Source: Homoserinimonas aerilata (GTDB lineage: Bacteria > Actinomycetota > Actinomycetes > Actinomycetales > Microbacteriaceae). From it: 64,000 bases of DNA. Under the pieces are notes generated by a model that was given only the letters and a program-made list of their open reading frames with translations, did not search any database and was not told where the DNA came from. The stretch is from positions 868,001-932,000 of the forward strand of contig NZ_VFOM01000001.1 in assembly GCF_006716125.1 (NCBI RefSeq), given 5' to 3'. Below are positions 1 through 64,000 of this stretch, one piece after another (the stretch's first letter is position 1; every line of letters begins with the position of its first letter). The position numbers were made by a program, and so were the translations under genes.

Positions 1-8
1 ACCTTCAT
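1..8 (-). CDS. 5' end of a further minus-strand gene (partial)
   Basis: Only the first codons can be seen: an ATG at 8-6 read leftwards, then AAG. The call rests on the sequence just upstream, where TAGCCT at 20-15 is followed by exactly six bases and the ATG. That is the leaderless arrangement seen at many genes of this window. The product cannot be named. Downstream of a dipeptide-binding protein a permease would be the usual guess, but a separate promoter argues for an independent gene. Confidence 0.35.
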
Positions 9-14
9 GGCGTC

Positions 15-20
15 AGGCTA
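15..20 (-). promoter_or_regulatory. Candidate leaderless -10 element (TAGCCT)
   Basis: On the minus strand TAGCCT is followed by 6 nt and an ATG at position 8. It fits the TANNNT-N6-ATG layout repeated across the window. No clear -35 is seen. Confidence 0.35.
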
Positions 21-40
21 CTGGGCGCGCGGCCGACGGG

Positions 41-1684
41 TCACCGGCTGAGCCACGTGTCGTAGAACGTCGGCGTGAACACGGTCGGCAGCGCACGCAG
101 GCCGTTGACGGCGGACCCGTACAGGTAGTGGTTCTGCTGGTCGTAGAGCGGCAGAACGTAGTAGCCGCCGAGCACGATCTCCTGCGCCTGGTCGTACAGC
201 TCGCCGCGAAGTGTCGGGTCGGAGACCTCGCTCGCCTCGGTCAGAAGGCGATCCAGCTCGGGGTCGCTCAGCTGGGCGAGGTTCGCGTAGTAGCCACTGG
301 GCGCAGGAACGATCGCATCGGAGTGGTACAGGATGCGCAGCACATCCGGGCCGACCTTCGTGTACGGCGCGCTCACCAGGTTGTAGTCGTTGGTGAAGAG
401 CATCCCGTACCAGCTGGAGAGGTCGAGCGGGTGGAGGGTGACCTCGAAGCCGGCGAGCTTCGTCGTCGCCTGGATCTGCTCGAACAGCGACTGCTCGGCC
501 GGAATCGACTGGTTGGTGCTGATCGGGAAGTCCAGCGAGAGGCGCTGGCCGTCCTTCACCCGGTAGCCGTCGGAGTCGCGCTCCGTCCATCCCGCCTCGT
601 CAAGGAGGGTGTTCGCGGCGTCGAGATCAACATCGAAGTACTCGGGCGCCGAGAGACCATAGGTCTCCACGCTCGACAGAACCGAGTACGAGCGCTCGGC
701 CGTGCCGAAGAACAGGCTCTGGATGCCGTCGTTGACGTCGGCGGAGCGGATGAACGCCTCGCGTACACGCTCGTCGTTGAATGGTGCCTTGCCCGAGTTC
801 AGCTCGATGCGGTTGGATGCTCCGGGCCGCGGGGCGTTCAGCTCGGTGATTCCCGTGTCAGCCGCGGCGGATGCGGCGATGCTGTCAGGCTGCGCATTGT
901 CGATCACGTCGACATCGCCGGTCTGCAGGGCTGCGTAGCGGCTGGCCGAGTCGGGGATGAAGCGCCACTTGATCGAGTCGAGCCAGGCGGTGCCGTCGTG
1001 CGCGGCATCCTGCGGTGCGCTGTTGTACTCCTCATTGCGAATGAGCGTGACGTGATCCTGCTTCACCCATTCGTCGACCACGAACGGGCCCGTGCCGACG
1101 GGGCTCGCGCAGTTCTCCTCTTGGCTGCGCTGCAGAGCGGTGGGCGACTCGATCGCGACCCACGGCTGCGAGAAGGAGTCGAGCAGGCCGCTGTCGGGTG
1201 TGCTCAGGTTCAGACGCAGCGTGAATTCGTCGACGACATCCATCGTGTCGATCTTGCCGACGGCGAGATAGCCGGTCGAGGATGCGGTCGCCGGGTCCTT
1301 GAGGTGCTCGATGTTCGCCTTCACCGCTTCGGCGTTGAGAGGCGTGCCATCCGTGAAGTTGACGTCATCGCGGATGCTGAAATCCCAGCTGAGGCCGTCT
1401 TCGCTCTCCTCCCACTCGGTCGCGAGCCAGGGGAGGACCTCGCCGTCCTTGTTCTTCGAGACGAGCGACTCGAGGTACTGGGTGGAGATGAGTGCCTGCG
1501 GGTAGTTGCCGCCGACATGCGGGTCGAGGCATACGGGCTCGGCGTCGCCTGAGGCGTACACGAGAGTGCCGCCGGCCGTGGGCTCTGTCCCGGCCGCTTC
1601 GGGCGTGGAGCATGCGGTGGCGAGCAGGGCGATGGCGGTGATTCCGCCGAGTGAGAGCAGGATGTTTCTCGGAGCGCGGGGCAT
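41..1684 (-). CDS. ABC transporter substrate-binding lipoprotein, family 5 (peptide/nickel type)
   Basis: This 547-residue exported protein has a lipoprotein signal (basic start, hydrophobic stretch, LLATAC with the lipid-modified Cys at 25). It also has family 5 binding-protein features: a start like GGTLVYASGDAEP, then SWDFSIRDDVNFTDGTPLNAEAV, and a C-terminal region with YDQAQEIVLGGYYVLPLYD. It would bind an oligopeptide-like or other polar ligand outside the membrane and deliver it to permeases. I chose the ATG at 1684 because AAGAGGT lies just upstream and the lipobox follows at the right distance; longer in-frame starts read through nonsense. No permease or ATPase of this family is visible here, so the substrate is unknown. 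Confidence 0.88.
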   Translation of the reverse strand: MPRAPRNILLSLGGITAIALLATACSTPEAAGTEPTAGGTLVYASGDAEPVCLDPHVGGNYPQALISTQYLESLVSKNKDGEVLPWLATEWEESEDGLSWDFSIRDDVNFTDGTPLNAEAVKANIEHLKDPATASSTGYLAVGKIDTMDVVDEFTLRLNLSTPDSGLLDSFSQPWVAIESPTALQRSQEENCASPVGTGPFVVDEWVKQDHVTLIRNEEYNSAPQDAAHDGTAWLDSIKWRFIPDSASRYAALQTGDVDVIDNAQPDSIAASAAADTGITELNAPRPGASNRIELNSGKAPFNDERVREAFIRSADVNDGIQSLFFGTAERSYSVLSSVETYGLSAPEYFDVDLDAANTLLDEAGWTERDSDGYRVKDGQRLSLDFPISTNQSIPAEQSLFEQIQATTKLAGFEVTLHPLDLSSWYGMLFTNDYNLVSAPYTKVGPDVLRILYHSDAIVPAPSGYYANLAQLSDPELDRLLTEASEVSDPTLRGELYDQAQEIVLGGYYVLPLYDQQNHYLYGSAVNGLRALPTVFTPTFYDTWLSR

Positions 1685-1757
1685 GCTTGACCTCTTGGTG
1701 TGATGCGGATGCTGTGGAAGAAGAGCCATTGTTTGACTCAGTCCAATAAGCCTATCG

Positions 1758-1805
1758 CCAAAAAGGAACCGGCCCGACACGGGAGATATTCCCGTGCCGG
1801 GCCGG
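1758..1805 (-). terminator. Rho-independent terminator of bioY
   Basis: A 16-bp stem with one mismatch (1769-1784 with 1790-1805, loop GATAT) lies 19 nt after the bioY stop. On the minus strand it is followed by a T-rich stretch (TTCCTTTTTGG). Confidence 0.8.
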
Positions 1806-1824
1806 CGTTGTCCAGGGGCCGCTG

Positions 1825-2424
1825 TTACTTGCGGCGCGTCTCCAGCCAGCTGGCGAGCTTCCAGGTGCTCGGGATGATCGCCGCCGCGATGGCAGCCTTG
1901 ATCACACCGCCGAGGATGAACGGGTACAGGCCCCACTGCAGCACCTGCTCGAGCCCGGCACCCGAGACGAGTGCGAGCCCAGCGAGGCCGAACACGAAGG
2001 TGACGACGGTGCCGCCGAGGAAGGACAGCGCGGCGCCCAAGAACTTCTTGTCCCAGTTGCGCTGGGCGAGCCAGCCGATGAGGGCCGCCGCGAAGATGAA
2101 GCCCACGATGTACCCACCGGTCGATCCGAACAGGACCGCGGGGCCGGATGTGGCGTCGCTGTACACGGGCAGGCCGACGAGGCCGAGCACGGCGTAGAGC
2201 ACCATCGACAGGGCGCCGCGGGTGGCGCCGAGGGTGCTGCCGACGAGGAGCACGGCGAGCGTCTGCATGGTGATCGGAACGGGCTGCAGCGGGATGGCGA
2301 GCTGCGCGGCGACGGCGGTGAGGGCGGCACCAGCGGTCACGAGCACGATGTCCGTGGTGAGGCTGCGCGAGAAGAGCTTGTCGGCGAGCGTCGGGCGGCC
2401 GAGGGTCAGGGTGAGGGTCGACAC
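1825..2424 (-). CDS. bioY: Biotin transporter BioY (ECF S component)
   Basis: This 199-residue membrane protein matches BioY along its length: about six hydrophobic segments, the QPVPITMQTLAVLLVG segment after the first helix, and the glycine-rich FGSTGGYIVGFIFAA. It binds biotin in the membrane. The partner proteins BioM and BioN are not visible in this window, so it may work alone or with a shared ECF module encoded elsewhere. The start is a GTG at 2424 preceded by a strong AAGGAG, and a terminator follows the stop. A candidate promoter and operator lie at 2501-2519. Confidence 0.92.
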   Translation of the reverse strand: MSTLTLTLGRPTLADKLFSRSLTTDIVLVTAGAALTAVAAQLAIPLQPVPITMQTLAVLLVGSTLGATRGALSMVLYAVLGLVGLPVYSDATSGPAVLFGSTGGYIVGFIFAAALIGWLAQRNWDKKFLGAALSFLGGTVVTFVFGLAGLALVSGAGLEQVLQWGLYPFILGGVIKAAIAAAIIPSTWKLASWLETRRK

Positions 2425-2500
2425 GCGACTCTCCTTTCCGGGGATCTGCGGCCTCGTGTCGCGCTGTTGCCGGCGCGACGGGATGAGACACGGATGATTC

Positions 2501-2519
2501 GGTACCTGTTCATAGTAGG
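2501..2519 (-). promoter_or_regulatory. Candidate bioY promoter and operator
   Basis: Read on the minus strand, TACTAT (2519-2514) could be a -10, followed by TGAACAGGTACC (2512-2501). This partly resembles the TGAAC-N3-GTTAC box described for the actinobacterial biotin repressor BioQ, but the second half is shifted and imperfect. No convincing -35 is seen. Confidence 0.3.
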
Positions 2520-2621
2520 GGTGCCGAATTCGGCGCGTGCGCGGGAGTCCACCAAAGTTCTGTCAGGACTCTGTGGGATGTCCACGGAGATGGGGCGGTT
2601 GCGCTGCCTATCCGGCCTGAC

Positions 2622-3425
2622 TCAGCGTGTGCGAGGGGCGACGAACGCGGCGATGCGGGCCTGCGCATCCGGGCTGCCGATTGCCGCACCGATCGTGCGG
2701 GCCTCGTCGTCGAGCGACTCGCGGTAGCTGCGCTTGGGCGCCTGACGCAGGAGCCGTTTGGCCTGCCCGTAAGCGGCCGTTGCGCCGTCAAGCCAGTACT
2801 GTGCGACGGCCTGTGCCCGCGCGGCGACCTCATCGTCTGTGACCGTCTCGGTGACGAGGCCCCACGCTTCGGCTTCGGATGCTGTGAGCATCCGGTCACT
2901 GAGGGTCAGCTGCAGGGCGCGGCGCATGCCGATGGCCTCGGGCAGCAGCGTGCTGACGCCGCAGTCGGGGGTGAGCCCGATGTCGGCATATTTGGAGCCG
3001 AAGACGGCGCTCTCGGCGGCGACGATGTGGTCGGCGACGAGCATGAACCCGAGCCCGCCACCCACGGCTGTTCCGTGCACGGCTGCCACGATCGGCTTTG
3101 GCGTGTCGCGCAGGATGCTGTGGCCTTCGTGGATCACGTCGGCCAGCGCGGTCACATCCTCGCCGGAGGTGCCGACCATCGAGGCGACGTCGCCCCCGGC
3201 GCAGAATGCGCGCCCGACGGCGTCGAAGAGCACGGCGCGGATGTCGTCACGCCGGTCGATCTCCGCCGCAATGTCACGCCACAGGTGCGCGGCCTCCTCA
3301 TTGATGGCGTTCAGCTGCTTCGGCCGGTTGAGGGTCACCCGGGCGAGTCCGCCGTCGACCCGAAACAGGATGGCCGGCTCCGGTGTTGAGGTTTCGGCTG
3401 CGGCAGTGGCCTGGGGTGTACTCAT
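2622..3425 (-). CDS. Enoyl-CoA hydratase/isomerase family protein
   Basis: This 267-residue crotonase-fold protein has FCAGGDVASM and HGTAVGGGLGFMLVADHI, the two backbone segments of the oxyanion hole, then IGLTPDCGVSTLLPEAIGM. Family members hydrate or isomerise acyl-CoA thioesters. The true substrate cannot be read from sequence; the glutamate usual in hydratases is not obvious in the TPDCGVS segment, so isomerase or another activity is possible. It follows the aminotransferase gene by 20 nt on the same strand and is probably co-transcribed. Start at 3425 with GGAGCGAGAG upstream. Confidence 0.85.
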   Translation of the reverse strand: MSTPQATAAAETSTPEPAILFRVDGGLARVTLNRPKQLNAINEEAAHLWRDIAAEIDRRDDIRAVLFDAVGRAFCAGGDVASMVGTSGEDVTALADVIHEGHSILRDTPKPIVAAVHGTAVGGGLGFMLVADHIVAAESAVFGSKYADIGLTPDCGVSTLLPEAIGMRRALQLTLSDRMLTASEAEAWGLVTETVTDDEVAARAQAVAQYWLDGATAAYGQAKRLLRQAPKRSYRESLDDEARTIGAAIGSPDAQARIAAFVAPRTR

Positions 3426-3445
3426 CGGTCTCTCGCTCCTCGCGT

Positions 3446-4633
3446 TCAGGGTCGGGCGAGCCTAGCGTTCGCGATGCGGTCGATCGCTTCTGTTAGCACT
3501 TCGGGTGAACATCCGAAGTTCAATCGCGCGAATCCTGTGCCCTGTGCGCCAAATGTGGGGCCCGAGCTGAGAGCCACCTTGGCGTTCTCGAGGATGTGGC
3601 GGCTGGGGTCGTCGCCCCAGCCGAGGGCCCGCAGGTCCAGCCAGGCCAGATAGCTGGCGCGAGGCTCACGGTAGCCGACCTCGGGCATCCGCTCGGCCAG
3701 AAGGGAAGTGAGCAGGCGGCGGTTGGCTTCGAGGCTTGCGATGGCACCGTCGAGCCAGGGTTCCGCGTCGCGGAAGGCGGCCGTCGCGGCCTGCACGCCG
3801 AAGATGCTGGTGCGCCAGAACACCTCCTGGTGCATGCCATCGACGACGGCGCGCATGCGCGGCGAGGCAGTGACCATGAGTGCACATTTGAGGCCGGCAA
3901 GATTCCAGCCCTTGCTGGCGGATGTTATGGCGACGCCGTATTCGCGCGCCGCATCCGAGATGGTGAGGAACGGCGTGTAGTGGCCGTCGCTGTGGGTGAG
4001 CGGGCCGTGGATCTCGTCGGCGATGATGGTCGCGCCGTGCTTCTCGGCGATCGCGGCGAGCTTCTCGAGCTGCCCGCGGGGGTGCGGATGCCCGAGCGGG
4101 TTGTGCGGATTGCACAGCACCATGGCGCGCGCCCCGGCGGCGAAGGCGTCATCGATGCCGTCGAGGTCGAGCTCCCACCGGGCGTCGGGCTCTTCTGTTG
4201 CCGTACCGACTCCTGTGTCGAGGAGCATCAGCGGAACTTCGGCGACCCGTGCGCCTGCCTCTGCGATGAGTTCGTAGAAGGGCGCATAGACGGGCGGGGT
4301 GATGATGACGGTGTCGCCGGGCTCGGTGACACGGCGCAGCACCTCGACGATGCCCATGCTGACGTCGGCGGTGGTGCGCACGAACGCGGGGTCGACGCGC
4401 CAACCCCACCGCCGCAGCACGAACTCGCTGAACGCTTCGGGCAGTTCGGTTCGCTCGGCCGTGTACCCGGTGTCGGATCTTCTCACCGCGTCATGCAGGG
4501 CCTCGGCGATGGGCTCGGCGAGCGGGAAGTCCAGCTCGGCGACGAACAGCGGCAGCACGTCGTCGGGGTGGGAGCGCCACTTCTCGCTCGTGCGCTGGCG
4601 GAGCTTGTCGAGGGTCTCAGCTGTGACGGCCAT
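3446..4633 (-). CDS. MalY/PatB family PLP aminotransferase (C-S lyase type)
   Basis: This is a 395-residue fold-type I PLP enzyme. It has the nucleotide-like opening FVAELDFPLAEPI typical of MalY/PatB, CNPHNPLGHPHPRGQL, IIADEIHGPLTH with the PLP-contacting Asp, and SASKGWNLAGLK containing the Schiff-base lysine. Family members split cystathionine or other cysteine S-conjugates, and some transaminate. It sits upstream of an enoyl-CoA hydratase homologue with a 20-nt gap. A G-rich stretch (GGGGG) precedes the ATG at 4633. Cystathionine beta-lyase is the usual annotation, but the substrate is not proven. Confidence 0.88.
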   Translation of the reverse strand: MAVTAETLDKLRQRTSEKWRSHPDDVLPLFVAELDFPLAEPIAEALHDAVRRSDTGYTAERTELPEAFSEFVLRRWGWRVDPAFVRTTADVSMGIVEVLRRVTEPGDTVIITPPVYAPFYELIAEAGARVAEVPLMLLDTGVGTATEEPDARWELDLDGIDDAFAAGARAMVLCNPHNPLGHPHPRGQLEKLAAIAEKHGATIIADEIHGPLTHSDGHYTPFLTISDAAREYGVAITSASKGWNLAGLKCALMVTASPRMRAVVDGMHQEVFWRTSIFGVQAATAAFRDAEPWLDGAIASLEANRRLLTSLLAERMPEVGYREPRASYLAWLDLRALGWGDDPSRHILENAKVALSSGPTFGAQGTGFARLNFGCSPEVLTEAIDRIANARLARP

Positions 4634-4673
4634 GCCCCCAGCATGGCACCTGCGCTGCCCGTGGTGGGGTGTT

Positions 4674-5570
4674 TCAGGATGCGCGGCAGCCGACGCCCTG
4701 CGGGTTGGCGTTGCAGTCGTCGGCGACGAGCACCGTTTTGACGCTCACCGCGGTGAGGGTGATGGGATCGGAGTCGACGGCGAGTGCGCCACGTACCGGC
4801 CACCAATCGGTTTCACTCGCGTACCGCGCCTCGATGGAGTAGTAGACGGTGAGGGTCACCGTGTACTCGCCGCGCCGTTCGTAGCTGTGGCTGGTCGTGG
4901 TGCGATCGAATTCGCCCAGTCGCTGCTGCGCCCACGGTGCCCCCGCCGCATTCACGGTGGCACCCTGGCCATCGCCGTAGTCCCAGCGGTAGGAGTACGG
5001 GGTGAAACGTGCGCCGGCCGGCTGCTCAAGGAGGATGCCGTCGCGGGTGTGCGTGAGTGCGTCGGTGTAGAAGTTCGTCTCCAACCCGACAACAGCGACG
5101 CGAGCAGGCTCCATGAGGATGGTGCCGGCACTCGGGCGGAACGAAACGAAATCGGATGCCGTGACCGCTGGGATCGGAACGGCATCGCCCGCCACAGGAT
5201 CGTTGTACAGCGGTGCGCACTCGGAAAAGGCGCGCGGGCACGAATCCAGCGGCTTCACCGGCGGCGGTGGAACAATGGCGCGGATGCCTGGGGTTGCTTC
5301 TGCCCGAGGTGGTGGAGTGTTACCGGTTCTGGTGCCTTCTGCAAAAAGGGTGACCGAGTCAGCGTCTACTTCTGCGGTCGGCGCGGGTTCTTCTTCTCGA
5401 CCAAAATAGCCTGCGTCTTTCTCCGCGTCGCTCTCTGAGGCTTCTTTCTCGCTCTCTGAAGCCTCTGATGCGGCTTGCTCCTCAAATGGCACTGCAGCGG
5501 GGACGCTGAGCATTGGAAAAGGGGTGGCTGCGATCCCCATCAAGGCGAAGAGCGTTAGGAGAGTCAACAA
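4674..5570 (-). CDS. Exported PKD-like domain protein of unknown function
   Basis: A 298-residue protein with an N-terminal hydrophobic segment (residues 1-25, signal peptide or anchor), then an acidic Ser/Glu/Ala stretch (about 30-60) and a Pro-rich linker. The C-terminal half has YSYRWDYGDGQG and, later, SHSYERRGEYTVTLTV, the paired hallmarks of a PKD domain. Such domains mediate surface protein or carbohydrate contacts; the role here is unknown. The start appears to be TTG at 5570, preceded by GGGAGAAG, overlapping the upstream gene by 7 nt, so the two are translationally coupled. Codon use in the first third is less G+C-rich than in its neighbours. Confidence 0.7.
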   Translation of the reverse strand: MLTLLTLFALMGIAATPFPMLSVPAAVPFEEQAASEASESEKEASESDAEKDAGYFGREEEPAPTAEVDADSVTLFAEGTRTGNTPPPRAEATPGIRAIVPPPPVKPLDSCPRAFSECAPLYNDPVAGDAVPIPAVTASDFVSFRPSAGTILMEPARVAVVGLETNFYTDALTHTRDGILLEQPAGARFTPYSYRWDYGDGQGATVNAAGAPWAQQRLGEFDRTTTSHSYERRGEYTVTLTVYYSIEARYASETDWWPVRGALAVDSDPITLTAVSVKTVLVADDCNANPQGVGCRAS

Positions 5571-6112
5571 CTTTTCTTCTCCCAGTACTCAGTGTCGGTG
5601 AGTTTCAGCACAATCGGATCGAGACTGTCCACAGAGAAGGTCAGCTGATAGCCCTTACGAGGTCGTACACCTGAGAGATCTACTTGGCGACCGTCGCTGT
5701 CTATGACCTCTCTCGCGGAGAAGTCATTGCATGCGTACGTGATTACGGTGGTGTTGAGGCCCCGCCCGAAAACCTGTTGAAGTTCCATTGAATCGGCGGT
5801 GATAGCTCCTTCTTGGCGCTCACCAGCCTTCGAGAGCAGGTTCGCGGACGAAATGCTTTTCTCAAGCCAACGACCTTCGGCATGAAGCTCGATACGTTCG
5901 GGGTTCGCCCCACCTTCCTGGAAGATCGTGTTCATGACAACCCAGTAGTCGGCCATCGTCTGTTCGGCCGCAGCGAGCGCCTCTTCATCGGATGCGAAGA
6001 CGGGCGCGCTGCTGGTCGGGCTCGGCTTCGGCGTCGGGGCGGGTGTGGTGCACGCGGTCAGCGCGAGCGTGCAGGTGATGGCGGCGATAACGGCGGTGCG
6101 TCTCAGGGGCAT
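5564..6112 (-). CDS. Small lipoprotein of unknown function
   Basis: A 182-residue protein whose N-terminus is a lipoprotein signal (MPLRRTAVIAA, then LALTACTTP), followed by a Pro/Thr/Ser spacer and a compact domain without a family I recognise. I placed the start at the ATG at 6112 because TACCGT and 7 nt precede it (leaderless layout) and the lipobox then sits near residue 21; an in-frame ATG at 6190 exists. It is coupled to the PKD-like gene by overlap, so the two probably form one surface module. Codon use after about residue 60 is unusually A+T-tolerant for this genome, which may mean recent transfer. Confidence 0.65.
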   Translation of the reverse strand: MPLRRTAVIAAITCTLALTACTTPAPTPKPSPTSSAPVFASDEEALAAAEQTMADYWVVMNTIFQEGGANPERIELHAEGRWLEKSISSANLLSKAGERQEGAITADSMELQQVFGRGLNTTVITYACNDFSAREVIDSDGRQVDLSGVRPRKGYQLTFSVDSLDPIVLKLTDTEYWEKKSC

Positions 6113-6119
6113 GCGCTCG

Positions 6120-6125
6120 ACGGTA
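6120..6125 (-). promoter_or_regulatory. Candidate leaderless -10 (TACCGT) of the lipoprotein gene
   Basis: On the minus strand TACCGT is followed by 7 nt and the ATG at 6112. No ribosome binding site is present, which fits a leaderless message. Confidence 0.4.
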
Positions 6126-6203
6126 GCGGAGAGCTGCGAAGTGCCGCGAAAGTTTTCCACAGCCACCGGCAGACACTTATCGGCAGACATCCATCAACAT
6201 GAC

Positions 6204-6232
6204 TTGTGCTATTGCAACTAGAACAATAGACT
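6204..6232 (+). promoter_or_regulatory. gntR-type promoter with operator palindrome in the spacer
   Basis: TTGTGC (6204-6209), a 17-nt spacer and TAGACT (6227-6232) form a well-spaced promoter six bases before the ATG at 6239, so the message should start at or near the start codon. The perfect inverted repeat CTATTG-N9-CAATAG (6209-6229) lies in the spacer and touches both hexamers. A bound GntR dimer would block polymerase, giving autoregulation. Confidence 0.65.
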
Positions 6233-6238
6233 GGCGGC

Positions 6239-6589
6239 ATGTTGGTTCGAGTCGACCCGTCGTCGGAGGTTCCGCTGTTCGATCAGCTGGCCACCGGCAT
6301 CCGGGTGTCAATCATGTCGGGGTCGCTGCCCACGGGGGAGCGCCTGCCGTCGGCGCGTGAGCTGGCCGAGTCGCTCGACATCAACGTGCACACCGTTCTG
6401 CGCGCGTATCAGGAGCTTCGCGACGAGGGCCTCATCGAGCTTCGTCGCGGCCGCGGCGCCATCGTCTCGGCGAAGGCGCGCGACTACAGCGGGCTCACCG
6501 CGGCCATCGCCTCCGTCGTCGCCGAAGCGCGGGCGCACGACGTCTCGCCGGCAGCACTGTCCACACTCATCAGAGAGGCCTACCAATGA
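6239..6589 (+). CDS. GntR family transcriptional regulator (short, YtrA-like)
   Basis: A 116-residue regulator. An N-terminal GntR winged helix is clear: PLFDQLATGIRVSIMSG, LPTGERLPSARELAESLDIN, VHTVLRAYQELRDEGLIELRRGRG. The tail is only about 45 residues, as in the YtrA subfamily, which lacks a large ligand domain and usually controls a neighbouring membrane protein or transporter. It overlaps the DUF1648 gene by 4 nt (ATGA), so the two are one operon, and a palindrome lies in its own promoter. No Shine-Dalgarno sequence is seen, consistent with a leaderless start. Confidence 0.9.
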   Translation: MLVRVDPSSEVPLFDQLATGIRVSIMSGSLPTGERLPSARELAESLDINVHTVLRAYQELRDEGLIELRRGRGAIVSAKARDYSGLTAAIASVVAEARAHDVSPAALSTLIREAYQ

Positions 6590-7602
6590 CCCAGCAGGCA
6601 TCCGCCTCGCTCACCGACACCGCCCGCGCCACGCGTACCAGGGTGCTGCTTGTCGGGGTCGTCGTGCCCGTGTTCATCGCCGCTGTCGCAACCGCGATCT
6701 GCGTCGCATGGCTGCCGGAACTGCCCGATCCCATCGCCATCCACTGGGGCGCGAACGGTCAACCCGACGGCTACGGCAGCGCGTGGATGTCCATCCTCAT
6801 GCCGCTCGTTCTCACGATCTTCTTCTGTGGAATCGCGGTCGCCTCATCGTGGAGGCTCACTCCGAGCGGTCGCATCGTGTGGACGCAACGCTTCGTTCTT
6901 GCCACCGGCACTTGGCTGGCCATGCTCATCAGCGTCATCGCCGTGGGCACACTCGCCCAGCAGCGCGGCCTCGACGATGCCGCCCAGACGGGAACCATCG
7001 GCGGCATCATGGCCATCGGATTCGGTGTCGCCACGCTGCTCGCTGTCGGAGCCTGGTTCCTGCTGCCCGCCCACGACAGCGCCAGGCTGAACGCAGCGCA
7101 GGCGGCCGAGCCGCTGCCCGCAGCGCCCGGTGAACTGATCGCATGGTCGCGCACGGCGCACATCGCGACGCCGGCGCTCCTCATTCTCGCCGGCGCGATC
7201 CTGCTGGTGGTCGGCACCGTTGTCGTGTGCGCCGTCGCCGCACCGGAGGGCCTCGCGATCTCCGTCATCGCTCTCATTGTCGTCCTGTTTCTGGCTGCCG
7301 TCACCGCGATGTGGCGGGTCACCGCCGACCGCCGCGGTCTCACCGTCCGCAGCGTCCTCGGCTGGCCGAGGCAGCGCATCCGTCTCGAAGACATGACGGA
7401 TGTCTCGGTCACCACCGTCGACCCGATGGCCGAATTCGGCGGCTGGGGTTGGCGCTGGGGCGGCGACCGTCGCAGCGGGGTCGTTCTCCGCCATGGCTCC
7501 GCGATTGAGGTGACCCGCGCATCCGGTCGTCGCTTCGTGATCACCGTCGATGATGCCGAGACCGGGGCATCCGTGCTCGCGGCCCTCCGCGCACGCGACT
7601 GA
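6586..7602 (+). CDS. DUF1648 membrane protein
   Basis: A 338-residue integral membrane protein. The N-terminal segment with LPDPIAIHWGANGQPDGYGSA is the DUF1648 signature, also present in SdpI-like proteins. About six to seven hydrophobic segments follow, and the C-terminal 100 residues (after the TADRRGLTVRS segment) look like a soluble PH-like domain ending in a conserved FVITVDDAE. The role is unknown; relatives are linked to envelope stress or peptide immunity. It is co-transcribed with the GntR regulator, the common partner of this family. Confidence 0.8.
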   Translation: MTQQASASLTDTARATRTRVLLVGVVVPVFIAAVATAICVAWLPELPDPIAIHWGANGQPDGYGSAWMSILMPLVLTIFFCGIAVASSWRLTPSGRIVWTQRFVLATGTWLAMLISVIAVGTLAQQRGLDDAAQTGTIGGIMAIGFGVATLLAVGAWFLLPAHDSARLNAAQAAEPLPAAPGELIAWSRTAHIATPALLILAGAILLVVGTVVVCAVAAPEGLAISVIALIVVLFLAAVTAMWRVTADRRGLTVRSVLGWPRQRIRLEDMTDVSVTTVDPMAEFGGWGWRWGGDRRSGVVLRHGSAIEVTRASGRRFVITVDDAETGASVLAALRARD

Positions 7603-7609
7603 GCGCCCA

Positions 7610-7677
7610 GCAGGAGATTCTTGCCGACGCGCCGCGCCCGGCCACGATCAGCCGGCGTGTCACCCAGAATCTCCTGC
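7610..7677. repeat. Long two-stem palindrome after the DUF1648 gene
   Basis: GCAGGAGATTCT (7610-7621) is perfectly complementary to AGAATCTCCTGC (7666-7677). Inside, GACGCGCCG (7625-7633) pairs with CGGCGTGTC (7650-7658) with one G-T wobble, leaving symmetric 4-nt internal loops and an 18-nt apical loop. It starts 8 nt after a stop codon, so it may terminate in either direction, but it lacks a T-run. Its size and symmetry also suit a dispersed palindromic repeat. Confidence 0.7.
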
Positions 7678-7756
7678 AGAAGCGCCGGCTCGACGCTCGG
7701 TTGACGGATGCGAGCGCCCCAGACGCGAGCCCCGGCGCGATCGGCTAAACTTGCGG

Positions 7757-7965
7757 CAGAGACTGCGATCCGGCCATCACCGGGGAGTCTTCGGAAGAAC
7801 GGCGGATGCCCTGGCATCAGCCCAGTAGAACCGAACGGGTCTGGCCCGTCACAGCCAAAGAACAAGCGGTCGCGCTCCTCACGGGGTGTGGCAAGCGGGG
7901 TGGTACCGCGGCAGGTGATCTCGTCATCGGCCGTCCTCGTGCAGAGTCGTCACTGCCAGGAGTCA
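7757..7965 (+). ncRNA. T-box riboswitch leader of ileS (translational, actinobacterial type)
   Basis: The 14-base core GGGTGGTACCGCGG at 7898-7911 is the T-box bulge that pairs with the uncharged tRNA end. Upstream, CCGG-CCATCA-CCGG (7770-7783) forms a very short stem I whose loop offers ATC (7776-7778), an isoleucine codon, as specifier; the stretch to 7800 with TCGGAAGAAC fits the group. GGCAGGTGA (7910-7918) can pair, with one bulge, to TCACTGCC (7950-7957), directly against the AGGAG of ileS. Hence uncharged tRNA-Ile would open the ribosome site. No T-run follows, so control is probably at translation. Confidence 0.85.
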
Positions 7966-7967
7966 CA

Positions 7968-10900
7968 TTGAGCTATCCCCGCCCCGCCGCCGACGGGAGC
8001 CCCGCCGAGCCTCTCACGCCGAGCCCTCGTCTCCCCGACATCGAGACGGGCATCCTCGCGTTCTGGAAGGGCGACAAGACCTTCCAGGCGTCGATCGATC
8101 AGCGTGAGGGATGCCCCGAGTGGGTCTTCTACGACGGCCCGCCGTTCGCGAACGGCCTGCCGCACTACGGGCACCTGCTCACCGGCTATGCCAAGGATCT
8201 CTTCCCGCGCTACCAGACGATGCGCGGCAAGCAGGTGCACCGCCGCTTCGGTTGGGACACTCACGGGTTGCCGGCCGAGTTGGAGGCGATGCGTCAGCTG
8301 GGCATCACCCGCAAGGAGGAGATCGAGCAGATGGGCATCACGGAGTTCAACTCCGCCGCCCGCGATTCGGTGCTGCGCTACACGAAGGAGTGGGAGGGTT
8401 ACGTCACCCGCCAGGCGCGCTGGGTCGACTTCGAGAACGACTACAAGACGCTCGACACGAACTTCATGGAGTCGGTCGTGTGGGCGTTCAAGCGCCTGCA
8501 CGACAAGGGCCTCGCCTATGAGGGCTTCCGGGTGCTTCCGTACTGCTGGAACGACGAGACCCCTCTCTCCAATCACGAGCTGCGCATGGACGACGATGTC
8601 TACAAGCCGCGGCAGGATCAGACCGTCACGGTCACATTCCCGCTTGTGGGCGAGAAGGCGGAGGCGCTCGGCCTGACGGCGGTTCGGGCGCTCGCCTGGA
8701 CGACGACCCCGTGGACTCTTCCGACGAACCTGGCCCTCGCGGTCGGCCCGCAGATCGAGTACGCGGTGCTCCCCAGCGGCCCGCTCGGCGGAGGCGACGG
8801 CGCCGAGGAGGGCGTCGCCGAGTATCTGCTCGCCGCCGACACGATCGCCGCCTACGCGAAGGAGCTCGGCTACGCGGATGCTGCTGCCGCGAAGGCCGCA
8901 GTGAGCCGCACCTTCACGGGCGCAGATCTGGGGGGCGTGCAGTACGACCGCCTCTGGGACTTCTATGCGGATGTCGACACGTACGGCACGCAGAACGCCT
9001 GGCAGATCCTGGTCGCCGACTATGTCGCGACGGGTGAGGGAACGGGTATCGTGCACCAGGCGCCCGCCTACGGCGAGGACGACCAGATCACCTGTGCGGC
9101 CGCCGGCATCCCCATCGTCATCTCCGTCGACGATGGCGCCCGCTTCCTGCCGAGCGTTGCTCCGGTTGCGGGTCTGCAGGTCTTTGAAGCCAACAAGCCG
9201 CTCACGCAGCTCCTGCGCGCGGAGGGTCGCCTGCTGCAGCAGAAGAGCTACGAGCACAGCTACCCGCACTGCTGGCGCTGCCGCAACCCGCTCATCTACA
9301 AGGCGGTGTCGAGCTGGTTCGTGCGCGTGCCAGAGTTCCGTGATCGCGCCGTCGAGTTGAACGAGCAGATCTCGTGGGTTCCCGAGAATGTGAAGCACGG
9401 CCAGTTCGGCAAGTGGATGGCGAATGCCCGCGACTGGTCGATCTCGCGCAACCGCTACTGGGGTTCGCCGATTCCGGTGTGGAAGAGCGACGACCCCGAG
9501 TTCCCGCGCGTCGACGTGTATGGCTCCCTGGCGGAGCTGGAGCGCGACTTCGGCCGCCTGCCGCTGAACCGTGACGGCGAAGTCGACCTGCACAGGCCGT
9601 ACATCGACGAGCTGACCCGGCCGAATCCGGATGATCCGAGCGGCAGGTCCACCATGCGCCGCATCGAGGACGTGCTCGATGTCTGGTTCGACTCTGGCTC
9701 GATGCCGTACGCGCAGGTGCACTACCCGTTCGAGAACCAGGAGTGGTTCGACAGCCACAACCCGGCCGACTTCATCGTCGAGTACATCGGGCAGACGCGC
9801 GGCTGGTTCTACATGATGCACGTTCTGTCGACGGCGCTGTTCGATCGTCCGGCCTTCAAGAACGTGATCAGCCACGGCATCGTGCTCGGCAACGACGGCC
9901 AGAAGATGTCGAAGAGCCTGCGCAACTACCCCGATGTGTCTGAGGTCTTCGACCGTGACGGCGCGGATGCGATGCGCTGGTTCCTGATGTCGTCGTCGGT
10001 CATCCGCGGTGGCAATCTGATCGTCACGGAGGAGGGAATCCGTGAGGGTGTGCGGCAGTTCCTGCTGCCGCTCTGGAACTCGTACTACTTCTTCGCGCTG
10101 TACTCGAACGCGGCGACGGAGGGCGGCTACGAGGCCACGTGGCGCACCAATTCGTCGAATGTGCTCGACCGTTACCTGCTGGCGAAGACGCGCCAGCTCA
10201 TCGTGGATGTGACGACGCATCTCGATGCGCTCGATTCGCCGCTGGCCGCGCAGAGCCTGCGCGACTTCGCAGATGTGCTCACCAATTGGTATGTGCGTCG
10301 CAGCCGCGACCGCTTCTGGGGCGGAGACAAGGGTGGTGCCGACTGGCGCGACGCCTTCGACACGCTGTTCACGGTTCTGGAGACGCTCACGAGGGTTGCC
10401 GCGCCGTTGGCTCCGCTCGTCACCGAGCAGGTCTGGAAGGGCCTCACGGGTGGCCGAAGCGTGCACCTGACGGACTGGCCGGATGCCGAGCTGTTCCCTG
10501 CGGATGACACGCTCGCCCGCAGCATGGACCGTGTGCGGGAGATCGCATCCGCCGGTCTGGCGCTGCGCAAGTCGACGGGGCGTCGCGTGCGGCTTCCGCT
10601 GGCGAGCCTCACCGTCGTGAGTGAGGACGGCGCACAGCTGGGCGCCTTTGCAGACATCCTGCGCGACGAACTGAACGTCAAGGAGGTGCGCCTCGAGCCA
10701 CTCGAGGAGGGCAGCCTCACCGAGTTCGGCATCGTGCGCCGTCTGACGGTGAACGCTCGCGCCGCGGGACCCCGCATCGGCAAGGCGGTTCAGCAGGTCA
10801 TCCAGGCGGCGAAGGCCGGAGACTGGGAGCCGAATGGCGACAACGTGATCGTCGGCGGCGTCGAACTGCTGCCGAGCGAGTTCGAGCTTGAGCTCAGCTC

Positions 10901-11294
10901 CGGCGATGAGGCGAATGCCATCAGCTTTCTCAGCGGCGGCGGTTTCGTTCTGCTCGATACAGCGACCACCCCGGAGCTGGAGGCGGAGGGTCTGGCCCGT
11001 GACATCATCCGTGCCGTTCAGGACACGCGCAAGGGAGCCGGTCTCGACGTGAGCGATCGCATCCGCCTCGAGCTGTTCGTGGAGGATTCGGGCGAGGCCG
11101 CCAGCATCGAGGCCTTCGCCCAGATCATCGCGGAGGAGACACTCGCGAAGCAGGTGTCGGTGCATGCGGGTGCCGGCTCGGAGCTCGACTCCAGCGTCGG
11201 CGCGTATCGTTCCGTCGTGACCGCAGGGCAGTACGCGAACACGGGTGCCGTGACGATCGATGTTTCAGTGTGGGGAGCCCCAGTAGATGTCTAA
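7968..11294 (+). CDS. ileS: Isoleucyl-tRNA synthetase
   Basis: This 1108-residue class I synthetase charges tRNA-Ile. The HIGH motif is HYGH at 66-69 (after PPFANGLP) and the KMSKS loop is at about 646-650 ([11 protein letters not shown]). Between them lies the CP1 editing insertion. Length and motif context resemble the longer, eukaryote-like bacterial IleS form. I chose TTG at 7968, with AGGAG five bases upstream; longer reading through the T-box is not real protein. folC overlaps its end by 8 nt, so the two are co-translated. The upstream T-box links expression to tRNA-Ile charging. Confidence 0.97.
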
Positions 11295-12678
11295 GAAGCC
11301 ACTGTCTGACGACCCGGAGCTGGGTGACGACGCACTCCTGCAGCCGCAGGCCGATGCCGTCTATGCCGAGCTGCTGGGCCGCGTGGGAGAGTCCGCGCCG
11401 CGCCCGCGCCTCGAGCCGACGCGCCGGGCCGCCGAGCTGCTGGGCGACCCCCAGCGGGCCTACCCGGTCATCCACCTCGCCGGCACCAACGGCAAGACCA
11501 GCACGAGCCGCATCGCCGAGAGCCTGCTGCGGGCGACCGGCGTGCGCACCGGGCTCCTGACGAGCCCGCACCTCGTGCGCGTCAACGAGCGCATCGTCAT
11601 CGACGGTGAGTCGATCAGCAACGAGGCGTTCATTGCCGCCTACCGTGACATCCGGCCGTATCTGGAGATGGTGGATGCGGAGCTCACGGCGGCAGGCGAG
11701 CCCGCGCTGACATTCTTCGAGGCCTTCACTGTGCTGGCCTTCGCGGCCTTCGCCGATGCTCCCATCGATGTCGCCGTCGTCGAGACGGGGATGGGCGGCG
11801 AATGGGATTCCACGAACATCGCCGACGGTGAGGTGGCCGTGTTCACGCCGATCTCGCTCGACCACACCCACAGGCTGGGCAGCACCGTGCGCGAGATCGC
11901 GGCAACGAAGGCGGGCATCGTGAAGCCCGGCTCGGTTGTGGTCTCCGCTGCGCAGTCGCCGGATGCTCTGGCCGAGATCACGAAGAAGGCCGTCGGCCTC
12001 GACGTGGATCTGCGCGTGCAGGGCGAGGCTTTCGACGTCACGAGCCATTCGGTGGCGGTCGGCGGCCAGTTGGTCTCCATCCGGGGCCTCGTCGGCAGCT
12101 ATGACGATGTCTTCCTGCCGCTGTATGGCAGCCACCAGGCGCAGAACGCGGCCGTTGCGGTTGCCGCGGTCGAGGCGTTCCTCGGCGGCGGGACCCAGGC
12201 GCTCGCGCCCGATGTGGTGGAGGAGGCGTTCGCGACGGTTGTATCGCCCGGCCGCCTCGAGTTGGTAGGCATCGAGCCGACCGTGCTCGTCGATGCCGCG
12301 CACAACCCTGATGGTGCGTCCGCTCTCGTGAGTGCGCTGGGGGAGTACTTCACTTTCGACGAGGTCGGCATCGTTCTGGGCGTTCTCGAAGACAAGGATG
12401 TCGAGGGCGTCGTTCGGGCGCTCGCGCCGGTGGCGACCCGCTTCTATGTGACGCAGTCGCACTCGGAGCGCGCCATCCCATCCGACGATCTCGCCTATGT
12501 GGTGCGCAACATCGCCGGCCCCGACGCCGTGTGGGAGTACGACTCGCTTGTCGCGGCGGCGGATGCGGCGCGCGGCTGGGCCGCGGAGCAGCCGAAGCGT
12601 GCCGTCGTGGTGACCGGTTCGATCACTCTCGTGGGTGAGGTCCTGCAGCTCGCCGAACAGTTGGGGTGGAAGCCGTGA
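11287..12678 (+). CDS. folC: Dihydrofolate synthase / folylpolyglutamate synthase
   Basis: This 463-residue Mur-ligase-like ATPase adds glutamate to dihydropteroate and to folates. The ATP loop is GTNGKTS (about 66-72), followed by [14 protein letters not shown] and the [13 protein letters not shown] segment. The C-terminal domain has [15 protein letters not shown] and [17 protein letters not shown] residues typical of FolC. The ATG at 11287 lies inside the end of ileS (8-nt overlap) and the stop overlaps the next start. The order ileS-folC-DUF4233-ndk is usual in Actinobacteria, and the T-box may affect the whole operon. Confidence 0.96.
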
Positions 12679-13064
12679 CCGCGCAGCCGGCCCGCGCGCC
12701 GCGCCGGGAACGCAGCGCCACCGAGAGCCTGCTCTCGATCGTGCTGGGGCTCGAGGCGGTTCTCATGATCTTCGTCATGTTGACCGTGTTCGGGCTCGAT
12801 CTCGCGCATCCGGCTCTCGCCTTCGGTGGCGGCGCCGCGCTGATGGTCGCGCTCATTCTGGCTGGTCGCTTCGTGCGCCACGACTGGGGCGTGTGGGTCG
12901 GTTGGGCGCTGCAGCTCGTGCTCGTGCTGCTCGGCCTCGTGCACCCCGCCCTGTATGTCGCAGGCGGAATATTCGTCGCCATCTGGATCTACTGCTACAT
13001 CACCGGTCGCAGGCTTGACCGTCGCAAAGCCGCTTTTCTGGCCGGCGGGCCCACGACCGCCTAG
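12675..13064 (+). CDS. DUF4233 membrane protein
   Basis: A 129-residue small membrane protein with about four hydrophobic helices (LSIVLGLEAVLMIFVMLTV, then ALAFGGGAALMVALILAG and two more) and a basic tail. It matches the DUF4233 family found between folC and ndk in many Actinobacteria; function unknown. GTG at 12675 gives a 4-nt GTGA overlap with folC, which I prefer over an in-frame GTG at 12666. Confidence 0.85.
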   Translation: MTAQPARAPRRERSATESLLSIVLGLEAVLMIFVMLTVFGLDLAHPALAFGGGAALMVALILAGRFVRHDWGVWVGWALQLVLVLLGLVHPALYVAGGIFVAIWIYCYITGRRLDRRKAAFLAGGPTTA

Positions 13065-13094
13065 TCCATCTCAACCGACCCTCAAGGAGAAGAA

Positions 13095-13514
13095 ATGTCC
13101 CTCGAAGTTGAAGAAACGCTCGTACTCATCAAGCCGGATGGCGTCGCCCGCGGCCTGACGGGTGAGATCCTGCGCCGCATCGAGGCGAAGGGCTACCAGC
13201 TCGTCGACCTGCGCTTCGTGCACGCCGACCGCGATCTCCTCGCACAGCATTACGAGGAGCACCAGGGCAAGCCCTTCTACGAGCCCCTCGTCGAGTTCAT
13301 GGAGAGCGGCCCCGTCGTCGCCGCCCGCGTGGCCGGCAACCGTGTGATCGAGGGCTTCCGCTCGCTCGCGGGCACCACGGACCCGAGCTCCGCAGCGCCC
13401 GGCACGATCCGCGGCGACCTCGGCCGCGACTGGGGCCTCAAGGTGCAGCAGAACCTCGTGCACGGCAGTGACTCGACCGAGTCTGCCGCCCGCGAGCTCG
13501 CGCTCTGGTTCTAG
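13095..13514 (+). CDS. ndk: Nucleoside diphosphate kinase
   Basis: This 139-residue enzyme balances nucleoside triphosphates by transferring the gamma phosphate through a phosphohistidine. The start ETLVLIKPDGVARGLTGEIL, then the RVAGNRVIEGFRSLAGTTDP stretch and NLVHGSDSTESA with the catalytic His, are all typical. Length is normal. AAGGAGAAGAA lies upstream of the ATG. It is the last gene of the ileS-folC operon, 30 nt after the DUF4233 gene, and a strong terminator follows. Confidence 0.97.
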   Translation: MSLEVEETLVLIKPDGVARGLTGEILRRIEAKGYQLVDLRFVHADRDLLAQHYEEHQGKPFYEPLVEFMESGPVVAARVAGNRVIEGFRSLAGTTDPSSAAPGTIRGDLGRDWGLKVQQNLVHGSDSTESAARELALWF

Positions 13515-13530
13515 CCGCTCCCGGCAGTTG

Positions 13531-13570
13531 ACGGCGCCGTGCCCCGCGTGGGGTGCGGCGCCGTTGCTAT
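13531..13570 (+). terminator. Terminator of the ileS-folC-ndk operon
   Basis: ACGGCGCCG pairs with CGGCGCCGT, with an inner CCCC-GCGT-GGGG stem (13531-13564). Only a short T-poor tail (TGCTATTT) follows. It lies between convergent genes and may act on both. Confidence 0.7.
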
Positions 13571-13603
13571 TTCCCAGTGTTTGAAAGATCGGTGCATTGA
13601 CGG

Positions 13604-14461
13604 TCAGAGCATCGACAGGTAGTCGAGGCGCAGCTGGGCGAGAACGGCGACGACGGTGTAGCTGAGCACCGTGAGCAGGGGAGCCCATCCGAGGATGATT
13701 GACCCGGCCCTGCTCGCGACACCGTTTCGAGAATGCGAGAGCAGCAGGCCCCAGGCCGCCCAGAACGTGGGGATGGTCACCGACCAGGTGACGATGCACC
13801 AGGGGCACAGTGTGCCCAGCACGTAGACGCTCTGGCCGATCAGCCAGATGACGAGCACCATCGCCCCTGTGACGCCCAGCGCGAACAGCACACGGAACCA
13901 CTGTGCGAGCGGCGCGCCGGCGATGAGCGCGAAGCCCATCACGAGAACGGCGGCCCAGCCGGCGAGGCCGATCAGGGGGTTCGGGAAGCCGAGCACGGCG
14001 CCCTGCGCAGAGCTGAGATTGGCCCCGCACTGTACGAGCACGCTGAAGTTGCAGCCGAGCTGTGCCTCGGGCGAGACAAGGGTGATGACCTTGTCCATGG
14101 TGAGCGTCCAGGCGGCCCACAGGCCCACGAGACCGGCGATGATCAGGAACGCGCCGAGCACAGGGCGGCGGCGTGTCCCGGATGCTGCACCGCGGCCTGC
14201 GAGCATGACGGTTCCGATTCCGACGGGCAGGGTGAACAGCACAAGCCCGGCCGCCGCCCACGGCACGCCCAGGATGCCGTCGGGCACCGGCGAGCCCTCC
14301 TCGAGTGTTGCGAACACGCCGAGTGTCGCCACGAAGCAGGCGATCCAGGCCGCGGCCCCGACGACGATGAGAGCGAGGGCGAGGAGGGGGCTCCGGCCGT
14401 GCTCTCGGCGTGCTGTCGGAGTGCGCGCGCCACTGTTCTGCGGGGTCGGGATGTCGGACAT
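13604..14461 (-). CDS. Vitamin K epoxide reductase (VKOR) family membrane protein
   Basis: A 285-residue membrane protein with five to six helices. It carries LGCNFSVLVQCGANLSSAQG with two cysteines and a C-terminal TLCPWCIVTW, the CxxC that exchanges with quinone. Actinobacterial VKOR proteins reoxidise a DsbA-like partner and so make disulfides in exported proteins. No DsbA homologue is adjacent, and there is no fused thioredoxin domain. The ATG at 14461 has GAGAAT-N6 upstream, which may be a weak leaderless -10. It is divergent from rne and convergent with ndk. Confidence 0.88.
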   Translation of the reverse strand: MSDIPTPQNSGARTPTARREHGRSPLLALALIVVGAAAWIACFVATLGVFATLEEGSPVPDGILGVPWAAAGLVLFTLPVGIGTVMLAGRGAASGTRRRPVLGAFLIIAGLVGLWAAWTLTMDKVITLVSPEAQLGCNFSVLVQCGANLSSAQGAVLGFPNPLIGLAGWAAVLVMGFALIAGAPLAQWFRVLFALGVTGAMVLVIWLIGQSVYVLGTLCPWCIVTWSVTIPTFWAAWGLLLSHSRNGVASRAGSIILGWAPLLTVLSYTVVAVLAQLRLDYLSML

Positions 14462-14585
14462 GCGGCCATTCTCGCACCAGGAGCCTGAGCCGATCTCCCG
14501 GCCTCCGCCAGGCTCTTGTCTGGCGCATGGTGAGCATCCGGTCGATCTATTACGAGCCAAATGCCGCGCAGACGGCCCGGCGTGC

Positions 14586-14871
14586 GATAATTTGAGAAGG
14601 TCACCTTCGAGCCGCGCTCAAGGGGACGTGAAGAGAAAGCTTTCCGGGCAGCCGGTCGACAGTCGACCGGTAGGCACCGAACAGGAACAACAAGAAGACG
14701 TACGAGACCAGAGCCGGTACCACTGGAGCAAGAGCCCACGGGGCCTGCGCACGATGTACCCGCCGATCTTGAGGCGTGAAGAATTAGTGGCCACCGCCTA
14801 CGGCGCGGGTCGCACGAGAGAGTACCGGGTGGGTAGCGCGGTTATCCGCCCCGGCTAGGAGTGCACCAGTA
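14586..14871 (+). promoter_or_regulatory. Promoter and long structured 5' leader of rne
   Basis: No gene is evident in 14462-14871. GATAAT at 14586-14591 is a plausible -10, giving a leader of about 270 nt. It contains a 19-bp palindrome (14652-14670: nine bases each side of one A) and a late hairpin (CGGGTGG... CCGCCCCG, 14826-14853). AGGAG at 14857-14861 precedes the start codon. RNase E commonly controls its own message through its leader, so autoregulation is a fair inference. A 34-codon reading frame (14754-14858) also lies here, without a ribosome binding site. Confidence 0.5.
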
Positions 14872-17496
14872 ATGGTGGAGACAAACGACAACAATGACGA
14901 GCAGAGCAAAGACAACACGGGCAAGGATGGCGGTGTCCTGAAGAGGGTGCGGCTGTTCGGCGGTCGGAGGGCCAAATCCACGGCGGCGTCGGGAGCACAG
15001 GATGCTCCGGCGGCGGCGCAGGAGGTTGCGGCACCCGCAGCAGAGGTGGCCGAAGCGGCTCCCGCTGCAGACACGACCGAGGCAGCTCCCGCTGCTCCGG
15101 CCCGCAAGCCGGCCACACGCCGTCCTGCGAAGGCGAGCACCACGGCATCCACCGATGCTGCTGAGAAGCCTGCCGAGAAGCCCGTAGAGGCGCCGAAGGC
15201 GTCCGCGCCTGTGCGCCCGACGACCTCGCTGCTGTTCCAGGCTCCCGATCTGCCCACGATGATCCCGCCGACGCACGACGAAGATGATGACGACGTCTCG
15301 GGCGAGTCGTCGAGTGCCCGTCGTCGCACGCGTCGCCGCTCCGGCGAAGACGGTGGCGACTCCGAGCGCGGCGGCTCGAACAACAACGGCGCAAACGGCA
15401 ACAACAACGTGGTGAAGGTGCGCCAGCCGCGCCAGCAGCCTGAGCCCTCCAACGAACCGCAGAAGGTGCGCGGCTCGACCCGTCTCGAGGCGAAGAAGCA
15501 GCGTCGCCGCGACGGTCGTGACGCCGGGCGTCGCCGTCCCGTCATCACCGAGGCCGAGTTCTTGGCCCGCCGCGAGAGCGTCGACCGGGTCATGGTGGTG
15601 CGCCAGAAGAACAACCGCATCCAGATCGGTGTGCTCGAGGACGGCGTGCTCGTCGAGCACTACGTGGCGCAGTCGCAGGAGGCGTCGCTCATCGGCAACG
15701 TCTACCTGGGTCGCGTGCAGAACGTGCTGCCGAGCATGGAGGCGGCATTCGTCGACATCGGCCGCGGTCGCAACGCGGTGCTCTACTCGGGCGAGGTCGA
15801 CTGGGAGGCCGCTGCCGAGAATTCGGCTGAGGGCAAGAACCAGGCCCGCCGCATCGAGCTGGCGCTCAAGCCCGGCGACAAGGTGCTCGTGCAGGTCACG
15901 AAGGACCCGATCGGGCACAAGGGCGCCCGCCTGACCAGCCAGGTCTCGCTGCCCGGCCGCTACCTCGTGTATGTGCCGAACGGCTCGATGAACGGCATCA
16001 GCCGCAAGCTGCCCGACACGGAGCGTGCGCGCCTCAAGAAGATCCTCAAGGAGGCGCTGCCCGAGAACACGGGCGTCATCGTGCGCACCGCGGCCGAGGG
16101 TGCGACCGAGGAGCAGCTCACGCTTGATGTGAACCGCCTCACCTCGCAGTGGGCGTCAATCAGCACTGCGCTCGAGACGGTCTCCGCCCCGGCTCTGCTG
16201 CACAGCGAGCCCGACCTTCTGGTCAAGATCGTTCGCGATGTCTTCAACGAGGATTTCCACCGCCTGGTCATCGAGGGAACGGATGCGCGTGACACGATCA
16301 CGCGCTACCTCACCCAGGTGGCTCCTGACCTGCTCGACCGCATCGAGCCGCACATCGGTGGCAAGGACTCCTTCGACGAGTTCCGCATCTCCGAGCAGAT
16401 CGAGAAGGCTCTCGACCGCAAGGTGTGGCTGCCGTCCGGTGGTTCGCTTGTCATCGACCGCACCGAGGCGATGACCGTCGTCGACGTCAACACGGGCAAG
16501 TTCGTCGGTTCCGGCGGCAACCTCGAAGAGACCGTCACGATGAACAACCTCGAGGCTGCTGAGGAGATCGTCCGCCAGCTGCGTCTGCGCGACATCGGCG
16601 GCATCATCGTCGTCGACTTCATCGACATGGTGCTCGAGTCGAACCGCGATCTCGTGCTGCGCCGCCTGGTGGAGTGCCTGAGCCGTGACCGCACGAAGCA
16701 TCAGGTCGCCGAGGTCACCTCGTTGGGTCTCGTGCAGATGACCCGCAAGAAGCTTGGCCTGGGCCTCATCGAGTCGTTCAGCGAGCCGTGTGAGTCCTGC
16801 GCCGGCCGCGGCATCATCGTCTACCACGACCCGATCACGCGCCACCGTCAGTCGCCGCAGCCGGAGACCCGTCGCAGCCGCGGCGGCAAGGGCGGCGGCA
16901 ACAGCGGCAACGGCGGCGGGAACGGCGGCGGTAACGGCAACGGCGGCTCCTCGAGCAGCAAGCCGGCGGCGACCCACGCCATCACCGAGGATGTGAAGAA
17001 CGCACTCGCCCAGATCGCGGCGAGCACGATCGCACCGCACGCGGCCGAGGGTGAGCAGTCGGCACCCGAGCCCGTCGAGGCGGCTCCGGCCGCCGAGGCT
17101 CCCGCAGTCGATTCGCTGGCGAAGGTGAGCCAGAAGTCGCCGCGCACGGGTGGCCGTCGCGGGCGTTCCGGTTCTGCTGGTTCTGCTGGTTCTGCGGCGA
17201 AGACGACCGATTCCGGTGAGTCGGATGCGAAGGCATCCGAGACGAAGGCATCCGACAGTGCCGCGCCCCAGGCTGAGGTCGTCGAGATCTTCGACATTCC
17301 GGTTGTGAAGTCGCCGCGCACGCAGCGCCGTGTCGTTGCGAAGGAGGCCGAGCAGATCCTCGGCTCCGTGCTCGACGCACTGCCTGAGCCGAAGCAGCCG
17401 GGCCAGGGCCGTTCGCGCACGTCGCGTCGTGCCTCGAGCTCCGGTGTTGTGCAGGCGGGTAGCGCAAGCGCAACCACGGCAGACGGCTCGGAGTAG
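14872..17496 (+). CDS. rne: Ribonuclease E/G family endoribonuclease
   Basis: An 874-residue protein for RNA decay and rRNA processing. The first ~230 residues are disordered: Ala/Pro/Glu-rich, then Asn- and Arg-rich. The core begins with an S1-like RNA-binding segment near residue 235 (IQIGVLEDGVLVEHY, VYLGRVQNVLPSMEAAF). The magnesium-binding aspartates lie in TVVDVNTGKFVG (about 537) and GIIVVDFIDM (about 580), and the zinc link is CESCAGRG (about 640). A Gly/Asn/Ser-rich and Ala-rich C-terminal arm of about 220 residues follows. Such arms recruit partner proteins and membranes in other bacteria. A strong terminator follows. Confidence 0.95.
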   Translation: MVETNDNNDEQSKDNTGKDGGVLKRVRLFGGRRAKSTAASGAQDAPAAAQEVAAPAAEVAEAAPAADTTEAAPAAPARKPATRRPAKASTTASTDAAEKPAEKPVEAPKASAPVRPTTSLLFQAPDLPTMIPPTHDEDDDDVSGESSSARRRTRRRSGEDGGDSERGGSNNNGANGNNNVVKVRQPRQQPEPSNEPQKVRGSTRLEAKKQRRRDGRDAGRRRPVITEAEFLARRESVDRVMVVRQKNNRIQIGVLEDGVLVEHYVAQSQEASLIGNVYLGRVQNVLPSMEAAFVDIGRGRNAVLYSGEVDWEAAAENSAEGKNQARRIELALKPGDKVLVQVTKDPIGHKGARLTSQVSLPGRYLVYVPNGSMNGISRKLPDTERARLKKILKEALPENTGVIVRTAAEGATEEQLTLDVNRLTSQWASISTALETVSAPALLHSEPDLLVKIVRDVFNEDFHRLVIEGTDARDTITRYLTQVAPDLLDRIEPHIGGKDSFDEFRISEQIEKALDRKVWLPSGGSLVIDRTEAMTVVDVNTGKFVGSGGNLEETVTMNNLEAAEEIVRQLRLRDIGGIIVVDFIDMVLESNRDLVLRRLVECLSRDRTKHQVAEVTSLGLVQMTRKKLGLGLIESFSEPCESCAGRGIIVYHDPITRHRQSPQPETRRSRGGKGGGNSGNGGGNGGGNGNGGSSSSKPAATHAITEDVKNALAQIAASTIAPHAAEGEQSAPEPVEAAPAAEAPAVDSLAKVSQKSPRTGGRRGRSGSAGSAGSAAKTTDSGESDAKASETKASDSAAPQAEVVEIFDIPVVKSPRTQRRVVAKEAEQILGSVLDALPEPKQPGQGRSRTSRRASSSGVVQAGSASATTADGSE

Positions 17497-17525
17497 CCGC
17501 GGGCCCTTCGTCGATTCCCTGTCAT

Positions 17526-17567
17526 CTGGGCCTCGCACCAGCCTCCTGAGGCTTGTGCGGGGCCCAG
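17526..17567 (+). terminator. Strong hairpin terminator after rne
   Basis: CTGGGCC-T-CGCAC pairs with GTGCG-G-GGCCCAG, and an inner AGCCTC-CT-GAGGCT stem extends it, so nearly the whole 42 nt is paired. There is no T-run, as is usual in high-GC actinobacteria. Confidence 0.7.
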
Positions 17568-17578
17568 TGTGGCTTGGG

Positions 17579-17584
17579 TAGGCT
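17579..17584 (+). promoter_or_regulatory. Candidate -10 (TAGGCT) of the permease trio
   Basis: TAGGCT lies 8 nt before the ATG at 17593, close to the leaderless arrangement seen elsewhere in the window. No clear -35 or ribosome binding site is visible. Confidence 0.35.
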
Positions 17585-17592
17585 TGCCGACG

Positions 17593-18645
17593 ATGGAAAC
17601 CCGAACCGCCACCAGACGTCCGACCCGTTCCGCCGGGTTCGGGCAGGCTCGGCGACCGGGCGCGGGGAGCATCATCGGGCTCACCGTCGGAGTGCTCGGC
17701 ATCGCCGGGCTCTTCGTGCTGCGTGCCGTCACTCCCTCGATCGGGCTGCCGAGCCTGCCGAATGCGGTGCAGGATCTTCTGACGCTGGGCATCGCGGTCA
17801 TCGTCGAGTCGCTCCCATTCGTCGTGCTCGGAATCCTCCTGTCGATCGTCGTTCAGCACTGGATTCCGGATGCCTGGATCACCCGGGTCATGCCGCGCAA
17901 TCCGTGGCTTCGACGCGGGATGGTGTCGTTCCTGGGCATGTTCCTGCCGGTCTGTGAGTGCGGCAACGTTCCGCTCGCGCGGGGGCTTGTTCTGAGGGGC
18001 TTCACCGTCTCGGAGTCGATGACGTTCCTGCTGGCGGCGCCGATCCTGAACCCGATCACGATCATCACCACACATCAGGCCTTCGGTTTCGACGACGGCA
18101 TCCTCGTGGCGCGCCTTCTGGGTGGCTTCCTGGTCGCGAACGTCATCGGGTGGGTGTTCAGCCGGCACCCCGACCCGCAGTCGCTTCTCACGGAGCGGTT
18201 CGCGGCCGAGTGCCGTGCCCCGGATGCGCATGGGCATGGAGGCACTCGCTGGCAGAAGAGCGTCTCGCTGTTCGTGCGTGAGGCGGGCGTGATCATGCCC
18301 GCTCTGTTCATCGGCTCGCTGTTGGCGGGCTTGGTTCAGGTCGCTGTTCCGCGCGATGTGCTGGTGAGTCTCGGCAGCAACCCGCTCTGGTCGATCCTCG
18401 CGATGATGCTGCTCGCGTTCGTCATCTCGGTGTGTTCGAGTGTTGACGCGTTCTTCATCCTTCCGTTCGCGAGCAGTTTCATGCCCGGCTCGATTGCGAC
18501 CTTCCTGATCTTCGGCCCGATCATCGACATCAAGATGCTTGCCCTGCTGCGTACGACGTTCACGACGGCTGTTCTGGTGCGTATGACCGTGATCGTGGCA
18601 CTTCTCAGCGCGGCGATCGGTCTGGTGGTGAACTATGCGTTCTGA
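17593..18645 (+). CDS. DUF318 predicted permease
   Basis: A 350-residue membrane protein of the DUF318 group, which includes the organoarsenical exporter ArsP and many uncharacterised members. Signature segments are FLPVCECGNVPLARGL (CxC near residue 120) and LLAAPILNPITIITT, repeated in weaker form as FVISVCSSVDAFFILPFA. About eight helices are visible. The substrate is unknown; the pairing with a TIGR03943 protein is conserved and has been linked to metal homeostasis in some bacteria. I chose the ATG at 17593 over an in-frame start at 17569. The next gene overlaps the end by 11 nt. Confidence 0.85.
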   Translation: METRTATRRPTRSAGFGQARRPGAGSIIGLTVGVLGIAGLFVLRAVTPSIGLPSLPNAVQDLLTLGIAVIVESLPFVVLGILLSIVVQHWIPDAWITRVMPRNPWLRRGMVSFLGMFLPVCECGNVPLARGLVLRGFTVSESMTFLLAAPILNPITIITTHQAFGFDDGILVARLLGGFLVANVIGWVFSRHPDPQSLLTERFAAECRAPDAHGHGGTRWQKSVSLFVREAGVIMPALFIGSLLAGLVQVAVPRDVLVSLGSNPLWSILAMMLLAFVISVCSSVDAFFILPFASSFMPGSIATFLIFGPIIDIKMLALLRTTFTTAVLVRMTVIVALLSAAIGLVVNYAF

Positions 18646-19480
18646 GCCCGGTGGCGACGGCACGCTCCACGATGATGGGGCCGAGCACTCGCATCCGCAC
18701 GATCATCCGCACGATGGCGAAGAGGCCTCGCGCGGGCTCTGGCAGCTGTGGCGGCGGTGGCAGGGGGTCGTGCTGGCCACGATCGTGCTCGTGGCGACGC
18801 TGTGGCTGGCTGTGACCAATCAACTGGTTCTGTATATCCATCCTCGCTACATCGTTTTCACGGTGATCATGGCGGTGCTGGGCCTCGTCTTCGTTGTGGC
18901 GAGCAGCGTCATGCGGGTCGACCATGAGCACGAACCTGCGCGGCGTCCGTGGCAGTCGGTGCTGTCTGTGGCCTCCACGGTGCTCGTTCTTGCCCTCGCG
19001 GTGGGGCTGGTCATCGTGCCGCCCGCAACCCTGACGACGGCGACGGCCTCGCAGCGCGAGATCAACAGCACCGCGCTGGACGACACATCGGCGACGGTCG
19101 CGGATGCCAGCGGCTCGACCGCCGTCTTCGACCGCTTCACGGTGCTGGACTGGGCCTCTCTGCTGCGCCAGACATCCGATCGCTCCTTCTTCGCCGACAA
19201 GCCGGCCGATGTCATCGGCTTCGTCACGCCCGATCCTGATGACCCCGATGATTCGTTCTATGTGTCCCGTTTCATGGTCACCTGTTGTGCGGTCGACGCC
19301 CAGCCGGTGGGCGTGCCCGTGTATCTTCCGGGCTGGGGCGAGCAGTTCGAGGCGGATGCGTGGGTGCAGGTCCAGGGCGTGTTCGACACGAACCCGAGCC
19401 GCAGCAGCAAGCAGCCGCTGGCCCTCCTGCCCGTCAGCGCAGAGACGGTCGATCAGCCGAGCGAGCCGTACCTGTATTGA
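18635..19480 (+). CDS. TIGR03943 family protein (partner of the DUF318 permease)
   Basis: A 281-residue protein with a His/Asp-rich cytoplasmic start (HSHPHDHPHDGEE), two to three transmembrane helices, and an extracellular C-terminal domain. That domain contains DKPADVIGFV, FYVSRFMVTCCAVDAQPVGVPV and DAWVQVQGVF, the pattern of the family. The His-rich stretch may bind a divalent metal. It overlaps the DUF318 gene by 11 nt and the following gene by 4 nt, so three products are coupled. Metal transport or sensing is an inference. Confidence 0.82.
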   Translation: MRSEPGGDGTLHDDGAEHSHPHDHPHDGEEASRGLWQLWRRWQGVVLATIVLVATLWLAVTNQLVLYIHPRYIVFTVIMAVLGLVFVVASSVMRVDHEHEPARRPWQSVLSVASTVLVLALAVGLVIVPPATLTTATASQREINSTALDDTSATVADASGSTAVFDRFTVLDWASLLRQTSDRSFFADKPADVIGFVTPDPDDPDDSFYVSRFMVTCCAVDAQPVGVPVYLPGWGEQFEADAWVQVQGVFDTNPSRSSKQPLALLPVSAETVDQPSEPYLY

Positions 19481-20895
19481 GTGCCGAGACCGCAGTAGCG
19501 CCGTTCCGGCGAGCCTTTGCCGCCGTCGTGGCGGTGCTCGTCGTCTTCTGCCTCGCGTTCTTGGGCCTGACCTGGTTCCAGGGGCCGAAGTTGTCGTCGG
19601 CGCAGTTAGACACGCAGGCCGTGGTCGCCTCGTCGGGCCAGCAGCTGAGGATGTTCGCGAATCAGTCGCTGGCGCAGGTCGACGCGTCGCAGGTCTCGGT
19701 GGAGCCCGCGGCGGCCTTTTCGGTCGACACGGTCGGCGACATCGTGTCGATCACGTTCGAGCAGAGACTCGGCTATGGCCTCGACTACGCGGTGACCGTG
19801 TCTGGGGTGACCAGCCTGCACAACACGAGCGATGCGGTGTTCCGCTACGAGTTCACGACGGATGCGCGGCCCGTCTTCCATCTGGATCGGGCAGATCCTG
19901 AGACGGGTGAACCCGACCGTGTCATGAGATCGACGCTGGATGCGAAAGGTCTCTCCGGGCAGGAGTCCGTGTATTCGGCTCAGGGCATCATGGACTTCAC
20001 GGTCATAGGGCAGGCCCTCGCGGTCATCACCCGTGAGGGCGAACAGGGCGCCGAGCAGCATCATCTGAGCCTCGTCAGTCTCGCCGACGGCATGGTCGAG
20101 GAGATCGTGCTTCCGGAGCCGGGAACGCTCGATGAGCTGCGCTCGGGGGGTTCGGCCGCGCTGGGCTTCCGCTTCACACCGGAGAGCACCCGGGCAACGG
20201 GCGAGGGTGTGCACACGCTCATGTGGATCGATCTCGAGGGGTCGCATGTGCCGCAGACGGTGGCGGGCATCGATGGTTCCGCTCTGCAGCCGATCGATTG
20301 GCGGTTCCTGCCGAGCGGAGAGCTGCTGGCCCTCAGCGGAGACAATGTGCTGCAACGGGTCGATCCGACGGGGGAGTCGCCGACGCTTCCGCTGGGCGAC
20401 TACCAGGGCATCGAGAGTGTGTCGGCCGATGGCAGCACGGCGATCGTACGTGACCTCTACGACACGATTCTGCTGGTGCTCGACGACTCCGCCGGGGGAG
20501 TGCCGGGAGATGAGCTTCCCTTCGGCCCAACGCCGATCGATGGCGTGAGCCCGTTCGGCGGTCAGGTGGCGCTTCTGCTCGAGGGCCCGGCTCGCGTTCA
20601 GAAGGTCAGCGTCTTCGATGAGGGGTCGGGGTTCTTCGAGGGCAAGATCGTCGTCGACGACGGTGCCGTGTCGCGCATCCTGTTCGAATCGGTTCCCGGC
20701 ACGACGAGCATCGAGGACTTCACGGTGTCACCGAACGGCCAGTTCGTGGTTGTGGAGGTGATCCCGGATGTCTCGGCGATGGTCTCCGACGCCTACTATC
20801 CGCTGGCGCGCCCCACGTCGATCACGACGCGTTTCATCGATCTCGTGTCTGGTGCGGTTGTCGCCGAGGTGGCGGGTTTCGACGTCGAGTGGTGA
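19477..20895 (+). CDS. Membrane-anchored exported protein, Ig-like then beta-propeller-like
   Basis: A 472-residue protein with one N-terminal transmembrane helix (about residues 13-33) and a large extracellular part. Residues 40-130 look like an Ig-like beta sandwich (VSVEPAAAFSVDTVGD, RLGYGLDYAVTVSGV); the rest has short repeated beta-rich blocks such as VHTLMWIDLEGSHVP and VLQRVDPTGESPTLPLGDYQG, suggesting a beta-propeller. I recognise no family. TTG at 19477 overlaps the previous stop by 4 nt (TTGA), so it is the third member of the permease operon. It could be an extracytoplasmic accessory or sensor. Confidence 0.7.
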   Translation: MSAETAVAPFRRAFAAVVAVLVVFCLAFLGLTWFQGPKLSSAQLDTQAVVASSGQQLRMFANQSLAQVDASQVSVEPAAAFSVDTVGDIVSITFEQRLGYGLDYAVTVSGVTSLHNTSDAVFRYEFTTDARPVFHLDRADPETGEPDRVMRSTLDAKGLSGQESVYSAQGIMDFTVIGQALAVITREGEQGAEQHHLSLVSLADGMVEEIVLPEPGTLDELRSGGSAALGFRFTPESTRATGEGVHTLMWIDLEGSHVPQTVAGIDGSALQPIDWRFLPSGELLALSGDNVLQRVDPTGESPTLPLGDYQGIESVSADGSTAIVRDLYDTILLVLDDSAGGVPGDELPFGPTPIDGVSPFGGQVALLLEGPARVQKVSVFDEGSGFFEGKIVVDDGAVSRILFESVPGTTSIEDFTVSPNGQFVVVEVIPDVSAMVSDAYYPLARPTSITTRFIDLVSGAVVAEVAGFDVEW

Positions 20896-20916
20896 GTGCG
20901 GCGCCTGTTGCGGCGC

Positions 20917-21195
20917 TCAGCCGATGCCGTCGCGACGTTCCCTCTGCGTGATGCGCAGGCCGCTGGCCTGGAGCCGCCGCACGAGTTCGCGGTTGGCCAC
21001 GGGCTCGGCCCCGAGATCGACCAGTTCGGCGTGTCGACTCTCGGGCACGTCGTAGTGGTCGAGGTCGAAGCTGCGCGCGGGCAGGCCGGCGCGTTTCGCG
21101 AAGTCGTGCAGTTCGTCGAGTGATGTGTCGCTGACGAGGTGGCTCCACAGCATCTCGTGCGCTGGCCACATAGGCTGGTCGATGAGAATGGCCAT
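20917..21195 (-). CDS. DUF4031 domain protein
   Basis: A 92-residue protein that starts MAILIDQPMWPAHEMLWSHLV and continues with SLDELHDFAKRAGLPARSFD and HYDVPESRHAEL, the DUF4031 pattern. Function unknown; it is small and soluble. The ATG at 21195 is preceded on the minus strand by TAGGAT-N7, the leaderless layout; longer in-frame starts give low-complexity residues. It is convergent with the propeller-like gene and divergent from the next membrane protein. Confidence 0.85.
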   Translation of the reverse strand: MAILIDQPMWPAHEMLWSHLVSDTSLDELHDFAKRAGLPARSFDLDHYDVPESRHAELVDLGAEPVANRELVRRLQASGLRITQRERRDGIG

Positions 21196-21202
21196 GTCTT
21201 GA

Positions 21203-21208
21203 ATCCTA
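21203..21208 (-). promoter_or_regulatory. Candidate leaderless -10 (TAGGAT) of the DUF4031 gene
   Basis: On the minus strand TAGGAT is followed by 7 nt and the ATG at 21195, with no ribosome binding site between. Confidence 0.4.
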
Positions 21209-21238
21209 GACAGGGCACGGATGAGCGAAGGGCGACGG

Positions 21239-21820
21239 ATGACCGAGCAGAGCAGTCTGGTTCGCCTGGTCAAGCGCAGGGGTGCTCTCGCCGCCGCGGT
21301 GATCGCCGTGGGAGTGCTCGCCGTCATCGTCGTTCAGGGTGTGCTGCGGGGCGTGACGTCGACGCTGTTCTCGCTCGGGATGCCCGATCTCGGCTATGTG
21401 GGCACCATCTGGTCGGATGTCACCACATCGGTGGCGCTTGTCGAGTTCCCGTTCGCGATCGGTGTCTTCCTGTGTCTGTGGCTTGTCGCGCCGGTTGCGG
21501 CGGAGCTTCGTCTGGCGCATGTCATCACACGGTCGGTGCTGGCCGCGGGTGCCGGTGCGGTGCTCGTTCTCGTCGTTCAGGGCTTCCAGGCCCTCGTCGT
21601 GGGCATCTGGGTCGGGGGTGGGTTGTTCGGCGCGTCATTCCCGTTCTCGGGCTTCTCGGGCAGTGACATCGGGTACCGGCTGGGCTTCGCGATGCAGACG
21701 GCTGTGGGCTCGTTCATCGATCTCGTGCCGCTCGTGGTCCTGGCGGGTGTTTTTCTCTGGATGTGGTTGGAGCGTCATCCGGTTTCCCATCAGGTTTCAG
21801 GTATGCTTGACGAGGTTTGA
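21239..21820 (+). CDS. Hypothetical integral membrane protein
   Basis: A 193-residue protein with four or five hydrophobic helices (AAAVIAVGVLAVIVV, VEFPFAIGVFLCLWLV, SVLAAGAGAVLVLVVQGF, LVPLVVLAGVFLWMWL). I recognise no family. GAAGGGCG stands just before the ATG at 21239, so I prefer it to the ATG at 21221. The stop codon lies inside the -35 of the rplU promoter, so the gene ends exactly where the ribosomal operon begins. Confidence 0.65.
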   Translation: MTEQSSLVRLVKRRGALAAAVIAVGVLAVIVVQGVLRGVTSTLFSLGMPDLGYVGTIWSDVTTSVALVEFPFAIGVFLCLWLVAPVAAELRLAHVITRSVLAAGAGAVLVLVVQGFQALVVGIWVGGGLFGASFPFSGFSGSDIGYRLGFAMQTAVGSFIDLVPLVVLAGVFLWMWLERHPVSHQVSGMLDEV

Positions 21821-21846
21821 CCGGCCCCCGAGAAATCAAGTAGTAT
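21817..21846 (+). promoter_or_regulatory. Promoter of rplU-rpmA-obg
   Basis: TTGACC (21817-21822), an 18-nt spacer and TAGTAT (21841-21846) form the best sigma-70-like promoter of the window. The -35 overlaps the stop codon of the previous gene. The start site would be near 21853, leaving a leader of about 100 nt, which opens with the hairpin TTGGCGT (21853-21859) / ACGCCAA (21882-21888). Confidence 0.75.
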
Positions 21847-21955
21847 TGATCCTTGGCGTGCGCTGGCAAAGCCCGCTTTCAACGCCAAATTCTTCTTCGG
21901 AGCCTCAGTCTTCGATGAAACAGTGAAGCTTCGTTCAAGTAGTTAGGGTTCCCAA

Positions 21956-22264
21956 GTGGTTTACGCAGTTGTGCGCGCCGGTGGTCGGCAGGAAAAGGTC
22001 GAGGTTGGAACGGTCGTCGTTCTTGACCGCATCTCGGCCGACAAGAACGGCAACATCGAGTTGGCCCCCGTGCTGCTCGTCGACGGTGACACGATCACGC
22101 ACGACGCGAAGGCGCTTGCGAAGATCACGGTCACGGCTGAGGTTCTCGGAGACGAGCGCGGCCCGAAGATCGTCATCCAGAACTACAAGAACAAGACCGG
22201 GTACAAGCGTCGCATGGGGCACCGCTCCGAGCTGACCCGCGTCAAGATCACCAGCATCAAGTAG
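21956..22264 (+). CDS. rplU: 50S ribosomal protein L21
   Basis: A 102-residue L21: [17 protein letters not shown] start, [15 protein letters not shown], and the C-terminal [19 protein letters not shown]. The start is GTG at 21956. It is followed 19 nt later by rpmA and is the first gene of the L21-L27-Obg operon with its own strong promoter. Confidence 0.97.
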
Positions 22265-22283
22265 AGAATTAAGGGGCTGAGAC

Positions 22284-22541
22284 ATGGCACACAAAAAGGG
22301 CGCATCGTCCACTCGTAACGGTCGCGATTCCAACGCACAGCGCCTCGGCGTCAAGCGTTTCGGCGGCCAGGTCGTCAGCGCGGGCGAGATCATCGTCCGC
22401 CAGCGCGGCACTCACTTCCACCCCGGCGTGAACGTCGGCCGTGGCGGTGACGACACGCTGTTCGCACTCGAGGCCGGCGCCGTCGAGTTCGGCGCGAAGG
22501 GTGGCCGCAAGGTCGTCAACATCGTGGCGGCTGCCTCCTAG
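22284..22541 (+). CDS. rpmA: 50S ribosomal protein L27
   Basis: An 85-residue L27: [19 protein letters not shown], then [16 protein letters not shown] and [17 protein letters not shown]. The N-terminal tail reaches the peptidyl transferase centre; there is no Firmicutes-type cleavable extension. The start ATG at 22284 has a GGGGCTGAGA stretch upstream. It is co-transcribed with rplU. Confidence 0.97.
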
Positions 22542-22563
22542 GCGCACACAACTTCACACGGTG

Positions 22564-22586
22564 GGGCGGGCTTCGGCTCGCCCTTT
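22564..22586 (+). terminator. Hairpin between rpmA and obg (partial terminator)
   Basis: GGGCGGGC and GCTCGCCC pair across a TTCG tetraloop (8 bp, one wobble), followed by TTT. It could reduce read-through from the ribosomal genes into obg. Confidence 0.5.
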
Positions 22587-22649
22587 CCGCGTTTCACTGG
22601 GGTGACAACATCCGTCAAACCCCCGCTCCGACAGATAAGGATCACGGCT

Positions 22650-24239
22650 ATGGCAACCTTCGTGGACCATGTGACCCTCCACCTGCGGTCGGGACACGGC
22701 GGCAACGGCTGTGTCTCGGTCAAGCGTGAGAAGTTCAAGCCGCTTGCCGGCCCCGATGGTGGCAACGGCGGTGATGGCGGCGACATCATCCTGGAGAGCG
22801 ACGCCCAGATCACGACGCTGCTGAACTATCACCGTTCGCCTCACAGGAGCTCGGACAACGGCCAGCCCGGCATGGGCGACCACCGCTCGGGCACGACCGG
22901 CGCAGAGATGGTGCTTCCTGTTCCCGTCGGCACTGTTGTGAAGGATGCAGACGGCAGCGTCATCGTCGACCTCTCCGAGCCGGGCATGCGCGTCGTCGTG
23001 TCGCCCGGTGGGCAGGGCGGGCTCGGCAATGCCGCGCTGGCGAACACCAAGCGCAAGGCGCCCGGCTTCGCACTCCTCGGCACTCCCGGGTGGGAGGGTG
23101 ACGTTCAGCTGGAGCTGAAGGTCGTGGCCGATGTCGCGCTCGTCGGTTATCCCTCCGCGGGCAAGTCGAGCCTTGTCGCCGCGCTGTCTGCCGCGAAGCC
23201 GAAGATCGCCGACTATCCGTTCACCACACTTCACCCGAACCTCGGCGTCGTGCAGGCGGGGGATTCCCGCTACACGGTCGCCGACGTGCCCGGCCTGATC
23301 GAGGGCGCCAGCGAGGGCAAGGGCCTCGGCCTGGAGTTCCTGCGCCATGTAGAGCGTTGCTCCGCGCTCGTCCATGTGCTCGACTGCGCCACGCTCGAGC
23401 CGGGCCGCGACCCGCTGAGCGACCTCGACATCATTCTGGGTGAGCTCGGTGCCTACGATGTGCCCGAGGGGCAGCTTCCGCTGTTGGAGCGTCCGCAGCT
23501 CGTCGTTCTGAACAAGGTCGATGTTCCGGATGCCCGTGAGCTGGCAGAACTTGTGCGTCCAGAGCTCGAGGCGCGCGGCTACCGCGTGTTCGAGATCTCC
23601 GCGGTGAGCCACGAGGGTCTGCGCGAGCTGTCATATGCGCTCAGCGGCATCGTCGAGGAGAACAGGGCTGCGGCTGCCGTGCCGAGCACCGAGCGCATCG
23701 TCATCCGCCCCCGCGCCGTCAACGAGGCCGGGTTCACGATCACGGTCGAGGGTGGCAGCTACGGCAACGTCTACCGCATCCTGGGCGAGAAGCCGCAGCG
23801 CTGGGTCGCGCAGACCGACTTCACGAACGACGAGGCCGTCGGCTATCTCGCCGACCGGCTTGCGAAGATCGGCATCGAGACCGCGCTGTTCAAGGCCGGC
23901 GCGGTGGCTGGTTCGACCGTCGTGATCGGCCCGGGCGACGGGATGGTCTTCGACTGGGAGCCCACGCTGACCTCGACCGCCGAGCTCCTCACGGGGCCGC
24001 GCGGCACGGATGATCGCCTCGGCGAACGTGTCAGGCCGACCCGCAGTGCTCGCCGTGACGCCTATTTCGAGCGGATGGACGCGAAGGCCGCGGCTCGTGC
24101 TGAGCTGATCCGCGAGCGCGACGCCGGCCTGTGGAATGATGATGAGGGATTCGCCATCGACCGCGACGCGGCAGCGCCCGCGGGCGAGCATGACGACTCC
24201 GCACCCGATGACTCAACCACAGGAGACAGCAGCGAGTGA
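22650..24239 (+). CDS. obg: GTPase Obg/CgtA
   Basis: A 529-residue GTPase of late 50S assembly. The glycine-rich Obg fold fills the first ~160 residues ([32 protein letters not shown]). The G domain has GYPSAGKSS (about 166), [14 protein letters not shown], and NKVD for base recognition. After it comes the C-terminal OCT domain found in actinobacterial and Firmicutes Obg, then an acidic tail. I chose ATG 22650 because AAGGATC precedes it; the longer in-frame start at 22602 adds unrelated residues. proB overlaps the stop by 4 nt. Confidence 0.95.
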
Positions 24240-25078
24240 TGCCGAGCGCGCCCACCACCAGCAGCATCCCCACGCTCAGCGCTGTGACGTCGCGCGCGGG
24301 GATTCCGCAGGCGCGGCGCGTCGTGGTCAAGGTCGGTTCCTCCTCGATCAGTGGTGCCAACTCGGCTCAGCTCCCGATGCTCGTCGACGCCCTCGCCGCA
24401 GTGCACGGGCGCGGCACGCAGATCGTGCTGGTGTCATCCGGTGCCATCGCCACGGGCCTCCCGTATCTGAAGCTTGACGGGCGCCCCGGCGATCTGGCGA
24501 CGAAGCAGGCCGCCGCGGCGGTCGGTCAGAACGTACTCATCTTCCGCTACCAGGAGAGTCTCGACCGTTTTCGTATCGTGGCAGGGCAGGTGTTGTTGAC
24601 GGCGGGTGACCTGGAGAACCCCGACACGCGGCGCAACGCCCGACGTGCCATGGAGCGGTTGCTGGAACTGCGCATCCTGCCCATCGTGAACGAGAACGAC
24701 ACGGTGGCGACCGAGGAGATCAAGTTCGGTGACAACGACGAGCTGGCGGCCAGGGTCGCACGCCTGATCGACGCCGATCTGCTTCTTCTCCTCTCGGATG
24801 TCGACGCCCTCTACACGAAGCCGCCGTGGCTCGAGGGGTCCCAGCGCATCGACGAGGTCGCATTCGACGACGAGTTGGCCGATGTCGAGTTCGGCGGCAT
24901 CGGCGCGGCCGGCGTCGGCACCGGGGGAGCCCGAACGAAGGTCGCGGCGGCGAAGATCGCGGCGGCGGCGGGAACGCCCGTACTGTTGGCGGCCACGGCC
25001 CAGGTGAACGAGGCGCTCGGTGGCAGGGCCATCGGCACCTGGTTCGAAGCGGGTCGGCCGGAGCGCGCCGCGGGCTGA
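24236..25078 (+). CDS. proB: Glutamate 5-kinase
   Basis: A 280-residue amino acid kinase that phosphorylates glutamate in the first step of proline synthesis. [12 protein letters not shown] opens the ATP site; [30 protein letters not shown] and [14 protein letters not shown] follow, and [12 protein letters not shown] closes the kinase domain. The C-terminal PUA domain of many ProB proteins is missing, so this is the short form. The start is GTG 24236 (GTGA overlap with obg) or ATG 24239. proA follows with its own leaderless-type promoter. Confidence 0.95.
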
Positions 25079-25113
25079 GCCCGTAACACCCGGGCGAGCG
25101 CGCACCGCGGCGG

Positions 25114-25119
25114 TACTAT
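25114..25119 (+). promoter_or_regulatory. Candidate leaderless -10 (TACTAT) of proA
   Basis: TACTAT is followed by 6 nt and the proA ATG at 25126, with no separate ribosome binding site. It would let proA be transcribed apart from proB. Confidence 0.5.
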
Positions 25120-25125
25120 TGGGGC

Positions 25126-26436
25126 ATGTCTGAGACCTCTGTCCGCGCTGCCGATGAGGCCGCCGTCACTTCGTCGCCCGATTCGTTCCTCGGCCCGTTC
25201 AACACGAAGCTGCTCGCGGCTCGTGAGGCGTCACGGTCGTTGGCGACCGCGACGGCCCAGGTCAAGAACGACGCGCTCGAGGCCATCGCCCGGGCTGTGC
25301 TGTCGGGGGCGGAGCGGGTCATCGCAGCCAACGAGCTCGACCTTGAGGCGGGCCGGCAGGCCGGGCTCAGCGAGGGGTTGCAGGATCGTCTCCGCCTCGA
25401 CCTGGCACGCCTCGAGGGGCTTGCGGATGCGGTGCGCGATGTCGCAGCGCTTGTCGACCCCGTCGGCCAGGTCGTGAGGGGCTCGACGCTGCCCAACGGG
25501 CTGGGGCTCACCCAGGTGCGGGTGCCGTTCGGGGTGGTCGGTGCCATCTACGAGGCTCGCCCGAATGTGACGATCGACATCGCGGCGCTCGCGCTCAAGA
25601 GCGGGAACGCGGTGGTGCTGCGCGGCGGCAGCGCGGCCCAGAACTCGAACGGCGTCCTGGTCGAGCTGATTCAGCAGGCGATCGCATCCGTCGGCCTTCC
25701 CTCCGAGCTGGTGCAGACGATCGACGAGTTCGGGCGCGAGGGCGCCACCCAGCTGATGCGATCCCGCGGACTCATCGATGTGCTCATCCCGCGCGGCAGC
25801 GCGAACCTCATCCAGACGGTCGTGCGCGAATCGCAGGTTCCGGTCATCGAGACGGGCGACGGTATCGTGCACGTGTTCCTCGACGAGTCTGCCGATGCGG
25901 ATCTGGCCGCGGCGATCGTGCACAACGCGAAGACCCAGCGACCGAGCGTCTGCAATGCGCTCGAGACGCTTCTCGTGCATTCTGCTGCGGCAGAGCGGCT
26001 GCTTCCCGGCGTTCTGGGCGGCCTGCGGGCATCCGGTGTCACCATCCACGGCGATGAGCGCACCGCTGCGGTGTTCCCGGATGTCGTGCCCGCGAGCGAG
26101 GACGACTGGGCGACGGAGTACATGAGCCTCGATCTCGCGGTGCGGGTCGTCGACGGGCTCGACGAGGCGATGGAGCACATCCGCCGCTACTCGACCCACC
26201 ACACGGAGTCGATCATCACGCAGAGTCTCGCCAACAGTGAGCGGTTCCTGGCAGAGGTCGACTCTGCGGTCGTCATGGTGAACGCATCCACCAGGTTCAC
26301 CGACGGGGGCGAGTTCGGCTTCGGTGCTGAGGTGGGCATCTCGACGCAGAAACTGCACGCGCGCGGCCCCATGGGGCTGCCCGAGTTGACGAGCACCAAG
26401 TGGATCGTGCGCGGCACGGGCCAGGTTCGCAGCTAG
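25126..26436 (+). CDS. proA: Gamma-glutamyl phosphate reductase
   Basis: A 436-residue NADPH-dependent reductase, second step of proline synthesis. It has the aldehyde dehydrogenase fold, with PFGVVGAIYEARPNVTIDIA, KSGNAVVLRGGSAAQNSN, and the catalytic cysteine in QRPSVCNALETLLVH. GEFGFGAEVGISTQKLHARGP near the end is also typical. Length is normal. It stands 47 nt after proB. Confidence 0.97.
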   Translation: MSETSVRAADEAAVTSSPDSFLGPFNTKLLAAREASRSLATATAQVKNDALEAIARAVLSGAERVIAANELDLEAGRQAGLSEGLQDRLRLDLARLEGLADAVRDVAALVDPVGQVVRGSTLPNGLGLTQVRVPFGVVGAIYEARPNVTIDIAALALKSGNAVVLRGGSAAQNSNGVLVELIQQAIASVGLPSELVQTIDEFGREGATQLMRSRGLIDVLIPRGSANLIQTVVRESQVPVIETGDGIVHVFLDESADADLAAAIVHNAKTQRPSVCNALETLLVHSAAAERLLPGVLGGLRASGVTIHGDERTAAVFPDVVPASEDDWATEYMSLDLAVRVVDGLDEAMEHIRRYSTHHTESIITQSLANSERFLAEVDSAVVMVNASTRFTDGGEFGFGAEVGISTQKLHARGPMGLPELTSTKWIVRGTGQVRS

Positions 26437-26453
26437 CAGGCTGTCGCACACGC

Positions 26454-26459
26454 TAGATT
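26454..26459 (+). promoter_or_regulatory. Candidate -10 (TAGATT) before the small membrane protein and nadD
   Basis: TAGATT lies about 50 nt before the ATG at 26511 and just after the proA stop. A -35 is not clear. It would start the nadD-containing transcript. Confidence 0.35.
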
Positions 26460-26510
26460 GGTTGGGCGCGGTCTTCATCTGCAGGCCGACGCGCAGTGAA
26501 CGGAGAAAAG

Positions 26511-26705
26511 ATGTCTTTTGCTGTATTCGCCGCTGAAGAGGCGCACGAGTTGGCTCCCATGGTGATGGATGTCATCTGGTTCCCGATCATCGCGGCTGCG
26601 GTGTTCGTCGCCCTCGGCGTTGTCACCTACAGCTTCCGTGACGTTGCGAATCGGCACTCGCACAAGACGGGTGGCGCTGCGGCCCACGGGACCGATCACC
26701 ACTAG
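26511..26705 (+). CDS. Small single-helix membrane protein
   Basis: A 64-residue protein with an acidic N-terminus ([11 protein letters not shown]), one transmembrane helix (about residues 22-42: [18 protein letters not shown]) and a His/Gly-rich tail. GGAGAAAAG is directly before the ATG at 26511, which I prefer over GTG 26496. It stands 14 nt before nadD. I know of no function; similar short proteins sit at this place in other Microbacteriaceae as far as I recall. Confidence 0.7.
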
Positions 26706-26719
26706 TCGGTCGGCTGACG

Positions 26720-27328
26720 ATGACAGCAGTGGATCCGGATGCGCGCAGGCCGCGCGTCGGGATCATGGGCGGAACCTTCGACCCGGTCCACAACGGTCAC
26801 CTTGTGGCCGCCAGCGAGGTCGCCCAGCATTTCGGGCTCGATGAGGTCGTGTTCGTGCCCACCGGGCAGCCATACCAGAAGCCGGATGCCTCGCTCAGTG
26901 AGCACCGCTACCTGATGACGGTCGTGGCCACGGCATCCAATCCGCGCTTCACGGTGAGCCGCATCGACATCGACCGTGACCGGCCGACGTACACGATCGA
27001 CACGCTGCGTGACATGCGCGATGCGCGGCCCGATGCTGATCTGTTCTTCATCACGGGGGCGGATGCGATCGCCCAGATCCTTGAGTGGAAGGACGTCGAC
27101 GAGCTCTTCGACCTGGCACATTTCGTTGCTGTATCAAGACCCGGGCATCCCTTGACTATTTCCGGATTGCCTGAGCAGGACGTAAGCTTGTTGGAAGTGC
27201 CTGCTCTGGCTATCTCCTCAACGGACTGTCGTAGCCGGGTTGGCCGGGGGTTTCCCGTCTGGTATTTGGTTCCCGACGGAGTTGTGCAGTACATCGCCAA
27301 GCACCATTTGTATCGGAGTCTCATATGA
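26720..27328 (+). CDS. nadD: Nicotinate-nucleotide adenylyltransferase
   Basis: A 202-residue nucleotidyltransferase that makes nicotinate adenine dinucleotide on the way to [15 protein letters not shown] carries the HxGH-type motif, followed by [13 protein letters not shown], and the C-terminal ISSTDCRSR matches the ISSTxIR motif, with Cys in place of the usual Ile-like residue. The stretch 27120-27200 is less G+C-rich than its surroundings. The next gene overlaps the stop by 4 nt. Confidence 0.95.
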
Positions 27329-29136
27329 CAGCGTGGCAGGACCAGCCACCGCAGACGCGGCGGCAGGTCAGGATGAATGAGCGTGGCGCGAGCGCCGACG
27401 CGCCATTCGGACTCGCCCCGCTGCAGACGGAGGAGACCCCCTTCGAGGCGTTCCCCGGCGACACGATCGAGACCACCGACCCCGCGGGCACGCCCGAGAG
27501 CGAGCGCCGCTTCGACACGAGCCAGGCGACGGATGCCTCGGTCAGCCCGGTCACGCCGGCCCCGTCAGGCGGGTCCGCACCTCTGGGCCGCCGCGCGCAG
27601 CGCGCAGCCGAGGCGCAGCAGCAGCCCGAGGCCGACGATCAGGCGTGGCGCCCTCGCGCGTTCCGCCAGCGCGATGTCGGAACTGAGGGGCGCGGCCAGA
27701 GCTTCTCCATGACGGATGCGCTGCCGACACCGGAACAGACGACGGCAGCGCCGTCCGCTTTCGTCGCCCCCGGTGGCGCTGACGCAGGGCCTTCCTTCCT
27801 TCCTTCGACATTTGACGCCTCGGCTCCGCTTGCTCCCGCCGCGCCCGACGCCCGGTCTTCCGCTCCCGAGCCGCAGGCAGAGCAGCCTGCGCCCATCGAG
27901 ACTGCTTTCGCCCCCTCGGCTCCCGCCGCCACTGACCGTCTACTGACGCGTCGTGAGCGTCGCGCGCTTGAGCTCGCAGCCGAACAGCAGGCGGGTGCCG
28001 AGCAGCCGGTCGCCTTCGAGGCTCCGGTGCAGTTCGAAACGCCTGCGCAGTTCGAAACGCCTGCGCAGTTCGAAGCACCTGCGCAGTTCGAAGCACCTGC
28101 GCAGTTCGCGGCTCCCGTGCCGTTCGAGGTGCCGGTTCCGTTCGATGCGCCGGTCCCGTTCGATTCGTCTGCTCCTGCTCCCGATTCGACCCCGATCGAT
28201 CTTCCTGCCCCGTTCGATGCTTCGGCGCCGTTCTCTGCTCCGGTCGATCTTCCTGCGCCGTTCTCTGCCCCGGTCGATCTTCCTGCGCCGACGGAGCCCC
28301 CCGCTGCTGTTCAGCTGCCTGCCCCGACGCTGCAGCCCGAGCCGGTTCTTCCTCTGATCGAGCCGTCTGCTCCCTTCGGCGGTCCGATCGACTGGTCCAC
28401 GGTGGGTTCACCGACCATCGACCAGCTGTCGACCCCCGGGCTTTCTCTTGCCGATCTTCCGGCTCCCGGATCCCCGTTCGCAGGAATGCCTGCTCCGTCG
28501 GCTCCGCTCGCGGACATGCCAGCGCCGGTCGTGCCCGCCACGGCTCTGCCGGAGTCGCAGTCCGTGCCGCCGCAGGCATCCGGGCTCTTCGTGCCGGGGT
28601 CTGTCGCCGATTCGGAGCGTGGCGTCGATCACGCGCCCGAGATGCTTGCCGCCCCGTCGGGGCATTGGACGACCCAGGAGCAGCTCGACGACAGCAGCCA
28701 GCTCGCCGATTCGACGCCCGGCCGCGACCTGAGCGTCACGACCGGCCCGATCACCAGCAGCGCGCTCGTGCTGCCGTCGATCCCGCAGGGCTCTGATCTC
28801 TCGGCGCCGTTCAGCACGACGGGCGAGGTGCTCATCACGGGCTCCATCAACCTTCCGGCGAGCCTCGGCACGACGGGGGCGCATCCGTCCCGCTACGACC
28901 ATTCCGATCTGGACGCCATGATCGAGGCGACCGACCGCGATGACGCTGAGGGCGACTCCGCCCCCGTGCGCGCGATCCGCGCCGTCAGCACCCACACCTC
29001 CCCGCGCGACATCATCGCCTCCACGCAGAAGTCGGGCGGCAGCAGGCTGCCGATGGTGCTCGCCATCTCTGCCGGTGCGATGATGGTCAGCGTCACCGTG
29101 CTCGTCATCGTCGGATTCATGTTCGACACGTTCTAA
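27325..29136 (+). CDS. Pro/Ala-rich protein with hexapeptide repeats and C-terminal membrane helix
   Basis: A 603-residue low-complexity protein. It starts with a soluble, charged stretch, followed by a long Pro/Ala/Phe/Ser-rich region with [12 protein letters not shown]-type repeats (about residues 230-280). A more regular domain precedes a single helix near the C-terminus ([21 protein letters not shown]), leaving a few residues outside. Function unknown. It could be a cytoplasmic tether or an envelope-linked scaffold. It overlaps nadD by 4 nt (ATGA) and is followed by rsfS. Confidence 0.7.
28015..28158 (+). repeat. Eight tandem 18-bp units inside the Pro-rich gene
   Basis: Units start at 28015, 28033, 28051, 28069, 28087, 28105, 28123 and 28141, each beginning TTCG and encoding a Phe-x-x-Pro-x-x hexapeptide. 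Units at 28033/28051 are identical and so are those at 28069/28087, which points to recent duplications and likely length change between strains. Confidence 0.85.
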
Positions 29137-29188
29137 GCCCTGTGATGCGACGATTCTTCTCCACCCCGAACTTCCCTGATTGGATTCT

Positions 29189-29590
29189 GTGACTGCGACC
29201 GCGCGTGCCCTCGAATTACTGACCGTTGCCGCTGCTGCGGCCGATTCGAAGCAGGCCACCGACCTCGTCGCGCTGGATGTCTCGGGTCCGTTGCCGTTCG
29301 CGGACATCTTCCTGCTGGCATCCGGGCGCAATGAGCGCAACGTGATCGCCATCGCCAGCGAGATCGAGGACAAGATGATCGAGGCCGGCGCGAAGCCGGT
29401 GCGACGCGAGGGGCGGGCCGAGGGCCGCTGGGTGCTGCTCGACTTCGGTGACGTTGTCGTTCACGTGTTCCACGAGGAGGAGCGCGTCTACTACTCGCTC
29501 GAGCGCCTGTGGAAGGACTGCCCGGCGATTCCGATCGAGCTGCCGAGTGCTGCCGACGAGACGGCCGAAACCGTCGAAACGGCCGACTGA
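29189..29590 (+). CDS. rsfS: Ribosome silencing factor RsfS
   Basis: A 133-residue RsfS (DUF143) protein that binds L14 and blocks subunit joining in starved cells. VALDVSGPLPFADIFLLASGRNERNV and EGRAEGRWVLLDFGDVVVHVFHEEERVYYSLERLW are diagnostic. The start is most likely GTG 29189; an in-frame TTG at 29180 exists. It is in the nadD-rsfS order common in bacteria, separated here by the Pro-rich gene. Confidence 0.95.
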   Translation: MTATARALELLTVAAAAADSKQATDLVALDVSGPLPFADIFLLASGRNERNVIAIASEIEDKMIEAGAKPVRREGRAEGRWVLLDFGDVVVHVFHEEERVYYSLERLWKDCPAIPIELPSAADETAETVETAD

Positions 29591-29605
29591 CACGGCCCAG
29601 GCGGA

Positions 29606-30580
29606 GTGGTGCCTGATCGCCCGCTCGAACTGCCCCGGTGGACGGGGGAGTCGACGGATGCTGCGGCCACCATTGCGCTGATCGATCGTTGGGCGGGTTC
29701 GCCGCAGATGGCGCGCATCGTCGGAGCGTTCGGCGGCGACACCTCGGCCGTGGCATCCGTGCGAACGCTCGACTACCTGGGCGAGTTCTCTGCCGCCCAC
29801 TGGGACTTCCGGCGCGGACGCGAGCGCAATCTTGCGGTGAGCGCCGAGTTCACGGATGCGCAGCGCGCTGCCGTCCTCGAGGCCGCGCCCGGACTGGGCC
29901 TGGCGCCGTCATGGCCGAGCCGTCGGCACTACGACGCCGTCGTGATGACGGGTGGGATGGTGCGGGCGGGCATCGTGAAGCCGCGCTTCCTGCGCGAACT
30001 GTTGGATGCCGGAGTGAGTTTCGACTCTGCGGTGTACCTCGGCGGATTTCGGCCCTTCGCTGGCGACGAACTTGATGTGGCCCCGAAGCTCGGGGTGGTC
30101 GGCAGCGACGAGTTCCACGGAATGGAGGCGGGCATGCGCCTCGCCTTCGGGCTGCAGGAACCCCCGGCTGTCGAGGGAGAGGGTGAACCGGGCGACACGG
30201 CGTCATGGGTTGAGCATTCGTGGCCGGCTCGGGCTGGTGCACCACGTCTGAGCGTGCTGGCTGCGCCCTCGTCCGAGCCGGAACTGCGCCGGGCCAACAC
30301 CGTCGACACGTACCGCTTCTGGGCGGAGCACCGGCGCAGGCCAGAGTGCCGCTCGGTGCTGGTCATCACCACCCCGATCTACGTGCCGTACCAGGCGGCG
30401 GGGGCCGTGGAGGTGTTCGGCGCCGACTACGGGCTCGCAGTGGAGACGGTGGGCGTGAGCGAGAGCGCGAACGACCTGGGGGCGCTCACCCAGCCGTTTC
30501 TGGTGCAGCACTTTCTGCAGGAACTGCGCTCGGGCATCCGGGGCATGGCCTCATTGAGGGCCCGGTTGAGCGGCGGATGA
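29606..30580 (+). CDS. Conserved hypothetical protein
   Basis: A 324-residue soluble protein with two alpha/beta-like halves. HYDAVVMTGGMVRAGIVKPRFLRELLDAGV and RSVLVITTPIYVPYQAAGAVEVFGADYG resemble the ordering of motifs in DUF218/YdcF-like proteins, but the match is loose and I do not claim the family. An N-terminal unit (RWAGSPQMARIVGAFGGDT) has no recognised counterpart. Starts at 29606 or 29609 (two GTG codons in a row). It follows rsfS by 15 nt and may be co-transcribed. Confidence 0.65.
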   Translation: MVPDRPLELPRWTGESTDAAATIALIDRWAGSPQMARIVGAFGGDTSAVASVRTLDYLGEFSAAHWDFRRGRERNLAVSAEFTDAQRAAVLEAAPGLGLAPSWPSRRHYDAVVMTGGMVRAGIVKPRFLRELLDAGVSFDSAVYLGGFRPFAGDELDVAPKLGVVGSDEFHGMEAGMRLAFGLQEPPAVEGEGEPGDTASWVEHSWPARAGAPRLSVLAAPSSEPELRRANTVDTYRFWAEHRRRPECRSVLVITTPIYVPYQAAGAVEVFGADYGLAVETVGVSESANDLGALTQPFLVQHFLQELRSGIRGMASLRARLSGG

Positions 30581-30626
30581 TCGGGGCGACGCGCCGCAGA
30601 TGTTCTCGGCGGCGGCCCGGATGTAG

Positions 30627-30632
30627 TAATCT
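30627..30632 (+). promoter_or_regulatory. Candidate -10 (TAATCT) of tRNA-Ala
   Basis: TAATCT, inside the A+T-rich TAGTAATCTAGACA, lies 33 nt before the tRNA. A -35 is not obvious. Confidence 0.4.
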
Positions 30633-30665
30633 AGACAAGTTGCTTCGCGAGAGGCGGCACACCGA

Positions 30666-30742
30666 GGGTCCATGGCGCAGCCCGGTAGCGCACCTGCATG
30701 GCATGCAGGGGGTCAGGGGTTCGAATCCCCTTGGATCCACCA
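30666..30742 (+). tRNA. tRNA-Ala (anticodon GGC)
   Basis: The cloverleaf is complete: acceptor GGGTCCA with TGGATCC, D arm GCGC/GCGC, anticodon stem CCTGC/GCAGG with loop ATGGCAT (anticodon GGC, 34-36), and T arm AGGGG-TTCGAAT-CCCCT. The CCA end is encoded. The GGC anticodon reads GCC and GCU alanine codons. Confidence 0.97.
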
Positions 30743-30777
30743 GAGTCCTGTTTCAGGGCCGTCCTGTAAGGGGCACA

Positions 30778-30820
30778 GAAAGCCGTCGAATCCCCAGGGT
30801 TCGGCGGTTTTCTCGTTTTT
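30778..30820 (+). terminator. Rho-independent terminator of tRNA-Ala
   Basis: AAAGCCGTCGAA pairs with TTCGGCGGTTTT (about 12 bp with wobbles) around a TCCCCAGGG loop, followed by TCTCGTTTTT. Confidence 0.85.
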
Positions 30821-30881
30821 GGGCCGTGGTCCTCGGCGGCGTTGAGGATGACGGCACGCGGTGGACCCCAGCGGAGCGCAA

Positions 30882-30887
30882 TACGAT
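30882..30887 (+). promoter_or_regulatory. Candidate leaderless -10 (TACGAT)
   Basis: TACGAT is followed by 6 nt and the ATG at 30894. No ribosome binding site intervenes. It would drive the three-gene operon 30894-34644. Confidence 0.5.
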
Positions 30888-30893
30888 GGGACG

Positions 30894-32813
30894 ATGACTG
30901 ACTTAGGCGGCGAGTCGTTGGCCGCCGAGAGGGTTGCGCGCGCGGTCGCCGCGGCCACGAACCTCATCTATGCGGGAACCCCGATCTGCGTTCTCGGCAC
31001 GGGCGCGGCGAGTCGCCGACTCAGCGAGATGCTGAGGGGGTTCGGCGCGCGTGTGCACGAGGTCTCCGTTGACGAGAACGGTCGCATCGGTCAACGCCAG
31101 GCGGGCCTGCCCCTCATCGAAATGCTCTTCGTGTGCGACCCGATCGAAGGGGAACGGCCGGATGCTGCCCAGCAGCTTCCAGATCTCCGCGAGATTCTGA
31201 GCGCTGACTGGCTCGCCGATGGCGCGATCATCGTCGATGCGGGTGTCACGGCGCTGCTCGAACAACTGGGGGCCGTGGCCGACGAGCAGGCTGAGGTCCA
31301 CAAGAAGGAAGTGCGCCCCGGTGTTCAGCTGGTGTACGGCGCGGGTTTTTCGCGGTTCCTTGTGCGGGTCCAGCCGAGCGAGCTGCCACGCACCGGGCCC
31401 GTGTCGCCGTCGACCCGATCAGTGGATGGCGCACCCTCCCCGAGTACGGCACCCGAAACATCTGCAGTCGCCCGGGGAGTTGCCCGCATCGATTGGGCCC
31501 GCCGCTTCATGCGCACGACGATTCGGCTTGCGGATGACCTCGCCGCCACGGGCCTGCTGCGCGGCCGCCGTATCGGCGTGAGCCTCGTGCTCGAGCCCAA
31601 GACCGCCGTACTTGCCCTGGCCCTCGCCCAGGCTGGTGGTGAGGTCGCCGTCTTCGCCAACGCCGGTGAGACCGACGGCGAGGTCGCTGCGGCGCTCGAG
31701 ACACTGGGCATCACGGTGTTCGCGGCGGCGGATGCCGGTGCCGATGGCGACGCCCGGCACGCCGCCGAGATCCTCGACTGGGCGCCGCAGCTGCTCATCG
31801 ACGACGGCGCCCACCTCGTGCGCCTTGCCCACACCGAGCATCCGGCGGCGTTGGACACCCTGCTCGGGGCGGCAGAGGAGACCACCAGCGGCGTTCGGCC
31901 GCTGCGAGAGATGGCGGCGGAGGGCGCGCTGCGCCTGCCCGTCATCGCGGTCAACGATGCCCGCACCAAGACCCTCTTCGACAACGTGCACGGCACGGGG
32001 CAGTCATGCGTGCTCGCGATTGCCGACCTGCTCGACGCCGCCGACGTTCGTGGTGGTGCCGTGCGGGGCGGGCGCTGGGTCGTCGTCGGATACGGCCCTG
32101 TGGGCGTCGGCGTGGCGCGGCATGCGGCAGCCATGGGCGCATCCGTCACTGTTGTCGAGCGCGACCCGGTGCGTGCCCTCGGCGCGTTGTATGACGGATA
32201 CGAGGTCGACACCCTCGCACAGGCGATCGTCTCGGCCGATGTGGTCGTCAGCGCAACAGGGCATGCGCACACGATCACTGTCGACGCGCTGACCGAGGCC
32301 GCAGACGGATGCGTGTTCGCCGTCGCCGGGGGAGTCGAGAACGAGATCGACGTGGACCTGGCGTTGGCGCGTGGCTTCCGTCGAACCCCGGTGCTGCCGT
32401 ACGTCGAGCGGCTGCACCGGCCAGACGGCGGCGAACTCGTGCTGCTCGCCGGCGGCGACGGCGTGAACTACACCGCGGGGGAGGGCAACCCCATCGAGAT
32501 CATGGATCTCTCGTTCGCCACCCAGATACTGGCCCTGCGCATGCTGCTCGATTCCGTCGACTCCAGTGGCCGAAGCGTGCTCGCGACAGGCGTGTATGAG
32601 CTTCGCGCGGAAGGGGAGCGTGCGGTCGCACAGGCGGCCCTCAGCGCGCGCGGGGTTGCGACCGAGGCCTGGAACGCGGTCAAGGGTGCGGGGAACGGCG
32701 GCGGCTGGCGCGAGCACCGTTATCGCCGCACGGGTGTCGGCGAGAGCGGCGAGCATCCGCCCGTCCCCTCCGGTGCAGAGCCACCTGCGAGCGGTGCGAA
32801 GATGGATCAGTGA
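30894..32813 (+). CDS. S-adenosylhomocysteine hydrolase-like protein, atypical
   Basis: A 639-residue protein whose middle and C-terminal part (about 195-590) follows the adenosylhomocysteinase family: TAVLALALAQAGGEV, LIDDGAHLV, EETTSGV (about 328), NDARTKTLFDN (about 354, with the Lys and Asp that act in SAH hydrolases), and the NAD loop GYGPVGVGVA (about 399). The N-terminal substrate domain is much shorter than usual, and an unrelated ~145-residue Rossmann-like domain plus a Pro/Ser linker precede it. The C-terminal Lys/Tyr NAD clamp of the classic enzyme is not seen. It probably acts on SAH-like or other nucleoside thioethers. The deaminase-like gene overlaps its end by 4 nt. Confidence 0.78.
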   Translation: MTDLGGESLAAERVARAVAAATNLIYAGTPICVLGTGAASRRLSEMLRGFGARVHEVSVDENGRIGQRQAGLPLIEMLFVCDPIEGERPDAAQQLPDLREILSADWLADGAIIVDAGVTALLEQLGAVADEQAEVHKKEVRPGVQLVYGAGFSRFLVRVQPSELPRTGPVSPSTRSVDGAPSPSTAPETSAVARGVARIDWARRFMRTTIRLADDLAATGLLRGRRIGVSLVLEPKTAVLALALAQAGGEVAVFANAGETDGEVAAALETLGITVFAAADAGADGDARHAAEILDWAPQLLIDDGAHLVRLAHTEHPAALDTLLGAAEETTSGVRPLREMAAEGALRLPVIAVNDARTKTLFDNVHGTGQSCVLAIADLLDAADVRGGAVRGGRWVVVGYGPVGVGVARHAAAMGASVTVVERDPVRALGALYDGYEVDTLAQAIVSADVVVSATGHAHTITVDALTEAADGCVFAVAGGVENEIDVDLALARGFRRTPVLPYVERLHRPDGGELVLLAGGDGVNYTAGEGNPIEIMDLSFATQILALRMLLDSVDSSGRSVLATGVYELRAEGERAVAQAALSARGVATEAWNAVKGAGNGGGWREHRYRRTGVGESGEHPPVPSGAEPPASGAKMDQ

Positions 32814-34144
32814 TCGAGAACCCGCCGAAGCCCGCTGCGAACCAACTCGAGAACGACCCGGAGACGCAGATCCGGGTCTACTCTGCCGGGCTCGTCATGC
32901 CGGTCACCGGCCCCCGCATCGTCGATGGTGCCGTGGCGGTGCGCGGTCGTCGCATCCTGCACGTCGGAGATCGACGCTGGGTGCTCGGCCAGCTGGCCGA
33001 GGCCGGCCGACCCTACAGCGAGCAGCACTGGCCTGGCGTCATCACCCCCGGGCTCGTCAACGCTCACACCCACCTGCAGTACACCGACATGGGCGAGGTG
33101 GCCCAGCGCACCTACGCCGGATTCGACGACTGGGGCGACGCCTTCGACATCGTCTACGAGCGCGAGCAGGGGCACGACTGGGCGTCTGCTTCGGCGCGCG
33201 GTGCCCGCGATTCGATCTCCCACGGCGTGACCAGTGCGGCCGACGTCGTCACCGACATCGCCGCGATCAGCGCGCTGCACGACGCGCGCATGCACGGCAT
33301 CGCCTACTGGGAGGTGTACGGCATGAGCAACGAGAGCTGGCGTGCCGGTGCCCGCGAGGCGGTCGTCGAGCAGCTTGAACGGATGCCCACATCACCGGGC
33401 GTGGGCGTCTCGCCGCATGCCCCGTATTCGCTCGAGGTGCAACCCCTTCTCGAGGTTCCTGACATCGTGCGTGAGCGCGGGATGCGGCTGCACATCCACC
33501 TCGCTGAGGCGCACATGGAGCGCGAGCATGACGACGGCGGCGAGCTCTGGCGGGAGGCCGATGCCGCGAGTTTTCGGGCACTCCGCTCGCAGGGCGTCGG
33601 CGTCTCCTCGACCCAGTTCGTCGATCACCTCGGCGTGCTCGGCCCCGACTGCCATATCGCGCACGGCGTGTATGTCAGCGCCCTCGACCGCGCCCTGCTG
33701 CGGGCGCGCAGCACCAGCGTTGCTCTCTGCCCGCGATCGAATGCGATCATCGGGCTCGACGAGCCGCCCGTCGCCGCCTATCTCATGGAGGGCAATCTCA
33801 TCTCTGTGGGCACCGACTCGCTCGCCTCCTCACCCTCGCTCGATCTGCTCGACGATGTGAGCGCCCTCCACCGCATCGCGGTCGGCCAGGGCTATGCGGC
33901 CCGCGACCTGCACGCCAGACTCTTCTCGGCTGCGACCCTCGGCGGGGCGACCGCCCTCGGAATCAGCATGGGCAAGAAGCGCGTCGGCCAGCTCGCCGTC
34001 GGGGCCCTCGCCGATCTCGCGTTCTTCGATGTGCCGGTGACGACCCCCGATGACACGCTCGCCCATCTCGTGGAGGCGGGCGCAGGAACATGCGCGCGAA
34101 CCATCATCGCCGGCGAGCTGCGTCACGAAAGGGCCGCATCATGA
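32810..34144 (+). CDS. Amidohydrolase/deaminase (TrzN / SAH deaminase type)
   Basis: A 444-residue metal-dependent hydrolase. It has VITPGLVNAHTHLQYTDMG with the metal HxH, LHIHLAEAHMEREHD, a later HGVYVS and GTDSLASSPSLDLLDDV with the metal Asp. The group includes S-adenosylhomocysteine/5'-methylthioadenosine deaminases and triazine hydrolases. Start GTG 32810 (GTGA overlap). Its operon mate is an SAH-hydrolase-like protein, which favours a nucleoside thioether as substrate. That link is inference. Confidence 0.85.
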   Translation: MIENPPKPAANQLENDPETQIRVYSAGLVMPVTGPRIVDGAVAVRGRRILHVGDRRWVLGQLAEAGRPYSEQHWPGVITPGLVNAHTHLQYTDMGEVAQRTYAGFDDWGDAFDIVYEREQGHDWASASARGARDSISHGVTSAADVVTDIAAISALHDARMHGIAYWEVYGMSNESWRAGAREAVVEQLERMPTSPGVGVSPHAPYSLEVQPLLEVPDIVRERGMRLHIHLAEAHMEREHDDGGELWREADAASFRALRSQGVGVSSTQFVDHLGVLGPDCHIAHGVYVSALDRALLRARSTSVALCPRSNAIIGLDEPPVAAYLMEGNLISVGTDSLASSPSLDLLDDVSALHRIAVGQGYAARDLHARLFSAATLGGATALGISMGKKRVGQLAVGALADLAFFDVPVTTPDDTLAHLVEAGAGTCARTIIAGELRHERAAS

Positions 34145-34644
34145 CCGACGAGCAGACCCCGGATGCCCGCCCCGCGCGGGCGCGCGAACTCGACCTTGCG
34201 CCGCATCCCGAGGGTGGCTGGTTCAGACGCGTCTACACGGCCTCCCACGGGCTCGACACATCGAATGGCCGGCGGCCTGCGGCGACGCTGATCCACTTCT
34301 ATCTGCAGCAGCACGAGCATGCCGCATGGCACAGGGTGTCGAGCGATGAGGTGTGGCTGTGGCACGGGCCTGCACCGCTGGATGTGCATCTCGGTGGCAC
34401 GGGTGAGCAGCCCCGCACCGAGACGGTCGTGCGCCTCGACGCCCCCGGAACCCCGGGGGCGGTGCAGCAGATGCTCGTGCCCGCCGGTGTCTGGCAGCAG
34501 TCCGTTCCTGCGGAGGCCGACGCATCCGCTCGCCCTGAAGGTCGTCGTCTCGACGATCACGGGGTGCTCGTGAGCTGCCTTGTCACACCGGGTTTCGACT
34601 TCGCCGACTGGCAGCTCGAAGCGAATACCGTTAACCCTGGGTAA
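34141..34644 (+). CDS. DUF985 (cupin_5) protein
   Basis: A 167-residue single-domain cupin. LDLAPHPEGGWFRRVY and LIHFYLQQHEHAAWHRVSSDEVWLWHGPAPL are the DUF985 signature; LVPAGVWQQSVPA closes the barrel. Function unknown, though the fold often binds sugars or nucleotides. ATG 34141 overlaps the amidohydrolase stop by 4 nt (ATGA), which makes three coupled genes. A longer in-frame start exists in the upstream gene but lacks support. Confidence 0.85.
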   Translation: MTDEQTPDARPARARELDLAPHPEGGWFRRVYTASHGLDTSNGRRPAATLIHFYLQQHEHAAWHRVSSDEVWLWHGPAPLDVHLGGTGEQPRTETVVRLDAPGTPGAVQQMLVPAGVWQQSVPAEADASARPEGRRLDDHGVLVSCLVTPGFDFADWQLEANTVNPG

Positions 34645-34673
34645 CATTGGCGCCGCGTCGCGGCGGACGCGGG

Positions 34674-34679
34674 TAAAAT
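34674..34679 (+). promoter_or_regulatory. Candidate -10 (TAAAAT) of the amino-acid ABC operon
   Basis: TAAAAT lies 112 nt before the binding-protein ATG. TTGGCG at 34647-34652 is 21 nt upstream, too far for an ideal -35. The leader contains the hairpin CCGTG-TTCAC-CACGG. Confidence 0.35.
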
Positions 34680-34791
34680 TGAGCAGGCTCCGCCGTGTTC
34701 ACCACGGTGGAAGCTCATGAACGATCACCCGCGCACAGCGTGCACGCTTCGGCGTGTTCACGGCGGGGATACCCAGCCACCAAGGAGACAC

Positions 34792-35646
34792 ATGCTTCGC
34801 ACCACCCGCCTGCGCACCGCCGGAATCGCCGTCGCCACGGCAGCCCTGCTAGCCCTCACGGCGTGCGCCGGCACGACCGACAGCGAGGCGCCCGGCACGG
34901 GATCGCAGACCGGTCTCGAGACCCTTGTCGACGGCAAGCTCACCATCGCAACGGGCGAGCCGGCCTATTCGCCGTGGGTCGAGAACGACGACCCCGCCTC
35001 GGGCGAGGGCTTCGAGGCCGCCGTCGCGTACGCGGTCGCAGAGGAGCTCGGCTTCGACGCCGCCGATGTCGTGTGGGTGCGCACCACGTTCGACAGCGTG
35101 ATCGCTCCGGGTCCCAAGGACTTCGACTTCAACCTGCAGCAGTTCTCGACCAGCCCCGAGCGGGCCGAGGTCGTCGACTTCTCGTCGCCGTACTACGTGA
35201 CCAGCCAGGCCGTCGTGTCGATCGCCGGCAACGCGGGAGCCGACGCCACGAGCATCGCCGACCTGAAGAACGTGAAGATCGGTGTCGCCGCCGGCACCAC
35301 CACGATCGGCGTCGTGAAGGAGCTCATCGACCCCTCCGTCGAGGTCGCGATCTTCAACAACAACGAAGACACCGTGCAGGCCCTCATCGCGGGCCAGATC
35401 GATGTGCTCGTCACCGACCTGCCCACCGCGTTCTACAACGCCTACGGCCAGCTCGATGACGGCGTGCTCGTCGGCCAGCTCGACAGCGACGAGGGCGGCG
35501 ACGAGTTCGCGCTGCTCCTGGAGAAGGACTCACCGCTCACCGCTGCCGTGACGAAGGCCGTCGACACGCTTCGCGCCGACGGCACGCTCGACGAGCTCGC
35601 CGCGACCTGGATCGCCGACAACGCCGGCGCCCCGGTCCTCAAGTAG
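34792..35646 (+). CDS. Amino-acid ABC transporter substrate-binding lipoprotein
   Basis: A 284-residue family 3 binding protein. The lipoprotein signal is TAALLALTACAGT with the Cys near residue 25. Ligand-domain segments include LTIATGEPAYSPWVE, DFDFNLQQFSTSPERAEVVDFSSPYYVTSQAVV and VLVTDLPTAFYNAYGQ. It captures a polar amino acid or analogue for the permease and ATPase encoded next. AAGGAG is 6 nt upstream of ATG 34792. Confidence 0.93.
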   Translation: MLRTTRLRTAGIAVATAALLALTACAGTTDSEAPGTGSQTGLETLVDGKLTIATGEPAYSPWVENDDPASGEGFEAAVAYAVAEELGFDAADVVWVRTTFDSVIAPGPKDFDFNLQQFSTSPERAEVVDFSSPYYVTSQAVVSIAGNAGADATSIADLKNVKIGVAAGTTTIGVVKELIDPSVEVAIFNNNEDTVQALIAGQIDVLVTDLPTAFYNAYGQLDDGVLVGQLDSDEGGDEFALLLEKDSPLTAAVTKAVDTLRADGTLDELAATWIADNAGAPVLK

Positions 35647-35713
35647 CCGCCGCGCGGTGTGGGGCGGCACAGCGCCGCACCCACACCGCGCATCAGCAGA
35701 TCCGAGTTATTCG

Positions 35714-36580
35714 TTGACCACGTCGAACACCGCAGGAACCCACGAGCCCAGCACCGTCGAGCTTGATCGACGCGCCTTTCGCAAGCGGCAGGGCGCCAAG
35801 TCGCTCGCCATCAGCATCATCAGCACCATCGTCTTCGCGGGCCTCCTCGCAGTCGGGCTCGTCAACAGCCCCGGCTGGGCGGGCGTGCAGAAGTCGTTCT
35901 TCAACGTCGATGTCGGTGTCGCGGCGTTCCCCGCAGTGGTCAAGGGCCTCTGGCTCAACATCCAGGTGCTGTTCTTCTCCGCGATCGGCGTGGCCATCTT
36001 CGGCAGCCTGCTCGCCATCGCCCGCACGCTGCGCGGCCCCGTGTTCACGCCGCTGCGCTACGCCTCGGCCGTCTACACCGACTTCTTTCGCGGCATCCCG
36101 CTGCTGCTCGTGCTCTACCTGGTGGGCTTCGGCCTGCCCGGCCTCGACATCTTCGGCCGCCTCCCGGCCCAGGTCTGGGGAACGATCGCGCTCATCCTCA
36201 CCTACTCGGCGTACGTCGCCGAGGTGCTCAGGGCCGGCATCGAGGCCGTGCATCCGTCGCAGCGCCTCGCCTCTCGCTCGCTCGGGCTCAACTATGCCAA
36301 GACGCTGAGGCTCGTCGTGATGCCCCAGGCCGTGCGCAAGGTGACCCCGGCACTCATGAACGACTTCGTCTCGATGCAGAAAGACGTGGGGCTCATCTCG
36401 GTGCTCGGCGCCGTAGACGCGATCCGGGCCGCCCAGATCGAGGTCGCGCACAGCTACAACTTCACGCCCTATGTGCTCGCGGGCATCCTCTTCGTCATGC
36501 TCTCGTGGCCGATGATCAGGCTCACCGACTGGTACACGGCCCGGGCGCAACGCCGCGAGCAGATCGGGGGTGCGGTGTGA
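35714..36580 (+). CDS. Amino-acid ABC transporter permease
   Basis: A membrane permease (about 288 residues) of the polar amino-acid type. It has five or six helices and the EAA loop, visible as EVLRAGIEAVHPSQRLASRSLGLNYAKTLRLVVMPQAVRK. The start is uncertain: TTG 35714 is my choice, an in-frame ATG lies at 35657. It lies between the binding-protein and ATPase genes. Confidence 0.9.
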   Translation: MTTSNTAGTHEPSTVELDRRAFRKRQGAKSLAISIISTIVFAGLLAVGLVNSPGWAGVQKSFFNVDVGVAAFPAVVKGLWLNIQVLFFSAIGVAIFGSLLAIARTLRGPVFTPLRYASAVYTDFFRGIPLLLVLYLVGFGLPGLDIFGRLPAQVWGTIALILTYSAYVAEVLRAGIEAVHPSQRLASRSLGLNYAKTLRLVVMPQAVRKVTPALMNDFVSMQKDVGLISVLGAVDAIRAAQIEVAHSYNFTPYVLAGILFVMLSWPMIRLTDWYTARAQRREQIGGAV

Positions 36581-37338
36581 GCGAACAGGCTTCCGCCGGG
36601 TCGGTGCTGCGCATCGACGGCGTGCACAAATGGTTCGGCGACACCCCCGTGCTTCGCGGCATCGACATCGAGGTGGCCCGCCACGAGGTCGTCGCGCTCA
36701 TCGGCGCCAGCGGCTCGGGCAAGTCGACGCTGCTCAAGACGATCAACCTGCTCGAGGGGGTCGACGACGGCCAGATCCACCTCGGCGAGACCGACATAAC
36801 CGATCCGCGCATCGATGCCGACAGCATCCGGGGTCGCATCGGTGTCGTCTTTCAGCACTACAACCTGTTCCCGCACATGAACGTTCTGAACAACGTGACG
36901 CTCGCGAGCCGACAGGTATTCGGGGTGAAGCGCGCCGCAGCAGAGAAGCGGGGGCTCGAACTGCTCGAGCGCATCGGCCTCGCCGACAAGGCCCGCGAGT
37001 ATCCCGATCGACTCTCGGGCGGACAGCAGCAGCGCGTCGCCATCGCCCGCGCCATCGCGACCGACCCCGAGCTGCTGCTGCTCGATGAGATCACGAGCGC
37101 GCTCGACCCACAGCTGGTCGGGGAGGTGCTCGACCTCGTGCACGAGCTCAAGGCGGGCGGCAGCACGATTCTCATGGCGACGCACGAGATGTCGTTCGCG
37201 CGTCGCGTCGCCGACAGGGTCGTCTTTCTCAAGGGCGGCAAGATCATCGAGTCGGGCACGCCTCAGCAGATCTTCGACGCGCCGCGCGAGGAGGAGACCC
37301 GCGAGTTCCTCTCCCGACTGCGCGATCCGCTCGCGTAG
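36577..37338 (+). CDS. Amino-acid ABC transporter ATP-binding protein
   Basis: A 253-residue ATPase. It has Walker A GASGSGKST (about 40-48), the Q-loop VFQHYNLFPHMNVLNNV, signature LSGGQQQR, Walker B LLLLDEITSALDP and the H-loop ATHEMSFARRVADR. It powers uptake with the preceding permease. Start GTG 36577 overlaps the permease stop by 4 nt (GTGA). Confidence 0.95.
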   Translation: MSEQASAGSVLRIDGVHKWFGDTPVLRGIDIEVARHEVVALIGASGSGKSTLLKTINLLEGVDDGQIHLGETDITDPRIDADSIRGRIGVVFQHYNLFPHMNVLNNVTLASRQVFGVKRAAAEKRGLELLERIGLADKAREYPDRLSGGQQQRVAIARAIATDPELLLLDEITSALDPQLVGEVLDLVHELKAGGSTILMATHEMSFARRVADRVVFLKGGKIIESGTPQQIFDAPREEETREFLSRLRDPLA

Positions 37339-37427
37339 GGCTCCTGCGGTGGGATCAGACACGCGACGATAGCGGGAGAGATGCCGTTGCCACGGCGTCG
37401 ATTGCTACTGTGGCCGCGGAGGGTCGC

Positions 37428-38183
37428 ATGGACTCGACCGAGGTGGTTCTGAGCGACTGGATCAACGTCGTCGATCTGGCCGGAGTGCTCGGCAACGCCG
37501 TGTTGGGCGGTATCGCCGCGCGGGCTGCACGCCTCGACATCGTCGGATTCATCATCCTCGCCATACTGTCCGGGCTCGGTGGCGGCATCATCCGCGACAC
37601 CCTTCTGCAGCGCGGAACCCCCGTCGCGTTCACCGACCCGCTCTACCTGTACATGGCGATCCTCGGTGCGGTCGTCGCGTTCTTCATCTCCTTCACGAGC
37701 AGGACATCGCAGCGGATGCTCATCCTCCTCGACGCGTTGGCCGTCGGATGCTGGGCGGCGGCGGGCACGCAGAAGGCGCTCGTCGCCGGACTCGGGTGGC
37801 TGCCCGCGATCATCCTGGGCATGGTCACCGCGATCGGCGGGGGCATGGTGCGCGACGTGTTCCTCATGAAGGTGCCGACCGTGTTCGGCGGCAACACCCT
37901 GTACGCGACGAGCGCGTTTGTGGCGAGCATCGAGATGGTGGTGCTCAGCAGTCTCGGCCTGCCGGTGATCGGCTCCGTCGTGGCGATCCTGAGCGGCGCC
38001 GCGCTCTCCTTGCTGGCTCGCCGCTTCGGGTGGATACTTCCCACAGAGGTACGACTCCCGCATCCGAATGCGGGTGTGATGACGGGCTGGTTGAGCCGGT
38101 GGTGGAGCGGGGCCCGCAGACCGGGAGCACGACCCGGGCAGACGAAGGAAGAAGCAAATGGCGGCGACGATCGAAGCGAATGA
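37428..38183 (+). CDS. TRIC-type cation channel (UPF0126)
   Basis: A 251-residue membrane protein built of two repeated three-helix units, each with a glycine-rich segment: SGLGGGIIRDTLLQR and TAIGGGMVRDVFLMK. These match the prokaryotic TRIC/YadS family, which forms K+-permeable channels. A hydrophilic tail of about 35 residues follows. GGAGGG lies 4 nt before ATG 37428. It overlaps the M20 hydrolase gene by 26 nt on the same strand. Confidence 0.88.
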   Translation: MDSTEVVLSDWINVVDLAGVLGNAVLGGIAARAARLDIVGFIILAILSGLGGGIIRDTLLQRGTPVAFTDPLYLYMAILGAVVAFFISFTSRTSQRMLILLDALAVGCWAAAGTQKALVAGLGWLPAIILGMVTAIGGGMVRDVFLMKVPTVFGGNTLYATSAFVASIEMVVLSSLGLPVIGSVVAILSGAALSLLARRFGWILPTEVRLPHPNAGVMTGWLSRWWSGARRPGARPGQTKEEANGGDDRSE

Positions 38184-39456
38184 CAGCGGCGACCTCGGGG
38201 CCGCTGCGACGAGCGTGCTCTCAGGCCAGGCCGCGATGCAGGCCTGGCAGGAGGGCCTCTACAAGGATCTTCACAGGCATCCGGAGCTTGGCCATCACGA
38301 GGTGAGAACGGCATCCGTCGCCGCCGAGGCCCTGCGCGGATTCGGTTTCGAGGTGCACGAGAAGATCGGCACGACGGGGGTCGTGGGCGTGCTGCGCAAC
38401 GGTGACGGGCCGACCGTGCTGATGCGGGCCGACATGGATGCGCTGCCGATGGCGGAGAAGACCGGCCTCGACTATGCGAGCACCGAGACGACCACCGACG
38501 ACTCCGGCGCGGGGACGGCCGTGATGCATGCCTGTGGTCATGACATCCACGTCGCCTGCCTGCTGGGTGCGGCGAAACTGTTCGCCGGCGCCATGGATGC
38601 GTGGCAGGGCACCTTCGTCGCGCTGTTCCAGCCGGCGGAGGAGGTCGCGACGGGGGCGACCGCAATGGTCGACGGGGGAGTGACGAAGCTCGTGCCGAAG
38701 CCCGATGTGGCGCTGGCTCAGCACGTGCTCGCCTTCCCCTCCGGCCGGGTCGGCGTGCGCCCCGGCCCGTTCCTGTCGGGTGCCGACAGCATGCGCGTCA
38801 CCGTCTACGGGCGCGGCAGCCACGGCTCGATGCCGCAGCTCTCCGTCGACCCGGTCGTTCTTGCGGCGATGATCGTCGTGCGGTTGCAGGCGGTCGTGGC
38901 CCGCGAGATCGCGCCCGACGAGTTCGCGGTGCTGACAGTGGGTAGGATCGCGGGCGGCTCGAAGAGCAACATCATCTCCGACCACGCGGTGCTCGAACTG
39001 AACATCCGCAGCTACAGCGAGCAGACCAGGGCGACGCTGCTGGCGGCCATCGAGCGGGTCGTGCGCGGCGAGTGCGCCGCCTCGGGCTCGCCGCAGGAGC
39101 CCGAGTTCGAGATCTACGACCACTTTCCCCTCACCGACAACGATGCGGATGCGACGGCGAGGGTGGATGCCGCGTTCCGGGCTCACTTCGGCGGCGATGC
39201 GTTCACCATCGACCGCCAGTCGGCGAGCGAGGATTTCAGCGAGATTCCGCGGGCGTTCGGCGTGCCCTACGTGTACTGGGGCATCGGCGGCACCGACCCG
39301 GAGGTCTACGCCGCCGCGGAGGCCGCAGGGACCGTCTCGACCACGATCCCGGCGAACCATTCGCCGCAGTTCGCCCCCGTCATCGAGCCGACGCTGCGTG
39401 CGGGCACGGCGGTCGTCGCCGCGCTCGCCTGGCTGGCAGGCCCCTCGGGGGTGTGA
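38158..39456 (+). CDS. M20 family metallohydrolase (hippurate hydrolase type)
   Basis: A 432-residue amidohydrolase. It has the metal site around VLMRADMDALPMAEKTG, HACGHDIHVACLLGAAK and the glutamate in FQPAEEVATGA. Relatives split N-acyl amino acids and hippurate-like amides. A dimerisation insert follows, and NHSPQFAPVIEPTLRAGT ends the catalytic part. AAGGAAGAAG precedes ATG 38158, which lies inside the end of the TRIC gene. Confidence 0.92.
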   Translation: MAATIEANDSGDLGAAATSVLSGQAAMQAWQEGLYKDLHRHPELGHHEVRTASVAAEALRGFGFEVHEKIGTTGVVGVLRNGDGPTVLMRADMDALPMAEKTGLDYASTETTTDDSGAGTAVMHACGHDIHVACLLGAAKLFAGAMDAWQGTFVALFQPAEEVATGATAMVDGGVTKLVPKPDVALAQHVLAFPSGRVGVRPGPFLSGADSMRVTVYGRGSHGSMPQLSVDPVVLAAMIVVRLQAVVAREIAPDEFAVLTVGRIAGGSKSNIISDHAVLELNIRSYSEQTRATLLAAIERVVRGECAASGSPQEPEFEIYDHFPLTDNDADATARVDAAFRAHFGGDAFTIDRQSASEDFSEIPRAFGVPYVYWGIGGTDPEVYAAAEAAGTVSTTIPANHSPQFAPVIEPTLRAGTAVVAALAWLAGPSGV

Positions 39457-39466
39457 ACCGACTGGC

Positions 39467-39829
39467 TCAGTCGTCGCCTCGGAGCATCGTGATCGTCAGC
39501 CGAGAAGGTTCGTGGGCCAGCACTGCGTGGGGCAGGCCCGCCGTGAGATGCAGCAGCGCGCCCGGTGTGAGCACGTTCGCCGAGTCGCCGACCGTGAATG
39601 TGAAGCGGCCCTCCAACACCTGAATGAGGATCGGAACGGGGGCCTTGTGCTCCTTGAGCTCCTGGCCTGCGTCGAAGGCGAGATGCATGACGCGCGCACG
39701 ATCGGCGTCGAGGATGCGCTGCGGCGCGACCCGCCCTTCGATGAACGGATGCGCATCCGCCAGATCCTGCAGGCCCGTTGCGACGACCGTCAGGCCGTGC
39801 GTCGTATTCTCTCCGTGCTCGTCACCCAT
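39467..39829 (-). CDS. Small cupin domain protein
   Basis: A 120-residue single-domain cupin. It has VMHLAFDAGQELKEHKAPVPILIQVLEGRFTFTVG and then NVLTPGALLHLTAGLPHAVLAHE, the paired cupin motifs with metal-binding histidines. Function unknown. GAGAGAGGC lies upstream of ATG 39829. It stands 31 nt downstream of the SDR gene on the same strand and is probably co-transcribed with it. Confidence 0.82.
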   Translation of the reverse strand: MGDEHGENTTHGLTVVATGLQDLADAHPFIEGRVAPQRILDADRARVMHLAFDAGQELKEHKAPVPILIQVLEGRFTFTVGDSANVLTPGALLHLTAGLPHAVLAHEPSRLTITMLRGDD

Positions 39830-39860
39830 GACTGTGCCTCTCTCGTCCGTTCGGTCATGC

Positions 39861-41402
39861 TCACCAGGCGGCGGGCTTGTAGTCCTTGAGGAAGACGCCG
39901 AAGAGGTCGACGCCCGCTTCGCCCTGCACGATCGGGTCGTAGACGCGGGCGGCGCCGTCGACGAGGTCGAGGGGCGCGTGGAAGCCCTCCTCGGCCAGCC
40001 GCACCTTCGTGTGGTGCGGGCGCTCATCGGTGATCCATCCGGTGTCGACGGCGGTCATCAGGATTCCGTCAGTCTCGAGCATCTCGCCGGCGCTCGTGCG
40101 GGTGAGCATGTTGAGGGCCGCCTTCGCCATGTTGGTGTGCGGATGCCCCGGCCCCTTGTAGCGGCGCGAGAACTGGCCCTCCATGGCTGAGACATTGACG
40201 ACGTACTTGCGGTGGGCGGGGGATGCCGCCATCGCCGCGCGCAGGCGGCTGATCAGCAGGAACGGCGCCGTCGCGTTGGCGAGCTGCACCTCGAGCATCT
40301 CGAGCGGTTCGACCTGCTGCACGTGCTGGGTCCAGCTGTTCACATGGTCTTCGTCGGGGATGAGCCCGCCGGCGTCGATCGCGGTTCCGGCGGCGAGCCG
40401 TTCGAGCGAGGATGAGCCGGCCATCATGGCCTCGGCGGCGAGGTTCTCTGCCACGGTCTGCTTGTCGGCGTCGAGGGCCGTGCGGGCGAGCAGCGGATGC
40501 GCGCCGACCGATGCGGCGATCGAGAGCGGATGCGCGTCGTTGGTGTGCCCGAAGGTCACCAGTTCGGGCAGCGGGCCGTCCGGCAGCGGGGCGAGCTCGG
40601 CGTCGACGAGCGCGCTGTACGCCCCCGGGGAGCGTCGCACCGTCTGGGCGGCATTGTTGATGAGGATGTCGAGCGGGCCGGCCGCCGCGACGGAGTCGGC
40701 GAGTCCGATCACCTGGGCGGGGTCGCGCAGGTCGATGCCGACCACGCGTAGGCGGTGCAGCCAGTCGCCCGAATCCTCGAGCGACGAGAAGCGGCGCACG
40801 GCGTCGCGCGGGAACCGCGTGGTGATGGTGGTGTGGGCTCCGTCGCGCAGCAGTCGCAGCGCGATGTACATGCCGATCTTGGCGCGGCCGCCCGTCAGCA
40901 GCGCACGCTTGCCGCTCAGATCGGTGCGGGCATCCCTCTTGCTGTGGCTGAACGCCGCACAGTCGGGGCAGAGCTGGTGGTAGAAGGCATCCACCTGTGT
41001 GTAGTGCTGCTTGCAGATGTAGCAGGCGCGCGACTTGATGAGGTGGCCGGCGACGGGGGCCTCGGTGCCCGGCTCCAGCGGGATTCCGCGCGTCTCGTCG
41101 TCGATGCGGTCGGCTGCGCCGGTAGCCGTCGCGGCCACGACCGCCCTGTCGGCGTCGGCGATCACGGCGCGCTTCTCAAGGCGACGATTGCGCTTGACGG
41201 CCTTGAACATCCGCGCGGTCGCCTGGCGAACGGTCACGAAGTCGGGGTGCTCCTCGTCGATGTCGTCCATCGATGAGAGCACGCGGAGGGTGGTTGCGAG
41301 GTCGTCGGGGTCGATCGTCGAGAAGCCTTCGCTGTTCACACGGGGAGCGTCGGCGGGTGCCGTCTCGTCGAAGTCGGCGGATGATTCGGGTGCGGCGGTC
41401 AT
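39861..41402 (-). CDS. SDR oxidoreductase with an N-terminal zinc-knuckle-like segment
   Basis: A 513-residue protein. Residues 1-115 are charged; then CYICKQHYTQVDAFYHQLCPDC (about 125-146) is a four-Cys zinc-binding-like element. The Rossmann part follows: ALLTGGRAKIGMYIALRLL, DILINNAAQTVRRSPGAYS, and the catalytic VVNVSAMEGQFSRRYKGPGHPHTNMAKAAL, in which the usual YxxxK position is not a clean match. The coenzyme is probably NAD(P). I placed the ATG at 41402, which has TAGAAT-N7 upstream. It is divergent from the helicase gene, with 54 nt between starts. Confidence 0.8.
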   Translation of the reverse strand: MTAAPESSADFDETAPADAPRVNSEGFSTIDPDDLATTLRVLSSMDDIDEEHPDFVTVRQATARMFKAVKRNRRLEKRAVIADADRAVVAATATGAADRIDDETRGIPLEPGTEAPVAGHLIKSRACYICKQHYTQVDAFYHQLCPDCAAFSHSKRDARTDLSGKRALLTGGRAKIGMYIALRLLRDGAHTTITTRFPRDAVRRFSSLEDSGDWLHRLRVVGIDLRDPAQVIGLADSVAAAGPLDILINNAAQTVRRSPGAYSALVDAELAPLPDGPLPELVTFGHTNDAHPLSIAASVGAHPLLARTALDADKQTVAENLAAEAMMAGSSSLERLAAGTAIDAGGLIPDEDHVNSWTQHVQQVEPLEMLEVQLANATAPFLLISRLRAAMAASPAHRKYVVNVSAMEGQFSRRYKGPGHPHTNMAKAALNMLTRTSAGEMLETDGILMTAVDTGWITDERPHHTKVRLAEEGFHAPLDLVDGAARVYDPIVQGEAGVDLFGVFLKDYKPAAW

Positions 41403-41409
41403 TGGGCCG

Positions 41410-41415
41410 ATTCTA
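41410..41415 (-). promoter_or_regulatory. Candidate leaderless -10 (TAGAAT) of the SDR gene
   Basis: On the minus strand TAGAAT is followed by 7 nt and ATG 41402. There is no ribosome binding site. Confidence 0.5.
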
Positions 41416-41456
41416 CCCGGCACGGTCGCCGGGCCACGAATGTGAAAGGGTTAGGC

Positions 41457-43985
41457 GTGACCTCGCCGACCCTGCCTGAACTGCTGCCGCAGGCGACGAG
41501 CCCGGATGCGGCGTTCGCACTGTTCGAGCAGTGGGCGAGCGGTCGCGGACTGCCGCTCTATCCCGCCCAGGAGGAGGCGGTCATGGAGCTCGTCACGGGC
41601 GCCAACGTCATCCTCAGCACGCCGACCGGCAGTGGCAAGTCGCTCGTCGCCATCGGCGCTCATTTCGCGGCGATGGCCGAGGGGCGTCGCAGTTACTACA
41701 CCGCCCCCATCAAGGCGCTCGTGTCGGAGAAGTTCTTCGCCCTCGTCGACATCTTCGGGGCATCCAATGTGGGCATGGTCACGGGCGATTCGAGCGTCAA
41801 CGCCGACGCGCCCATCGTCTGCTGCACCGCCGAGATCATCGCCAACATCGCGCTGCGCGAGGGGGCGGATGCCGACGTCGGCCAGGTGGTCATGGACGAG
41901 TTCCATTTCTATGCCGACCCCGAGCGAGGCTGGGCGTGGCAGGTGCCGCTGCTGGCCCTGCCGAACACCCAGTTCATCCTCATGTCGGCGACGCTCGGCG
42001 ACGTCGACTGGCTGGCCCTCGACCTGAGCCGGCGCACGGGCCGCGAGACGGCGACCGTGACGGGTGTCGACCGGCCGGTTCCCCTGCACTTCGAATATGT
42101 GACGACGCCCGTGCATGAGACGGTCGAGCAGTTGCTCGAGACTCAGCGCGCGCCCGTCTACATCGTGCACTTCTCACAGCTGGCCGCGCTCGAGCGGGCG
42201 CAGGCGCTCACGAGCATCCGCGTCGCCACGCGGGAGCAGCGGGATGCGATCGCCGACGCGATCGGCGATTTCAGGTTCACGACCCGCTTCGGTCAGACGC
42301 TGTCGCGCCTCGTGCGTTCGGGCATCGGCGTGCACCACGCCGGCATGCTGCCCAAGTATCGCCGCCTCGTGGAGCAGCTCGCCCAGCAGGGGCTCCTGCG
42401 TGTCATCTGCGGCACCGACACGCTCGGCGTCGGCATCAATGTGCCGATCCGAACGGTGCTGCTGACCGGCCTGACCAAGTTCGACGGCACTCGGATGCGT
42501 CAGCTGACAGCGCGAGAGTTCCACCAGATCGCGGGGCGGGCCGGCCGTGCGGGGTTCGACACCTCCGGCACGGTCGTCGTGCAGGCGCCGGAGCACGAGT
42601 CGGAGAACGCGAAGGCGGTCGCCAAGGCGGGCGACGACCCGAAGAAGCTCAAGAAGCTTGTGCGCAAGAAGGCGCCCGAGGGTTTCGTCTCGTGGGGCGA
42701 GCCGAGCTTCAACCGGCTCATCACGGCCGAGCCGGAGCGCCTCACCTCGCACATGGCCGTGAGTCACGCGATGCTGCTCAACGTCATCGCGCGAGGGGGA
42801 GACCCGTTCTCGGCCGTGCGGTCGCTGCTCGAGGACAACCACGAGTCGCGGCCTTCGCAGCTCGCGCTGCTGCGCCAGGCCCTCGCGATCTATCGCACGC
42901 TGCGCACTGCCGGCGTCGTAGAGGACGGGCCGGAGGGCATCCGCCTCACCGTCGATCTGCAGCCGAACTTCGCGCTCAACCAGCCGCTGTCGCCGTTCGC
43001 TCTCGCCGTGTTCGATCTGATCAGCCCGCCGATGGCTCCGGACGGAACGCCGGGGGAGCATCCGCCGGGCTTCGCCCTCGACATCGTCTCCATCCTCGAG
43101 GCGACCCTCGAGAATCCCCGCCCCGTCCTCTCCGCCCAGGAGTCGATGGCGCGCGGTGAGGCGGTCGCCGCGATGAAGGCTGAGGGCATCGAGTACGAGC
43201 AGCGCATGGAACTGCTGGAGACGATCAGCTACCCGAAGCCGCTCGAGGAGCTTCTCGAGGCGGCGTTCACGACGTATCGCGCATCGCAGCCGTGGGTGGG
43301 CGACTTCGAGTTGAAGCCGAAGTCGGTGGTGCGTGACCTGTACGAGCGGGCGATGACGTTCAACGACTACATCGGCTTCTACAAGCTGGCCCGCAGTGAG
43401 GGTCTCGTGTTGCGTTATCTCTCGGATGCGTTCCGCGCGGCCCGGCAGACGATCCCCGACGAGCTGAAGACAGACGAGCTGCGCGACCTCATCGAGTGGC
43501 TGGGCGAGCTGGTGCGGCAGGTCGATTCGAGTCTGCTCGACGAGTGGGAGGAGCTGAGTCACCCGGATCCGGATGCGCACCATGACGCGCCCGCCCTGCC
43601 GCCGGCACCCCGCGGGGTCACGTCGAACGAGCGCGCGTTCATGGTTCTTGTGCGCAACGAGCTGTTCCGCAGGGTTCAGCTGGCCGCGCTGGAACGCTAC
43701 GACGACCTCGGCGAGCTGGATGCGGGGTCGGGGTTCACAGCCGAGCGCTGGGCTGAGGCCATGGACGGCTACTGGGCGGAGCACGACGAGCTGCTGACGG
43801 GGCCGGATGCGCGCAGTGCGGCGATGCTGTCGATCGAGCGACACGCAGACGAATGGCGTGTGCGACAGGTCTTCGCGGACCCGCAGGGCTATCACGACTG
43901 GGGCATGGACGCCGTCGTCAACCTCGCCGAATCCGACGACTCGGGCGTCGCCGTCGTGCGGATCACGGGCGTCTCGCGACTCTGA
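41457..43985 (+). CDS. Ski2-like DEAD/DEAH helicase with DUF3516
   Basis: An 842-residue superfamily 2 helicase. It has Walker A STPTGSGKS (about 55), motif Ia TAPIKALVSEKFF, motif II DEFH, motif III SATLGD, and motif VI QIAGRAGRAG. The C-terminal ~400 residues match the DUF3516 region found only with this helicase in actinobacteria. Substrate RNA or DNA is unknown. I chose GTG 41457, since AAAGGG precedes it; an in-frame GTG at 41442 is possible. Confidence 0.9.
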   Translation: MTSPTLPELLPQATSPDAAFALFEQWASGRGLPLYPAQEEAVMELVTGANVILSTPTGSGKSLVAIGAHFAAMAEGRRSYYTAPIKALVSEKFFALVDIFGASNVGMVTGDSSVNADAPIVCCTAEIIANIALREGADADVGQVVMDEFHFYADPERGWAWQVPLLALPNTQFILMSATLGDVDWLALDLSRRTGRETATVTGVDRPVPLHFEYVTTPVHETVEQLLETQRAPVYIVHFSQLAALERAQALTSIRVATREQRDAIADAIGDFRFTTRFGQTLSRLVRSGIGVHHAGMLPKYRRLVEQLAQQGLLRVICGTDTLGVGINVPIRTVLLTGLTKFDGTRMRQLTAREFHQIAGRAGRAGFDTSGTVVVQAPEHESENAKAVAKAGDDPKKLKKLVRKKAPEGFVSWGEPSFNRLITAEPERLTSHMAVSHAMLLNVIARGGDPFSAVRSLLEDNHESRPSQLALLRQALAIYRTLRTAGVVEDGPEGIRLTVDLQPNFALNQPLSPFALAVFDLISPPMAPDGTPGEHPPGFALDIVSILEATLENPRPVLSAQESMARGEAVAAMKAEGIEYEQRMELLETISYPKPLEELLEAAFTTYRASQPWVGDFELKPKSVVRDLYERAMTFNDYIGFYKLARSEGLVLRYLSDAFRAARQTIPDELKTDELRDLIEWLGELVRQVDSSLLDEWEELSHPDPDAHHDAPALPPAPRGVTSNERAFMVLVRNELFRRVQLAALERYDDLGELDAGSGFTAERWAEAMDGYWAEHDELLTGPDARSAAMLSIERHADEWRVRQVFADPQGYHDWGMDAVVNLAESDDSGVAVVRITGVSRL

Positions 43986-44075
43986 TCTCGCGGCTCTGAG
44001 CGGTCAGCTCGTGATCGGCTGTCGTCGGAGTAACATCGGCACAGCGGGCCGTGCCCGCGGGGAGTCGAGGGTGGC

Positions 44076-45488
44076 ATGGGCATCGATACGGGTGCGGCAC
44101 AGGCGGGTACGAGAGAACTGCGCCTCGTGCTGTCGATCGCGATCCTCGCATCCTTCGTCGCGTTCCTCGACGGCACGGTCGTCAACGTGGCGCTTCCAGC
44201 GATCACCGAGGAGCTCGGCGGTGGGCTCGCTGTGCAGCAGTGGACGGTCGACGCCTACCTGATCACGCTCGGCGCCCTCATCCTTGTGGCCGGATCGCTG
44301 TCGGATGTCTACGGTCGGCTGGTCGTGATGAGGGTCGGCCTCGTGGGGTTCGGCGTGACCTCGGTCATGATCGCGCTCGCGCCGACGCCGGAGTTCCTCG
44401 TGATCTCCCGGGGCCTGCAGGGCATAGCGGGCGCTCTCCTGGTGCCCAGCTCGCTCGCGCTCATCATGTCGAACTTCCGCGGCCCGGCGCAGGGCCGCGC
44501 GATCGGTCGCTGGACGGCCTTCACGAGCGCCGCGATGATCGTGGGGCCGCTCATCGGCGGCCTCCTCGTCGACGGCCTGTCGTGGCGCTGGGTGTTCCTC
44601 ATCAACATCCTGCCGATCACGGTGACGCTCGTGCTCATGTCTCGCCTGACACAGCGAGACAGGAGAGATCCGGATGCCTCGGTCGACTACCCGGGCGCAG
44701 TGCTGGCGATCATCGGCCTCGGCGGGCCGGTCTTCGCCCTCATCGAGCAGGGAAATCTGGGCTGGGCGCATCCGGCGATCTGGGGCCCTTTCATCGGGGG
44801 AGTGATCGCTTTCGGCCTGTTCCTGGTGCGGCAGCGGCGGGCACGCGTGCCGATGATGCCGTTCAGTATCTTCCGCATCCGCAACTTCTCGGTGGGCAAT
44901 GTGGCGACCGTGCTCGTCTACGGGGCGCTCTCGCTGTCGGGGTTCATCATCGTCGTGTTCCTCCAGCAGCAGGCCGACTTCAGCGCCGTGCTCGCCGGCC
45001 TGTCGATGCTGCCCGTCACCATCATCATGATCGCGACGTCGAGCTTCTTCGGCGGGCTCTCCGGCCGATTCGGGCCGCGGCTGTTCATGGCGGCCGGGCC
45101 GATCATCGCTGGCGTCGGGTTCCTTCTCATGCTGACGACGACGCTGCCGGTGGACTACTGGACGCAGCTGCTGCCGGGCATCCTGCTCTTCGGCCTCGGC
45201 CTGAGCACAACGGTGGCGCCGCTGACCTCCGCGATCTTGGGCGACATCGACCCGCGCCAGTCGGGCATCGGCTCGGCGGTGAACAACGCGATCTCCCGGG
45301 TGGCGGGCCTCGTCGCGATCGCCCTGCTCGGCATCATCGTGGGCGAGAGCCTCGACCTCGATGGCCTGCACAGGGGGCTGATCGTGACGGCTACGCTGCT
45401 GATCGCGGGCGGTCTGGTGTCGGCTGTGGGCATCCGCAATCCTCCCCATGCCACCGCGCAGCAGACTGTGGCCTCGCCCGCCGAGTGA
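44076..45488 (+). CDS. MFS drug-resistance transporter, DHA2 (14-helix) family
   Basis: A 470-residue transporter with about 14 helices. LDGTVVNVALPAITEELGG and SLSDVYGRLVVMRVGLV are the DHA2 motifs (the latter with the DxxGR loop), and GRWTAFTSAAMIVGPLIGGLL is motif C. Family members export hydrophobic drugs by proton exchange. GAGGGTGGC precedes ATG 44076; GCGGGC-CGT-GCCCGC (44044-44058) just upstream could be an operator or hairpin. It converges with a quinone reductase 9 nt after its stop. Confidence 0.9.
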   Translation: MGIDTGAAQAGTRELRLVLSIAILASFVAFLDGTVVNVALPAITEELGGGLAVQQWTVDAYLITLGALILVAGSLSDVYGRLVVMRVGLVGFGVTSVMIALAPTPEFLVISRGLQGIAGALLVPSSLALIMSNFRGPAQGRAIGRWTAFTSAAMIVGPLIGGLLVDGLSWRWVFLINILPITVTLVLMSRLTQRDRRDPDASVDYPGAVLAIIGLGGPVFALIEQGNLGWAHPAIWGPFIGGVIAFGLFLVRQRRARVPMMPFSIFRIRNFSVGNVATVLVYGALSLSGFIIVVFLQQQADFSAVLAGLSMLPVTIIMIATSSFFGGLSGRFGPRLFMAAGPIIAGVGFLLMLTTTLPVDYWTQLLPGILLFGLGLSTTVAPLTSAILGDIDPRQSGIGSAVNNAISRVAGLVAIALLGIIVGESLDLDGLHRGLIVTATLLIAGGLVSAVGIRNPPHATAQQTVASPAE

Positions 45489-45497
45489 CGGTCGGCG

Positions 45498-46475
45498 TCA
45501 GGGGAGCAGCAGGATCTTGCCCACGTGCAGAGATGACTCCATGCGCCCGTGAGCGCGTGCCGCGTCGGAGAAGGCGTGACGGCTGTCGATGACGGGTCTG
45601 ATCGCCCCGGACTCCACGAGCGGCCAGGCGTGCGCGCGCAGCTCGCGGATGATCTCGTCCTTCTCCTCGTCGGTGCGGGCCCGCAGCGTCGTACCGTGGA
45701 TGGTGCCCCACTTGCCCATGAGCCTGCGCACGCTCACCGAGCCATCCTCGCCGCTGAGGTTGGCGATGAGCACGATGCGCCCGTGCGGTGCGAGGGCGTC
45801 GATGTTGCGCGCGAGGTAGGCCCCACCGACGGGGTCGAGCACGACATCGGCGCCGCGTCCGTCGGTCTCGGCGAGCATCCGTTCGACGTAGTCCTGAGTG
45901 CGATAGTCGATCAGGATGTCCGCACCGAGCGTGCGGCAGGCCTCCAACTTCTCTGGCGAACCGGCGGTCACGGCGACGGTCGCGCCGAGGGCCTTGGCGA
46001 CCTGGATGGCGGTGGTGCCGATTCCGCTCGAGCCGCCGTGAACGAGGAGGGTCTCGCCAGCCCGCAGGCCGGCCAGCATCACAAGGTTCGACCAGACCGT
46101 GGCCATGGTCTCGGGCAGCGCGGCGGCGTCGATCAGATCGACCCCGGCCGGAATGGGCAGCGCGTGGCTCGCCCGCACCGTCACCGCAGTGGCATACCCG
46201 CCGGCCGGCAGCAGCGCGCATGCCGTGTCGCCCACGCTCCAGCCTTCGACGCCGGCGCCGACCGCCGCAATGGTGCCTGAGACCTCGAGCCCGGGCCATG
46301 GCGGCGCGCCGGGCGGTGAGGGATAGTGGCCTTCCCTCTGGTTGATGTCGGCACGGTTGACTCCGGCTGCCGCCACCGTGAGCAGCAGTTCGCCGGGCCC
46401 CGCAACGCGGTCCGGCACCTCCGTGAGGGTGAGGGCGTCGGGCCCGCCGGACTCTGGAACGGTAATGGCCTGCAT
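45498..46475 (-). CDS. NADPH:quinone oxidoreductase family (zinc-free MDR)
   Basis: A 325-residue medium-chain reductase. It has the GroES-like N-terminus (AAGVNRADINQREGHYP) and the NADPH site VHGGSSGIGTTAIQVAKALGA. No catalytic zinc cysteines are seen, which fits the quinone/enoyl reductase group. It reduces a quinone or enone; substrate not defined. GGAGG is upstream of ATG 46475; longer in-frame starts lack support. It is divergent from the next gene. Confidence 0.88.
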   Translation of the reverse strand: MQAITVPESGGPDALTLTEVPDRVAGPGELLLTVAAAGVNRADINQREGHYPSPPGAPPWPGLEVSGTIAAVGAGVEGWSVGDTACALLPAGGYATAVTVRASHALPIPAGVDLIDAAALPETMATVWSNLVMLAGLRAGETLLVHGGSSGIGTTAIQVAKALGATVAVTAGSPEKLEACRTLGADILIDYRTQDYVERMLAETDGRGADVVLDPVGGAYLARNIDALAPHGRIVLIANLSGEDGSVSVRRLMGKWGTIHGTTLRARTDEEKDEIIRELRAHAWPLVESGAIRPVIDSRHAFSDAARAHGRMESSLHVGKILLLP

Positions 46476-46504
46476 GCCTCCACGGTATGCGCTCTTCGAG
46501 GCGA

Positions 46505-46510
46505 TAGCGT
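46505..46510 (+). promoter_or_regulatory. Candidate leaderless -10 (TAGCGT)
   Basis: TAGCGT is followed by 6 nt and the ATG at 46517. It lies in the 41-nt gap between divergent starts. Confidence 0.45.
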
Positions 46511-46516
46511 TTAGCC

Positions 46517-46996
46517 ATGCACACACCTCTGTCGGCGCATCACCTCGCCGAAGTGTTGCCGGGGAGCTGGGTCGTCAAGGCCACGAACATGAAGATGTGG
46601 CTCGACGGTCGCCGCCGTGACCCCATCCTGAGATATTCGATCGCACAGACGGCGCCTCTCGTCTTCAACGAGAGCGTCGAATTCGTGCAGGCAGATGGCA
46701 AGCCGTCGACGGTGACAGGCAAGTCCCGCGAGATCGCCGGCGAGTTCGTCTGGCATGGCAGCGGCATTCTGCGGGTCGTCGCGGGGCGTTGGCAGGCCAC
46801 CGGAAGCTGCCATGGGGGCGACGCCATCGTGATCCGCTACCGGCGTACGCCGCTCGTGCCGAGCGGGCTCAGTGTTCTCGTGCGAGAGGGCGCGGTCGTT
46901 GAGGAGCTCAGGGCCGAGGTCGCCCACCACGCCCATGACCTTGGCCTGGGTCTCGAAGACTTCGCCACCCTCAACTGGCACCTCGAGCAGGTCTGA
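46517..46996 (+). CDS. Hypothetical protein
   Basis: A 159-residue soluble protein with no recognised family. Alternating beta-like stretches (GSWVVKATNMKMWL, LVFNESVEFVQ, IAGEFVWHGSGILRVVAGRWQATGS, GLSVLVREGAVVEELRAEV) look like a lipocalin or similar beta barrel. The start at 46517 follows the leaderless layout. It is convergent with the FUSC gene. Confidence 0.65.
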   Translation: MHTPLSAHHLAEVLPGSWVVKATNMKMWLDGRRRDPILRYSIAQTAPLVFNESVEFVQADGKPSTVTGKSREIAGEFVWHGSGILRVVAGRWQATGSCHGGDAIVIRYRRTPLVPSGLSVLVREGAVVEELRAEVAHHAHDLGLGLEDFATLNWHLEQV

Positions 46997-47014
46997 GCGA
47001 CCCCGCGACTGATC

Positions 47015-48103
47015 TCAGTCGGCCGTCGTGCCGCCGATGATCTCCTCGCGCACGCGACGCAGGTCCTCCATGAGGGATCCGATGAGTACCCAGTGCTGCG
47101 GATGCGGCACCGCGATGACGAGCGGTGCGGTCAGCGCGGGCAGTTCCGACGTGATGGTGGCGACCTTCCCCGCGGCGTCGAGCTTGTCGATGGGGGGGCC
47201 CGCGAGAAGGCGCAGGTCGTGGGCCGCCCTGGTCAGCTCGGTGGCGATCGAGCGCGCCATGGGTTCCTCGGGGAGGTGCTCGTCGTAGTGGTCGTGCAGG
47301 GCCCTCGTCATGCCCAGTACGCGCGTCACGAGCACGGTGAGTCGCGCAAGCAGTTCGCGGTCTCGGGCGAGGCGTTGCCGGTGCCGCCCGCCGCGCGGAT
47401 TCAGAAGCAGGCTCTCCTCGGCCCGTGTGACGGACTCTGCGGCAGAGAACTGCAGCGGACGCAGCGTGCGGGCGTGGGCGAGCATCGAGCTCAGCTGGGT
47501 GCCGCTCGTCGGTGTCGTGAGCGCATCGGCGAGCCCGTCGAGGGTTGCGGCGACGCGCGATGCGAGGCGCTGCACGGCCGTCGTCGCCGGCCCGAGGAGC
47601 ACCGGTGGCACGATCGCGAAGTTCACGATGAGGGCGACGATGACGCCGATGATGGTCTCGATGATTCGTTCGAGGGAGTACTGCGGATTGTGGCCGCCGC
47701 CGATCGCCAGAACCAGCATGGCGCTGATCGGTATCTGGTTCGCCGAGCCCGGGGTCAGTTGGAGAGCCCAGGCGAGCAGCAGCGCGACGACGATGATCGC
47801 CAGCACGATCCAGCTGGAGGAGCCGAACAGGAGCCCGGCCCCATAGGCGAGAACGACGCCGAGGATGACCCCGAGGCTGCGCTCCAAACCCTTGGCCAGC
47901 GACTGGTTCACGCTCGGCTGCACGACCAGCAGGGCAGCGATGGCGGCGAAGATCGGAAGCGGTTGGTCGAGGAGAACATTGCATACCAACCACGAGAGCA
48001 CCGCAGCAATCGAGGTCTTCACAACCTGGAGCAGCGGCCCTCGGGACGACGATCGAACGTGGCCCACCGTCTTCACGGCGCCGGAGAACGTGAACCGTCG
48101 CAT
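47015..48103 (-). CDS. FUSC/aromatic acid exporter family membrane protein
   Basis: A 362-residue protein with an N-terminal membrane half of six helices: PLPIFAAIAALLVVQPSVNQSLAKG and VILGVVLAYGAGLLFG, then ISAMLVLAIGG and IIGVIVALIVNFAIVPP. This repeats the FUSC/ArAE pattern. A cytoplasmic helical half (about 190-362) follows. Relatives export aromatic acids or phosphorus compounds, though the substrate is unknown. I chose ATG 48103; TACGGT-N7 precedes it and the seven intervening bases are G. Confidence 0.85.
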   Translation of the reverse strand: MRRFTFSGAVKTVGHVRSSSRGPLLQVVKTSIAAVLSWLVCNVLLDQPLPIFAAIAALLVVQPSVNQSLAKGLERSLGVILGVVLAYGAGLLFGSSSWIVLAIIVVALLLAWALQLTPGSANQIPISAMLVLAIGGGHNPQYSLERIIETIIGVIVALIVNFAIVPPVLLGPATTAVQRLASRVAATLDGLADALTTPTSGTQLSSMLAHARTLRPLQFSAAESVTRAEESLLLNPRGGRHRQRLARDRELLARLTVLVTRVLGMTRALHDHYDEHLPEEPMARSIATELTRAAHDLRLLAGPPIDKLDAAGKVATITSELPALTAPLVIAVPHPQHWVLIGSLMEDLRRVREEIIGGTTAD

Positions 48104-48110
48104 CCCCCCC

Positions 48111-48116
48111 ACCGTA
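48111..48116 (-). promoter_or_regulatory. Candidate leaderless -10 (TACGGT) of the FUSC gene
   Basis: On the minus strand TACGGT is followed by seven G residues and ATG 48103. The G-run could also act as a ribosome site. Confidence 0.4.
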
Positions 48117-48147
48117 CCGTTCGCGCGTTCGGGTCAGCTGCGCCGAG

Positions 48148-48468
48148 CTACTCGAGTGGCAGTGTCGGCAGCTGCAGGTCTGCGGGGAACTCGGGCGCTT
48201 CGGCGACCTGCCCGCGCTCCGACTCATCGGCGTTGGCGGCGATGCTCACGAGCGAGCTCGCCATCATGAGTGTGAGCAGCAGCACGACGAGCGCGAATGA
48301 CGCTCCGACCACGCCGTGCGCCACGGTGAGACCGGATGCGACACGAAGGCGACGCAGATCGACGGCGATGACGGCGAGCACGACAACGGCTGTGGCGAGT
48401 GTGACGACAAGGGTGAACGCTTCGGGGTTCACCTGCCACGCCAGCATCGCAGGAACGGCTGAGCTCAT
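48148..48468 (-). CDS. Small two-helix membrane protein, hypothetical
   Basis: A 106-residue protein with two hydrophobic helices (FTLVVTLATAVVVLAVIAVDL and GASFALVVLLLTLMMASSLV) and an acidic, Pro-rich tail. The start is uncertain: ATG 48468 gives a compact protein; an in-frame ATG at 48528 adds 20 residues. No family recognised. It ends 44 nt before the FUSC gene start on the same strand. Confidence 0.55.
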   Translation of the reverse strand: MSSAVPAMLAWQVNPEAFTLVVTLATAVVVLAVIAVDLRRLRVASGLTVAHGVVGASFALVVLLLTLMMASSLVSIAANADESERGQVAEAPEFPADLQLPTLPLE

Positions 48469-48516
48469 ATCGGGTTGGACTCTCGGGTAAGTCGACGACC
48501 GGTTCGGGGGAGCGGT

Positions 48517-48531
48517 CGGATGCTGCATCCG
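48517..48531. repeat. Inverted pair CGGATGC-T-GCATCCG
   Basis: A perfect 7-bp inverted repeat around one T, upstream of a small membrane-protein gene. It is built from the hexamer that is over-represented through the window (see findings). Confidence 0.6.
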
Positions 48532-48651
48532 TCGGATACGTGCGGCAGTTCGGGTGCGCCCGCATCATCGGCAAGCTGAAGTTACCAGCGTCGGAGGGGC
48601 GGGTCAAGCATCCGGGTCAGTGGTGTCGACGGTGTGTCGCTCGCACGACCC

Positions 48652-49803
48652 TCAGGCTGGTTCGGGAGCCGCGGCCGCGATGAGGGGGAGGCCCAGATGC
48701 CTCGCGTAGCGACGGGCCTCTCGATCGAACCGCGCAGAGACTGTGGCGGAGAGGCTGCCGAAGGGTTCGGCGGTGACGGCCACGCCCGAGCGTGCGATGG
48801 TGCGTCGCCAGGTGCCGGCGATGAGCCCACCTGTGACGATCGTGGACAGGAACATCCCGTTCTTGCCCGGAACGATGCGCTGCACATGCTCGGCGGCGAG
48901 CTGCGCCGAACGATCCTGATAGCCGAGCACGAATTCGTCGAAGCCGGCAAGAGCGAAGACCCCGGATGCGGCGGCGGCCGGTCCCGCATCCAGCAGCTCC
49001 GGGGAGAGCAGGTAGTCGCTGCCACCGATCGTGAGCGTCGCCAATTCGCCGCCCACCTGCTCGACGCCGAGCCTCGCATCCGCAAGGGTGAGCCCGGCCC
49101 ACCAGGCCAGGTCGCGAACCGTGGCAGGGCCGTGCCCGGTGAAATATCTGCGGGCGAGCTCGGCGAGGGCCTCTTCTCGCTCCAGCAGCCGGGGAGCACG
49201 GATCCATTCGGATGCGAGCACGAAGCTCTGCCTCTGGGCCTGATTGCCTGCGCCCTGCAGGGGCGGGCCGAGGCAGATGACGCCGGTCTGGGCGAGATGC
49301 CAGAGCAGGTGGTAGCCACGCTGCTCCTCCGGCGCGATGCCGACAGAACGGAACAGCTCGTACATCTCTGGCCTTGTGAGCATCCGGTTGCCCGTGAGCG
49401 CGCCGAGAACGGCGTCACGAGCCACCGCGAACTCGCGCGGGCCGAGCCCGGCCGCCGCATGGGTGGTGCTCGCCGAGCGCAGGAGGCGCTCGGTCGTGAG
49501 CGACTGGATCCAGCCGAGATCCTCGGGAGCGGTCAGGTGCAGGGTGCCGCGCATGGGCCAGGAACGCACGATACTGCCGTCGGTGAGGGCCTGCAGGACA
49601 TGCGCAGCTGTGCCGCCCGGCAGCCGGAGTGCGACGGCCCAGACCGACGCGGGAAAGTCCTGGGCCTGCATCGCGAGCATCCGTCTGACGACGTCTGCGG
49701 GCCGGGAGATCGCGGCAGACGGGCGTGCCGCCACAAGCTGCGCGGTGAGGCGGAGCCGTGCCAGCCGCGTGCGCTCCTTCATCGTCAGCGAGGCATCCGT
49801 CAT
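48652..49803 (-). CDS. Winged-helix protein of the AlkZ/YcaQ (HTH_42) family
   Basis: A 383-residue protein. MLAMQAQDFPASVWAVALR holds the QAQ motif seen in AlkZ-type DNA glycosylases (QxQ) close to the start, SWPMRGTLHL follows, and RYFTGHGPATVRDLAWWAGLT is a later conserved HTH_42 segment. AlkZ unhooks bulky or crosslinked bases; near relatives outside toxin clusters are AlkZ-like proteins of unknown target. No toxin biosynthetic genes are here. GAGGGA precedes ATG 49803. Confidence 0.82.
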   Translation of the reverse strand: MTDASLTMKERTRLARLRLTAQLVAARPSAAISRPADVVRRMLAMQAQDFPASVWAVALRLPGGTAAHVLQALTDGSIVRSWPMRGTLHLTAPEDLGWIQSLTTERLLRSASTTHAAAGLGPREFAVARDAVLGALTGNRMLTRPEMYELFRSVGIAPEEQRGYHLLWHLAQTGVICLGPPLQGAGNQAQRQSFVLASEWIRAPRLLEREEALAELARRYFTGHGPATVRDLAWWAGLTLADARLGVEQVGGELATLTIGGSDYLLSPELLDAGPAAAASGVFALAGFDEFVLGYQDRSAQLAAEHVQRIVPGKNGMFLSTIVTGGLIAGTWRRTIARSGVAVTAEPFGSLSATVSARFDREARRYARHLGLPLIAAAAPEPA

Positions 49804-49842
49804 TCCCTCAGTATGCCGCCCGCCTCCGACATCCCGACTGGC

Positions 49843-51627
49843 TCAGGATGCCTTCGCGACGGCCCTCTCAATCGCGCCGGCCGCACGCACGAGCGCGAGA
49901 TGCGACAGCGCCTGCGGAGTGTTGCCGACCTGTCGTTGCTCGTCGACGTCGTACTCCTCCGAGAGCAGACCGACATCGTTGCAGAAACCGACAAGCCGAT
50001 CCATGAGCGATGTGGCGTCATCGATCCTGCCTGAGCACGCGTACTGCTCGACCAGCCAGAACGAACAGGCAAGGAACGGATGCTCGCCGGGCGGCAGACC
50101 GTCGACGTTCTCCTCCGTGCGGTACCGCAGCAGCAGGCCGTCGCGCAGCAGGGTGCGCTCCATCTCGGCGACGGTGCCCAGCATCCGCGGGTCGTCGTAG
50201 TCGAGGTAGCCGACATGGCTCAGCTGCAGAAGGGATGCGTCCACGCCCGCTCCGCCATAGAACTGCGTGTAGGCGCCGAGGTCGCTGTCGAAGCCCTCGG
50301 TCTCGATCTCCTCGGCGATGCGATCACGCAGTCGCTCCCAGTGATCATCGGGGCCGGGCAGGCCGTGCACTCGAACGCCTTCGATCGCGCAGTCGAGGGC
50401 CGCCCAGAGCATCACGCGCGAGTGCGTGAAATGGCGCAGCGGGCCGCGGATCTCCCAGATGCCGTTGTCCGGCCTCTGCCAGTTGTCCTCGACGTAGCTC
50501 ATGATGGCCCGCTGGAGCGGCCACGAGAACCGCCCCTCCTCGATGCCGGCCTCTCGTGCGCGGCGGAGGGCGATCATCACCTCGCCGAAGACATCACCCT
50601 GGTACTGCGTGAACGCCGCGTTGCCCTGACGCACGGGGGCGGCGCCCTCATAGCCGGGCAGGCTGTCGATCGTGCGCTCCGTGAGTTCGCGTTCGCCCGC
50701 GATTCCGTACATGATCTGGATGTCCGCGGGGTCTCCCGCGATCGCTCTCAGCAGCCAGCCGCGCCAGTGTTCGACCTCGTCTGTGAAGCCGCGCTGCACG
50801 AGCGCCTCGACCGCGAGTGAGGCGTCTCGCAGCCACACGAAGCGGTAGTCCCAGTTGCGCACCCCGCCCCACTGCTCGGGGAGGCTCGTCGTTGCCGCGG
50901 CGACGACACCGCCCGTGTCCTCGTGTGTGAGCGCCCGCAGCACGAGGAGCGATCGCTGCACGGCGTCGGCATAGGCGCCCCCGACGTCGACAGCGGATGC
51001 CCATTTCGTCCACCAGTCGATCGTGTTGCGGAGGCTCTTCTCGACCTCGAGCGGCGGCGGCACTTCGCGATGAGACGGGTACCAGTGCAGCGTCAGGTCG
51101 GCTGTCTCGCCTTCGGCGACCGTGAAGTTGCAGGCGTGCATGTGATCGGATGCGGTGAGTCTCGGCCCGCGCACGACGACGGCGTCGGGGCCGGCGACCG
51201 CGATCAGGGCGTTTCCCTGTTTCTCCGGCCTCTGGCGGATCCAGGGCACGGCGTCGGCGTAGCCGAAACGGATGCGCAGCTCCTGACGCATCTCGACCGT
51301 GCCGCTCAGGCCCGTCACGCGGCGTACGACGTCTGCGCGCCTGTCGCCGTGCGGCATGAACTCGGTGACCTCGACCTCACCTGTTGCGGTGCGCCAGCGG
51401 GTGACGAGCACGAAGGTGTTCTCGATGTAACGACGTGAACTCTCGATGACGTCGCCGACCGGGGCGAGCATCCATCGGCCGTGGTCCTCGGTGCCGAGGA
51501 GCGCCCCGAACATCGACGGGGAGTCGAATCGCGGAAAGCAGAGCCAGTCGATGCCGCCGTCGCTTCCGATCAGTGCCGCTGTGTGGCAGTCGCTGATCAA
51601 TGCATAGTCTTCGATCTTCCTAGCCAT
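49843..51627 (-). CDS. GH15 family glycoside hydrolase (glucoamylase/trehalase type)
   Basis: A 594-residue enzyme. SDCHTAALIGSDGGIDWLCFPRFDSPSMFGALLG is the GH15 N-terminal domain; the catalytic (alpha/alpha)6 barrel has NWDYRFVWLRDASLAVEAL, GIWEIRGPLRHFTHSRVMLWAAL (with the candidate acid Glu) and EEYDVDEQRQVGNTPQALSHLAL. Actinobacterial members include trehalases. No signal peptide is present, so it is cytoplasmic. It is divergent from zwf with 29 nt between starts. Confidence 0.92.
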   Translation of the reverse strand: MARKIEDYALISDCHTAALIGSDGGIDWLCFPRFDSPSMFGALLGTEDHGRWMLAPVGDVIESSRRYIENTFVLVTRWRTATGEVEVTEFMPHGDRRADVVRRVTGLSGTVEMRQELRIRFGYADAVPWIRQRPEKQGNALIAVAGPDAVVVRGPRLTASDHMHACNFTVAEGETADLTLHWYPSHREVPPPLEVEKSLRNTIDWWTKWASAVDVGGAYADAVQRSLLVLRALTHEDTGGVVAAATTSLPEQWGGVRNWDYRFVWLRDASLAVEALVQRGFTDEVEHWRGWLLRAIAGDPADIQIMYGIAGERELTERTIDSLPGYEGAAPVRQGNAAFTQYQGDVFGEVMIALRRAREAGIEEGRFSWPLQRAIMSYVEDNWQRPDNGIWEIRGPLRHFTHSRVMLWAALDCAIEGVRVHGLPGPDDHWERLRDRIAEEIETEGFDSDLGAYTQFYGGAGVDASLLQLSHVGYLDYDDPRMLGTVAEMERTLLRDGLLLRYRTEENVDGLPPGEHPFLACSFWLVEQYACSGRIDDATSLMDRLVGFCNDVGLLSEEYDVDEQRQVGNTPQALSHLALVRAAGAIERAVAKAS

Positions 51628-51644
51628 CGTCCAATGTTTGCACG

Positions 51645-51650
51645 TAGCGT
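51645..51650 (+). promoter_or_regulatory. Candidate leaderless -10 (TAGCGT) of zwf
   Basis: TAGCGT is followed by 6 nt and ATG 51657, with no Shine-Dalgarno sequence. The gap to the divergent GH15 start is only 29 nt. Confidence 0.5.
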
Positions 51651-51656
51651 GAAGCG

Positions 51657-53042
51657 ATGACTGTGAAGATCGATGTTCTGGTTGTCCTGGGTGCCGGTGG
51701 CGACCTGACGAGCCGCCTTCTCCTTCCGGGGTTGGGGCAGCTGCTTGCTTCGGGTCAGGCCGATGGTCTGACGCTGATCGGGGTGGGGCAGGATGCGCTG
51801 TCGGATGACGAATGGCGGGAGCGCGTCACACGGTCGTTCGAGAGCGGCGCCGCCGAGGGTGCCGAGCCTTCCCGGGTGGCCGCACAAACGGCCTGGCTCA
51901 CGGCGGATGTGACGGATGCCGAGGGGCTGAGAAGCGTGATCGCCGCGGTTGATGGCACCCCCGCGTTCTATTTCGCGCTGCCTCCCGCGGTCGCCGTCGC
52001 GGTGGTGAAGACGATGGCGGAGATCGGGGTTCCTGAGGGCACAGTGCTCGCGCTCGAGAAGCCGTTCGGAACAGATCTTGCGAGTGCCCAGGCGTTCAAC
52101 GCCCTACTGGCGAGGGTGGTGCCGGAGAACAGCGTGCACAGGGTCGATCACTTTCTTGGCAAGTCGACGGTGCTCAATCTGATCGGTCTGCGTTTCGCGA
52201 ACCGCTTCTTCGAGCAGTCGTGGAACAGGGATGCCATCGAGCGCGTCGACATCGTCTTCGACGAGAACCTCGCCCTTGAGGGCCGGGCCGGATACTACGA
52301 TCATGCCGGTGCGCTGGTGGACATGATCCAGAGCCATCTGCTGCAGGTGCTGGCCCTCGTCGCGATGGAGCCGCCGTCGACGCTCGACCCCGACGATCTG
52401 AGGGGCTCGATCGCGCAGGTGCTGCGCGCGGTCCGGCCGCAGGATGATGACCCTCGCCGATCGAGCAGGCGCGCCAGGTACACGCCGGGCACGATCGGCG
52501 GCCGACGCCTGCCCTCCTACGCCGATGAGAAGGGCGTCGATCCGGAGAACGGCACCGAGACCCTGGCGGAGATGACGGTCACCGTCGACAACTGGCGGTG
52601 GGCCGGCGTGCCGTTCACCCTGCGTTCCGGCAAGGCCCTCGCCGATCGCCGCAAGGAGATCGTGGTGACGTTTCGTGAGGTGCCTCACCTGCCGGAGGGG
52701 CTGTCGGGGCGGGTGGGCCCGAGTCGACTGCGCCTTGTGCTCGGCCCCGATCGGATCGAGTTCGACGTCGCGATGAACGGGGAGGACGATCCCTTCCAAC
52801 TGGATCAGGTCACGCTGTCCGCCGAATTCGGCGCGGGGCGGTTGGGCCCCTATGGCGAGGTCCTGTCCGGCATCCTGTCGAGCGATCCGACGTTGTCGCT
52901 GCGCGCCGATGTCGTCGAGCAGTGTTGGCGGATCGTCGAGCCTGTTCTCGCAGTCTGGAGGAACGGCGATGTGCCGCTCGAGGAGTACCCGGCCGGCTCG
53001 GCAGGCCCGGCCGCATGGTCCGCCGTGCCTCCGAAGGCCTAG
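51657..53042 (+). CDS. zwf: Glucose-6-phosphate dehydrogenase
   Basis: A 461-residue enzyme that oxidises glucose 6-phosphate at the start of the pentose phosphate path. GAGGDLTSR (12-20) is the NADP loop; the substrate site RVDHFLGK (about 161-168) differs by Phe from the usual DHYLGK; the second substrate segment holds RAGYYDHAGALVDMIQSH. Not in the usual opcA/pgl operon, so it may be a second Zwf copy. A 16-bp duplication covers the stop. Divergent from GH15. Confidence 0.93.
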   Translation: MTVKIDVLVVLGAGGDLTSRLLLPGLGQLLASGQADGLTLIGVGQDALSDDEWRERVTRSFESGAAEGAEPSRVAAQTAWLTADVTDAEGLRSVIAAVDGTPAFYFALPPAVAVAVVKTMAEIGVPEGTVLALEKPFGTDLASAQAFNALLARVVPENSVHRVDHFLGKSTVLNLIGLRFANRFFEQSWNRDAIERVDIVFDENLALEGRAGYYDHAGALVDMIQSHLLQVLALVAMEPPSTLDPDDLRGSIAQVLRAVRPQDDDPRRSSRRARYTPGTIGGRRLPSYADEKGVDPENGTETLAEMTVTVDNWRWAGVPFTLRSGKALADRRKEIVVTFREVPHLPEGLSGRVGPSRLRLVLGPDRIEFDVAMNGEDDPFQLDQVTLSAEFGAGRLGPYGEVLSGILSSDPTLSLRADVVEQCWRIVEPVLAVWRNGDVPLEEYPAGSAGPAAWSAVPPKA

Positions 53043-53059
53043 CCCTCCGAAGGCCTAGT
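53028..53059. repeat. 16-bp tandem duplication over the zwf stop codon
   Basis: Units 53028-53043 and 53044-53059 (CCTCCGAAGGCCTAG plus C or T) differ at the last base. Each carries a TAG; the first ends zwf and the second lies over the end of the minus-strand gene. Confidence 0.8.
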
Positions 53060-53924
53060 CCTCCGGGTCGCTCGGGTCGATGGGGGCGTGGTGGTCGCGA
53101 CCGGCCACGCCGCGCTTCCAATAGCCGTCGACGGTGACCCGGGATGCGGGCAGGCCGAGTTCGCGACGCAGGTAGCGGCGGATGGCGACCAGGCCGCCGG
53201 TCTCGCCGGCCACCCAGATGTAGGTGCCGTCGTCGATGGCTCCGGAGTCTCCCATGCCGCGGATGGCGCGCTCGAGCGCTCCATCGCCCTTGGAGAGCCA
53301 GATCACCTGTGCGCGCTGAACGACCTCGGGGTCGAGGTAGACGGCATCGGAGTCGTGGTCGAGCTCGATGAAGGCCGAGATCTCCACGTTCTCCGGCAGC
53401 ATGGCGATCCAGCGTGCGACGGCGGGCAGCGCGCTCTCATCCGCACCGAGGAGAACCTTCGTCATGCCGGTGGGCGCTGGCCGCGAGCCGCGCGGGCCCG
53501 CGACGACGAGGGCGTCGCCCACCTTCGCCTTTGACGCCCATGCGGTGGCCGGGGCGGTGTCGCCGTGCACGACGAAGTCGAGTTCGAGGCTCGCGGGGGA
53601 GTCGGCTGTGGCAGGCCGGAAGCTTCGCGGCGTGTAGTCGCGCGAGATGACGGTTCCCTCGCTGGGGCGCGCTGGGCCATCCGGCGTCATGACGGGCACG
53701 GCCAGCTCGCCGCTCGCGGGGTCGGGAAAGAACACCTTCACATGGTCGGCGGGGCCGGTGCTCGCGAAGCCGTCGAGGTCGGCGCCTTCGAGGGTCACTC
53801 GCACGAAGGAGATGCCGATCTGTCGCACCGAGGTGACGGTCAGATGGCGGATCGCGAAGGGATGGCGCTCAACAGGGCCATGTTCGATGGGGCTGTGCTC
53901 GACCACGGGTGTTGCTTCGATCAT
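53055..53924 (-). CDS. Siderophore-interacting protein (FAD-dependent ferric reductase family)
   Basis: A 289-residue protein. It has an FAD-binding ferredoxin-reductase domain (RDYTPRSFRPATAD with the FAD-binding RxYT; HGDTAPATAWASKAKVGD) and a SIP-type NAD(P) domain (LLGADESALPAVARWIAML, WVAGETGGLVAIRRYLRRELGLP, VDGYWKRG). SIPs release iron from ferric siderophores in the cytoplasm. No siderophore transporter is close by. ATG 53924 has GGAGCAGTA upstream. Confidence 0.92.
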   Translation of the reverse strand: MIEATPVVEHSPIEHGPVERHPFAIRHLTVTSVRQIGISFVRVTLEGADLDGFASTGPADHVKVFFPDPASGELAVPVMTPDGPARPSEGTVISRDYTPRSFRPATADSPASLELDFVVHGDTAPATAWASKAKVGDALVVAGPRGSRPAPTGMTKVLLGADESALPAVARWIAMLPENVEISAFIELDHDSDAVYLDPEVVQRAQVIWLSKGDGALERAIRGMGDSGAIDDGTYIWVAGETGGLVAIRRYLRRELGLPASRVTVDGYWKRGVAGRDHHAPIDPSDPED

Positions 53925-54014
53925 TACTGCTCCAAGATGCGGGCGGACGGGGATGGCCCGGCCATCCACGCTAGCGCATGGTCTGGAGATGCGGCCGGCC
54001 CGAAGCGGGGGCGC

Positions 54015-55049
54015 TCAGCGCCTCGTGTCGCCGAGCAGCTGCTCGGCGAGGCCCGCGCCGGTCGGGGCGTAGTACCAGGGAACGGCCGTTGCAGCGCTGC
54101 GCTCCTCGTCGCTCTTGCGCCCGCCCGCGAGAACCGCCTCGCCTGTGGACAGCTGTCGGATGGCGACGGCCTGCACCCGCCCGGGGTGCTCCTCCGCGAA
54201 GGCGCTGTAGATCTCCTCGTCGTGCTGGCCGTCGTCGCCGACGAGCAGCCACCGCAGATCAGGGAACTCGGCGTCCAGTCGGCGGAGGGTCTCCTCCTTG
54301 TGTGCCCGGCCGCTGCGGAACCACCGGTCATGGGTGGGCCCCCAGTCGGTGAGCAGCAGCGGGCCGCTGGGGTAGAGGTGTCGGCGCAGAAAGCGGTTGA
54401 GCGTGGGGGCGACATTCCAGGCGCCTGTCGAGAGGTAGAAGCAGGGAGCCCCCGGATGATCCTGCAGCAGACGTTCGTAGAGCACGGCCATTCCGGGAAC
54501 GGGGCGTCGTGCGTGCTCGTCGAGCACGAAGGTGTTCCACGCTGCGAGCAGGGGGCGGGGGAGTGCTGTGACCATGACGGTGTCGTCGACGTCGGAGACG
54601 AGCCCGAATCGCGCTGCGGGGTCGACGACGAACACGGGCGCCTCGACCTCCTCGGAGTCTTCGGTGCGAATGCCGATGCTGTGCCAGCCGGGGGTGAGCG
54701 AACAGTCGATGACGGTGTCGACGACGCCGCCGCGGTCAGCGGTGACCCTGTGTTCGATCCCGTTGACGGTGATGATGACGGATGCGTCATTGAGGGGAAC
54801 GCTCGTGAAGCTGCGCCAGCCCCGGATCTTCTTGTACCGTGTGCCGGTTCCCGGCTTCGACAGCAGCACCCGACACAGGACCCTGACCCAGCCGGGGGAA
54901 CCGTAGCCGGTGTAGGGGATGATCGTGGCGGTGTGACCGCGACGGCGGGCCGACTTCTCTCGCACGTCGTGGAACCAGTCCTCGATCCGCGAGGCGAGGT
55001 GCGGACTGGTCCCCGGGATGCGAGCGGTCGCTTCTGGGGACGCTGCCAT
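54015..55049 (-). CDS. App1-like phosphatase domain protein (DUF2183)
   Basis: A 344-residue protein. The N-terminal half is the App1 N-terminal domain (RVLCRVLLSKPGTGTRYKKIRGWRSFTSVPL), the C-terminal half the DUF2183 catalytic domain with SDVDDTVMVT (haloacid-dehalogenase-type DxDxT), PGMAVLYERLL and LLVGDDGQHDEEIY. In yeast App1 is a phosphatidate phosphatase; bacterial substrates are unknown. GGGAGC precedes ATG 55049. Confidence 0.88.
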   Translation of the reverse strand: MAASPEATARIPGTSPHLASRIEDWFHDVREKSARRRGHTATIIPYTGYGSPGWVRVLCRVLLSKPGTGTRYKKIRGWRSFTSVPLNDASVIITVNGIEHRVTADRGGVVDTVIDCSLTPGWHSIGIRTEDSEEVEAPVFVVDPAARFGLVSDVDDTVMVTALPRPLLAAWNTFVLDEHARRPVPGMAVLYERLLQDHPGAPCFYLSTGAWNVAPTLNRFLRRHLYPSGPLLLTDWGPTHDRWFRSGRAHKEETLRRLDAEFPDLRWLLVGDDGQHDEEIYSAFAEEHPGRVQAVAIRQLSTGEAVLAGGRKSDEERSAATAVPWYYAPTGAGLAEQLLGDTRR

Positions 55050-55115
55050 GCTCCCAGTCTGGCATGGAGTGACGACTTCGCTGTGCCCGCATCCGGGGTG
55101 TGTGAATCGTGCTGC

Positions 55116-55150
55116 AAGCAGACGCTTTCGTCTGCTTTTGTCGTGTTTTT
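55116..55150 (+). terminator. Rho-independent terminator in a divergent intergenic region
   Basis: AAGCAGACG pairs with CGTCTGCTT (9 bp, loop CTTT), followed by TTGTCGTGTTTTT. It points to the right, yet no plus-strand gene is seen upstream, so its source transcript is unknown. Confidence 0.75.
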
Positions 55151-55190
55151 CTGGCAATCCGCCGAGACATTCTCGTGCATCGGATGGTTC

Positions 55191-55219
55191 GCGCCCCCGC
55201 AATGGGGGCGCGCTATACA
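55191..55219 (+). promoter_or_regulatory. tetR promoter with operator palindrome
   Basis: GCGCCCCC-N5-GGGGGCGC (55191-55211) is a perfect 8-bp inverted repeat directly before TATACA (55214-55219), a good -10. TetR binding there would compete with polymerase. Confidence 0.6.
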
Positions 55220-55250
55220 CTTCCAGACAGAGACATTTGAGGAGAAATCT

Positions 55251-55901
55251 TTGCCGCACCGCAACCGGGACGAATCAGTGCCTGGAACCCTCGCAAATCT
55301 GCGAAACGAGCCGGTTCAGGCCCGCAGTACAGCGCGCCTCACCCGCCTTCTTGACTCCGCCGCGGAGGTGATTGAGGAGATCGGCTATGAGCGTCTGACG
55401 ACGGCCATGGTCGCTGAACGCGCCGGCGCATCCATCGGAACCGTCTACCGCTATTTCCCCGACCGCATTGCGGTGCTCCAGAGCCTGAGTGCACGTTTCG
55501 TCGGTGAATACATCGATGAGGTGGGCGCGGCACTTCAGAACCCCAAGCTCTCAGGCTGGGCGGATGCCGTCGACGCCGTCATCGACGTCTCGGTGGCCTC
55601 CTTCCGCTCCAAGCCGGGCTTCCGCTCCATCCGCTTCGGCGACGTCATCGACGTCCGCCCGGTCGAGGGTGGCACGCAGTCTGCTGTCGTTGCAGAGCAC
55701 ATCGCGGATGTCCTCTCAGAACGCTTCGGTCTCGAAGGTGGCAAGCAGTTGGCGTTCCGCGTCGAGGTCGGTCTTCAGGTCATCGACTCGCTGCTGGGTC
55801 GCGCCTTCCTGCTGCGCACCAAGGGTGACGAGGCGATCATCGCTGAGGCCCGCGCGATCGTGCGGCAGTACTTCGCTGGGTTCTACGGGGACGCCGCGTA
55901 G
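55251..55901 (+). CDS. TetR family transcriptional regulator
   Basis: A 216-residue repressor. The N-terminal helix-turn-helix reads RLTRLLDSAAEVIEEIGYERLTTAMVAERAGASIGTVYRYFPDRIAVLQ (about 30-78). The C-terminal ligand domain has no clear family. I chose TTG 55251, since GAGGAGAAATCT precedes it. The target is probably its own promoter and the divergent App1-like gene. Confidence 0.9.
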   Translation: MPHRNRDESVPGTLANLRNEPVQARSTARLTRLLDSAAEVIEEIGYERLTTAMVAERAGASIGTVYRYFPDRIAVLQSLSARFVGEYIDEVGAALQNPKLSGWADAVDAVIDVSVASFRSKPGFRSIRFGDVIDVRPVEGGTQSAVVAEHIADVLSERFGLEGGKQLAFRVEVGLQVIDSLLGRAFLLRTKGDEAIIAEARAIVRQYFAGFYGDAA

Positions 55902-55922
55902 GCAGGCAGTCTCAGTTCTGAA

Positions 55923-55936
55923 CCGGATGCATCCGG
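55923..55936. terminator. Palindrome between convergent tetR and dedA
   Basis: CCGGATGCATCCGG is a perfect 14-bp palindrome 22 nt after the tetR stop and 2 nt before the dedA end. It is formed by overlapping GGATGC and GCATCC and could end both transcripts. Confidence 0.5.
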
Positions 55937-55937
55937 C

Positions 55938-56600
55938 TCAGTCGTCGTCGGCGTCGCCGTCCTGGCGTTCCATGTGACGGGCCTCAAGCCGCCCGAGCAG
56001 CCACTTCGCCAGTGCGACGAGGATGAGGAAGGCCACGATGATGGCGACGAACACGGCACCCGCCCAGTGCAGCTGGCTGGAGAGCTCGCGGTAGGAGCCG
56101 GCGGCGAGCCATCCGACCCCTACATAGCTTGCAGCCCAGATGGTGCAGGCCGGGATGGTCCAGCTCATGAAGGTGCGGTACCGCATCGTGCTCATCCCTG
56201 CGGTGAGGGGCACGAGTGAGTGCAGCACGGGCAGAAAGCGCGAGATGAACACCGCGATGCCTGCGCGCCTGTCGGTGTAGCGCTGCGCGACGCGCCACTG
56301 CCGTTCGCCGATCCTCTGGCCGAGACGGCTGGAACGGATGCGAGGCCCGAAGAGCCTGCCGAGCAGAAAGCCGATGCTCTCGCCGGCGAGCGAGCCGACG
56401 ATCACGGTGAGCACGAGCGCGACGTATTCGACCACATTGGCGACCGCTGTCGACGCCACGATCACGATCGTGTCGCCGGGAACGACGAGGCCCACGAGCA
56501 CGGAGGTCTCGAGCAGCATCCCCACGCCTGCGAGGGCGGTGCGCAGAACGGGGTCGACCGATTGGACCAGGTCGAGGATCCACGTGAGTATCTCGTTCAT
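55938..56600 (-). CDS. DedA family membrane protein
   Basis: A 220-residue protein with five or six helices. LETSVLVGLVVPGDTIVIVAS, GSLAGESIGFLLGRLFG and the FISRFLPVLHSLVPLTAGMSTMRYRTF motif are the DedA (SNARE-associated) signature. Members are linked to lipid flipping and membrane homeostasis. It follows pabC by 4 nt on the same strand and so is likely transcribed with it. Confidence 0.92.
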   Translation of the reverse strand: MNEILTWILDLVQSVDPVLRTALAGVGMLLETSVLVGLVVPGDTIVIVASTAVANVVEYVALVLTVIVGSLAGESIGFLLGRLFGPRIRSSRLGQRIGERQWRVAQRYTDRRAGIAVFISRFLPVLHSLVPLTAGMSTMRYRTFMSWTIPACTIWAASYVGVGWLAAGSYRELSSQLHWAGAVFVAIIVAFLILVALAKWLLGRLEARHMERQDGDADDD

Positions 56601-56604
56601 CAGC

Positions 56605-57453
56605 TCAATTATTCACGGGCGGGCTGCCCTCGATGCTGGCAGTGTGCCGCCTGTTCCTCGCCACGGGCCGCCGAAGCGAATCGAGGCGGGCTCGCCACTC
56701 GCGCAGCCGGCCGGGTTCCTCGGCAGGCGACGGGCCGTCGATCCAGCGGGTGACGATGCGCAGGCCGTGCAGAGCATTGGCCGCCCAGATCTCGAGCCCG
56801 TCGAGTTCGGCCGGCGTCGTCTTCTCCCAGGACAGGTCGATGCCGAGGGCCGTCGCCATGGCTGCGACGGATCGCACTGTGACGCTGTCGACCCGTTCGA
56901 GCTCCTGGTCGGGCAGGCAGAGGATCTCCCCGCGCCACCACAGCAGCGCCGTGCTGGCACCCTCGATGACGTGACCGTCGTTGTCGAGCAGCACCACATC
57001 GTCGGCGCCGGATGCTGAGGCCTCGCGACGGATGCTCTCCAAGTTCTCGAGCGACGGGCCTTTGACGCCCGGCTCGATACGGGGCTCGGGGCCGCTGTGG
57101 CTGGCGAGGGTCAGCTGCAGTCCGCGCTCCGGCGCTGGACGGTCTCTGAAGAGCAGGAGCGGCGCATCCTGCCGTGTCACGAGATCGACACGGGGAAATC
57201 GCTCGCCCGTGTCGGGGAGGCGGTCGATGACGGCGTCCCAGAACCCTGAGGGGTCGACCCGCGTGTGTCCGGTCCTCGCGGCAGCGCGCTCGACCGCGTC
57301 GAAGAAACGCATCCTGTGCAGTTCCAGGGCGAGCACGCGCCCCTCGCTGACGAGCCACGAGTCGGCGGCTTCGATCCGCGCGCCCGCCACGTCCTCCAGG
57401 CCGAGCGCGCGCAGCTCGCCGTCGACCCATCCGTGCAGGGTGCTCTCACTCAT
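56605..57453 (-). CDS. pabC: Aminodeoxychorismate lyase (branched-chain-type class IV aminotransferase)
   Basis: A 282-residue class IV PLP enzyme, third step of p-aminobenzoate synthesis. RFFDAVERAAARTG is typical, and the glycine-rich VIEGASTALLWWRGEI binds PLP phosphate; the PLP lysine is probably in GVKGPSLENL. The assignment to PabC rather than a D-amino-acid transaminase rests on the divergent pabB. ATG 57453 is preceded by TACGCT-N6, so the message should be leaderless. dedA lies 4 nt downstream. Confidence 0.85.
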   Translation of the reverse strand: MSESTLHGWVDGELRALGLEDVAGARIEAADSWLVSEGRVLALELHRMRFFDAVERAAARTGHTRVDPSGFWDAVIDRLPDTGERFPRVDLVTRQDAPLLLFRDRPAPERGLQLTLASHSGPEPRIEPGVKGPSLENLESIRREASASGADDVVLLDNDGHVIEGASTALLWWRGEILCLPDQELERVDSVTVRSVAAMATALGIDLSWEKTTPAELDGLEIWAANALHGLRIVTRWIDGPSPAEEPGRLREWRARLDSLRRPVARNRRHTASIEGSPPVNN

Positions 57454-57467
57454 AGACTCAGCGTATG
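57451..57467. promoter_or_regulatory. Interlocked divergent leaderless promoters of pabC and pabB
   Basis: The 11-nt gap between the two start codons holds both -10 boxes. On the plus strand TAGACT (57453-57458) is 6 nt before ATG 57465. On the minus strand TACGCT (57465-57460) is 6 nt before ATG 57453. Each hexamer begins on the first base of the other gene's ATG, so the arrangement is a mirror image. Two polymerases cannot sit there at once. Confidence 0.6.
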
Positions 57468-58823
57468 CGTCGCCGGGTGCTCGAGTCTGACTGGGTGCCA
57501 TGGATCGACCCCGCGAAGGCCTACAGCGCGCTGTTCGCGCGGCGCGAGAACTCCTTCTGGCTCGACAGCGGAACGGATGCCGTCTCGGGCATGAGTGCCA
57601 TGGGGGCGTCGGATGTCGTTCTCATCGATGGCCCGGGGCATCCGATTCTCGACGCACTCGATCGAGGGCTGGCGGATGCCGCAGGCGTCGATGCCGGAGA
57701 GGGCGAGGGTTTTCGTCTCGGCTGGGTCGGCTGGCTCGGCTACGAACTGCGCGAGACGACGATGGGGGAGCCCGTCGCTCGGGGTGCGGGCCAGCCTCGG
57801 GCCACCATGATGTTCGTCGATCGCGCCCTCGTGTTCGACCACCGTGGGAGCCGGATGCGGCTGCTGGCGCTGGGCGAGTCGTGGAACGGCGAGCTGGCCG
57901 AGTGGCGCGACGAGGTCATCGCTGTGCTGCGGGAGACCTCATGCGGCGAGGCAGACGCGGAGCCGCGCCCGGCATCCGGGGCACTTGCCTCTCGAAGCGC
58001 GCGCTGGCGATACTCCGACGCCGAATACCTCACCATGATCGCGCAGTGCCAGGATGCGATCCGGGCGGGAGACGCCTACCAGCTCTGCCTCACCAACGAG
58101 GCCTCGCTCGACGTCGAGGTGGAGCCACTCGAGGCCTATCTGCGGCTGCGCGCGGCCAGCCCGGCCCACCACGGAGGGCTTCTGCGCTTCGGCGCGGAGT
58201 CGCTGCTGAGCGCATCGCCGGAGCAGTTCCTCGAGGTGCGGCCCGGCGGCGTCGTGACGACCCGGCCGATCAAGGGCACTCGGAGGAGGGGAGCCGATCA
58301 GGAGGAAGACGCGCGGCTGCGCGAGGAGCTCCTCGCGAGCGACAAGGAGCGCGCCGAGAACCTCATGATCGTCGACCTCATGCGCAACGACCTGTCGACG
58401 GTGTGCGTCACCGGAACGGTTCGGGTGTCGTCGCTGCTCGCCGTCGAGTCGTACCCCCAGGTGCATCAGCTCGTGAGTACCGTCACGGGGCACCTGCGGC
58501 CCGGCCTGACCGCGATCGACGCGGTTCGGGCCTGCTTTCCGGCCGGGTCCATGACCGGTGCGCCCAAGCGCAGCGCCACGCGCATCCTCGATCGGCTGGA
58601 GGGCCGCGCGCGCGGTGTGTACTCGGGTGCCTTCGGCCATTTCGGGCTCGACGGGCGCGCCGACCTGGCCATGGTCATCCGCAGTATCGTGGTGGATGCG
58701 AGGGGTGCGACGATCGGCGCCGGCGGCGGTATCACCGCGCTGTCGGTGCCGCAGGAGGAGCTTGAGGAGGTTCGGATCAAGGCGGCCGCCCTCATGGCGG
58801 TGCTCGGGGCATCCGTTCGCTAA
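57465..58823 (+). CDS. pabB: Aminodeoxychorismate synthase component I
   Basis: A 452-residue chorismate-utilising enzyme, which makes 4-amino-4-deoxychorismate with a glutamine amidotransferase encoded elsewhere. [23 protein letters not shown], the [17 protein letters not shown] segment and [18 protein letters not shown] are conserved; the PIKGT lysine supports PabB rather than Trp[11 protein letters not shown] ends it. The leuS leader starts at its stop codon. Divergent from pabC. Confidence 0.93.
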
Positions 58824-58924
58824 TCTGGAAGGTACGTCGGTCCGGTGGCACAGCGTGCCGGAACGAGGCCCTCGGCCGTGACGGACGACGACAGCATCGA
58901 CTTCTGCAACGAATAGAGAATCCT
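58821..58924 (+). promoter_or_regulatory. leuS promoter and leader with small reading frame
   Basis: TAATCT (58821-58826) overlaps the pabB stop and could be the -10. The leader of about 90 nt holds the hairpin GGCAC-AGC-GTGCC and a 23-codon frame (GTG 58845 to TAG 58914-58916) that ends 8 nt before leuS. It has no Leu run and no T-box core. Its meaning is unknown. Confidence 0.4.
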
Positions 58925-61501
58925 GTGGCATCAGCCCCTTCAGACAACTCGCGGTCCGACGAGCACGACGACTACGACTTCGCGTCGATGCAGGAGAAGT
59001 GGCAGGCGAGCTGGGACGAGCTGAAGCCGTTCAGCACCGCAACCGCCGACGACACCCGCCCACGCAAGTACGTGCTCGACATGTTCCCGTACCCCTCGGG
59101 CGACCTGCACATGGGGCACGCGGAGGCGTACGCGCTCGGCGACGTCATCGCCCGCTACTGGCGCCAGCAGGGATTCAACGTTCTGCACCCCATCGGGTGG
59201 GACTCTTTCGGCCTCCCCGCCGAGAACGCGGCCATCAAGCGCGGCATCGACCCTCGCGCCTGGACGTACGAGAACATCGAGCAGCAGAAGCGCAGCATGA
59301 AGCTGTATGCGGCATCCTTCGACTGGGATCGCGTGCTGCACACGAGTGACCCCGAGTACTACAAGTGGAACCAGTGGCTGTTCCTCAAGATGTATGAGAA
59401 GGGCCTCGCCTACCGCAAGGCATCCTGGGTCAACTGGTGCCCCAACGACCAGACGGTGCTCGCCAATGAGCAGGTCGTCGACGGGGTGTGCGAGCGCTGT
59501 GGCGCCACAGCGGAGAAGAAGAAGCTCACGCAGTGGTACTTCAAGATCACCGACTACGCCGACCGCCTGCTCGACGACCTGAACCAGCTGGAGGGCAGCT
59601 GGCCGTCCAAGGTCATCGCCATGCAGCGCAACTGGATCGGGCGCTCCATCGGAGCCGAGGTCGACTTCGAGGTCGAAGGCCGTGAGGAGAAGGTTGCGGT
59701 CTTCACGACCCGCCCCGACACGCTGTACGGCGCGACGTTCATGGTCGTCGCCCCCGACTCCGATCTCGCCGCCGAACTGGTTGCGGGGTCCTCCGACGCG
59801 GTGAAGCAGGAGTTCGCCTCCTATCTCACCGCGGTGCAGAAGACGAGTGAGATCGATCGTCAGGATGCGGCCCGGGAGAAGACGGGCGTGTTTCTCGACC
59901 GTTTCGCGGTCAACCCCGTCAACGGTGAGCGGCTGCCGATCTGGGCTGCCGACTACGTGCTCTCCGACTACGGAACGGGCGCCATCATGGCCGTCCCGGC
60001 GCACGACCAGCGCGACCTCGACTTCGCGCTCAAGTTCGGCCTTCCCGTGCGCGTCGTCGTCGACACGAACGCCGCCGTCACGGGTGCCATCCCGGTCATC
60101 GAGACCGACGAGAACGGCGACCCGGTTCTGCCGGAGCTGCCGTCGCTCGACCCCGCCGTGACAGGCGAGGCGCTGGGCGGGGAGGGGCGGATGATGAACT
60201 CCGGCCCCCTCGACGGGCTCAGCAAGGCGAACGCCATCAAGCGGGTGACGGCCCAGCTCGAGGAGGCCGGCACCGGCCGCTCGGCCCGCAACTACCGGCT
60301 GCGCGACTGGCTGATCTCCCGCCAGCGCTACTGGGGGACCCCCATCCCGATCATCCACGCCGAGGACGGGAGCATGGTGCCGGTGCCCGAGGACCAGCTG
60401 CCGGTCACTCTGCCGCCGAGCGAGGGCCTCGACCTCAAGCCGAAGGGTTCGTCGCCGCTCGGAGCAGCAGAGGACTGGGTGAACGTGCCGAACCCGGTTG
60501 ACGGCTCGCCCGCACGCCGCGACCCCGACACGATGGACACGTTCGTCGACAGCTCGTGGTACTTTCTGCGCTTCCTGAACCCGCACGATGACACGCAGGC
60601 CTTCGACCCGAAGGAGGCGGAGAAGTGGGCCCCCGTCGACCAGTACGTCGGCGGCGTGACCCACGCCATCCTGCACCTGCTCTACGCGCGCTTCATCACG
60701 AAGGTGCTGTACGACCTGGGCTATGTGAGCTTCACCGAGCCGTTCAGCGCTCTGCTCAACCAGGGCATGGTGCTCATGGACGGCTCGGCGATGAGCAAGT
60801 CGAAGGGCAACATCGTGCAGCTCAGCGAGCAGCTGGCACTGCACGGCGTCGACGCAGTTCGCCTGACGATGGCCTTTGCCGGCCCGCCCGAGGACGACAT
60901 CGACTGGGCTGACGTCTCCCCGCATGCCTCGGCGAAGTTCCTCGCCAGGGCGTGGCGGCTCGCGAGCGATGTCACGAGTGCGCCCGATGTGCTCTGGAAG
61001 ACCGGTGATGTGGGGCTCCGTCGGGTCACGCATCGCTTCCTGGCGGATGCCCCGAAGCTGATCGAGTCGTTCAAGTTCAATGTCGTGGTCGCCCGCCTCA
61101 TGGAGCTCGTGAATGCGACCCGCAAGGCGATCGATGGCGCGCCGGGAGGTTCGGATGCGGCGGTGCGGGAGGCGACCGAGACGGTTGCCCTCGGCCTCAG
61201 CCTGTTCGCCCCGTACACGGCGGAGGACATGTGGGAGCGCCTCGGCCACCCCGCACCGGTCGCCCTCGCCGGCTGGCGCAAGGCCGACCCCGTGCTGCTC
61301 GTGGAGCAGTCGGTGACGGCCGTCGTGCAGGTCGACGGCAAGGTGCGCGACAAGCTCGAGGTGAGCCCGACGATCGATCCTGCGGAGCTGGAGCGGCTCG
61401 CTCTCGCGACCGCCGGCGCGATCCGTTCCATCGCCGGCCGCGAGGTCGTCAATGTGATCGTGCGGGCCCCCAAGATCGTGAGCATCAGCACGCGCGGTTA
61501 G
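58925..61501 (+). CDS. leuS: Leucyl-tRNA synthetase
   Basis: An 858-residue class I synthetase. HMGH (about 62-65, after YPSGDL) is the HIGH motif and SAMSKSKGN (about 621-629) the KMSKS loop. The editing domain (CP1) includes [13 protein letters not shown], the zinc site is [16 protein letters not shown] at about 191-203, and the anticodon part follows. GTG 58925 with AGAGAA upstream. It is followed by comEA-comEC, as in many actinobacteria. Confidence 0.97.
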
Positions 61502-61596
61502 TCTCGCTGCTCGCGGGCTTCTCCTCACCATCCGGCGTCGGCTGGGCTTGTCCACCGGGTTGGCCCGGTCGGCCGGATGCGAGGTCACAGCACGCT

Positions 61597-61602
61597 TAAC
61601 GT
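61597..61602 (+). promoter_or_regulatory. Candidate leaderless -10 (TAACGT) of comEA
   Basis: TAACGT is followed by 6 nt and ATG 61609. Confidence 0.45.
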
Positions 61603-61608
61603 GGCGGC

Positions 61609-62292
61609 ATGGCATCGCACGGTCACAGGGCCCAGGGTCCGCTCGTCGACGCCGCGGAGCCGGCCGACCGTATCGTCGAGGGCCCACGAGGCTCCGGCCC
61701 GGGTGTGCGCCTGCGCATGCGGGTGGGTGCCGCGGTAGTGCTCGTTTTGCTCGGCCTTGGAGTCGCCGTGCTGGTGAGTGCGCTGGGCTCCTCGGGCTCG
61801 GTGACGGCGATCGGTGCCTCTGCTGCGCCGGATGATCCCGGCACCGTCGGGGTGGATGCTCCGACGGCGACGATCTACGTTCACCTTCTGGGCGCGGTGA
61901 AGCGGCCGGGCCTCTACCAACTGCGCGAGGGCGCTCGGGCGGTCGACGCCGTCGCGGCGGCGGGAGGCTTCACCGAGGAGGCTGATCGCGCGCAGCTCAA
62001 TCTGGCGCGCTTCGTCAGCGATGGCGAGCAGATCCATGTGCCGCAGCTGGGCGAGGTGCCGGCGGCGGCGCCGGGCGCGCAGCCGGGGGTGGGCGGTGAC
62101 GGCCGCGTGAATCTGAACACGGCGGATGCCGCAGCTCTGGAGACCCTGCCCCGGGTCGGGCCGGCGATGGCGGCCCGCATCATCGACTGGCGGGAGACGA
62201 ACGGCCGCTTTGCGACGGTCGAGGATCTGCAGGCGGTGTCCGGGGTGGGGGAGAAGACCTTCGCGGCGTTGAAGGATCTGGTGACGGTGTGA
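61609..62292 (+). CDS. comEA: ComEA family DNA-binding competence protein
   Basis: A 227-residue membrane-anchored protein. It has a cytoplasmic basic start, one helix (about 38-60), a SLBB-like domain (IYVHLLGAVKRPGLYQL, about 87-150) and a C-terminal helix-hairpin-helix DNA-binding domain (VNLNTADAAALETLPRVG, then LQAVSGVGEKTFAAL; about 167-227). ComEA holds DNA for uptake. comEC overlaps it by 4 nt. Starts at ATG 61609 by the leaderless rule. Confidence 0.92.
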   Translation: MASHGHRAQGPLVDAAEPADRIVEGPRGSGPGVRLRMRVGAAVVLVLLGLGVAVLVSALGSSGSVTAIGASAAPDDPGTVGVDAPTATIYVHLLGAVKRPGLYQLREGARAVDAVAAAGGFTEEADRAQLNLARFVSDGEQIHVPQLGEVPAAAPGAQPGVGGDGRVNLNTADAAALETLPRVGPAMAARIIDWRETNGRFATVEDLQAVSGVGEKTFAALKDLVTV

Positions 62293-64000
62293 CGGCGGAG
62301 CCGATGGCCCCATCTTCGTCGCGCCTCGATCTGCGGTTGGCGCTGCCCGCTGTCGTCGGCTGGGTTGCCGTGGCTGTTCTCATCGGCAACCCTCCCGGCG
62401 CGGCGCTCGGGGGAGCGGTCGGGGGCGCGGTGGCCGTACTGGCGGCGGGGGCCGTGCTTCTCCTGCGGGCCCGTGGCGGGCTGCGGCGGGTGCTGGCCCT
62501 GCTCGCGGTCTGCGCGATGGCGGCATCCGTTCTTCTTCTCGGCGCGATGGCGAGGGCGGATGCCCGGCAACCTGCGGTGATGCTGCAGGCCGCGCAGGAG
62601 GGCCGCTTCGTGTCCATCGAGGCGACGCTCACGCAGACCGTTCATGACGGCGGTGAGCGGTTCGCGGCGACGGCCGACTCTGTGCAGCTGGAGGGGAAGA
62701 CCCTTGCGGTCTCCGTGCCGATCGTCGTGTTCGCCTCGATCGACCGGCCCTCGGCGATCATCGGTGCCACAGTGCAACTCTCCGGCACCCTGACGGCGAA
62801 CGAGCCCGGCGACGCCGCCGCCTTCCTGGTGTTCTCGCGTGGCACGGCGAGCGTGCTCGGCGAACCGGGCGGGGTGCTCGGTGCTGCGGCCGCGTTGCGC
62901 TCCGGCTTCCTCGACCTCGCGCAGTCGCTTCCCGGTCTCGGCGGAGGTCTTCTTCCAGGCCTCGCGATCGGAGACACCGCGGCCGTCTCCTCAGAACTCG
63001 ACGCGGCAATGAAGGCCAGTTCACTCAGCCACCTGACGGCGGTCTCCGGTGCCAACTGCGCGGTGGTCGTCGGGCTGGTGCTCGTGCTGGGCGGCATGCT
63101 CCGGATGCCGATCGCGGCCCGGATCGTCGCATCCGTCGTCGTCCTGGCCGGTTTTGTGGTGCTCGTCACCCCCGAGCCGAGCGTGCTGAGAGCCGCCGTC
63201 ATGGCGGTGTCGGTGCTGTTCGCCCGGCTGGGCGGGCGTGGGGCGGGCGGGGTGCCTGTGCTTTCCCTCGCCGTGCTCGTGCTGCTCGCCATCGACCCAT
63301 GGCTGGCGCGTTCCTTCGGCTTCGTGCTCTCCGTGCTCGCCACGGCAGGACTGCTCGTGCTGGCCGGCCCGCTGGCGCGATTCCTGTCGGCGTGGATGCC
63401 GTCTCCTGTCGCTCTCCTGATCGGGGTTCCGCTGGCCGCCCAGCTGGCCTGCCAGCCCATCATCATCCTGCTCTCACCGACGATCCCGCTGTACGGCGTG
63501 GTCGCGAACATCCTCGCGGGGCCGGCCGCACCGGTTGCGACGGTGCTGGGGCTCGTGGCCTGCCTCATCGCGCCGCTGTGGGCGGGCTTCGCCCAGCTTG
63601 TGGCGTGGGTGGCGTGGTTCCCGTCGAGCTGGATCGCGGCGGTCGCGATGTTCTTCGCGGGGCTGCCCGGCAGCGGATTGCCATGGGCCGAGGGTGCTGC
63701 AGGGGCGGTGCTCGCCGCGATCGTCACCATCTCGGCGGTGCTGGGCGTGCTCGCCTCGCCCGGTCGCATCCGCACAGGCTCAGGCGTGTTGGTTCTTGTG
63801 CTTCTGATGGCCTGGTTGGGTGCCGTCGGCGGTGAGCAGCTGCGCCGGCGGCTCGCACCGCCCGCAGACTGGCAGATCGCCGCCTGCGACATCGGGCAGG
63901 GTGACGCCGTGCTGGTGCGCAGCGCGGGCGCCATCGCGCTCGTCGACACGGGCCCCGACCCCGCACTGCTCGCCGACTGCCTCGACCGTCTGGGTGTCGC
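62289..64000 (+). CDS. comEC: ComEC/Rec2 DNA-uptake channel (3' end outside the window)
   Basis: At least 570 residues are seen and no stop before the window end. Start GTG 62289 overlaps the comEA stop (GTGA). The competence domain shows KASSLSHLTAVSGANCAVV (about 241-259), an NPIPGVPLAAQLACQP-like region with many helices, and, at the end, IAACDIGQGDAVLVRS and ALVDTGPDP, the start of the metallo-beta-lactamase-like domain. ComEC forms the inner-membrane channel for single-stranded DNA. Confidence 0.93.
   Translation, partial: MTAEPMAPSSSRLDLRLALPAVVGWVAVAVLIGNPPGAALGGAVGGAVAVLAAGAVLLLRARGGLRRVLALLAVCAMAASVLLLGAMARADARQPAVMLQAAQEGRFVSIEATLTQTVHDGGERFAATADSVQLEGKTLAVSVPIVVFASIDRPSAIIGATVQLSGTLTANEPGDAAAFLVFSRGTASVLGEPGGVLGAAAALRSGFLDLAQSLPGLGGGLLPGLAIGDTAAVSSELDAAMKASSLSHLTAVSGANCAVVVGLVLVLGGMLRMPIAARIVASVVVLAGFVVLVTPEPSVLRAAVMAVSVLFARLGGRGAGGVPVLSLAVLVLLAIDPWLARSFGFVLSVLATAGLLVLAGPLARFLSAWMPSPVALLIGVPLAAQLACQPIIILLSPTIPLYGVVANILAGPAAPVATVLGLVACLIAPLWAGFAQLVAWVAWFPSSWIAAVAMFFAGLPGSGLPWAEGAAGAVLAAIVTISAVLGVLASPGRIRTGSGVLVLVLLMAWLGAVGGEQLRRRLAPPADWQIAACDIGQGDAVLVRSAGAIALVDTGPDPALLADCLDRLGV

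Follow-up and report, generated by a model that had tools for sequence, protein, structure and literature searches.

The divergent genes pabB and pabC of Homoserinimonas aerilata most probably share one bidirectional, doubly leaderless promoter, a 17-bp block that contains both of their start codons. The block lies in the 64,000-nucleotide stretch of DNA that we analyzed, which we call the window, and positions are window positions unless stated otherwise. A sequence-only reading had proposed two interlocked leaderless promoters at this site. This proposal is well supported by the position of the block, by its conservation across genera, including a form in which both spacers are 7 nt, and by other gene pairs with the same layout, while the leaderless character of the two messages stands as a prediction.

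Two start codons and two predicted −10 elements interlock in 17 bp

Inspection of the sequence revealed that CATAGACTCAGCGTATG, which occupies positions 57451-57467, reads TANNNT-N6-ATG on either strand (Table 1). The pabC start, CAT at 57451-57453 on the minus strand, and the pabB start, ATG at 57465-57467 on the plus strand, have 11 bases between them. On the plus strand, the hexamer TAGACT is followed by 6 nt and then by the pabB ATG; on the minus strand, TACGCT runs from 57465 down to 57460 and is followed by 6 nt and then by the pabC ATG. The first T of each hexamer pairs with the A of the opposite gene's ATG, and each TA is common to both promoters, being T−12/A−11 of one and −1/+1 of the other when +1 is the A of the ATG. 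This geometry, with its 11-base gap, its two hexamers 6 nt before the ATGs and their interlock, had been described earlier, and we recovered it exactly to the base. A pattern search found CATANNNTNANNNTATG once in the 2.84-Mb genome and its reversed control not at all, and a search of the junction against plasmids gave no match. The window contains 12 CAT-N11-ATG strings, and with a probability of 0.00068 for the four further bases, about 0.008 such blocks are expected in it by chance.

Table 1. Features of the pabC/pabB junction, in window coordinates
Feature	Position	Strand	Basis or remark
Probable pabC, aminodeoxychorismate lyase, class IV aminotransferase family, 282 aa	56605..57453	-	PF01063, E 1.1e-22
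pabB, aminodeoxychorismate synthase component I, 452 aa	57465..58823	+	PF00425, E 3.1e-86
Interlocked block CATAGACTCAGCGTATG / pattern CATANNNTNANNNTATG	57451..57467	both	Start-to-start distance 12
Predicted −10 element TAGACT of pabB	57453..57458	+	−12 to −7 from ATG; spacing-6 peak in window
Predicted −10 element TACGCT of pabC	57460..57465	-	−12 to −7 from own ATG
Predicted transcription and translation start, pabB	57465	+	From TANNNT-N6-ATG, no SD; base pair also T−12 of pabC promoter
Predicted transcription and translation start, pabC	57453	-	From TANNNT-N6-ATG, no SD; base pair also T−12 of pabB promoter

The pabB product scored 324.1 bits with TIGR00553, just below the cut-off of 328.4. 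The NCBIfam pabC models scored the 282-aa protein far below their cut-offs; above cut-off, it belongs only to the class IV aminotransferase family, and pabC is a probable name taken from family and neighborhood. A gene with a DedA/VTT domain comes next after pabC, also on the minus strand.

Both pab starts have the features of leaderless genes, with TANNNT 6-7 nt before the start and no Shine-Dalgarno (SD) sequence; none of the seven SD-like words tried occurs in the 25 nt before the pabB or pabC start. We scanned the first halves of 47 ORFs of the window, picked by length and codon-position GC. TANNNT preceded RTG eight times at a spacing of 6 and twice at a spacing of 7, compared with at most three times at every other spacing from 0 to 19, and the two pab starts account for 2 of these 10 cases. 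Eight more candidate leaderless starts, with TANNNT 6-7 nt before RTG, lie at 6239, 21956, 25126, 30894, 41402, 46475, 48103, and 51657.

The layout is conserved at the pabC/pabB junction

A PabB search of 100 family genomes led to 89 loci from 88 genomes, which we examined; the other 12 genomes were left out because their best PabB matches were TrpE-like, weak, or unlisted. A divergent pabC adjoined pabB at 59 of the 89 loci and was not seen within the stretch examined at the other 30. At 41 of the 59 divergent loci, TANNNT lay 5-8 nt before both starts, with start-to-start distances of 12 (n = 23), 13 (n = 8), 18 (n = 3), 19 (n = 3), and 20 bp (n = 1) and with 35, 65, and 89 bp once each, although these loci are related by descent and the start-pairing script favors distances near 12 if several pairs qualify. 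Distances of 12, 13, 18, 19, or 20 bp with both hexamers were thus found at 38 of the 59 divergent loci, 31 of them at 12 or 13 bp, while no locus with both hexamers had a distance of 14-17 bp. TTG is used as a start codon in one of the 19-bp cases, and the spacers of the 20-bp case are 6 and 8. The remaining divergent loci had a hexamer on one side (n = 11) or on neither side (n = 3) or were without a start pair (n = 4). Since the shared-register block is absent from 21 of the 59 divergent loci and a divergent pabC was unseen at 30 of the 89, the block is not essential.

A set of named relatives, several of whose genomes are identical to those of the first set, comprised 80 loci, 33 of them divergent. 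Here the distances were 12 (n = 7), 18 (n = 5), 19 (n = 2), and 35 bp (n = 2), and the rest were one-sided (n = 11), had no hexamers (n = 5), or had no start pair (n = 1). The 12-bp form occurs in Cryobacterium, Salinibacterium, Frigoribacterium, Galbitalea, Schumannella, Homoserinibacter, and strain PHSC20C1, and the 18-bp form occurs in Leifsonia and Aurantimicrobium. The sequence-only reading had staked its claim on conservation of the two hexamers in close relatives, and in many of them both are present.

Two kinds of pab loci depart from this layout. In Leucobacter (L384 and L385) and at L112 (genome G051), the starts are 35 bp apart with hexamers on both sides, a distance at which no bases can be shared. 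At L004 (genome G089), which we counted among the one-sided loci despite its 12-bp block, the pabC-side ATG of the block opens a frame of 5 codons whose stop overlaps an in-frame pabC start; this frame could be either a leaderless upstream ORF or the result of a sequencing error.

We built a quick tree of PabB from 58 rows, many of them partial, in which 26 of 55 inner branches are open. With 12, 13, 18-20, and other as classes, it requires 17 changes, where shuffling gave a mean of 28.3; the interlocked forms by themselves require 9. The tree shows clustering with some register change and provides no count of events.

A shared core would couple pabB and pabC

We propose that the housekeeping RNA polymerase would bind the core in either orientation and start at the A of the ATG, yielding two messages without 5' leaders that would be translated from the first codon. 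Because the two footprints coincide, only one polymerase at a time would occupy the site. The direction would then be picked at each initiation event, a single occupancy would serve both pabB and pabC, and the pabB:pabC ratio would depend on how strong the two hexamers are relative to each other. The layout may persist in a GC-rich genome because sharing lowers the number of constrained bases that two promoters require, apart from the start codons, from six to four.

The sequence-only reading had gone further, to an exclusion so strong that transcription of pabB and pabC alternates, with the site itself as the regulator, and this part of it we consider very unlikely. The hexamers and starts do interlock, and two polymerases cannot plausibly sit there together. 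However, this exclusion, which is likely on physical grounds, need not make expression alternate; it would hardly alter mean output at ordinary initiation rates and matters there only if polymerase occupies the promoter for most of the time. In addition, the two enzymes act in sequence, alternation would be of no clear benefit, and in some relatives the starts are farther apart or the stretch examined shows no divergent pair. Coupling of pabB and pabC, not alternation, would be the more natural outcome of a shared core.

Fine structure points to two separately tuned −10 elements

We read the fine structure of the block from 35 distinct 12-bp pab blocks, in which the bases at −12, −11, −7, −5, and −1 were fixed by the collecting pattern and are uninformative. 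At −8, which is free in that pattern, the pabC hexamer has C in all 35 blocks and the pabB hexamer in only 19 of the 35, which suggests a tighter constraint in the pabC direction. No conserved −35 element was found in the 35 blocks, whose flanks are both coding and hence constrained anyway.

The near-palindrome could alternatively be a site for a dimeric regulator that lies over both starts. As a partial inverted repeat, the block would agree with such a site, and so would the invariant C at −8 of pabC, a base not set by the pattern. On the other hand, the conservation is asymmetric, and the asymmetry at −8 speaks for two separately tuned −10 elements and against a dimer operator, which we rejected on this count across the 35 pab blocks. 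The middle bases of the two halves differ, and no operator symmetry was found beyond the promoter elements. The 18-20 bp form retains the −10 elements and not the 17-mer, the same layout occurs with other middle bases at unrelated genes, and the pattern is present once in the genome, all of which make an operator very unlikely.

Other divergent gene pairs carry the same layout

Pfam confirmed several further divergent pairs, among them upp (uracil phosphoribosyltransferase) and a cytidine-deaminase-family protein, which we take to be tadA. TANNNT-N1-2-ANNNTA stands directly before the upp ATG in 46 of 50 loci (L171-L200 and L230-L249). The deaminase start codon is at the predicted start directly at the core in only 3 of the 46, and an SD-like word lies within 30 nt of the predicted deaminase-side start in 34 of the 46 by raw count. 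Since the core is kept at upp without the second start codon, it appears to work as a promoter and not merely to be tied to two starts. By script, both starts of the upp/deaminase pair were leaderless in 7 of 30 loci, at distances of 12 (n = 1), 13 (n = 2), 14 (n = 2), 61 (n = 1), and −38 (n = 1); the two loci at distance 14 have GTG or TTG starts and speak against a discrete set of registers.

A pair formed by an MBL-fold protein and a DUF255 protein was at 12, 13, or 23 bp in 9 of 10 divergent loci and at 49 bp in the other one, and 13 further loci were without the partner. A cation-efflux protein and pyrroline-5-carboxylate reductase are paired in the 23-bp register (L289). The H. aerilata genome itself has a 23-bp block between genes for a DUF5997 protein and a LysR-substrate-domain protein, outside the window at C1:1217687-1217714 (L286), and this pair is found at 23 bp in a congener as well (L287).

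The upp/deaminase core, from which the second gene is read with a leader and at which an SD-like word is frequent, raises the alternative that the pab block is a real two-way promoter from which one or both messages have a leader, with the true starts further inside the genes. The 5-codon frame at L004, with its overlapping in-frame start, would fit this as well. For the junction in the window we regard such leaders as highly improbable: both ATGs lie exactly 6 nt past their hexamers, their frames are open, no SD sequence precedes them, and more than half of the divergent pab loci show the same arrangement at 12 or 13 bp.

The signal is strongest at the family level

We counted matches to the patterns of the different registers in sets of genomes, tallying the control counts by hand from the pattern listings. 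The 12-bp pattern was present in 130 of 299 family genomes compared to 22 of 299 for the reversed control, the 18-bp pattern in 44 of 150 (control, 15 of 150), and the 23-bp pattern in 67 of 150 (control, 5 of 150). Moving the 23-bp core out to 9 nt before the starts, where it had been at 6, gave a count of 17 of 150, with 9 of 150 for the control. The idea that two starts merely happen to be 11 bp apart with coincidental hexamers can be set aside as having next to no probability, for even though TANNNT is a weak motif, the expectation for the window, the family count for the 12-bp pattern, and the presence of the block at the same place in many genera all stand against it.

At the level of the order, the 12-bp pattern occurred in 41 of 198 genomes and the control in 15 of 198; 14 of these 198 genomes are family members, 5 of which are among the 41. 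Neither pabB nor pabC was found in any of the 44 loci that were fetched from the order-level matches, a set that leaves out some of the listed sites. Across the phylum, 103 of 296 genomes had the 23-bp pattern and 74 of 296 had its control. From these order and phylum counts, the strong signal sits at the family level.

We took as a real pair one flanked on each side by a frame of 80 aa or more, although such frames are also chance events in GC-rich DNA. By this measure, two-sided frames flanked the 12-bp pattern in the family at 11 of the 29 first loci listed and at 16 of 20 hand-picked sites, and in the order at 5 of 28 and at 1 of 16, the latter set including two sites from the family. The corresponding counts were 7 of 10 for the 18-bp pattern and, for the 23-bp pattern, 5 of 10, 15 of 20 picked sites, and 5 of 9 sites picked outside the family. 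Many pattern matches are no real gene pair. The 18-bp RTG pattern has one match in the H. aerilata genome, and it is one-sided.

Base economy alone does not explain the registers

Short fixed spacings with reciprocally shared bases were found at 12, 13, 18-20, and 23 bp. The 13-bp form has one extra middle base, so that both spacers are 7, and keeps the TA sharing. At 18-20 bp the hexamers overlap as TANNNTA, for example in CTAGGCTAG with GTG starts, and at 23 bp the two hexamers have one TA in common. We enumerated the bases needed with spacers of 6/6, 7/7, and 6/7, a range outside which the 6/8 case at 20 bp falls. Besides the start codons, four bases are enough at distances of 12, 18, and 23 (6/6), 13 (7/7), and 19 bp (6/7); at most other distances, six are required or the bases conflict. 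A 7-bp register costs as little yet is unenriched, at 6 of 150 genomes compared to 9 of 150 for the control. This weakens pure base economy as an explanation, which alone therefore does not account for the set of registers, and polymerase geometry or coding limits may exclude the 7-bp register.

We tentatively suggest, as a possibility that goes beyond the pab locus, that doubly leaderless two-way promoters form a genome-wide class in Microbacteriaceae-type genomes, with discrete registers of 12/13, 18-20, and 23 bp in which the same base pairs serve opposite genes as promoter bases, initiator, and start codons. In the 12-bp register, a TA would be −10 element, initiator, and start codon at once, and the choice of direction by one polymerase would fix the ratio of two proteins without a regulator. 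An interlocked promoter of this kind would pack two promoters and their two start codons extremely tightly in nature, with conservation by gene pair across many genera. The distances of 12, 13, 18, 19, 20, and 23 bp form a natural series for studying direction choice by polymerase and the possible coupling of two genes through shared occupancy, and the block also helps in locating the true start codons of these genomes.

Comparison with known systems

Regions of the araC/araBAD type have divergent promoters under a regulator. The pab junction is like them in that two genes are read outward from one short region, but differs in that the 11 bp between the pab starts, judged by their sequence, bear no sign of an operator.

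In Actinobacteria such as mycobacteria and corynebacteria, leaderless promoters have TANNNT about 6 nt before the start, no SD sequence, and no clear −35 element. The pab block resembles these in its hexamer spacing and in having neither an SD sequence nor a clear −35 element; however, those promoters are single, whereas the pab block consists of two back to back that share bases.

In symmetric bidirectional promoters, divergent starts lie a fixed short distance apart and the bases for initiation are co-located on opposite strands, with 18 bp being a common spacing in E. coli. Such promoters were reportedly described in bacteria by Warman et al. in Nature Microbiology in 2021. The 18- and 23-bp forms found here fit this kind of sharing between two −10 elements. 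On the other hand, the pab core includes both start codons, its 12-bp register shares −12/−11 with −1/+1 and not −10 with −10, and specific gene pairs retain the layout across a family. A 12-bp register that incorporates both start codons looks like a new form of symmetric bidirectional promoter.
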